From a virus, in the IMG/VR virus record IMGVR_UViG_3300032174_000021, positions 1 to 24,384 of that record: DNA of 24,384 nt; one strand, 5' to 3'. Positions 1 through 24,384 of this stretch are shown here, one piece after another. The translations under genes were made by a program, and so were the position numbers. Position 1 is the stretch's first letter, and each line of letters begins with the position of its first letter. The notes under the pieces are model-generated. The model saw only the letters and a program-made list of their open reading frames with translations. It was not told the origin of the DNA and did not search any database.

Positions 1-1104
1 TTACTTGTCCCGCCCTATGGTCTGAGCGTTCTTGTGATCCACCTTCCACGCCCCGAAGTCTGTGTACATCGACCCGAGGTACCCGAGGCCCTTGAGAGAC
101 TCAGGCTGAAGGGCATGCTGAAGTAACATGGTGTCCTGCGCCGCGTTCACGGTTCCAATGCCGTAGTTCCTCCAGAGGAAGGCGATGTCGTAGACTCCGT
201 TTTGGAAGAGCTTCGGGATTGCAGGGTCACTAAGCACTCCACGTACAAGCGACCAACAATGTCGTTCATCCGCGAGAGTCGGCCAGTAGCTTCGCGAAGC
301 TGATCGGTCGTCATCGAATGGAATAACGATCGCAAGGTCTGCTCTTGGAGCGAATCCAATGCAAGTAACGCGTGATCCACTTGTTTCAATGTCGACACTG
401 AGCAGAGAACATCCACAGATGTGGGCTTGAATGAACTCATCAATGTCGTTGATAGTTGGCTCGATCCAAACAGTACATCGCGGCCTTCGAACATCTGCAA
501 ACTCCTTCTCTCGGTTGGCTTTGATCAGGTCGTAGACGGTGGTGGGGCGGAGTTCCCACTGGCGAAGCACAGCGGCAGGATGGTAAGTAGGCAGGAGCTT
601 AAACCCACTAGCACAATGAGTAGAGATTGAAGTGGTACCTCGCAGTTTTGACACGCCAGTGCGGCCAGCGAGAGCCCACAAAGCTGTATTACCAAGGCAG
701 AGAATAAGGTTAGGGTCGTGATCAAGTATCTCCTCAGCCAACCGGTCGAGCTCTGGGGCGAACTCGGCACGGACGTACTTGGAGGGGAGGAGGGCTGGGT
801 AGGATTCGATGCCAGTGGACTTTGGACCACAAAAATGTTCCAGTCTGTTTCCGGGCGGATGCTGATTAAAGACGTTGGTCCGATATACCATTGGCCGAAC
901 CACTTCCCAGATGCGGTCCACACATTTAGGATCACCGCGTCGGTAGTACTCTGATATATGTGCGCGGTCAATGGAGGTAAGAGTGAGGATTCCTGCGTCA
1001 TTGAGCATCCTTAAGAGTTCTATTCCACTTGGACCGACGAAGCAGGAGTTGATACGGGCCTCCTGCTCGCCGCGAGCTTCGCCGACGATCATTAACGGTG
1101 TCAT
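1..1104 (-). CDS. Uracil-DNA glycosylase (family 4-like) fused to DNA polymerase I-type 3'-5' exonuclease domain
   Basis: The 367-residue protein has two parts. Residues 1-195 look like a family 4 uracil-DNA glycosylase: GEARGEQEA near residue 8, FVGPSG at 22-27 and the TYHPAAVLR motif at 173-181. Residues about 210-367 look like the proofreading exonuclease of family A DNA polymerases: Exo I is D238-x-E240, Exo II is N302-G-V-Y-D306, followed by D324 and the GLGYLGSMYTD segment. The expected third exonuclease motif (YxxxD) and the polymerase domain are missing, because a TAA occupies bases 1-3. The role is inferred to be uracil recognition or editing linked to phage DNA replication. ATG at 1104 overlaps the stop of the MazG-like gene (ATGA). 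The missing part may be a separate gene or exon beyond the window. Domain assignment is confident; the reason for truncation is not known. Confidence 0.85.
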   Translation of the reverse strand: MTPLMIVGEARGEQEARINSCFVGPSGIELLRMLNDAGILTLTSIDRAHISEYYRRGDPKCVDRIWEVVRPMVYRTNVFNQHPPGNRLEHFCGPKSTGIESYPALLPSKYVRAEFAPELDRLAEEILDHDPNLILCLGNTALWALAGRTGVSKLRGTTSISTHCASGFKLLPTYHPAAVLRQWELRPTTVYDLIKANREKEFADVRRPRCTVWIEPTINDIDEFIQAHICGCSLLSVDIETSGSRVTCIGFAPRADLAIVIPFDDDRSASRSYWPTLADERHCWSLVRGVLSDPAIPKLFQNGVYDIAFLWRNYGIGTVNAAQDTMLLQHALQPESLKGLGYLGSMYTDFGAWKVDHKNAQTIGRDK

Positions 1105-1421
1105 AGGAATGTGCTTAAGCCCAACTTTCGTGAAGAGGCATTGAACTTATCGGCAACATTCAGTTCAATACCAGCGGAGTTGGCTAGCAACCCCACGCAG
1201 ATGATTACATCCTCAAGCTCATCTTTGAGATCGCTTAGCGAGGCTCGGCTCCCGCGTAAGCCAAGACGCTCGCGGCAGAGCTTCTTCACTACGTTGCATG
1301 CCTCGCCGCACTCACCTGCTAGTTCAGTGGCGCGAAACTCAAGTGTAAGCTTGCCCTCTGGGTCCCACTCAAGGTCGCGCTCCGCGAGGGCTTGTTGAAT
1401 CTGTTGTATTGTGTGAGACAT
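1101..1421 (-). CDS. MazG-like nucleotide pyrophosphohydrolase
   Basis: This small all-alpha protein (106 residues from ATG at 1421) carries the MazG/dUTPase-like metal-binding pattern. An ExxxE helix lies in ELAGECGEACN, and a second acidic helix, DELEDVIICVGLLAN, follows about 30 residues later, then a KFNASSRKLG segment. Enzymes of this family hydrolyse NTPs or dNTPs to the monophosphate, and phage copies are thought to clean nucleotide pools or lower alarmone levels. A GTG at 1430 in frame lies only two bases after GAGGAG, so ATG at 1421, 11 bases from that Shine-Dalgarno, is preferred. The ATG overlaps the upstream stop (TGATG), and the 3' end overlaps the glycosylase-exonuclease start. 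Substrate cannot be told from sequence. Confidence 0.85.
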   Translation of the reverse strand: MSHTIQQIQQALAERDLEWDPEGKLTLEFRATELAGECGEACNVVKKLCRERLGLRGSRASLSDLKDELEDVIICVGLLANSAGIELNVADKFNASSRKLGLSTFL

Positions 1422-1726
1422 CAGAAACACTTCTCCTCAACGAGCTTGGCATAGCCAACAACGTCTTCCCAATGCTGCTTAGACATAGAGCGCCCTGAGA
1501 GCACTCGGCTGAACTTCAGTGCGATCATGTCCATGGCCTCGCGTTCGATATCGGACAGGTTGTTCCAACCGGGACCTGCACGGAACAGGCGCTTGATGCT
1601 CTGGGAAATGATGGCGTTATCTTCAAAGTTGCCGTGGGTGATATGGCGCTCGTTTAGCAACTCCATTTCATGTGGTTCACTTGCACGATCAAGGATTTCT
1701 TTCAATGTGGAACTGCGGTCGTCCAT
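1421..1726 (-). CDS. Conserved phage protein, DUF6378-like
   Basis: This 101-residue protein resembles a small phage family I recall as DUF6378. It begins with a hydrophilic helix, then HITHGNFEDNA, a W-containing segment (GWNNLSD), a metal-free-looking helix MDMIALKFSRVLSG, and ends HWEDVVGYAKLVEEK. No catalytic residues are recognised and the biochemical role is unknown. A clear GAGGAG precedes ATG 1726 by about 7 bases. The stop overlaps the MazG-like start, so the two are probably translated together. A terminator-like hairpin lies immediately upstream. Family match is from memory of the sequence pattern. Confidence 0.8.
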   Translation of the reverse strand: MDDRSSTLKEILDRASEPHEMELLNERHITHGNFEDNAIISQSIKRLFRAGPGWNNLSDIEREAMDMIALKFSRVLSGRSMSKQHWEDVVGYAKLVEEKCF

Positions 1727-1734
1727 ATAGGTCT

Positions 1735-1774
1735 CCTCAAAAGAAGCGGGGAGGACATTTGCGTCCCTCCCCGC
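1735..1774 (-). terminator. Intrinsic terminator-like hairpin on minus strand
   Basis: On the minus strand GCGGGGAGG (1774-1766) pairs perfectly with CCTCCCCGC (1754-1746) around an 11-base loop and is followed by TTCTTTTG. It lies after the stop at 1801. The Shine-Dalgarno of the next gene (GAGGAG) starts within the U-rich run, leaving no room for a promoter between them. It may therefore act as a partial terminator or attenuator. Confidence 0.75.
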
Positions 1775-1800
1775 AGTTTAGGTCCGAGGCGGGAGCGGGG

Positions 1801-2253
1801 TTACTCGGACTTTAGGGCGCGGGCCACGCGGGCGAAGATACGCTGACCGTCCTCACTGGGTTCGTGCTTGATGAGGATGCGTACGGAGGCGTTGGGCGTG
1901 TCGTCTAGCATCTGGCGGATGCTACGGCCCTCGGCGCTGATGCCGCATGCGTCGAGGAAGTCGGTGAGCATGAACAGCGAGGTCGGCGTGGTGTAGTAGG
2001 TGTTCTTGATAGTCTTGTCGGCGAGGCCACCCATCTGTTCGAGTTCCTCGGCGTTGACATCGTCGAGGGCTGACTGAAGCTTGTGAGTGAACTCGACGTA
2101 GGGGGTTTTCTTCTTTGCCGACTCGCCATGGGCGGGCATGCCCACGAGGATGGTTTCGTAGGTGCCTTCCGGTAGGGGGATCGGGCGTTCGACTTCCTCT
2201 GCGGGTGTGTCGAGGATGGATTCGAAAGAGCGTTGGGCTGTGGCGTTGGCCAT
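1801..2253 (-). CDS. Probable ssDNA-binding protein partner of Sak4-like ATPase
   Basis: This 150-residue acidic protein is not recognised with certainty. It starts MANATAQRSFESILD, has a PLPEGTYETILVGM beta-strand segment and a KTPYVEFTHKL segment. It ends with a predicted beta-rich stretch (ASVRILIKHEP, QRIFARVARALKSE). Such EGTYxxxxxG...PYVEFTHKL layouts occur in phage proteins encoded beside Sak4-type recombinases, some of which are OB-fold ssDNA-binding proteins. That role is inferred from context. An upstream in-frame ATG at 2295 exists, but ATG 2253 is preferred because AGAGGT lies nine bases before it. The chosen start leaves about 40 bases after the ATPase stop. Confidence 0.7.
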   Translation of the reverse strand: MANATAQRSFESILDTPAEEVERPIPLPEGTYETILVGMPAHGESAKKKTPYVEFTHKLQSALDDVNAEELEQMGGLADKTIKNTYYTTPTSLFMLTDFLDACGISAEGRSIRQMLDDTPNASVRILIKHEPSEDGQRIFARVARALKSE

Positions 2254-2291
2254 TTGGTTGAAACCTCTAAAGGTGGATGGGAATAGTGGCA

Positions 2292-3155
2292 TCATTTACG
2301 GACTAAGGTTACGCTCTTGGGCTTCTCCCTTGCTGGAGGATCACGAAGTACGGCGAAGAACTCGGCGAGGCCAGTGCCTAGGTCATAGGTGGCCTTCATC
2401 TCGAATGGCTTGGTGTTCTTGAGGTCCATGGTGCTGGTCGCGGCGGTTTGGATGGTGCGCTTGCCAGCCTTGTTGTTGCACTGGGCCCAATGGTTGAAGT
2501 AGCGAGGGATGGTAGGGCCTAGAGCAGAGCCCACTGCGTTGGGGTAGCCTTTGTTAGTGCCATCGTCGTTGGTGGAGTAGCGAATGTGGGAGCAGACGAT
2601 CACATTAGTCTTGAACGACGAGGACGACAACAGAGCCAACATAGACTCGATCTGTTGCTGGGCAGTGTAGAACCATTGCCGAGGGTCCTTAGCCCCGGGG
2701 TTCATTCCCTTAGCCCAGTCGAACGCGGCGTCGCTGGCGAAGGTGAGGCTGTCCAGCACTACGATCACGTCCGGCCCAAAGGCACTAGGCGCCCCAAGGT
2801 CCACAACCTCCTCAAACATACCCGCAGTGTTGGGCACATCGGCGACCTTGTACTGCCACCGATCGAGCATCTTCATGGTGTTGACCCACGCGGTGGGTTT
2901 GTCCACGAGGACGCCCGCACCAGTCGTTTTGTAGTTGTCGCGAAGGGTGCGGAACTCCACTTCGTTGAGCTTGTCGGGATAGTCTTTCTCGACGTAAGAC
3001 TTCAATGCATCAAGGCCGTTGTCTAAGTCGAGGATGCGCAGCTTGTACCCAGCCCCTACGAGCGAGGCAAGGGCGCCGGACTTGCCCGAGCCGGAGTCAC
3101 CACTCAGAAGTAACTTCACAAATTGGTTGGATTGGTGATTAGCAAGACTGGGCAC
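2292..3155 (-). CDS. Sak4-like RecA-fold ATPase (recombination)
   Basis: This 287-residue P-loop ATPase has Walker A GDSGSGKSG at residues 19-27 and Walker B VIVVLDSLT at about 130-138. The acidic LDLDNGLDAL follows the first strand, and a sensor-like strand NVIVCSHIRY lies near 184-193. Length and motif order fit the phage Sak4/RecA-like group, which supports single-strand annealing or strand exchange. The start is GTG at 3155, with GGAGAAGG seven bases upstream, inside the end of the preceding gene. Its neighbours are a Cas4/RecB-like nuclease upstream and a probable ssDNA-binding protein downstream. A general AAA-type phage ATPase label would also fit. Confidence 0.85.
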   Translation of the reverse strand: MPSLANHQSNQFVKLLLSGDSGSGKSGALASLVGAGYKLRILDLDNGLDALKSYVEKDYPDKLNEVEFRTLRDNYKTTGAGVLVDKPTAWVNTMKMLDRWQYKVADVPNTAGMFEEVVDLGAPSAFGPDVIVVLDSLTFASDAAFDWAKGMNPGAKDPRQWFYTAQQQIESMLALLSSSSFKTNVIVCSHIRYSTNDDGTNKGYPNAVGSALGPTIPRYFNHWAQCNNKAGKRTIQTAATSTMDLKNTKPFEMKATYDLGTGLAEFFAVLRDPPAREKPKSVTLVRK

Positions 3156-3381
3156 GGACCTTCTCCAATGTTATGCGAACCATGTCGCCGGGGTTAAGAT
3201 CGGGTTTGGAATAGCCAACGTACAGCATCTCCCAAGAACCCTCTAAGTGAATAAACCAGCCGAGGCATATCTCGTTGTAGGTGGCGTCTTTACCAATACC
3301 ACCTGCCCACTCAGAGCGAAAGCGCTGCTCTAGCTTGTTCACACGTGTGGATATACTCACCTTGCTCGCAGTGGGTTCCAT
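3139..3381 (-). CDS. Hypothetical protein between nuclease and ATPase genes
   Basis: Reading from ATG 3381 gives 80 residues beginning MEPTASKVSISTRV and containing WAGGIGKDATYNEICLGWFIHLEG and a C-terminal DMVRITLEKV strand. The frame is open further upstream, but GGAGGAG sits four bases before ATG 3381 and the upstream extension lies wholly inside the nuclease gene. It overlaps the nuclease stop by 25 bases and the ATPase start by 17. I do not recognise the family. The beta-rich pattern (YNEICLGWFIHLEG...EMLYVGYSKPDL) and location suggest an accessory factor to the recombination cassette, which is inference only. Confidence 0.7.
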   Translation of the reverse strand: MEPTASKVSISTRVNKLEQRFRSEWAGGIGKDATYNEICLGWFIHLEGSWEMLYVGYSKPDLNPGDMVRITLEKVRAQSC

Positions 3382-4352
3382 CTCTCCTCCGGCGATTGCT
3401 TTGTAAACATAGCATTGAGGTATGACTCTCGTACCTGTGGGCTTCGCGAACACACCTCTTGGAACATACACCCGCCGAACTTCTGGCAGGCGGTGTCGTT
3501 TTGAGGCCAGTAGTTCTGGGTGGCGTAGCTTTCGGCAAGGGCCAACCAGTAGCGCAGGTCTTGAACCCACTCATCGAGTTGGTCAGGGGTACGGTTGGCA
3601 AAGCCGCGCATGAAGGCGTTTGGTTTCTCCAAGAGGACTTGGGCCGCGTCGATGATGACGCCCTTGATGGGGGACTTCAACACTAGTTGCCCAGCGTAGC
3701 TGTAGAGGGTCATCTGATTTGATGGGGTCCACTGCTTCATCCAGTGACCGGAGAGGGTCGAGAGGGAGGTCTTGCGGTCCATGACATAGAGGCCGCCTTG
3801 GTAGTCAACGACGCGGTCGAGGTGGCCGGAGAGGAGGTAGGGCTGACCGTTGTCGCGAAGATCAGACGTGATTGCTGCCTGCGGCCCCCAATCAAGCTCG
3901 AACCTGAAGCTCAACTCCACTGCGGGCTGGCCGCTGTCTAGGATGAAGGTTGTAGCCGGATCGTTAGCGAAGTGATCAAGATAATCAACCACAAGCCCAA
4001 CAATACTCTCGCGGTTCTTGTATTTTCCCGCGCGACTTGTGCGATCAGGTATCCAGTCCCACACCCGGCTATGAAGAGCACGTATGGTGTCATGAATAGC
4101 GTCCTCATGCTTCACTCCATTCGCCCGCGACGTATCGTAGTCTTGCAGGGCTTGGTGGTACTCGATGCCGAAGCGGAGGTGGATGGATTCGTCGCGGCCG
4201 GCCCAGCCTTCGATCATGATGTATTGGTAGAGCCGCGGGCAGGTTTTGAGGTAAGATAACGAGGTGCTGTCCCATGCATACTGAATGTTGGTGCCCGGAA
4301 GGAAAGGAGACTGTGCTCCCTCTGTTAGGTGGGCTTGAGCTATGATGTTCAC
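3357..4352 (-). CDS. PD-(D/E)XK nuclease with Fe-S cysteines (Cas4/RecB-like)
   Basis: The 331-residue protein shows the PD-(D/E)XK nuclease core: FGIEYHQALQ around 61-70, E146 in AVELSFRF, GHLDRVVD with D179, the MDRKTS motif (D192-x-K194), and QMTLYSYA at 213-220. Four cysteines are placed as in the iron-sulfur versions of the family: C38 in TCPRLYQ, and C289, C295 and C301 at the C terminus. Cas4/AddB-type enzymes resect or process DNA ends. Here the gene is next to a Sak4-like ATPase, which points to phage recombination or replication rather than CRISPR adaptation. The start is GTG at 4352, in a GTGA overlap with the upstream stop. No CRISPR array or cas1/cas2 is present. Confidence 0.9.
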   Translation of the reverse strand: MNIIAQAHLTEGAQSPFLPGTNIQYAWDSTSLSYLKTCPRLYQYIMIEGWAGRDESIHLRFGIEYHQALQDYDTSRANGVKHEDAIHDTIRALHSRVWDWIPDRTSRAGKYKNRESIVGLVVDYLDHFANDPATTFILDSGQPAVELSFRFELDWGPQAAITSDLRDNGQPYLLSGHLDRVVDYQGGLYVMDRKTSLSTLSGHWMKQWTPSNQMTLYSYAGQLVLKSPIKGVIIDAAQVLLEKPNAFMRGFANRTPDQLDEWVQDLRYWLALAESYATQNYWPQNDTACQKFGGCMFQEVCSRSPQVRESYLNAMFTKQSPEERWNPLRAR

Positions 4353-4633
4353 CTGCGCATCCCCCCGCCACTTGTCGAAGTTGGACCCGACTGCGTCGGC
4401 ATCGGCGCAGCTGAGAGCAACCCCAGCTTTGTTAGGTCCACACCCTCACTTGGCCCTTCGTCCTTGGTCTTGCGTACGCGGGTGCCACTGGCAAGCTTCG
4501 CCCGGTGCTGGTGTTGAAGGGCAATGATCTTGTCGATGTCGAGCGCGGAGAGGTCCGAAGGGTCTCGGGAGATGAGCTCGTCAAGCTCGGAAGGCGGGGG
4601 TGGAGCGATGAGGGTGTTAAGAAGATTGTTCAT
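4349..4633 (-). CDS. Hypothetical Pro/Ser-rich small protein
   Basis: This 94-residue protein starts MNNLLNTLIAPPPPSELDELI and has an acidic helix (DPSDLSALDIDKIIALQHQHR), a basic stretch (RVRKTKDE) and a Pro/Thr/Ser/Gly tail. ATG 4633 has GGAG nine bases upstream; an in-frame TTG five codons earlier is less likely. The stop overlaps the GTG of the nuclease gene (GTGA), so translation is probably coupled. No family is recognised. It could be a small adaptor for the nuclease-ATPase cassette, without direct evidence. Confidence 0.7.
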   Translation of the reverse strand: MNNLLNTLIAPPPPSELDELISRDPSDLSALDIDKIIALQHQHRAKLASGTRVRKTKDEGPSEGVDLTKLGLLSAAPMPTQSGPTSTSGGGMRR

Positions 4634-4817
4634 CGTGGAGGTCTCCAAGGGTTCGTCGGACTTTGTGGTGTGCAGTGGCAGTGCGAATGTGGTCGTGGAC
4701 GAGGGTGCGAACGTGCTCGGTCCAGCCGTGGCCGTAGTAGGCTTTCATCTCGTCGCAGTCGGAGTCGTACAAATTAAGCGTGACCTTTCGAAGTGGGTCG
4801 TCCTTCTTCGCGGGCAT
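4617..4817 (-). CDS. Small protein with possible ribbon-helix-helix fold
   Basis: From ATG 4817 the product is 66 residues: a short basic N terminus, a beta-strand RKVTLNLYDSD, then two predicted helices (CDEMKAYYGHG and TEHVRTLVHDHIRTA). This strand-helix-helix order matches Arc/MetJ ribbon-helix-helix DNA-binding proteins, which act as dimeric repressors. GGAG lies seven bases before ATG 4817; the frame stays open to a TTG at 4871 but without a better site. It overlaps the next gene start by 17 bases. The fold is an inference from pattern, and target sites are unknown. Confidence 0.65.
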   Translation of the reverse strand: MPAKKDDPLRKVTLNLYDSDCDEMKAYYGHGWTEHVRTLVHDHIRTATAHHKVRRTLGDLHDEQSS

Positions 4818-4885
4818 TGTACAACTCCGTCGATCACAGGGTGACTTTCCATGCAAGTAAAGCAGAACCAATTCAAGTTAGTCAT
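4745..4885 (-). CDS. Candidate small zinc-ribbon-like protein overlapping the RHH-like gene
   Basis: ATG 4885 is preceded by GGGAGG with a nine-base spacer and overlaps the stop region of the upstream gene. The 46-residue frame begins MTNLNWFCFTCMESHPVIDG and then has a third Cys in VVQCP, giving CxxC plus a later Cys as in degenerate zinc ribbons. It runs 73 bases into the next gene in another frame, where its composition (Arg/Thr-rich) looks less protein-like. The start is well supported; whether the whole length is functional is uncertain. No family is recognised. Confidence 0.45.
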   Translation of the reverse strand: MTNLNWFCFTCMESHPVIDGVVQCPRRRTTHFERSRLICTTPTATR

Positions 4886-5117
4886 CGAGTTCAACCTCCC
4901 GCTTCGTGATGTAGATGTCCTGATCATGTGGCGGCGCAGGTTGCCAGATGATTAGGTCCATTAGTCGTGGGTCGTTGGCTTGGGTGCGGCACTCATAGAG
5001 GGTGTTGCAGAAGTATTTGCGGTCGACGTTGCGGACGGTGAAGGCAATGCCGATCTCGGTAGTGAGGGCGCGCTCGAAGAGGGGGAGGTAGATCAGCGGA
5101 CTAGGACGAGGGGGCAC
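4878..5117 (-). CDS. Hypothetical protein, 79 residues
   Basis: The product contains PLIYLPLFERALTTE, then GIAFTVRNVDRKYFCNTLYECR and a hydrophobic MDLIIWQPAP, ending DIYITKREVELDD. The alternating hydrophobic pattern suggests a small alpha/beta fold. The start is GTG 5117, with GGAGG nine bases upstream, overlapping the preceding gene by 17 bases. I do not recognise the family. Position in a run of short overlapping genes fits phage early accessory proteins of unknown function. Confidence 0.7.
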   Translation of the reverse strand: MPPRPSPLIYLPLFERALTTEIGIAFTVRNVDRKYFCNTLYECRTQANDPRLMDLIIWQPAPPHDQDIYITKREVELDD

Positions 5118-5313
5118 GGCGAATAGCCTCCATTGCTTTCCAAGCGTGCTTTACGGCGTTGAGGAAATCATCCTTGGCGCCGTCTGCGTAACCACGATCC
5201 CACGCGTTGCCTTTGTAGTACATTTGGTCCACGGCGGCTTTGGCCCCGGCGAGCAGCATGGCTTCAGTGGGCTCTTCATCAATAGTAGGGTGTCCGTTCT
5301 CAGTTAGTTGCAT
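5101..5313 (-). CDS. Hypothetical small phage protein
   Basis: This 70-residue protein starts MQLTENGHPTIDEEPTEAM and continues with AGAKAAVDQMYYKG and a C-terminal helix FLNAVKHAWKAMEAIRR. The PTEAMLLAGAKA...AWKAM pattern recurs in small phage proteins of unknown role that I have seen beside replication genes. ATG 5313 has GAGGA eight bases upstream, so it is chosen over the in-frame codon at 5361. It overlaps both neighbours (14 and 17 bases). Function unknown. Confidence 0.7.
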   Translation of the reverse strand: MQLTENGHPTIDEEPTEAMLLAGAKAAVDQMYYKGNAWDRGYADGAKDDFLNAVKHAWKAMEAIRRAPSS

Positions 5314-5692
5314 TCGACTTGTCCTCAATCCGTTGGCGCTCATGCACCACTTCGCCCTCAATCAAGCCCTCAACCCCGCTTAGGCCCTCGATAGTGAGCA
5401 CCCGCGCTGACCGAGGCTCCACATAGAGCCACCATAGCCTGCCATCCTCGTCGGGGAAGATTCGGCACTCGTAGTCGTCGTATTGAGAGGTGCCATGCTT
5501 GGGGTCGCCAGCTTCGTACAGCGTGGCGTTGTACTCGCGGTCGAGCTTACGGAACTGATGCATGCGGGTACGCATGTGGATGGCGGAGGCCTCAGTGGCG
5601 AACTGAGCCCGGCAGCCCTTGGGGTCGGCGGTGGCATTGTCGAAGAGGGCCTCGCAGTCGGCGTAGGCGCGGAGTGAGGTAGGCATGCTCAT
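5300..5692 (-). CDS. Hypothetical protein, 130 residues
   Basis: The protein has an alpha-helical N-terminal half (SLRAYADCEALFDNA, AQFATEASAIHMRTRMHQFRKL) and a beta-rich C-terminal half (ECRIFPDEDGRLWWLYVEPRS, VLTIEGLSGVEGLIEGEVV). Such a helix-then-sandwich arrangement is not one I can name. ATG 5692 overlaps the upstream stop (ATGA) and has no good Shine-Dalgarno, so translation is likely coupled to the winged-helix gene. A second ATG two codons later is an alternative. Function unknown. Confidence 0.7.
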   Translation of the reverse strand: MSMPTSLRAYADCEALFDNATADPKGCRAQFATEASAIHMRTRMHQFRKLDREYNATLYEAGDPKHGTSQYDDYECRIFPDEDGRLWWLYVEPRSARVLTIEGLSGVEGLIEGEVVHERQRIEDKSNATN

Positions 5693-6021
5693 TGGGGTTT
5701 ATTCCACGGGAGTGGGGTTAGGGACACCGGCTGTCGGCGCCGGGTGGACTTGGGGAAGTAGCGGCGCTCGGGGATGATGACTTGGTAGAGTTCGTTTTGG
5801 CATACGATGCGATGCTGAAGCAGCTTGCTGTTCATGCGACTGAGGCAACTGCGAATGACGTTGCGGGCGTAGAGTGGACCGCCGTCGAGGTTGTCACCGT
5901 AGAGGTGGGCTATCATTTGCTCCATGGTGCAGGGCTCGGCGTTGATGAACCGCCAGAGCTTAAGCTCCAGTGGCGACAACTGGACGTGGATCACTCTGGC
6001 TTTGGTCACTGGCTCGATCAT
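5689..6021 (-). CDS. Winged helix-turn-helix DNA-binding protein
   Basis: From ATG 6021 the product is 110 residues. The middle part matches the OmpR-type winged helix: LSPLELKLWRFINAEP, then a recognition region TMEQMIAHLYGD, ARNVIRSCLSRMNSKL and a wing NELYQVIIPE. There is no receiver domain, so it is a stand-alone DNA-binding protein, possibly a transcription regulator of the phage. The ATG lies only about ten bases below the -10 of a strong promoter-like sequence (6032-6060), which implies a leaderless or nearly leaderless mRNA. A longer reading from TTG 6060 would place the promoter inside the gene and has no ribosome binding site. Targets are unknown. Confidence 0.75.
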   Translation of the reverse strand: MIEPVTKARVIHVQLSPLELKLWRFINAEPCTMEQMIAHLYGDNLDGGPLYARNVIRSCLSRMNSKLLQHRIVCQNELYQVIIPERRYFPKSTRRRQPVSLTPLPWNKPQ

Positions 6022-6031
6022 GATAGGTACC

Positions 6032-6060
6032 AGTTTACCACGAGGCGGGACTAGAGTCAA
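6032..6060 (-). promoter_or_regulatory. Sigma70-like promoter, extended -10, minus strand
   Basis: On the minus strand TTGACT (6060-6055) is followed after exactly 17 bases by TAAACT (6037-6032). The spacer ends GTGG, giving an extended -10 (TGG). The predicted start would be near 6025, four to five bases before ATG 6021. It shares layout with the promoter-like sites at 10237, 13280 and 13930. Confidence 0.65.
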
Positions 6061-6099
6061 GGAGGTTGATGAAAGTTGTGTGTGAAGCCTTTAAAAGTC

Positions 6100-6168
6100 T
6101 CAACGAGTGGCTCCTAAAATTAGGGCGGCAAGAAGGATTGCGATAATCAGGCAGACCATTATGCCCAT
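6100..6168 (-). CDS. Single-pass membrane micropeptide (22 residues)
   Basis: ATG 6168 follows GGAGGA at an ideal six-base spacing and opens a 22-residue frame MGIMVCLIIAILLAALILGA plus TR and a stop. Nearly all residues are hydrophobic, so this is a one-helix membrane peptide. The Shine-Dalgarno and start lie within the last codons of the helicase gene, giving translational coupling. No homolog is recognised. Possible roles include modulating host membrane functions or superinfection, but nothing in the sequence identifies one. A similar but distinct micropeptide lies at 7580-7681, on the other side of the helicase. Confidence 0.6.
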   Translation of the reverse strand: MGIMVCLIIAILLAALILGATR

Positions 6169-7583
6169 AGTATATCCTCCGAACATAGCTCAGTTAGTGT
6201 GTTCATACTACGAGTTTGCACCACATATTTTAGGTTGCGGTCTTGGTCGTGGTCAAGGTTCAGCAGGTAGGGATCGAGGAAATAAACGTTGTCGAACTCA
6301 AGCCCTTTGGATTTGTGGCCGGTGAGCAGGCGGATGGTCCCTTGTTGTTTGAATAGGTGCTCCGCGTAGGAGATCATGGTGGAGAGAGTGGTGCCGTGCT
6401 CACAGAACACCCGCATGCAATCAGCGAGGTCGTCGGCGGACTTGCTATTGGCGGCGAGCTTCTTCTCGCGCCAATCCTCGATGGCGGCGACTGTCTGGGC
6501 ACGGGTCATGGTGGGGTCTCCAAGCTTCTTCATGATCGTAACCAAGCGAGGACCAAGGTCGCTACCGACAACGTGGACAGAGCGCCCTGCACTAATGAGC
6601 TTGAATGCAAGCCCAAGTAGTGGAGCATTGTTGCGACAGATAATAGTGCTATCGTCAGAGAACTCAGTGCCCCCAAAAGTCTTAGCAGATCGGACACTTC
6701 CACCCTCCTTGGTCCATTTGAAGTGTGGCACATGCCACTGGGCTGCCTTGACGATCTCGCTCGGACACCTAAAGCTCACCGATAGGGGAAGCTCGGACAT
6801 ATTGTAATGGCGCACTGCGGCGGACATTCCTCCTGCGAGGGCTCCGCGGAATCCGTAAATATTCTGGTTTGGATCACCAACTCCGATAAGCCGACCTGTG
6901 ACCAGTCGCGCGAGCAGCGCATGGTTAACCGGCGACTGGTCTTGGTACTCGTCGACCATGACGCGCGGAAACTTCGGGAATGTTGTTCCGAACAGTGCTG
7001 ACATGTAAATTTGATCGTTGAAGTCAATGAGGCCGTCGAAGGCGAGATGGATGCTTCGGCTAAGGAGGGTGTTGATAAGGTCCATAGCAAATGGAGTGGG
7101 GTGTTCATCCATGCCTCGTATGAGGTCGGCTTTGGTGATCTGGGACTGGTGGGGGTAGGGGCAGTCGGCGGGGACGTAGCCTAGGGCTTTGGCCTTCTCA
7201 AGGCCGTCCATGATGACTTGATAGTGGAGCCACGCCTCACCGCGCTCGGCATAGGTGAGGTCGTCGACGTGGGCTTTCCACAGTTGGCGCATCTTGTCCT
7301 TCTGGAGGTTTAGAGGACCTGAGCACATCTTGGCCCAGATGCCGTGACCGCAGCCGTTGAAGGTTTTGATGGTGGTGGTTGAACTGAAGCCGCCGGACTT
7401 CACTGCTTCCTCAGCGTTGCGCTTGTTGAACACGAGGTAGAGCGCAGGTTTGGTCTTGTGGACCTTGTCGATTAGCTTGAGGGTTGCGGACTTACCGGTG
7501 CCGGCGAGGGCGTTGACCATGAGGTTGGAGGTGTTGGCGCGAGTGTGGTCGAGAATGGCGAGTTGTTCGTCGGTGGGGGTCAT
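6159..7583 (-). CDS. Superfamily 1 DNA helicase, UvrD/Rep-like
   Basis: The 474-residue protein has the SF1A motifs in order: motif I ALAGTGKS at 25-32, motif II VDEYQDQSP at 210-218, motif III VGDPNQNIYGFRGA at 235-248, motif IV SVSFRCP near 268-274, motif V LLTGHKSKGLEFDNVY at 419-434 and motif VI YVVQTRS at 453-459. It is shorter than host UvrD (about 720 residues), lacking large 1B/2B insertions, which is common for phage and plasmid helicases. It would unwind DNA 3'-5' in phage replication or recombination. ATG 7583 overlaps the stop of the upstream micropeptide gene (ATGA). Confidence 0.92.
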   Translation of the reverse strand: MTPTDEQLAILDHTRANTSNLMVNALAGTGKSATLKLIDKVHKTKPALYLVFNKRNAEEAVKSGGFSSTTTIKTFNGCGHGIWAKMCSGPLNLQKDKMRQLWKAHVDDLTYAERGEAWLHYQVIMDGLEKAKALGYVPADCPYPHQSQITKADLIRGMDEHPTPFAMDLINTLLSRSIHLAFDGLIDFNDQIYMSALFGTTFPKFPRVMVDEYQDQSPVNHALLARLVTGRLIGVGDPNQNIYGFRGALAGGMSAAVRHYNMSELPLSVSFRCPSEIVKAAQWHVPHFKWTKEGGSVRSAKTFGGTEFSDDSTIICRNNAPLLGLAFKLISAGRSVHVVGSDLGPRLVTIMKKLGDPTMTRAQTVAAIEDWREKKLAANSKSADDLADCMRVFCEHGTTLSTMISYAEHLFKQQGTIRLLTGHKSKGLEFDNVYFLDPYLLNLDHDQDRNLKYVVQTRSMNTLTELCSEDILWA

Positions 7584-7681
7584 CGGAGGGCCACGCTAAA
7601 CATTAGGAGGGAAGGGCCAATGCATATACAGATAAAGCCTATTAAGGCCAACCAGTCAGAGGCGTTATCTGGTAGGCTCAA
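7580..7681 (-). CDS. Single-pass membrane micropeptide (33 residues), TTG start
   Basis: AGGAGG lies five bases before TTG 7681, which opens a 33-residue frame: a short polar N terminus (SLPDNASDW) and a hydrophobic helix LALIGFICICIGPSLLMFSV, ending ALR. The start overlaps the upstream stop (TTGA) and the stop overlaps the helicase ATG (ATGA), so it fits exactly into the operon with four-base overlaps on both sides. That arrangement is strong evidence of a real gene although the start is TTG. It should span the inner membrane once. Function unknown. Confidence 0.65.
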   Translation of the reverse strand: MSLPDNASDWLALIGFICICIGPSLLMFSVALR

Positions 7682-7911
7682 TTCATCCTCCTCATCGCAA
7701 GCTGTTGCACTTGCTTCTTGGTCATGTCGAACATTGCGGCCATGCCGTGCCAGCCCTTAGCTAGCAGATCGCTCATGGCGGTTTCGTCGGCCTTGCGTAG
7801 GTGCCCAAGGGTGTGGCAGAGGTCGATCACGTTGTCGAGGTGGTCGATAAGTTTGATGTAGCATTCCTCGGGGGTGACGTAGCCGCCGGAGGTGGGGAGG
7901 GGGGAGCTCAT
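7678..7911 (-). CDS. Hypothetical helical protein, 77 residues
   Basis: The product starts MSSPLPTSGGYVTPEECY and then is helical (KLIDHLDNVIDLCHTLGHL, KADETAMSDLLAKG, MAAMFDMTKKQVQQLAMRR). It looks like a small helical bundle. ATG 7911 overlaps the preceding stop (ATGA) and has only a distant GGAG. Its own C-terminal codons supply the AGGAGG for the downstream micropeptide. Family not recognised. Confidence 0.65.
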   Translation of the reverse strand: MSSPLPTSGGYVTPEECYIKLIDHLDNVIDLCHTLGHLRKADETAMSDLLAKGWHGMAAMFDMTKKQVQQLAMRRMN

Positions 7912-8060
7912 TTAGGCTTGTACTCCAGTGCTGGGCCAGCAAAGCCCGAGGGGGTATAGGTGTTCTTCAGTTCTTTAGTAACGATCCCACTGATGCGGTT
8001 GGACTCTGCAACCTTGCGCGCTGTCATCTCGTCGTGCAGTTGCAGGAACCGTGGCCGCAT
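7908..8060 (-). CDS. Small basic protein, possibly the 3' part of an amber-interrupted gene
   Basis: From ATG 8060 the frame gives 50 residues (MRPRFLQLHDEMTARKVAES, then RISGIVTKELKNTYTP and PALEYKPK). It ends in an ATGA overlap with the next gene. It is in the same frame as the 42-codon gene at 8079-8207, and only a TAG at 8079-8081 and six codons separate the two. There is no convincing Shine-Dalgarno before ATG 8060 (only GGGAA). Either this is the second half of one 98-residue protein cut by an amber codon, or an independent coupled gene. Confidence 0.5.
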   Translation of the reverse strand: MRPRFLQLHDEMTARKVAESNRISGIVTKELKNTYTPSGFAGPALEYKPK

Positions 8061-8078
8061 GGTTTCCCACGAGGTGCA

Positions 8079-8207
8079 CTAGCCCATGGAGAATATCTTG
8101 TCATCCATGGCGCGGATGGTTTGGATCAGGTAGGTGATCTGTTGTTCCTTAGCGAGGAGTTGGCGTTCGAGGTCGACGCAGCGGGCTTTGTGGTTGGTGT
8201 GGGGCAT
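8079..8207 (-). CDS. Small coiled-coil-like protein, ends at in-frame amber
   Basis: ATG 8207 overlaps the upstream zinc-ribbon stop (TAATG) and has AAGAGG about eight bases upstream. The 42-residue product (MPHTNHKARCVDLERQLLAK, then EQQITYLIQTIRAMDDK) has a heptad-like helix typical of short phage coiled coils. It stops at TAG 8079, but the frame continues open for 55 more codons to 7908. Function unknown. Confidence 0.55.
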   Translation of the reverse strand: MPHTNHKARCVDLERQLLAKEQQITYLIQTIRAMDDKIFSMG

Positions 8208-8383
8208 TAGTTTGGCCTCTTAACCCATTCAGGATCAACTAGTGGACCAACCCCCGGCCGCCCAATCTCAAGAGTCCGCTTACATTCCTTGCAGGCTAGT
8301 TCGTTCCAGCCTTCGATTGGGGAGTCTGAAGTTAGCACTAAGTCGGTGGCGCCGCATGTTGGGCATTTGCGTTCTTCGGCCAT
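8207..8383 (-). CDS. Zinc-ribbon protein, 58 residues
   Basis: The product has two CxxC knuckles, CPTCG near residue 7 and CKECK near residue 31, spaced as in a zinc ribbon, followed by a basic tail ending WVKRPN. GAGG lies seven bases before ATG 8383. The stop overlaps the next ATG (TAATG). Zinc ribbons of this size in phages may bind DNA or host RNA polymerase; which applies here is not known. Confidence 0.7.
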   Translation of the reverse strand: MAEERKCPTCGATDLVLTSDSPIEGWNELACKECKRTLEIGRPGVGPLVDPEWVKRPN

Positions 8384-8384
8384 A

Positions 8385-8750
8385 CTAGCGCCTCATCGGT
8401 TTGGAGGGAGTAATAGGTTGCGTTGGGAGGGCGAAGCCGAGGGAAGCAAGCAGCCCTGAGCCCTTGTGGGCTGTGGCCTTGGCGGCGAACTTGTCGGCTT
8501 CGGATTGCAGGTGGTTGAGCCAACCGGTGGGGATTGGGGGGACCTCCATGGACAAATAGCCTATGCCATCAGCAGGTACAGTATAGAGGTCACTGAGCGC
8601 CACCGCCCAAAATGGAATCACATGCATATCATGGTTGTCATACCATTCGTCATCCACGTCGCGGGTGGCGACGGTAAGGACGACCTGAGCGCGCTCGGGG
8701 CTGGTGGCGTTGACGACGTAGGCGACGAGGTGGGGGTCAGTCGTAGTCAT
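8385..8750 (-). CDS. Hypothetical protein, 121 residues
   Basis: The protein begins MTTTDPHLVAYVVNATSPER and has beta strands (AQVVLTVATRDV, MHVIPFWAVALSDLYTV), then a helical tail (WLNHLQSEADKFAAKATAHK) and a Pro/Thr-rich end. ATG 8750 is preferred to TTG 8762 because of a GGCGG six bases upstream and normal codon use. It overlaps the upstream gene by 14 bases. I do not recognise the family. Confidence 0.65.
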   Translation of the reverse strand: MTTTDPHLVAYVVNATSPERAQVVLTVATRDVDDEWYDNHDMHVIPFWAVALSDLYTVPADGIGYLSMEVPPIPTGWLNHLQSEADKFAAKATAHKGSGLLASLGFALPTQPITPSKPMRR

Positions 8751-8931
8751 AGGAACCGCCAAGCTTGATGCCCAAGTTGATCAATGAATTGCCAAACCGC
8801 TGTGCCCAACGCTTATACCAAGGCGCAGGTTTGAACCCTTCCGGCGGCATGATGTAATCAAGCAACTCATTACGCTGCGTTAGCATCTTGGCTATGTGCG
8901 AGTTCATTTGAGCCACGCTCGCTTCAGACAC
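8737..8931 (-). CDS. Hypothetical helical protein; upstream in-frame opal codon
   Basis: From GTG 8931 the product has 64 residues: a helix with MNSHIAKMLTQRNELLDYIM and a basic, aromatic C-terminal part (PAPWYKRWAQRFGNSLINLG). The same frame continues upstream through a single TGA (8938-8940) to ATG 8973, which forms an ATGA overlap with the previous gene and encodes MTEPKPMSLED. The original gene may thus have begun at 8973 and been cut by an opal codon. The GTG has only a weak GAG five bases upstream. Function unknown. Confidence 0.55.
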   Translation of the reverse strand: MSEASVAQMNSHIAKMLTQRNELLDYIMPPEGFKPAPWYKRWAQRFGNSLINLGIKLGGSYDYD

Positions 8932-8969
8932 GCGCGCTCAATCCTCAAGGGACATTGGCTTTGGTTCGG

Positions 8970-9338
8970 TCATGACTTCCCAATCCCCAGCTTTTCAAGG
9001 ATCATCTCAGCAGCCGAGCGTTGCTCCTCAGTGGTCTCGGCATAGAGGCGCTTGCGGGCTGCTTCGGTGCGACTGATGCGGGTGACTTGGGGTTGGTCAA
9101 GAGGCTCAACGTACTTCTGTGGGGCCGTAGGGGATTGCTTCTCGACACGGCGGGCCTTCAGTACGACGAGGGCATCAAGTAGGCCCTTAGTGCTGGCATC
9201 GTAGCGTTGAATGAACGGTGGGCCGCCGGACTTCATTGGTAGCTCAACAAAGATCGAGTGCTCGTCGTCGCTGATCCAAGCGACAATGTGCCAAGCTGGG
9301 CGGGGGTGTGGGTCCATGGAGTCGCCTCGGGGTGTCAT
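8970..9338 (-). CDS. Hypothetical protein, 122 residues
   Basis: N-terminal beta-rich part (WHIVAWISDDEHSIFVELPM, then PPFIQRYDAS), followed by a helix (GLLDALVVLKARRVEK) and a basic C-terminal helical tail (TEAARKRLYAETTEEQRSAA). ATG 9338 overlaps the upstream stop (ATGA); an internal ATG at 9317 is the alternative. The Glu/Arg-rich tail suggests protein-protein or DNA contacts. No family recognised. Confidence 0.65.
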   Translation of the reverse strand: MTPRGDSMDPHPRPAWHIVAWISDDEHSIFVELPMKSGGPPFIQRYDASTKGLLDALVVLKARRVEKQSPTAPQKYVEPLDQPQVTRISRTEAARKRLYAETTEEQRSAAEMILEKLGIGKS

Positions 9339-10213
9339 CGACGCATCCGGCTGGGGGTTGAGGGTGGCGTGGCAGCAACATCAACAAACAACTTCGCGCC
9401 AGTGATTGGCAACGGAGGTTCATCGGTTGTGTAGATGAAGGTCGCAGGTTCCGCAATGGGTGGTACGCCCTGCGGGCGCAGCTTCGCTTCAATTCGATCA
9501 AACGTGGCCTTGGTCATGCCATTGAGATCGACGACGTCATGGCGGTCGTGGTCGTAGAACCATACGCTATCAATGATGCCACGCTCCTTAAAGATTGGAA
9601 GCATAGTTCTATGTCGGCAGGTATGTCGTGTGCCCGCTGGGCATTCGCAAGCCTCCTCCGAACATAGGTAGGAGGATTCAACTGCACCTAAATCGTCGAA
9701 CTTGGTGATTCGAAAGCCTTTTGGACTAGACATACAATTGTATAAGGCCATGCGAACATGCCTCCATGATCGGTTTGTTTGAATGAAGTTTATTGCGGAC
9801 CAAGATACGTCGTATTCGCGCGCTAACTCAGCGCAGGTTTCACCCTTGGCGAGGCGCTTCTTAATCAATCTGACTGAAGCTTCGGTGAGCTTTGAGTTGC
9901 CGTTGGCGGAGCCTCTAATTATAGCTCTGCGCCCCTTGCGGAGCATATCGTGTACGTTATCCTGTTGAGTACCTAAGAATAAATGCTTAGGGTTTACGCA
10001 TAGGCGATTGTCGCATCTGTGCAACACATTTAAGTCATTTGGGATTGGGCCATAATGCAATTGCCATGAAACACGGTGCGCCATTTGATAGCGCCCGGCT
10101 ATAATGAATTGTCCATAGCCATTTGTGCAAGTTGAACCAGACCATTCCCAGCAGCCGCTAGGCATGATGTTCCATCGGCCCATAGCGTCGGATAGCTTAT
10201 TGGCAATGGTCAT
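9335..10213 (-). CDS. HNH endonuclease fused to an unrelated conserved phage protein
   Basis: From ATG 10213 (GGGGAAGG just upstream) the protein has 292 residues. Residues about 20-90 form a zinc-type HNH domain: GCWEWSG, GYGQF, AHRVSW, LHRCDNRLCVNPKHLFLGT (H65, C67, C72, H77), DNVHDMLRKGRR. Residues 109-154 hold a helix-turn-helix (LTEASVRLIKK, CAELAREYDVSWSAINFI) ending SWRHV, where free-standing HNH proteins of this class normally stop. Residue 161 onward (MSSPKGFRITKFDDLG) reads as a different phage protein, with a CECPAGTRHTCRHR cysteine cluster. This suggests a homing-type gene that landed just upstream of another gene and lost its stop. The HNH part looks AT-richer than its surroundings. 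An in-frame GTG at 10246 is less likely. Confidence 0.85.
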   Translation of the reverse strand: MTIANKLSDAMGRWNIMPSGCWEWSGSTCTNGYGQFIIAGRYQMAHRVSWQLHYGPIPNDLNVLHRCDNRLCVNPKHLFLGTQQDNVHDMLRKGRRAIIRGSANGNSKLTEASVRLIKKRLAKGETCAELAREYDVSWSAINFIQTNRSWRHVRMALYNCMSSPKGFRITKFDDLGAVESSYLCSEEACECPAGTRHTCRHRTMLPIFKERGIIDSVWFYDHDRHDVVDLNGMTKATFDRIEAKLRPQGVPPIAEPATFIYTTDEPPLPITGAKLFVDVAATPPSTPSRMRR

Positions 10214-10236
10214 GGCCTTCCCCATTATCTGCAGGT

Positions 10237-10265
10237 AGTATACCACACTAAGGCCAAGAAGTCAA
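10237..10265 (-). promoter_or_regulatory. Sigma70-like promoter, extended -10, minus strand
   Basis: On the minus strand TTGACT (10265-10260) and TATACT (10242-10237) are separated by exactly 17 bases ending GTGG. The predicted start near 10230 is about 17 bases before ATG 10213 of the HNH fusion gene, whose Shine-Dalgarno lies in between. The whole site overlaps a 12-bp inverted repeat, so it could be repressor-controlled. Confidence 0.75.
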
Positions 10266-10279
10266 TAGCCTTAGTGTGG
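10243..10279. repeat. 12-bp perfect inverted repeat overlapping promoter
   Basis: CCACACTAAGGC (10243-10254) and GCCTTAGTGTGG (10268-10279) are perfect complements separated by 13 bases. The -35 of the promoter lies in the spacer and one arm fills most of the -35/-10 spacer. It can act as an operator or as a transcript hairpin after the lipoprotein gene; no U-run follows it, so a simple terminator is less likely. Confidence 0.8.
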
Positions 10280-10294
10280 GCTTGTGTGGTGTGG

Positions 10295-10675
10295 TCAGCG
10301 AAGCTCAATCGAAGGCACAATAGCCGTAGGCTTAAAGGTGACGCGGTATTGATACACGCCAACCTTAGCGGCTTCCATCTGCTCAGAGAAGTAAGTCACG
10401 TTGTCGCTGAGCCCAAGGAAGTGTTTCTTGTAATCCCCTTCGCCAACCTTACAAGTGACTGTGAGTTTCTTATCTGAGTGTTCTTGAGAACATAACCCTT
10501 CAATGGTTAGCATGTAGTCGCCTGTTATGCCGTTGTAGAACACGATACGGCGATTGATCTTAAAGTTATCGGCGGCCTGTGAGAGGTTGTAGGAAGCCAC
10601 TTGTGCATCATTTGAACAAGCCGCTAAGCTAAGCCCTGCCGCTATAAGACCTGCTACTTTGATTGAGTGTGTCAT
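10295..10675 (-). CDS. Phage-encoded lipoprotein (beta-sandwich type)
   Basis: The 126-residue product starts MTHSIKVAGLIAAG and has a lipobox LAAC with the lipidated Cys at 20, followed by Ser at +2, compatible with outer-membrane sorting. The mature part is beta-rich: FKINRRIVFYNGITGDYML, CKVGEGDYKKHFLGLSDN, YQYRVTFKPTAI. This pattern recurs in phage proteins annotated as beta-sandwich lipoproteins; some phage lipoproteins block superinfection, but that role is only a possibility here. ATG 10675 is preferred because GGAG is eight bases upstream; ATG 10681 is only two bases from it. A terminator hairpin lies immediately upstream and a promoter-operator region downstream. Confidence 0.85.
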   Translation of the reverse strand: MTHSIKVAGLIAAGLSLAACSNDAQVASYNLSQAADNFKINRRIVFYNGITGDYMLTIEGLCSQEHSDKKLTVTCKVGEGDYKKHFLGLSDNVTYFSEQMEAAKVGVYQYRVTFKPTAIVPSIELR

Positions 10676-10695
10676 TGCCATCTCTCCATCTTGTT

Positions 10696-10733
10696 AAAAG
10701 AAAAGGGCAGGAGGGTTTGTGGCCCGCCTGCCC
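10696..10733 (-). terminator. Strong intrinsic terminator on minus strand
   Basis: Minus-strand GGGCAGGCGGG (10733-10723) pairs with CCCTCCTGCCC (10715-10705), one mismatch, seven-base loop, followed by TTTTCTTTT (10704-10696). It follows the gene ending at 10743. The next gene's Shine-Dalgarno (GGAG) begins only about ten bases further on, so the lipoprotein depends on read-through or on a promoter I did not find. Confidence 0.85.
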
Positions 10734-10742
10734 TTTGTGGGG

Positions 10743-11540
10743 TCAAGCGTAGAAGTTGTCCAAAGTCCCACCATTGGCGAGCCAGTATTCCTTGGTGCCT
10801 CTCAGTGGGCTGCTGTTGTAGCCATCCCAGAAGTCCTTCTGATCGATCTCAGACCAACGCTTCCCTGCGTACTTACCCACGCTTCCACCACGGTCCGAGA
10901 CAAACCCTGTGGGTTCGGCAGGCTGGGATGGGGCATTGGGCGATGGGGAGGCGGTCCCAGAGGCAGGGCTCAAAGGCAAAGGGCTGTCACCGCCGAACTG
11001 CGATGCACTGACCATCGGCTCGACAGAGGAAACAGGATGGTACTGGCCTTCCGTCGAAGCGGCAGATTGAGAAGGGTCCGCTTCACTCTGACCCTGAGGT
11101 TGCACAATGCCATCCGATGGCATCGGTTCGTGTCGGGTGTACCAGTCATCTGTATGGCCAGAGGATTGCTCTTGCGAGCCTTGCGCCTCTGGCTGTACCG
11201 TAGGGTTTACAGGGGCAGGCTCTGGCTTGTCCACCATGCCCACAGCCGAAGCAGCAGCTTGAATGAGCTTGGTAAGGCCGCCGTGCTTTTCTTCAAGCTC
11301 CAGAAACCGAAGCTCGGCGTCATCACGCTCTGCCTCCAGTTTGTGGTTGCGCTGATTGAGCGACTCGATCTCGGCCTTGAGGTTGAGGATGCGCTCCTCA
11401 CAGGACTGCACAGTTGAGCGGAGGGTGTCAACCTCAGCGTGCGCTTCTGCTAGGTCTGTGCGAACCTTCGGAAGCTCCTCCATCGCCTTGGCCATCTCGA
11501 CCAAGTCAGTGACGAAGTTGTTGACTGCATGCGGACTCAT
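10743..11540 (-). CDS. Coiled-coil protein with low-complexity linker
   Basis: The 265-residue protein has three parts. Residues about 15-95 are a long heptad coiled coil (ELPKVRTDLAEAHAEVDTL, ILNLKAEIESLNQRNHKLEA). Residues about 105-215 are a disordered Pro/Ser/Gln/Glu-rich linker. The C-terminal 45 residues are a compact conserved-looking segment (GKYAGKRWSEIDQKDFWDGY, GTKEYWLANGGTLDNFYA). The layout suggests an oligomeric scaffold or adaptor carrying a small C-terminal binding domain. AAAGGT lies six bases before ATG 11540. Homologs are not recognised. It is followed by a strong terminator. Confidence 0.75.
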   Translation of the reverse strand: MSPHAVNNFVTDLVEMAKAMEELPKVRTDLAEAHAEVDTLRSTVQSCEERILNLKAEIESLNQRNHKLEAERDDAELRFLELEEKHGGLTKLIQAAASAVGMVDKPEPAPVNPTVQPEAQGSQEQSSGHTDDWYTRHEPMPSDGIVQPQGQSEADPSQSAASTEGQYHPVSSVEPMVSASQFGGDSPLPLSPASGTASPSPNAPSQPAEPTGFVSDRGGSVGKYAGKRWSEIDQKDFWDGYNSSPLRGTKEYWLANGGTLDNFYA

Positions 11541-11803
11541 AGTCGGACCTTTCTGTTTGATTGCTCACTGGGGCCTGTGGGAGCAAGCTCCTCTACCCTC
11601 AGTCTTTGCATGGTAGTACCCCAAGGGGCGCTGTGGATATACCACCCGCTACCTTGGGGTTAGTCGGACGTAAGGGATCACTGAGCGATCCTTGGCTGTG
11701 CCAATCTGGTAGATCATGCTTGGGTTGATTTAGTATTTCACCACAAGCAGTCTTGCGTACCAGCTTCCAATTACTCGCTCAGTGCACACTCAAGCAGTGC
11801 CGC
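11541..11803. other. Intergenic region with several dyad-symmetric elements
   Basis: No convincing gene was found here. It holds a GGAGC-AA-GCTCC palindrome within a CTGTGGGAGCAAGCTCC sequence (11575-11591) that resembles Pseudomonas-type REP elements, a nested dyad at 11618-11660, and an AAGGGATC/GATCCTT dyad at 11672-11693. AGTCGGAC occurs twice (11541-11548, 11662-11669). On the minus strand GTGGTATATC has an extended -10 look but only a poor -35. Confidence 0.5.
11618..11660. repeat. Nested inverted repeat centred on 11639
   Basis: ACCCCAAGG (11618-11626) and CCTTGGGGT (11652-11660) are perfect complements. GTGG (11633-11636) and CCAC (11642-11645) form a second dyad with the same centre, around ATATA. 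The sequences between inner and outer arms do not pair. This could be a protein-binding site or an RNA hairpin upstream of the coiled-coil gene. Confidence 0.7.
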
Positions 11804-12514
11804 TCAGGCCGTCGGATTTGCCTGAAGCGTTGGGTTAGCAGCCCCTTGCGGCGCCGCGGCCCCAGCCTTGCCCTTAGCCCCCTTGGCCCTTGGCGCAACC
11901 TTACCAGACTGCGTCTTGGACAGCGGCGGCTTCGGGGGAGTGACCTCGGCAAGCTTCGAAACATCCACACCCAGCAACTGGCTGAGGTTAAGCTGTGGGG
12001 TCTCTTCGCGTGCCTTGAGGTTGGCTTCGGCCTGCGCAATGATCGACGGGGTTGCCGCGATGTACTGCTTGGCCGCTGCCGTGAGTTCCTTGGCCGTGAT
12101 CGAGTTCTGCTTGCGCTTTGCCTTGCGCAGCGCGTCCTTGATCAGGTTGCGGGCGAGCCGCATGGCCTCAGTCATCACCTTACCGGCGACCTTGGCGGCC
12201 TTGGCCCCCGTGATCTTGGTCTTGCCGGAGTACATATCCGCGACGTTGGCTTGAGCGATCTCAAGGATTTTACCCTTGCGCTCAGCCTCGTCGGGGTACT
12301 GTGCCTTCGTCGCCTTTGAGGTTGCACGCTCCGAGACGGCTTTGAGCCCTTGGAGAATGACCTCGTTCCAGACGTGCTCCGGGATACGGTTCACGTCAAT
12401 TTCAAGCTCGCCTGCACCATTCTTCAGTGCGACCTTGACGATCTTGACAGCGGATGCCTCGGCCGGAGCCTCGGTGGCCACTGAAGGCGCGTCGACAGTT
12501 TCTAGGTCTGCCAT
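11804..12514 (-). CDS. Ala/Lys-rich basic phage protein of unknown function
   Basis: The 236-residue protein has an Ala/Glu-rich N terminus, a structured segment (KIVKVALKNGAGELEIDVNR, PEHVWNEVILQGLKAVSER), a basic helical region (MRLARNLIKDALRKAKRKQN, ITAKELTAAAKQYI) and a disordered Lys/Ala/Pro tail (GKVAPRAKGAKGKAGAAA) like histone-like tails. This points to nucleic-acid binding by charge. The PEHVWNEVILQGLKAV stretch is familiar from uncharacterised phage proteins. AGAGGA lies nine bases before ATG 12514, and a GTGGGC/GCCCAC hairpin (12535-12552) lies just upstream of that site. Confidence 0.75.
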   Translation of the reverse strand: MADLETVDAPSVATEAPAEASAVKIVKVALKNGAGELEIDVNRIPEHVWNEVILQGLKAVSERATSKATKAQYPDEAERKGKILEIAQANVADMYSGKTKITGAKAAKVAGKVMTEAMRLARNLIKDALRKAKRKQNSITAKELTAAAKQYIAATPSIIAQAEANLKAREETPQLNLSQLLGVDVSKLAEVTPPKPPLSKTQSGKVAPRAKGAKGKAGAAAPQGAANPTLQANPTA

Positions 12515-12788
12515 AACTTACAGTCCTCTTTTGTGTGGGCGGAAGTGCCCACGGTATATGCTCAGGTAGTCACCACTGTTATGATCGGTCACAGAGCATG
12601 GCATTAGGTACACAGAGGTTTGGCTATGGCTGCTTCGGTAAGTGGGCAACCAAGGGCCTGAACCCCTAGTTGGACCCGCCTGCGGCGGCAGCACTCCAAG
12701 CTTGTGCAATGACAGCGGCCCTACGTCCAGCGGTCTTAGTCAGAGCATATTGGTCGTGCGGGATTGCACGGGGGAGGGCCTGTTTGAG
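12515..12788. other. Intergenic region with leader hairpin; no firm gene
   Basis: Minus-strand leader of the Ala/Lys-rich gene. A GTGGGC-ACTTCC-GCCCAC hairpin (12552-12535) sits about 20 bases before ATG 12514. CGTGC-AATCCC-GCACG (about 12755-12770) is another small hairpin. Two minus-strand frames stay open: one from TTG 12709 to 12518, and one continuing the upstream Cys-rich gene past its TAA to 12666. Neither has a ribosome binding site, so neither is called. Confidence 0.4.
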
Positions 12789-13064
12789 TTAACAGGTAAC
12801 GAGAGTATCCTCAGGCGCTCGGATTAGATCACGGGGTGAACAAGTACACTCCCGAATGAGCTTGTTCTCGCCTTCGCGGTCTGGGAAGTATGTGGAACAG
12901 TCAAGGCCACTACCGTCTTGAAACATGCCGTGGCCTGTGGGTTCACCGTTGAAGAATATGCTACGGCAACCGTTGTAGCCTAAACCATCGCCACTAAAGG
13001 CGATCTCTTTGCACGACCAACGCAAGTTGGGGTGATGCTTACAGGTTAGAATAACATGACGCAT
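12789..13064 (-). CDS. Cys-rich hypothetical protein
   Basis: From ATG 13064 (GAGGT eight bases upstream) the protein has 91 residues. It starts MRHVILTCKHHPNLRWSCKE and has further cysteines in YNGCRS, LDCSTYF and ECTCSPRD. The CxHxP...WxC-K start pattern appears in small phage proteins of unknown role and could bind zinc. The region between GDGLGYNGCRS and GMFQDGSG is glycine-rich. An upstream in-frame start at 13142 lacks a site. The frame remains open for 40 codons beyond the TAA. Function unknown. Confidence 0.7.
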   Translation of the reverse strand: MRHVILTCKHHPNLRWSCKEIAFSGDGLGYNGCRSIFFNGEPTGHGMFQDGSGLDCSTYFPDREGENKLIRECTCSPRDLIRAPEDTLVTC

Positions 13065-13368
13065 GGCGTAGACCTCGCTGGCCCTCGCCGATGCAATCCC
13101 TGAATGTAGGCTAGGCGTCAAGAGCGCAGTGTTGACCTGCACCTAAGCCATCGCCATTGTCAAACAGCCCGGCGAGTGTGCGCCGACACAGTGGTTTAGG
13201 CCCCACTAAGCACCAGTTAGGTTAAGCTCGATGCCTCTGCCGAAGGAGCTGCGCTCCACAGCCCTGATCGACAGCGCATAGAATACCACGCCGCTGCCGC
13301 CGCGTCAAATCACGTTTTCGTGATGCGCTCACCTTAGCGCCGCGAGGGTCGTAGTGAGATTCGCGAGA
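13065..13368. other. Gene-poor stretch, possible long structured 5' leader
   Basis: Holds one promoter-like site (13280-13308, minus). Downstream of it, to the start at 13064, lie about 200 bases without a supported gene but with hairpins GGAGC-GCA-GCTCC (13247-13259 region) and CGGCG-AGTGTG-CGCCG (13170-13186 region). A 27-codon minus-strand frame from a GTG at about 13289 is open but has no ribosome binding site. A tRNA-like look near 13230 failed on the T arm. Confidence 0.45.
13280..13308 (-). promoter_or_regulatory. Sigma70-like promoter, extended -10, minus strand
   Basis: TTGACG (13308-13303) and TATTCT (13285-13280) are 17 bases apart on the minus strand, and the spacer ends GTGG as in the sites at 6032 and 10237. 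It would give a leader of about 200 bases to the Cys-rich gene. It is weaker than the others by match to consensus. Confidence 0.5.
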
Positions 13369-13557
13369 CTAATGCGAGCATATGACATGGCCATCTCTAT
13401 CAACCTTGATTGGTGCGGGCCAACCGTCGGGATTAGTTCCAGCCATCAACGTAGCTGGGCCAATAGTTACAGTGTCGATATTACCAGAGCCCCTGGGTAG
13501 TTCTTGCGCCAAAGCGGTTGCGCACAACCCCAGAATGAAACCAATGGTTAGGCGCAT
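13369..13557 (-). CDS. Small exported protein
   Basis: The 62-residue product has a classic short Sec signal, MRLTIGFILGLCATALAQ, with probable cleavage after ALA at 17. The 45-residue mature part (ELPRGSGNIDTVTIGPATLM, then DGWPAPIKVDRDGHVICSH) has one Cys and looks beta-rich. GGAG is six bases before ATG 13557, two bases after the upstream stop. Location in the leftward early cluster suggests an envelope-directed accessory factor. No family recognised. Confidence 0.7.
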   Translation of the reverse strand: MRLTIGFILGLCATALAQELPRGSGNIDTVTIGPATLMAGTNPDGWPAPIKVDRDGHVICSH

Positions 13558-13559
13558 AG

Positions 13560-13898
13560 CTATCTCCGTGTGCCCTGTTTGAGTTGGTGCAACACCGTGG
13601 CACGCTGCACAGCCTCACTCAGCGTAAGCGCCCTTGGTGCCTTCGGCGCCAGTCCAGCCTGTTGCAACACTAGGTCCGCCTGTGCTTGCACCTGTGCTTG
13701 CGCAAGCTGATGCAACTGATCGCCAGACTTGGGCTTGCCTTGTGGCACTTTAGGCAGGGCTGCGCCCACAGCACGCATAGGCAACGTCTCCCCTGTGAAA
13801 TCATCCACAAAGGTCTGTGGGGCTTGTGCTTGCATGGCCTTGCCTGCACTGAGCCCTTGCACCACACTCGGTTGCTCAGGTTGCCTGTACTTGCCCAT
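13560..13898 (-). CDS. Gln/Ala-rich hypothetical protein, first gene of leftward transcript
   Basis: The 112-residue product starts MGKYRQPEQPSVVQGLSAGK, has QTFVDDFTGETLPMRAVG and then a Gln/Ala-rich helix (HQLAQAQVQAQADLVLQQAG). It ends with TLSEAVQRATVLHQLKQG. GGGAG lies about six bases before ATG 13898. It is the promoter-proximal gene of the leftward arm, with a leader of about 25 bases from the promoter at 13930-13958. Early, strongly expressed phage genes at such positions are often host-takeover factors, but nothing here identifies a function. Confidence 0.7.
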   Translation of the reverse strand: MGKYRQPEQPSVVQGLSAGKAMQAQAPQTFVDDFTGETLPMRAVGAALPKVPQGKPKSGDQLHQLAQAQVQAQADLVLQQAGLAPKAPRALTLSEAVQRATVLHQLKQGTRR

Positions 13899-13929
13899 TT
13901 GGTGCTCCCTCTCTCAGCGTAACAAGAAC

Positions 13930-13958
13930 AGTATACACCCTTTGGCCCAGGTTGTCAA
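13930..13958 (-). promoter_or_regulatory. Strong sigma70-like promoter for the leftward arm
   Basis: Perfect -35 TTGACA (13958-13953), 17-base spacer, and -10 TATACT (13935-13930) on the minus strand. Start expected near 13923. The -35 lies in a small palindrome (GTTGACAAC). It is the best promoter match in the window and sits at the divergence between leftward and rightward genes. Confidence 0.85.
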
Positions 13959-14207
13959 CACTGAAGTTCAGGTTCAATTGCTGCGCTCACGCCACGTGCC
14001 ATCGTGCAGCCCTCATAACCCCTTGATGGCCTCATCCAACTCCGACCGTTCCGCAAGTTAGTTCGTTCGCGTCTGGGGCTCGATTAGGCTGCTAGCTAGC
14101 TGGTATATATATAGTGGGTCCATCGGACTTAGACCCGAACGGACGAACGGACGGCAGAGCCTTGCCATTGAGGGAACAGGGGGACCATGAGGGCGGCATG
14201 AGGGACG
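13959..14207. promoter_or_regulatory. Divergent control region with CGAAC repeats and rightward TATATATA
   Basis: Between the leftward promoter and the first rightward gene. It contains GTTCGTTCG at 14061-14069, a tandem CGAACGGA pair at 14136-14151, and the complement CGAACGAAC at 14327-14335 just before the next start codon. GCTAGCTAGC is followed by GGTATATATATAG (14102-14114), a likely rightward -10 without a good -35. A hairpin GGGTC/GACCC (14116-14136) would begin the transcript. These suggest activator or repressor binding. Confidence 0.5.
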
Positions 14208-14339
14208 ATGGCGGAGCAATGCACCGATTGCATGGCTGCTATGCGAACAGCGCGCTTGCAATCGGGGCGCAGCGGGCGCATTGTGGCGACGTGGCCAGCG
14301 ACAATCGCTATGGCCCTAACACAGGACGAACGAACATGA
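14208..14339 (+). CDS. Small CxxC protein, first rightward gene
   Basis: ATG 14208 follows GAGGG at a short spacing and opens a 43-residue frame (MAEQCTDCMAAMRTARLQSG, then RSGRIVATWPATIAMALTQDERT). It ends in an ATGA overlap with the next gene, which supports it as a real coupled gene. A single CTDC knuckle is present near the N terminus and the rest is basic. The family is not recognised. Confidence 0.5.
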   Translation: MAEQCTDCMAAMRTARLQSGRSGRIVATWPATIAMALTQDERT

Positions 14340-14614
14340 ACGCTCAAGACCTGAACACCATGTCAGCCGATGAACTGCGCACCTTGGTTCTCAAGATGGC
14401 AGCGCAACCTGCCCGCAAGCTGACCTGCAAAGTCACTGCGAAGAAAGAGGATGGCAAGGGCACAGATGGCGCATTGAGCGTGTACGGTCTGGGCCGCTTC
14501 CCGGTCACGCTGTACCGTTCGCAGTGGGAACAACTCATTGCCTTCACCCCTGAATTGCAAGCCTTCATTGCTGCTAACGCTGCATTGCTTGCAACCAAGC
14601 CGATCAGCGCCTAG
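14336..14614 (+). CDS. Conserved small phage protein
   Basis: ATG 14336 has AGGA nine bases upstream. The 92-residue product starts MNAQDLNTMSADELRTLVLK. It has a beta-rich core, KLTCKVTAKKEDGKG followed by GALSVYGLGRFPVTLYRSQW, and a helical C terminus (LQAFIAANAALLATK). The VYGLGRFPVTLYxxQW motif is shared by many small uncharacterised phage and plasmid proteins. The frame is open upstream to 14114, but that part is not protein-like. A terminator hairpin follows. Confidence 0.75.
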   Translation: MNAQDLNTMSADELRTLVLKMAAQPARKLTCKVTAKKEDGKGTDGALSVYGLGRFPVTLYRSQWEQLIAFTPELQAFIAANAALLATKPISA

Positions 14615-14637
14615 CCTCCGACCGCCTGCAACCTTCC

Positions 14638-14674
14638 GGCCCTGCCCCCGCCATGGGGGTGGGGCCAAAATTTT
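14638..14674 (+). terminator. Terminator-like hairpin after small rightward genes
   Basis: GGCCCTGCCCCC (14638-14649) pairs with GGGGGTGGGGCC (14655-14666), twelve pairs including two G-T, with a five-base loop, followed by AAAATTTTG. A second hairpin, TCTGCC/GGCAGA, follows around 14678-14694. The U-run is only four bases after AAAA, so termination may be partial. Downstream, up to 14807, TTGACA (14756-14761) and TTGAAA (14721-14726) lack good -10 partners. Confidence 0.65.
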
Positions 14675-14807
14675 GTGTCTGCCGTCGGGGCAGATAGGCT
14701 TCCACCACGACGTGCAGTTTTTGAAAGGCCCATACTCAAGGGCGCTATGGTTGGGTTGACATTGTGGTGGAACTGTGCGATGGTGGTTGGTGAAGATGGA
14801 GAACACT

Positions 14808-15008
14808 ATGACGACTACTGTGAAAGTGCATGTGAACGGCAAGTATCGGGCCGATGTGGTTGTGACGTACGCCAATGGCCATGTCGTGAAGGATGTTGTT
14901 GAAGGGAACTACGAGGGCTCACCGAACCCCGGTGGAGAGAAGAGCTTCAGCTGCTACCCAGACCCGGTTTCCTTTTGGGTTTCAGAGAAGGAAGCTGTTA
15001 AGGACTAG
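14808..15008 (+). CDS. Hypothetical protein, 66 residues
   Basis: ATG 14808 has GGAG six bases upstream and is preferred over two in-frame ATGs before it. The product (MTTTVKVHVNGKYRADVVVT, then YANGHVVKDVVEGNY and KSFSCYPDPVSFWVSEKEAV) is beta-rich and small. HVNGKYRADV and the central NG turns suggest a compact beta sheet. Family unknown. Confidence 0.7.
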   Translation: MTTTVKVHVNGKYRADVVVTYANGHVVKDVVEGNYEGSPNPGGEKSFSCYPDPVSFWVSEKEAVKD

Positions 15009-15010
15009 CC

Positions 15011-15367
15011 ATGCTTGAGGGCTTCGTCAACGTCTCGGCCACCCTGCGCCCCGGCGTCTACGCGCTGGTGCGTTATGGCACCGTCGTGTACATTGGCCAA
15101 GGCAGCAAGACCATGCTGGCGCGGATCGAGGCCCATCGCTCTAACTGGGGCAAGAAGCGCATGCCCGCGTGGATGCCAGCGTCGCTTCGTGGCGTCCTCT
15201 TCGATGAGGTGTGGGTACTTCCCTGCAAACTGGAACTGATCAACGAACTGGAGAAGCGCCTCATCGAGTTCTACCACCCGCGCTATAACATCAAGCTAAA
15301 GCCCCCACAGCCGATGCCCCTGCGGGACGTACTGAACCCCCAACCCGCGCAGCAGATGCGCCGCTAG
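15011..15367 (+). CDS. GIY-YIG-like nuclease
   Basis: The 118-residue protein has the GIY-YIG signature: GVYALVRYG, then VVYIGQG nine residues later, with R and H following (ARIEAHRSNW). Later, a Glu-containing helix (LELINELEKRLIEFYHP) precedes RYNIKL, as in the family. Proteins of this type cut DNA, in homing or in phage DNA degradation and repair. AAGGA lies six bases upstream of ATG 15011. The tail (PLRDVLNPQPAQQMRR) is disordered. It may act as a free-standing endonuclease near the packaging genes. Catalytic activity is not tested by sequence. Confidence 0.8.
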   Translation: MLEGFVNVSATLRPGVYALVRYGTVVYIGQGSKTMLARIEAHRSNWGKKRMPAWMPASLRGVLFDEVWVLPCKLELINELEKRLIEFYHPRYNIKLKPPQPMPLRDVLNPQPAQQMRR

Positions 15368-15371
15368 TCAA

Positions 15372-15539
15372 ATGCCATGGATTGATCCCGGTTGGTTGGA
15401 CCGCAAGGTAGAGATAGCTGAGAGCCGTGACAACCGACGCCGCGCAGCGTGGCAGGCTGCATCTTGGTACCAAAAGGTTCTGATTTGGCTAAACGGAGAC
15501 AGCCCCAACGGTGCAAATCATCGAAGGGATTGGAAATAA
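15372..15539 (+). CDS. Small basic Trp-rich protein
   Basis: ATG 15372 opens a 55-residue frame (MPWIDPGWLDRKVEIAESRD, then RRRAAWQAASWYQKVLIWLNG) between the nuclease-like gene and the small terminase. The Arg/Trp-rich helix could be amphipathic. There is no strong Shine-Dalgarno, but the stop is only four bases before the terminase ATG and the space is otherwise unexplained. Function unknown. Confidence 0.5.
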   Translation: MPWIDPGWLDRKVEIAESRDNRRRAAWQAASWYQKVLIWLNGDSPNGANHRRDWK

Positions 15540-15543
15540 CACA

Positions 15544-16191
15544 ATGCCCCCGATCCGCAAGCCCATTGTCCTCCCCGACATCACTAACCTGCGCGAACTA
15601 ACCCGCGCGGACCTTGCTGTGCTTGCGGAGCCACGGCCGCCCACTCGGTTGAAGCAGCTGCGGGACAACCACCACCGCATGGCGCGCGCTGTGGCCTCGG
15701 GCCTTAAGGACTGGGAGGTCGCTGAGGCTTGCGGCGTTAGCGTCAACCGCGTCACCACGCTTCGCAAGGACCCCTCGTTCAGCGAGCTCGTTGCTCACTA
15801 CCGTGGTATGGTCGCAGACGAATGGGCCTCTTCAGACTCTGTGCTCCAATACCTAAAGAGCAATGCCGCCAAAGCCCAAGCTATGCTCTCAGACAAGCTC
15901 GACGAGGCCGCGGAGAAGGGTGAGTACCTCCCCACCCGGGACCTCCTTGGCATCGCCGAACTGGGCCTCGACCGCACTGGCTATGGCAAGGTCAACAAGA
16001 ACGTCAACGTCAACGTCGACTTCGCCGCGAACCTTGAGGCTGCGCGCCAGCGTGCCCGCGGAGCCCGGCCTACTCCTTCGTTGGTTGAAATTGAGGGTGA
16101 GATTGTGCCCACGCGTCCCGCCCCTAATCCGGCGCCTGAGTCCGCTGCCCCTCAGTCCGCTCAAGCGCCAGCCCAAATGCGGAGGGCCTAG
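15544..16191 (+). CDS. terS: Terminase small subunit
   Basis: The 215-residue protein from ATG 15544 has a helix-turn-helix at about 52-76 (ASGLKDWEVAEACGVSVNRV, TTLRKDPSF), typical of small terminases that recognise the packaging site. A helical middle follows (AAKAQAMLSDKLDEAAEKG, LGIAELGLDRTGYGKV), and then a Pro/Ala-rich tail. It lies directly before the large terminase gene. In-frame GTG 15511 is possible, but GGA is nine bases before ATG 15544. It would oligomerise into a ring and hand DNA to TerL. Confidence 0.85.
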   Translation: MPPIRKPIVLPDITNLRELTRADLAVLAEPRPPTRLKQLRDNHHRMARAVASGLKDWEVAEACGVSVNRVTTLRKDPSFSELVAHYRGMVADEWASSDSVLQYLKSNAAKAQAMLSDKLDEAAEKGEYLPTRDLLGIAELGLDRTGYGKVNKNVNVNVDFAANLEAARQRARGARPTPSLVEIEGEIVPTRPAPNPAPESAAPQSAQAPAQMRRA

Positions 16192-16193
16192 CG

Positions 16194-16331
16194 CTGCCTC
16201 CCACCCAAACCCCTGCTGAGCTTGATCGCCGCGCGACGCGTCGGACAGAAGCTCTGGCTGATCGCCAGCAGGGGGACCAAGCTGGGGAGCGAAGCTCCTG
16301 GGTCATTGCCCATTGGGGGCGCACATGCTAG
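16194..16331 (+). CDS. Candidate overlapping small frame between terminase genes (CTG start)
   Basis: The 122-base gap between the terminase genes has an open frame that looks protein-like (PPTQTPAELDRRATRRTEAL, then ADRQQGDQAGERSSWVIAHW) ending at TAG 16331, seven bases into TerL. The frame has no ATG, GTG or TTG; the only candidate is CTG 16194, with GGAGG seven bases upstream. It may be a rare-start gene, a frameshifted extension of TerS, or chance. Confidence 0.25.
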   Translation: MPPTQTPAELDRRATRRTEALADRQQGDQAGERSSWVIAHWGRTC

Positions 16332-17896
16332 CCCCTATGGCCGAAGGCCTGCGAGAGGGTTCGGAAGCAAAGGCCGTACAGTCGGCGGATGCCACTGCTC
16401 TCTGGGCTTGGCTGGCTGAGGTAGCAGACGATCCCTTGGCCTTTAGCCTAGGGGCGTTCCCATGGGGCAAGGAAGGCACACCACTGGAGAAGTTCGATGG
16501 CCCATTGGACTGGCAGCGGGAAATCATGGAAGGAGTTCGATTGGGGCTTCTTACCGTGGACCAAGCAATTCAGATGGCTACGGCGTCTGGTCATGGTGTC
16601 GGCAAATCAGCCCTTGTGTCTATGCTTATATTGTGGGCATTTACTACCTATCCAGACTGTCGAGGAGTGGTCACTGCTAACACTGAGACTCAGCTTAAGA
16701 CGAAAACCTGGGCCGAGCTCGGCCGCTGGTTCAACCTCTGTTGGTTCACCCGCGACCACTTCATCCTGAACGCCACCTCGCTCGTCTCCAAGGACCCCTC
16801 CCGCGAGCGCACTTGGCGCATCGACATGATCGCGTGGTCCGAAACCAACCCTGAGGCCTTCGCTGGTATGCACAATCGAGGCAAGCGCCTCCTGATCATC
16901 TTCGACGAGGCCTCCGCCATTGCCGACATCATCTGGGAAACCATCGAGGGCGCCACCACCGACTCCGACACCCAAATCATCTGGCTCGTCTTTGGCAACC
17001 CCACTCGCAACTCTGGCCGCTTCCGGGAGTGCTTCGCCGATGGCAAACACAGCGACATGTGGCGCTCGCGTCAGCTTGACAGCCGCACCGTCGCCATCAC
17101 CAACAAGTCCCGCTTCGAACGCTGGGCCAAAATCTACGGCGAGGACTCCGACTGGTTCCGGGTCCGCGTCAAGGGCCAGTTCCCCCGCGTCGGCGAGATG
17201 GAATTCTTCATCAAATCCGATATCGACGCCGCAATGGCCCCTGATCGGGAAGTGTTCGTTGATGCCTTCACACCGCTTGCCTTGGGCGTGGACGTAGCCC
17301 GCTTCGGACGTAACAACTCCGTGATCTACCCCCGTAAGGGCCGTGATGGACGCAGCCTTGAGATCAAACGCTTTAGTGGTATCAGCACCACTGAGTTAGC
17401 GAATAGGGTCCACGACTGCTACATCCAATGGCGCCCCGACGGCATCTTCATCGACGGCGGTGGTGTCGGCGGTGGTGTCGTCGACAACTGTCGCAACCAA
17501 CGCCTCTTCGTCTGGGAAGTCCAGTTCGGTGGCAAGGACGACATCACAGGCGTCGGTAACAACAACACAGGCGAGAAGTATGCGAACAAACGCTCCGCCA
17601 TGTACGGCGCCGCGCGGGAGTGGATGCGCACCGGTATGCTCCCAGACTCCCCTGAACTGCGGACCGCCATGCTCGCCATTAAGTACACCTTCAACAAGAA
17701 AGACGAAATCCAATTGGTGTCGAAGGAGGACCTCCTCGACGAGAACCCAGACCTCGACCTCGACACCCTCGACGCCTTCGTCCTGACCTTCGGGGGCCCC
17801 TTGGCCAAGAACGCCTACGCCGGTGGCGACTTCCCACACCCTCCCATTGTGGAAACAGAATATGATCCATACGCGCCTGAGAGAATGGCAAGCTGA
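16325..17896 (+). CDS. terL: Terminase large subunit
   Basis: From ATG 16325 the protein has 523 residues. The ATPase domain shows Walker A TASGHGVGKS near residue 90, Walker B LLIIFDEAS near 190 and the coupling motif VFGNPTRNSG near 223. The C-terminal RNase H-like nuclease shows ALGVDVARFG (first Asp near 323), FIDGGGVGGGV (Asp near 377) and a late acidic patch in LDTLDAFVLTFG. It powers and cuts DNA packaging at the portal. A GGGGG run precedes ATG 16325; TTG 16313 is the alternative. The start overlaps the candidate frame at 16194-16331. Confidence 0.95.
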   Translation: MLAPMAEGLREGSEAKAVQSADATALWAWLAEVADDPLAFSLGAFPWGKEGTPLEKFDGPLDWQREIMEGVRLGLLTVDQAIQMATASGHGVGKSALVSMLILWAFTTYPDCRGVVTANTETQLKTKTWAELGRWFNLCWFTRDHFILNATSLVSKDPSRERTWRIDMIAWSETNPEAFAGMHNRGKRLLIIFDEASAIADIIWETIEGATTDSDTQIIWLVFGNPTRNSGRFRECFADGKHSDMWRSRQLDSRTVAITNKSRFERWAKIYGEDSDWFRVRVKGQFPRVGEMEFFIKSDIDAAMAPDREVFVDAFTPLALGVDVARFGRNNSVIYPRKGRDGRSLEIKRFSGISTTELANRVHDCYIQWRPDGIFIDGGGVGGGVVDNCRNQRLFVWEVQFGGKDDITGVGNNNTGEKYANKRSAMYGAAREWMRTGMLPDSPELRTAMLAIKYTFNKKDEIQLVSKEDLLDENPDLDLDTLDAFVLTFGGPLAKNAYAGGDFPHPPIVETEYDPYAPERMAS

Positions 17897-17912
17897 TCGC
17901 TTCCTGTGTTGC

Positions 17913-18179
17913 GTGGATCCCATCACCCTCACCGGCCTCGCCCTCGCAGGGCTTGCTGGTGGCGCTGCCACAGCCGCCGCCACAGGCGCCTTCAGTTCCA
18001 AGGGCTCTGGTGGTGCCCCAGCCGCTGCACCCACCCCCGTGGCCCCACCCCAGCAAGCTGCCCCACCCGCCTCTGCCCCTCAGTCCAAACCTCAAGGCGC
18101 CACTAACCAACCTAGCTTCATTGGGGCCGCTGCTGCGCCGCCTGTGCAGTCTGGGCAAAAGACATTGTTGGGTCAGTGA
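17913..18179 (+). CDS. Ala/Gly/Pro-rich small structural-region protein
   Basis: GTG 17913 opens an 88-residue protein beginning with a hydrophobic helix (DPITLTGLALAGLAGGAATA), followed by a Pro/Ala/Gln-rich disordered tail. Short proteins starting (C)DPxTL with an Ala/Gly helix are common between terminase and portal genes of podoviruses; their role is unknown. No Shine-Dalgarno is seen; ATG 17862, which overlaps TerL, is another possible start. Stop overlaps the next ATG (TGATG). Confidence 0.6.
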   Translation: MDPITLTGLALAGLAGGAATAAATGAFSSKGSGGAPAAAPTPVAPPQQAAPPASAPQSKPQGATNQPSFIGAAAAPPVQSGQKTLLGQ

Positions 18180-18373
18180 TGCCCGTTGTCCCTATCACCT
18201 CCGGCCGTCGAGGCAAACCCCAGAGCGCCGCCTCCGCCTTGCGCCCCCCGCCTGACGAACCATGGGCCCTAATGGCCGCAGCCCAGATGCATTCCGAAGG
18301 CCGCCTAGTCCAGCCCAACCCCACCAACGAGGTCCCTAGTGGCCAAACTGGCAACAGCCTTCCCGCGAACTGA
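18179..18373 (+). CDS. Hypothetical protein upstream of portal
   Basis: ATG 18179 overlaps the previous stop. The 64-residue product starts MPVVPITSGRRGKPQSAASA, contains a helix PDEPWALMAAAQMHSEGRL and ends in a disordered stretch. It overlaps the portal gene by 35 bases and carries the portal's Shine-Dalgarno (GAGGT). The gene order suggests a virion or assembly role, but no family is recognised. Confidence 0.6.
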   Translation: MPVVPITSGRRGKPQSAASALRPPPDEPWALMAAAQMHSEGRLVQPNPTNEVPSGQTGNSLPAN

Positions 18374-20102
18374 GCGCCCTGTCGACACCGTCGACACGCG
18401 CGCCTTGCGCTACAGCGAAGGCCGTCTCATGGGCCTCCGCGTGAACCGCTACTCTTGGTGGACCCACTGGCGTGAGCTCGCAGACTTCTTCCTGCCTCGG
18501 AGGTACAAATGGATAGTGACTCCGAACCAGATGGCCCGGGGCAGCCCGATCAACCAGCACATCCTCGACTCCACTGGTGTAATCTGTGCCAGAAACTTAG
18601 CCAGTGGACTCGTATCCGGGAAATCCAGTCCGACCCGCCCTTGGTTCAAATTGCGTGTAGGGACTGTGGACAGTACAACTACATCCCCGGTTAGCCTTTG
18701 GCTCGCCGAGTGCGAACGGCTCATCTACCTCATCTTCGCCGAGTCCAACTTCTACAACTCCATCGCCCAGTGGTACTTCGACCTCGTAATCTTTGGCACG
18801 GCCTCAATGCTCATCTACGAGGACTTCGAGAACGTTATCAACTGCATCAATCCCTGCGCTGGCGAATACTACATCGACATCGACGGCAAATACCGCCCCA
18901 CTATCTTCTACCGCGAGTTCACCATGACGGTAAGCGCAGTAGTCAACGAGTTCGGCTATGAAAACTGCTCAGACACCATTAAACAACTCTTCGACGATCC
19001 GGGTGGTGCGAACCTTACGCGCGAACTCATTGTCGCTCACTCCATCGAACCGAATGATGATGGTCGAGCAAGTCAGTTTGGCTTTAGCTCTAGGTATGCC
19101 TTCCGAGAACTTTACTGGGAGTGGGGCGGCTCAGCGTCCCCCCAAGGCTCCAACTACCAACCCCAAGGCTTCCTCCGACGCAAAGGCTACTTCTCCCAGC
19201 CCAACATCACCGGTCGTTGGGACCTAGTCTCGAACGATGCCTACGGGCGCAGCCCCGGCATGGACGCCCTGCCTGACCAGAAGCAAGTCCAGTTGGAAAC
19301 CCGCCGCAAGGCCCAAGCCATCGACAAGATGGTGAACCCACCCCTCGTTGCCGATGCCCAGCTGAAGAACCAACCTGCCTCCCTCCTCCCCGGCGGCATC
19401 ACCTACCTTCAAGGCATGGCCGCCGCGGGTGGCAAGCCCGCTCTCACCTCCATCTACGACACCCACCAGTTCCCCGTCCAAGCCATCACTGAGGACCTGA
19501 CCGAGGTCAAGCAACGCCTCGCCAAGACCTTCTTCAACGACGTGCTCTTCACTGCCTCACAGTTCGAAACCCGCTCCAACGTCACCCAACTCGAATGGAA
19601 CATGCGCAAGTCCGAGTCCATGATCGCCCTTGGCCCCGCCCTCGACCGCATCGACTACGAAGGTCTCGACATCGTCCTCGACCGCGTCTTTGACATCGCC
19701 ACCCGCGTGGGCATCCTCCCTCCACCGCCGCCTGAAATCCAAGGGCAGATGATCAACATCACCTACATCTCGATGTTGAAGCAAGCGCAGGAGGCCTCAG
19801 CCGCGGGCGGCATTGAAGCCACCCTCAAACTCGCCGGTGAACTCGAGGGCCTCAAACCCGGCTCCATGATGAACATCGACATCGACTACGCCCTTGACAA
19901 ATACTCCGAACTTCAGAACAATGATCCCAAGATGATCAGAAGTCCTGAGCAGTTGAAGCAAATGCGGGACGAAGAAGCCGCGCAGCAGCGTCAGGCGCAA
20001 CAGGCCGCAATGGCAGAGCAACTCTCCAAGTCCGCCAAGAACCTCACCGATATCGTGCCCGGTGGCGCAGGCTCAGGGGCAGGGACCACAGCTGCGCCAT
20101 GA
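18339..20102 (+). CDS. Head-tail connector portal protein
   Basis: The 587-residue protein fits the podovirus head-tail connector family: an N-terminal helical part (YSWWTHWRELADFFLPRRYK), LDSTGVICARNLASGLVSG near 85-105, and QWYFDLVIFGTASMLIYEDF near 146-165. The long helical C-terminal region has DLTEVKQRLAKTFFNDVLF, followed by TNVTQLE-like SNVTQLEWNMRKSES. It ends in a Gln/Ala-rich tail. Twelve copies form the channel through which TerL pumps DNA. The start is GTG 18339, five bases after GAGGT. Stop and the next ATG overlap (ATGA). Confidence 0.92.
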   Translation: MAKLATAFPRTERPVDTVDTRALRYSEGRLMGLRVNRYSWWTHWRELADFFLPRRYKWIVTPNQMARGSPINQHILDSTGVICARNLASGLVSGKSSPTRPWFKLRVGTVDSTTTSPVSLWLAECERLIYLIFAESNFYNSIAQWYFDLVIFGTASMLIYEDFENVINCINPCAGEYYIDIDGKYRPTIFYREFTMTVSAVVNEFGYENCSDTIKQLFDDPGGANLTRELIVAHSIEPNDDGRASQFGFSSRYAFRELYWEWGGSASPQGSNYQPQGFLRRKGYFSQPNITGRWDLVSNDAYGRSPGMDALPDQKQVQLETRRKAQAIDKMVNPPLVADAQLKNQPASLLPGGITYLQGMAAAGGKPALTSIYDTHQFPVQAITEDLTEVKQRLAKTFFNDVLFTASQFETRSNVTQLEWNMRKSESMIALGPALDRIDYEGLDIVLDRVFDIATRVGILPPPPPEIQGQMINITYISMLKQAQEASAAGGIEATLKLAGELEGLKPGSMMNIDIDYALDKYSELQNNDPKMIRSPEQLKQMRDEEAAQQRQAQQAAMAEQLSKSAKNLTDIVPGGAGSGAGTTAAP

Positions 20103-20584
20103 CCCAAGCCTCCACGCACGACCGCAAGTCCGTACGCGAGGCCGAGAAGGCACAGCGCCTTGCCGATGCCCGTCGTGAAGGTGTCGTCAAGCTTCTGATG
20201 TCCACCCCCGACGGCCGCGAATGGACCTTCGACCTCCTCGGCCGTTGCCACCTCTTCAGCACCACCTACACCGCCGACTCGCGCCAGTCCAGCTTCCTCG
20301 AGGGCGAGCGCAACATTGGCCTGATGCTCCTCGGGGACATCCTCCGCGTTTGCCCAGAACTCTACCTTCAAGCCCAAAGAGAATCCAATGACCGACACAA
20401 CAGTGACGACCGATCCGCCGCTTCAGAACGACCCAGCAGCGAGGACCGAGGACGGCCAGATCAAGGACGTGAGGGACCAGACGCCAGCGCCGACGACAAC
20501 GCAGACAACGGAGACGAAGCCAGCCGAGACGAAGCAGACAACCGATTCGACATCAGCCGATACCTCCCAAAAGGAACCGGCTGA
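20099..20584 (+). CDS. Bbp19-like phage protein with overlapping C-terminal extension
   Basis: Residues 1-95 (REAEKAQRLADARREGVVKL, then EWTFDLLGRCHLFSTTYTAD, GLMLLGDILRVCPELYLQAQ) match the small Bbp19-type proteins found between portal and scaffold genes of BPP-1-like phages. The usual protein ends near here. In this window the frame continues 66 more residues in an Asp/Arg/Ser/Glu-rich stretch that overlaps the start of the scaffold gene in another frame by 197 bases. The core is well supported. The extension may be a lost stop or genuine overprinting. Confidence 0.75.
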   Translation: MTQASTHDRKSVREAEKAQRLADARREGVVKLLMSTPDGREWTFDLLGRCHLFSTTYTADSRQSSFLEGERNIGLMLLGDILRVCPELYLQAQRESNDRHNSDDRSAASERPSSEDRGRPDQGREGPDASADDNADNGDEASRDEADNRFDISRYLPKGTG

Positions 20585-20942
20585 CGACAAGAAGCCCGAC
20601 CCCGCCGCTGGCGCCCCTGAGAAGTACGCCGACTTCGAAGCCCCGGAAGGCCTCACTGTCGACCCCAAGGTCATCGAGTCCGCGGTCCCCATCTTCAAGG
20701 AACTGAACCTCTCCCAAGACCAAGCCCAGAAGCTGTTCGACTTCTACACCACGCAGCAGAAGGCCCTGATCTCCGCTCCCCAGGAAGCCTTCAACGCCAC
20801 CGTCAAGCAATGGCGCGCCGACACCGCTGCCCACGCCGACATCAAGAACGCAGCCGTCGATGGCAAGATCGGCGTGGACGCCGCCATGATCAACATTGGC
20901 CGCGCCAAGCAGACCTCCGCACTGAGTTCGAGCAGGCCATGA
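20388..20942 (+). CDS. Scaffold-like capsid assembly protein, N-terminal part
   Basis: The 184-residue frame starts with a Thr/Pro/Asp-rich segment (PAPTTTQTTETKPAETKQTT) and continues into a scaffold-like body: YADFEAPEGLTVDPKVIESA, FKELNLSQDQAQKLFDFYTT, VKQWRADTAAHADIKNAAVD. It then ends abruptly in a short odd tail (SALSSSRP). The typical scaffold C terminus is in the -1 frame immediately downstream (20939-21130). This fits a one-base deletion in a run of C, a programmed frameshift or a split gene. Scaffold proteins guide capsid assembly and are lost from the virion. A weak GAGA precedes ATG 20388. Confidence 0.8.
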   Translation: MTDTTVTTDPPLQNDPAARTEDGQIKDVRDQTPAPTTTQTTETKPAETKQTTDSTSADTSQKEPADDKKPDPAAGAPEKYADFEAPEGLTVDPKVIESAVPIFKELNLSQDQAQKLFDFYTTQQKALISAPQEAFNATVKQWRADTAAHADIKNAAVDGKIGVDAAMINIGRAKQTSALSSSRP

Positions 20943-21130
20943 ACACCACCGGCGTTGGTGACCACCCCGCCTTCGTGCGCGCCCTGAACAAGTTCGGGCA
21001 GTTGTTTGGTGAAGGCAAGTTCGTCAATGGCGGCGGTCCCTCGCCCCATGGCCAAAAGGCCCCCGGCGCCCCCGACAAGCCCTCGCCAGCCCAAGCCCTA
21101 TTCCCCAAGCTCCCTAGCGCAGCTGGTTAA
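20939..21130 (+). CDS. Scaffold C-terminal part, separated by a -1 frame change
   Basis: The frame carries LRTEFEQAMNTTGVGDHPAF and ALNKFGQLFGEGKFV, the standard C terminus of podovirus scaffold proteins, ending in a Pro-rich tail and QALFPKL. Read continuously with the preceding frame after ACC at 20913-20915 it gives AKQT-LRTEFEQ. It could also start at ATG 20939, which forms an ATGA overlap with the stop of the N-terminal part, giving a 63-residue separate product. A Shine-Dalgarno is poor (AGG three bases upstream). Which of these occurs cannot be decided here. Confidence 0.7.
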   Translation: MNTTGVGDHPAFVRALNKFGQLFGEGKFVNGGGPSPHGQKAPGAPDKPSPAQALFPKLPSAAG

Positions 21131-21136
21131 AGCAAT

Positions 21137-21634
21137 ATGCTCGACTACGACCGCTTAGTAGACCTGTTTGACCTATACGACGACGGTCGCTTCGTTAATC
21201 GAATCAGTCGTGGCCGCGCCAAAGCTGGCGAGCGAGCAGGTTACTTGGACGTTCATGGCTATCGACGCCTCGTTATCGATTACGTCAAGTACTACGAACA
21301 TCACTTGGTTTGGTTTTACGTCCACGGCGAATGGCCCGACGAAATCGACCACATCGATGGCAACTCAGCGAACAACGCGCCAACCAACTTGCGCTTGTGC
21401 AACCGTTCACAGAACAACTGTAATTCCCAAAGACCAACTGGCGAGTCCGGCCTGAGAGGGGCGTACTTGGATAAGCGGAACCTACAATGGTATTCCAAAA
21501 TCCAATTCGGCGGTCAAGTGAAGTTCTTGGGCAACTTCAGTTCAGCGGAAGAGGCTCACCTTGCCTTTGAAGTTGCGGCTGAAAAACTTCACCGGGACTT
21601 CTACGTCCCACCACAACCCGCTATAGGACCATAA
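21137..21634 (+). CDS. HNH homing endonuclease with AP2-like DNA-binding domain
   Basis: The 165-residue protein has an HNH core (VWFYVHGEWPDEIDHIDGNS, NNAPTNLRLCNRSQNNCNS), where H73 lies in DHIDGN and N82 onward forms the last part. A C-terminal AP2-like domain follows (GLRGAYLDKRNLQWYSKIQF, LGNFSSAEEAHLAFEVAAEK). This architecture is typical of free-standing phage homing endonucleases. It lies between the scaffold and major capsid genes, whose order is normally contiguous, so it is an insertion. Its codon choice is less GC-rich than its neighbours. The ribosome binding site is weak. Confidence 0.9.
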   Translation: MLDYDRLVDLFDLYDDGRFVNRISRGRAKAGERAGYLDVHGYRRLVIDYVKYYEHHLVWFYVHGEWPDEIDHIDGNSANNAPTNLRLCNRSQNNCNSQRPTGESGLRGAYLDKRNLQWYSKIQFGGQVKFLGNFSSAEEAHLAFEVAAEKLHRDFYVPPQPAIGP

Positions 21635-21637
21635 CTC

Positions 21638-22681
21638 ATGGCAACGCAAGGAAGTCTCGCGTTAAGCTACGCGGACTGGGCAAAACGAGTTGACGACGGC
21701 TATCGCATCGCCGCCATCATCGAGCTCCTCTCCCAGACCAACGAAATCCTTGACGACATCCTCGTCATGGAAGGCAACCTGCCCACTGGGCACAAGACCA
21801 CAGTCCGCACCGGCCTCCCGCAGGCCACATGGCGCCTGCTCAACGCCGGTGTCCCCAACGCCAAGTCCACCACGGCACAGATCGTCGACACCTGCGGCAA
21901 CCTCGAAACCTACTCCGTCATCGACAAGGACATTGCGGACCTCAACGGCAACACCGCTGAGTTCCGCCTATCCGAAGTCCGTGCGTTCCTCGAGGGCATG
22001 TCCCAGCAGGTCGCCTCAACCTTCATCTACGGCAACCAGCACCTGAACCCCGAGCGGTTCACTGGCCTTGCTCCACGGTACTCCACCGTCAACTCCTCGA
22101 ACTCTCAGACTGCCGCTAACGTTCTTGATGCGGGTGGAACTGCTTCCACGAACACCTCTATGTGGATTCCTACTTGGGGTAGCGACACTCTGCACGGCAT
22201 CTTCCCCAAAGGCAAGATCACTGGCCTTCAGCACCGTGACATGGGCGAGTGGCCCGTGGCCGATGCCTCTGGCAACACCTACCAAGCCTACCGCGACCAC
22301 TTCAAGTGGGAGGTTGGGCTCACGCTTCGCGACTGGCGCTATTGCGTCCGCATCGCCAACATCGATGTAACTCAGCTGACAGGCGTCTCCGCCGCCAACC
22401 TGATCAACCTGATCGTGCGCGGCCTCTACCGCCTGCCTACTGCCCCCACCCAAGCCACGGCGATCCAGACCTCCGACTCCCCTGAGGTCCGCGCCAACAT
22501 GGGCCGGGTGATGATCTACTGCAACAGGATCATCCGGACGTATTTGGACCTTCAGGCGATGAACAAAACCAACGTGCTCCTTCGCCTCGAAGAGTTCAAC
22601 GGCCGAGTGGTGACCACCTTCCGCGGCATCCCTGTTCGTACAGTGGACGCCATCCTCAACAACGAAGCTCAAGTGACCTGA
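21638..22681 (+). CDS. Major capsid protein, BPP-1 Bbp17-like
   Basis: The 347-residue protein matches the capsid family of BPP-1-like phages: N-terminal SYADWAKRVDDGYRIAAIIE, EILDDILVMEGNLPTGHKTT, the VRTGLPQATWRLLN strand, SVIDKDIADLNGNTAEFRLSE, a long central beta region, and C-terminal RTYLDLQAMNKTNVLLRLEE followed by GIPVRTVDAIL. These features are those of HK97-fold capsids of this group. AGGA lies nine bases before ATG 21638. It forms the icosahedral shell with the Bbp16-like cement protein encoded next. Confidence 0.92.
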   Translation: MATQGSLALSYADWAKRVDDGYRIAAIIELLSQTNEILDDILVMEGNLPTGHKTTVRTGLPQATWRLLNAGVPNAKSTTAQIVDTCGNLETYSVIDKDIADLNGNTAEFRLSEVRAFLEGMSQQVASTFIYGNQHLNPERFTGLAPRYSTVNSSNSQTAANVLDAGGTASTNTSMWIPTWGSDTLHGIFPKGKITGLQHRDMGEWPVADASGNTYQAYRDHFKWEVGLTLRDWRYCVRIANIDVTQLTGVSAANLINLIVRGLYRLPTAPTQATAIQTSDSPEVRANMGRVMIYCNRIIRTYLDLQAMNKTNVLLRLEEFNGRVVTTFRGIPVRTVDAILNNEAQVT

Positions 22682-22696
22682 GCACGGAGACCCATC

Positions 22697-23230
22697 ATGA
22701 TCTTAGACTGGCTACTCTCCTTCACTGGGGCTTCACCCTCAGCCCCCACTGACTCCCCAACCATTGGCACCCAAGTCGCCTCGAACATCATCGACCTTGG
22801 TGTCATCTTGGGCATTCCCACTTCCGCCAACGGCGGTGGCGCGCGTGACATTGGCGTCGGCGACCACCCTTCGCTGAAGCTCTCAGCCTTGGTCACCACC
22901 GCCTTTGCCTCAGGCACCTCGCTTCAGCTTGAGCTCTCTGGTGCCCCTGACAACGGCTCTGGGGTCCCCGGTGCCTACACTGTGATGTGGCTTGGCCCCG
23001 CCGTCGTCGAGGCCACCCTCGTTGCTGGCATGCAACTCGCCAACATCGATGTCCCTCGCCCAGTCGCAGGCCAAGTCCTCCCACGGTTCCTACGCCTGCG
23101 CTACATCACTGTAGGCACGCACACCGCGGGTGCCCTTGAAGCCAACATTGTCATCGACCGTGACGACCAGATCGTCGGCACCACCGGCCTCTACTCCGGC
23201 TACCCCGCTGGCATCACCGTGTCGAACTGA
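22697..23230 (+). CDS. Capsid cement protein, Bbp16-like
   Basis: The 177-residue protein begins MILDWLLSFTGAS and contains GTQVASNIIDLGV, RDIGVGDHPSLKLSALVTT, FASGTSLQLELSGAPDNGSG and RFLRLRYITVGTHTAGALEA. These match the Bbp16-type jellyroll cement proteins that decorate BPP-1-like capsids. GGAG lies eight bases before ATG 22697, and it directly follows the capsid gene. It stabilises the mature head by binding between capsomers in known relatives. Confidence 0.9.
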   Translation: MILDWLLSFTGASPSAPTDSPTIGTQVASNIIDLGVILGIPTSANGGGARDIGVGDHPSLKLSALVTTAFASGTSLQLELSGAPDNGSGVPGAYTVMWLGPAVVEATLVAGMQLANIDVPRPVAGQVLPRFLRLRYITVGTHTAGALEANIVIDRDDQIVGTTGLYSGYPAGITVSN

Positions 23231-23238
23231 GGCACACC

Positions 23239-23871
23239 ATGAAGCTCAAACATCTCACTCTAGGTGCTCTGCTTTGGCTAGGGGCAGCTTCGGCTGCCTT
23301 TGCCCAAGCAGTCAACACCGTTCCCCAGGTTGGCGTCATCTCTGCAATCCAGAAGCAGCCGACCTACACCGCCTCGTCAGTTGGCCTCGTCCCTGCCTCC
23401 TCGGCCACTGACATCTGGTGCATCTCCCCCGGTGCCTCCCGTAACATCTCGATTCGCTCGATCAAGATCACCGGCACTGCTGGCACCGCCGTCACCACGC
23501 CGTTCCTTGTCTACCGGCGTGTGTCCCTCGACACTGGTGGCACTCCAGCAACCTCGCTGGCACTTCCAGTGGCGGCGAAGCTCAACCCAGCGGATGGGAC
23601 CTCCACTGCCACTCTCGTCGCCTACACCGCAAACCCCACGGTGGTGGACTCCTCTCCCGTCCTCATGGACGTGATCCAACCTACCCTTGCGGTCACCACC
23701 ACTGCCAATGCTCAGCCCCCAGTCACCGCCTACGGTGAAACTATTGGCTGGTTCACCCATGGCCTCATACTTCAAAAGAACACCACCCAACAGGTCTGTG
23801 TGAACCTCAATGGCGTCACCGTCTCCTCGGGCGTCTTGAACATTACCGCTCAGTGGGTGGAGACACCGTGA
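23239..23871 (+). CDS. Predicted secreted or virion-associated protein with Sec signal
   Basis: The 210-residue protein starts with a Sec-type signal (MKLKHLTLGALLWLGAASAA, cleavage after AFA at 22). The mature part is a Thr/Ala/Val-rich beta protein (SIRSIKITGTAGTAVTTPFL, GTSTATLVAYTANPTVV, GVLNITAQWVETP). It reads like a beta-sandwich surface protein. GAGG is six bases before ATG 23239. Its position after the cement gene suggests a virion or host-envelope role, but phage virion proteins rarely carry Sec signals. Similar genes occur in phages and prophages, but function is unknown. Confidence 0.75.
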   Translation: MKLKHLTLGALLWLGAASAAFAQAVNTVPQVGVISAIQKQPTYTASSVGLVPASSATDIWCISPGASRNISIRSIKITGTAGTAVTTPFLVYRRVSLDTGGTPATSLALPVAAKLNPADGTSTATLVAYTANPTVVDSSPVLMDVIQPTLAVTTTANAQPPVTAYGETIGWFTHGLILQKNTTQQVCVNLNGVTVSSGVLNITAQWVETP

Positions 23872-24332
23872 TGCGGAAGCTCCTCTTAGCCCTCGCTGGC
23901 TTCGCCCTTGGCTTCAGCCTCGTCTGGTTCACCCCGGGTCTTGCCCAGAACTTCACCCGCGGGATGCAGTTCAGTCAAGACACCTCTGGTGCCTTCGGCA
24001 TCGACACCAACAGCGGTATCTACTTCCCAGGGCACATCCTATCCACTGGCGTCAATCGCCCTGCACCAACTCTCGGCGCCTGCGTCACCGGCGGCTCCCC
24101 AACCCTTGTTGGCACTGACTTCGCTGGCACCATCACCGCTGGCACCACTGCCTCCACTTCCTGCACTGTTACCTTTGGGCAAGCCTTCGGTGCAGCCCCT
24201 ACCTGTGTAGTATCTTGGGCATCAGGCCCTCTCGCCGCGATGTCATGGACAACCTCCACCACCGTCCTCACTATTACACAGACTTCGAACGCTAGCTCCA
24301 AGATCATGTACATCTGCACGAGCACATCATGA
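23871..24332 (+). CDS. Second predicted exported beta-rich protein
   Basis: From ATG 23871 (GGAG nine bases upstream, ATG overlapping the previous stop) the protein has 153 residues. It starts with a signal (MRKLLLALAGFALGFSLVWF, cleavage after GLA at 25). The mature part has NFTRGMQFSQDTSGAFGID and a C-terminal beta domain TLGACVTGGSPTLVGTDFAG with four cysteines (ACV, SCT, TCV, ICT) that could form disulfides in the periplasm. The domain recalls repeat domains of tail-associated or exported phage proteins. Function unknown. Confidence 0.75.
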   Translation: MRKLLLALAGFALGFSLVWFTPGLAQNFTRGMQFSQDTSGAFGIDTNSGIYFPGHILSTGVNRPAPTLGACVTGGSPTLVGTDFAGTITAGTTASTSCTVTFGQAFGAAPTCVVSWASGPLAAMSWTTSTTVLTITQTSNASSKIMYICTSTS

Positions 24333-24384
24333 ACCGTATCAGCGCTGGACTTATCATTCTCCTTGGGCTGGCAAGTCCAGCGCT
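24329..24384 (+). CDS. Partial gene, third signal-peptide protein, cut by window edge
   Basis: ATG 24329 forms an ATGA overlap with the preceding stop and opens MNRISAGLIILLGLASPA up to the window edge. This is a typical signal peptide with probable cleavage after SPA. It continues beyond 24384. The overlap and matching architecture make it part of the same run of exported proteins. Confidence 0.6.
   Translation, partial: MNRISAGLIILLGLASPA

Follow-up and report, generated by a model that had tools for sequence, protein, structure and literature searches.

The DNA analyzed here (hereafter the window) corresponds to positions 1 to 24,384 of a single IMG/VR record of 24,384 bases, IMGVR_UViG_3300032174_000021. 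Pfam and PHROG matches show that a late module of the BPP-1/epsilon15 podovirus type begins in its right half, with successive genes encoding a Head-tail_con portal, a Bbp19-like protein, a protease/scaffold-like protein, an HNH endonuclease, a GP7-type major capsid protein and a Bbp16-type cement protein. The portal, capsid and cement genes (Pfam PF12236, PF20911 and PF21190, all above cut-off) are arranged in the BPP-1/epsilon15 order. A preliminary description of this DNA reported three successive signal-bearing genes right after the cement gene, within the virion gene module. Our analysis confirms the trio, any cleavage site of gene 3 falling beyond the record end, as well as its placement, with the capsid and cement genes directly upstream and the block inside the late operon (Table 1). 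The N-termini of genes 1 and 2 (MKLKHLTLGALLWLGAASAAFA and MRKLLLALAGFALGFSLVWFTPGLA, each followed by Q) combine basic residues in the n-region with a hydrophobic h-region and end in an AxA-type site, and that of gene 3 (MNRISAGLIILLGLASPA...) has the same basic and hydrophobic start before the record ends. Since the reading frames overlap (genes 1 and 2 by TGATG, genes 2 and 3 by ATGA), the three genes are probably translationally coupled. An exact DNA pattern search, in a collection from which near-identical records may be missing, did not find the continuation of the window past position 24384.

Table 1. Genes and protein features at the right end of the window
Feature	Position	Strand	Details
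GP7-type major capsid protein	21638..22681	+	Pfam PF20911, E 5.5e-133; PHROG 212 major head protein
Bbp16-type cement protein, without signal	22697..23230	+	Pfam PF21190, 33.3 bits (cut-off 27.1)
Signal-bearing protein 1 (P0001, 210 aa)	23239..23871	+	Jelly-roll-like mature domain; Cys61 and Cys187
Predicted signal peptide, protein 1	23239..23304	+	22 aa; AFA/Q; Q23 invariant in family alignment
Signal-bearing protein 2 (P0002, 153 aa)	23871..24332	+	Signal, linker, fibre-tip-like C-terminal beta domain
Cysteines of protein 2			Cys71, Cys98, Cys112, Cys149
Predicted signal peptide, protein 2	23871..23945	+	25 aa; GLA/Q; Q26 invariant
C-terminal domain of protein 2 (residues 67-153)	24069..24329	+	Like tailspike ends and H-type lectins
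Signal-bearing gene 3, start only	24329..24384	+	18 complete codons, then record end

Several other features of the window deserve mention. Two overlapping frames (20388-20942 and 20810-21130, + strand) match parts 28-177 and 190-237 of the 246 positions of PHROG 458 (protease), which is a single gene of 232-251 aa in relatives; the split is a frameshift, a sequencing error or real. The HNH endonuclease gene upstream of the capsid gene occupies 21137-21634 (+), and an HNH-like frame is found on the opposite strand (9335-10246, -). Outside the late module, a small lipoprotein with an LAAC lipobox-like motif (10295-10681, -) matches Pfam PF25682 Phage_VG64 (E 1.7e-52) and adds a further exported protein to this phage. 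A 62-aa frame (13369-13557, -) has a signal-like N-terminus (MRLTIGFILGLCATALAQ...) and was not called as a gene by the gene caller used. Finally, the frame that reaches the record end at 1-1104 (-) fuses a uracil-DNA-glycosylase domain to a DNA polymerase A-type 3'-5' exonuclease domain.

The further members that the preliminary description proposed to seek past the window end were found in relatives. Loci whose capsid is 85-91% identical carry a run of signal-bearing genes (hereafter the block) directly after the cement gene. Between the capsid gene and the Bbp14-like gene, at least 113 of 345 genes are signal-bearing in 33 distinct loci, these being the loci that contain both boundary genes (one of them is devoid of any signal gene); 113 is a lower bound, as the blind choice of start codons misses some signals. 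The content of the block differs strongly among relatives, while members of the protein 1 or protein 2 families recur throughout the lineage and the block is present in all six near-complete genomes. The late modules of BPP-1, phiV10 and Caulobacter phage BL94, unlike that of the window lineage, are free of signal genes (0/51 for the three together). The block is also missing from 28 relatives that are more remote and come from Pseudomonas and Gastranaerophilales genomes, where the small gene and then Bbp14- and Bbp13-sized genes stand directly after cement, and from eight loci (capsid 38-66% identical) found in the taxonomic order of the Telmatospirillum MAG. In sum, the ordinary gene order is displayed by about 36 relatives at greater distance, whose GP7 capsid does not exceed 66% identity. 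Judging from these gene orders, the block is a derived trait of the lineage.

Close capsids were found only on MAG contigs of conflicting phyla, and a profile search of 385 genomes from the alphaproteobacterial class of one such MAG, intended to locate the host, gave no matches. In several relatives (L010:12563-13654, L011:12559-13650 and others), a polytopic membrane protein of about 350 aa adjoins protein 2. It matches Wzy_C in one relative with an E value of 0.0099, below the cut-off of this family, and is possibly O-antigen polymerase- or ligase-like. In another relative (G001), a signal-bearing 232-aa protein without significant Pfam match is encoded downstream of the lysis genes (L085:4878-5576, -).

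Signals were scored with a home-made heuristic for n-, h- and c-regions. In the six near-complete relatives, this scorer was positive for 31 of 80 genes inside the block versus seven of 352 outside it, which places three signals in a row far beyond chance. With start codons picked blind to the signal, it also detected signals in 61 of 66 distinct homologs of protein 1 and in all 48 of protein 2. The n-, h- and c-regions with an AxA-type site are present in genes 1 and 2 and in their homologs by the same scorer, and the Gln at position +1 after AxA is invariant in both families. The five signal-less homologs of protein 1 are 27-31% identical, fall outside the lineage and are carried by contigs without detected GP7-type capsid. 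The background rate of the scorer and the blind-start counts make a chance origin of the signals and wrong start codons unlikely. Neither protein 1 nor protein 2 has a lipobox cysteine at the cleavage site, which rules out that they are lipoproteins, including those of the Llp type involved in superinfection exclusion. No lytic domain of the SAR endolysin or spanin kind was found in them: neither protein matches Pfam or a lysis PHROG.

Cysteine counts provide a line of evidence that does not depend on the scorer. Mature homologs of protein 2 have four cysteines (35/48) or two (13/48) and never an odd number; one pair is gained and lost as a unit in this family. Two or four cysteines are found in 60 of the 61 mature homologs of protein 1. 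The equivalent of Cys61 is present in 59 of the 66 aligned sequences, including most of the signal-bearing ones; all five signal-less homologs lack it and all five keep its partner Cys187. Over the whole block, after reduction to 50% identity, even counts of mature cysteines outnumber odd ones (54 vs 11), whereas the proteins without signal from the same genomes show 21 even and 37 odd counts (Fisher P 1.2e-7 against the block), and counts are near 50:50 for portal, capsid and terminase. Such even numbers are what one would expect if disulfide bonding in an oxidising compartment were under selection, and we regard them as the strongest independent evidence that the signals are likely functional. 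The Sec export that the preliminary description had read from the three N-termini thus appears well supported, by heuristic signal prediction in the homologs together with cysteine pairing.

The structure prediction that had been suggested as a check yielded a jelly-roll-like protein 1 and a fibre-tip-like domain in protein 2, both with middling matches; Foldseek returned no match with E ≤ 0.001 for either model. In a relative, a signal-bearing fibre of 1003 aa contains a homolog of the mature domain of protein 2 at residues 912-999 (HMM E 3.7e-25). The protein 2 model has a pLDDT of about 90 across the C-terminal domain, whose structural matches (VIA Z 5.3-6.3; Foldseek probability 0.99, E 0.15) include the C-terminal beta domains of the Sf6, LKA1 and Pam1 tailspikes, of pyocin R1/R2 fibres and of H-type lectins. 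Unlike these, protein 2 is a separate short polypeptide with a signal and paired cysteines. Tailspikes and fibres also have Collar and pectate-lyase domains in common with other block proteins. For the beta protein modelled from protein 1, the matches are again middling and fall on virus capsids, the HFTV1 turret and cement proteins of phages. The mature domain of protein 1 resembles jelly-roll decorations (HFTV1 turret, KHP40 and Pam1 cement; Z 6.5-7.9) and its gene, like that of a decoration, comes right after the cement gene; however, it differs from them by its signal peptide and conserved cysteine pair, and many unrelated jelly rolls score equally. A single-sequence scan with protein 1 gave no matches, and alignment-based scans recovered homologs. 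A protein 1-like domain without signal also occurs in unrelated phage contigs (L246, L248, L249, L252 and L253); in L246, its gene is flanked by major head protein and minor tail protein genes.

Among the 74 block proteins scanned, three have a Phage Tail Collar domain above cut-off, and others carry pectate-lyase, C1q, SASA esterase, NosD/beta-helix, concanavalin-type or glycine-rich domains. Tail-fibre and tail-collar PHROGs recur among block proteins. In one fibre family, whose mature start is QCNGVF..NTVCGN, the first 60 residues are conserved (median normalised score 0.42) and the last 150 are at shuffled background (0.05); the conserved mature N-terminus begins right after the cleavage site. 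A fixed N-terminus with a swapped C-terminus is the pattern that an attachment part with exchanged receptor-binding parts would give. These fibre-type domains and swapped C-termini are seen in the block proteins of relatives, not in the two complete genes of the window. In 21 of 22 loci, the start of this fibre gene overlaps the end of a small signal-less gene by 4 bases; the exceptional locus shows no signal and contains an inserted HNH-like gene. In L004, an HNH-like gene separates the small coupled gene from the signal-bearing fibre. The small gene encodes a conserved signal-less protein of 141 aa with a DLDQGG motif (L011:16531-16956 and homologs), which is a candidate adaptor.

The six near-complete relatives were read through in search of ordinary fibres. 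Four of them have identical ends of 121-127 bases and were therefore taken as circularly closed. From capsid to lysis, all signal-less late genes of at least 200 aa are accounted for in the six genomes (capsid, membrane protein, Bbp14, Bbp13, Bbp11, Bbp10 and lysis/small membrane gene). A tblastn search found Bbp10 and Bbp13 in all six; the same search gave no significant match to BPP-1 Bbp9, Mtd or two Bbp9-like genes in these genomes. In the four closed genomes, no gene was recognisable as a signal-less fibre. The window itself stops upstream of the Bbp9/Mtd position, so the absence of such fibres is a result obtained on its relatives. As a podovirus needs adhesins, the block proteins are the best fibre candidates. 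In one genome, a GH108 endolysin gene follows Bbp10, and release therefore probably occurs through ordinary lysis.

Comparison with BPP-1 (a Bordetella phage, Rauchvirus) and with epsilon15/phiV10 (Uetakevirus) delimits what is peculiar to this lineage. These phages share the GP7-type capsid, the Head-tail_con portal and the Bbp16 cement protein, and the order of Bbp14, Bbp13, Bbp12, Bbp11 and Bbp10-like genes is common to them and to the relatives of the window. However, in these phages one or two small genes separate cement from Bbp14/Bbp13, whereas the window and its close relatives have the signal block there. Furthermore, Bbp9/Mtd-type fibres are encoded after Bbp10 in BPP-1/epsilon15 and were not detected in the relatives of the window.

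The block proteins are most likely fibres, spikes, and capsid or fibre decorations of this podovirus lineage. On balance, we consider it probable that a late-operon block encoding Sec-exported adhesion proteins begins with the three genes, and that its products would be joined to the particles at lysis. Signal peptidase would cleave these proteins after AxA, before the conserved Gln, and the mature proteins would then fold and oxidise in the periplasm. Once holin and endolysin breach the inner membrane, they could attach to otherwise finished particles, or do so just after release, and form the receptor-binding and decoration layer of the virion. Protein 1 would be a jelly-roll decoration or form the head of a fibre, and protein 2 would be a lectin-like fibre tip that stands alone; both are small and could instead be accessory proteins. 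A bolder proposal, which we advance with some doubt, is that the entire receptor-binding apparatus may be Sec-exported, disulfide-folded in the periplasm and assembled at lysis, amounting to a two-compartment assembly of the virion. Two points count against the reading as exported adhesion proteins joined to particles: we know of no mechanism by which a tailed phage picks up periplasmic fibres, and both models gave middling structural matches (Z 6-8).

The main rival to a place on the virion is that the proteins are exported and stay off the particle, as secreted or surface lectins and polysaccharide enzymes acting on the envelope or matrix of the infected cell itself. They would serve in receptor masking, superinfection exclusion or capsule release, jointly with the membrane protein adjoining protein 2 in some relatives. 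The signals and disulfide-type cysteines would suit any function outside the cytoplasm, the SASA and pectate lyase domains are enzyme-like, and the adjoining polytopic protein has its weak Wzy_C match in favor of such a role, although this match is below cut-off. A precedent is offered by WceF of Pantoea stewartii, a tailspike-fold enzyme that is exported from the cytoplasm via Tat and modifies exopolysaccharide (PMC7949094). It is an exported tailspike-fold protein, but it is a bacterial gene product, uses Tat and is encoded outside a phage late operon. A non-virion role would leave these phages with no recognisable fibre or spike, and Collar domains and conserved N-termini with swapped C-termini are traits of virion fibres. 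We therefore hold it to be rather unlikely, and the envelope-directed system apart from the virion that the preliminary description suggested, for example for receptor masking, loses ground given the fibre- and spike-type families and the lack of a signal-less fibre.

Two other readings seem much less plausible. The hydrophobic N-terminus could be an uncleaved anchor retained in the membrane or virion, with folding and assembly in the cytoplasm, and the signal calls do rest on a heuristic predictor. However, the conservation of AxA/Q with an invariant Gln at +1 in both families, the even cysteines that co-vary in signal-bearing homologs (one partner being lost in signal-less ones) and the fibre whose conserved mature N-terminus starts directly after the site make this very unlikely. 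The strong variation of block content between relatives would fit moron-type accessory genes acquired from hosts and without general role in the phage life cycle. The recurrence of the protein 1 and 2 families, the absence of any near-complete genome without the block (0/6), the location inside the late operon and the translational coupling all argue against it, and we regard it as the least probable reading.

The preliminary description recognised no described system, and our searches agree: signal-bearing tail fibres were not found in the literature searched, which took in few subscription papers. Named phages yielded no relatives of protein 1, protein 2, two block fibres, the fibre N-terminus or the small coupled protein. 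Tailed-phage virions are taught to assemble entirely within the cytoplasm, and the preliminary description reasoned from this premise that virion proteins are not exported; the signal-bearing fibre-type proteins call it into question. A lack of signal peptides has even served to argue for the phage origin of a variable protein (PMC6199706). The parts appear to be fibre- and decoration-type proteins; the two-compartment assembly would be new if shown. A large group of uncultured soil phages seems to Sec-export fibre- and spike-type adhesins; should these end up on particles, an extra stage would have to be added to the standard view of how phages assemble. Such a second, periplasmic stage becomes directly testable in a lineage whose fibre-type proteins combine export signals with disulfide-type cysteines, and disulfide-bonded fibres could account for stability outside the cell. 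Furthermore, environmental phages of a common group will have their fibres overlooked by annotation tools and receptor-binding-protein predictors that drop secreted proteins.

Fibre-type proteins related to this question also occur outside the lineage. Part of the N-terminal sequence of the QCNGVF..NTVCGN fibre (NGQIQYNNGGALGG) was found in many other viral contigs, within mostly signal-less proteins. A distant phage with a GP7 capsid (41% identical) on the 62.7-kb contig IMGVR_UViG_2654588101_000002 encodes a signal-bearing fibre-type protein of 851 aa (L322:7122-9677), and signal-bearing fibre-like proteins are encoded on contigs without detected GP7 capsid (L340:6471-7832; L328:7599-9770 and 9770-11623); no relatives of the L322 and L340 proteins were found in named phages. 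Since these three loci lie outside the lineage, signal-bearing fibres may have arisen more than once.
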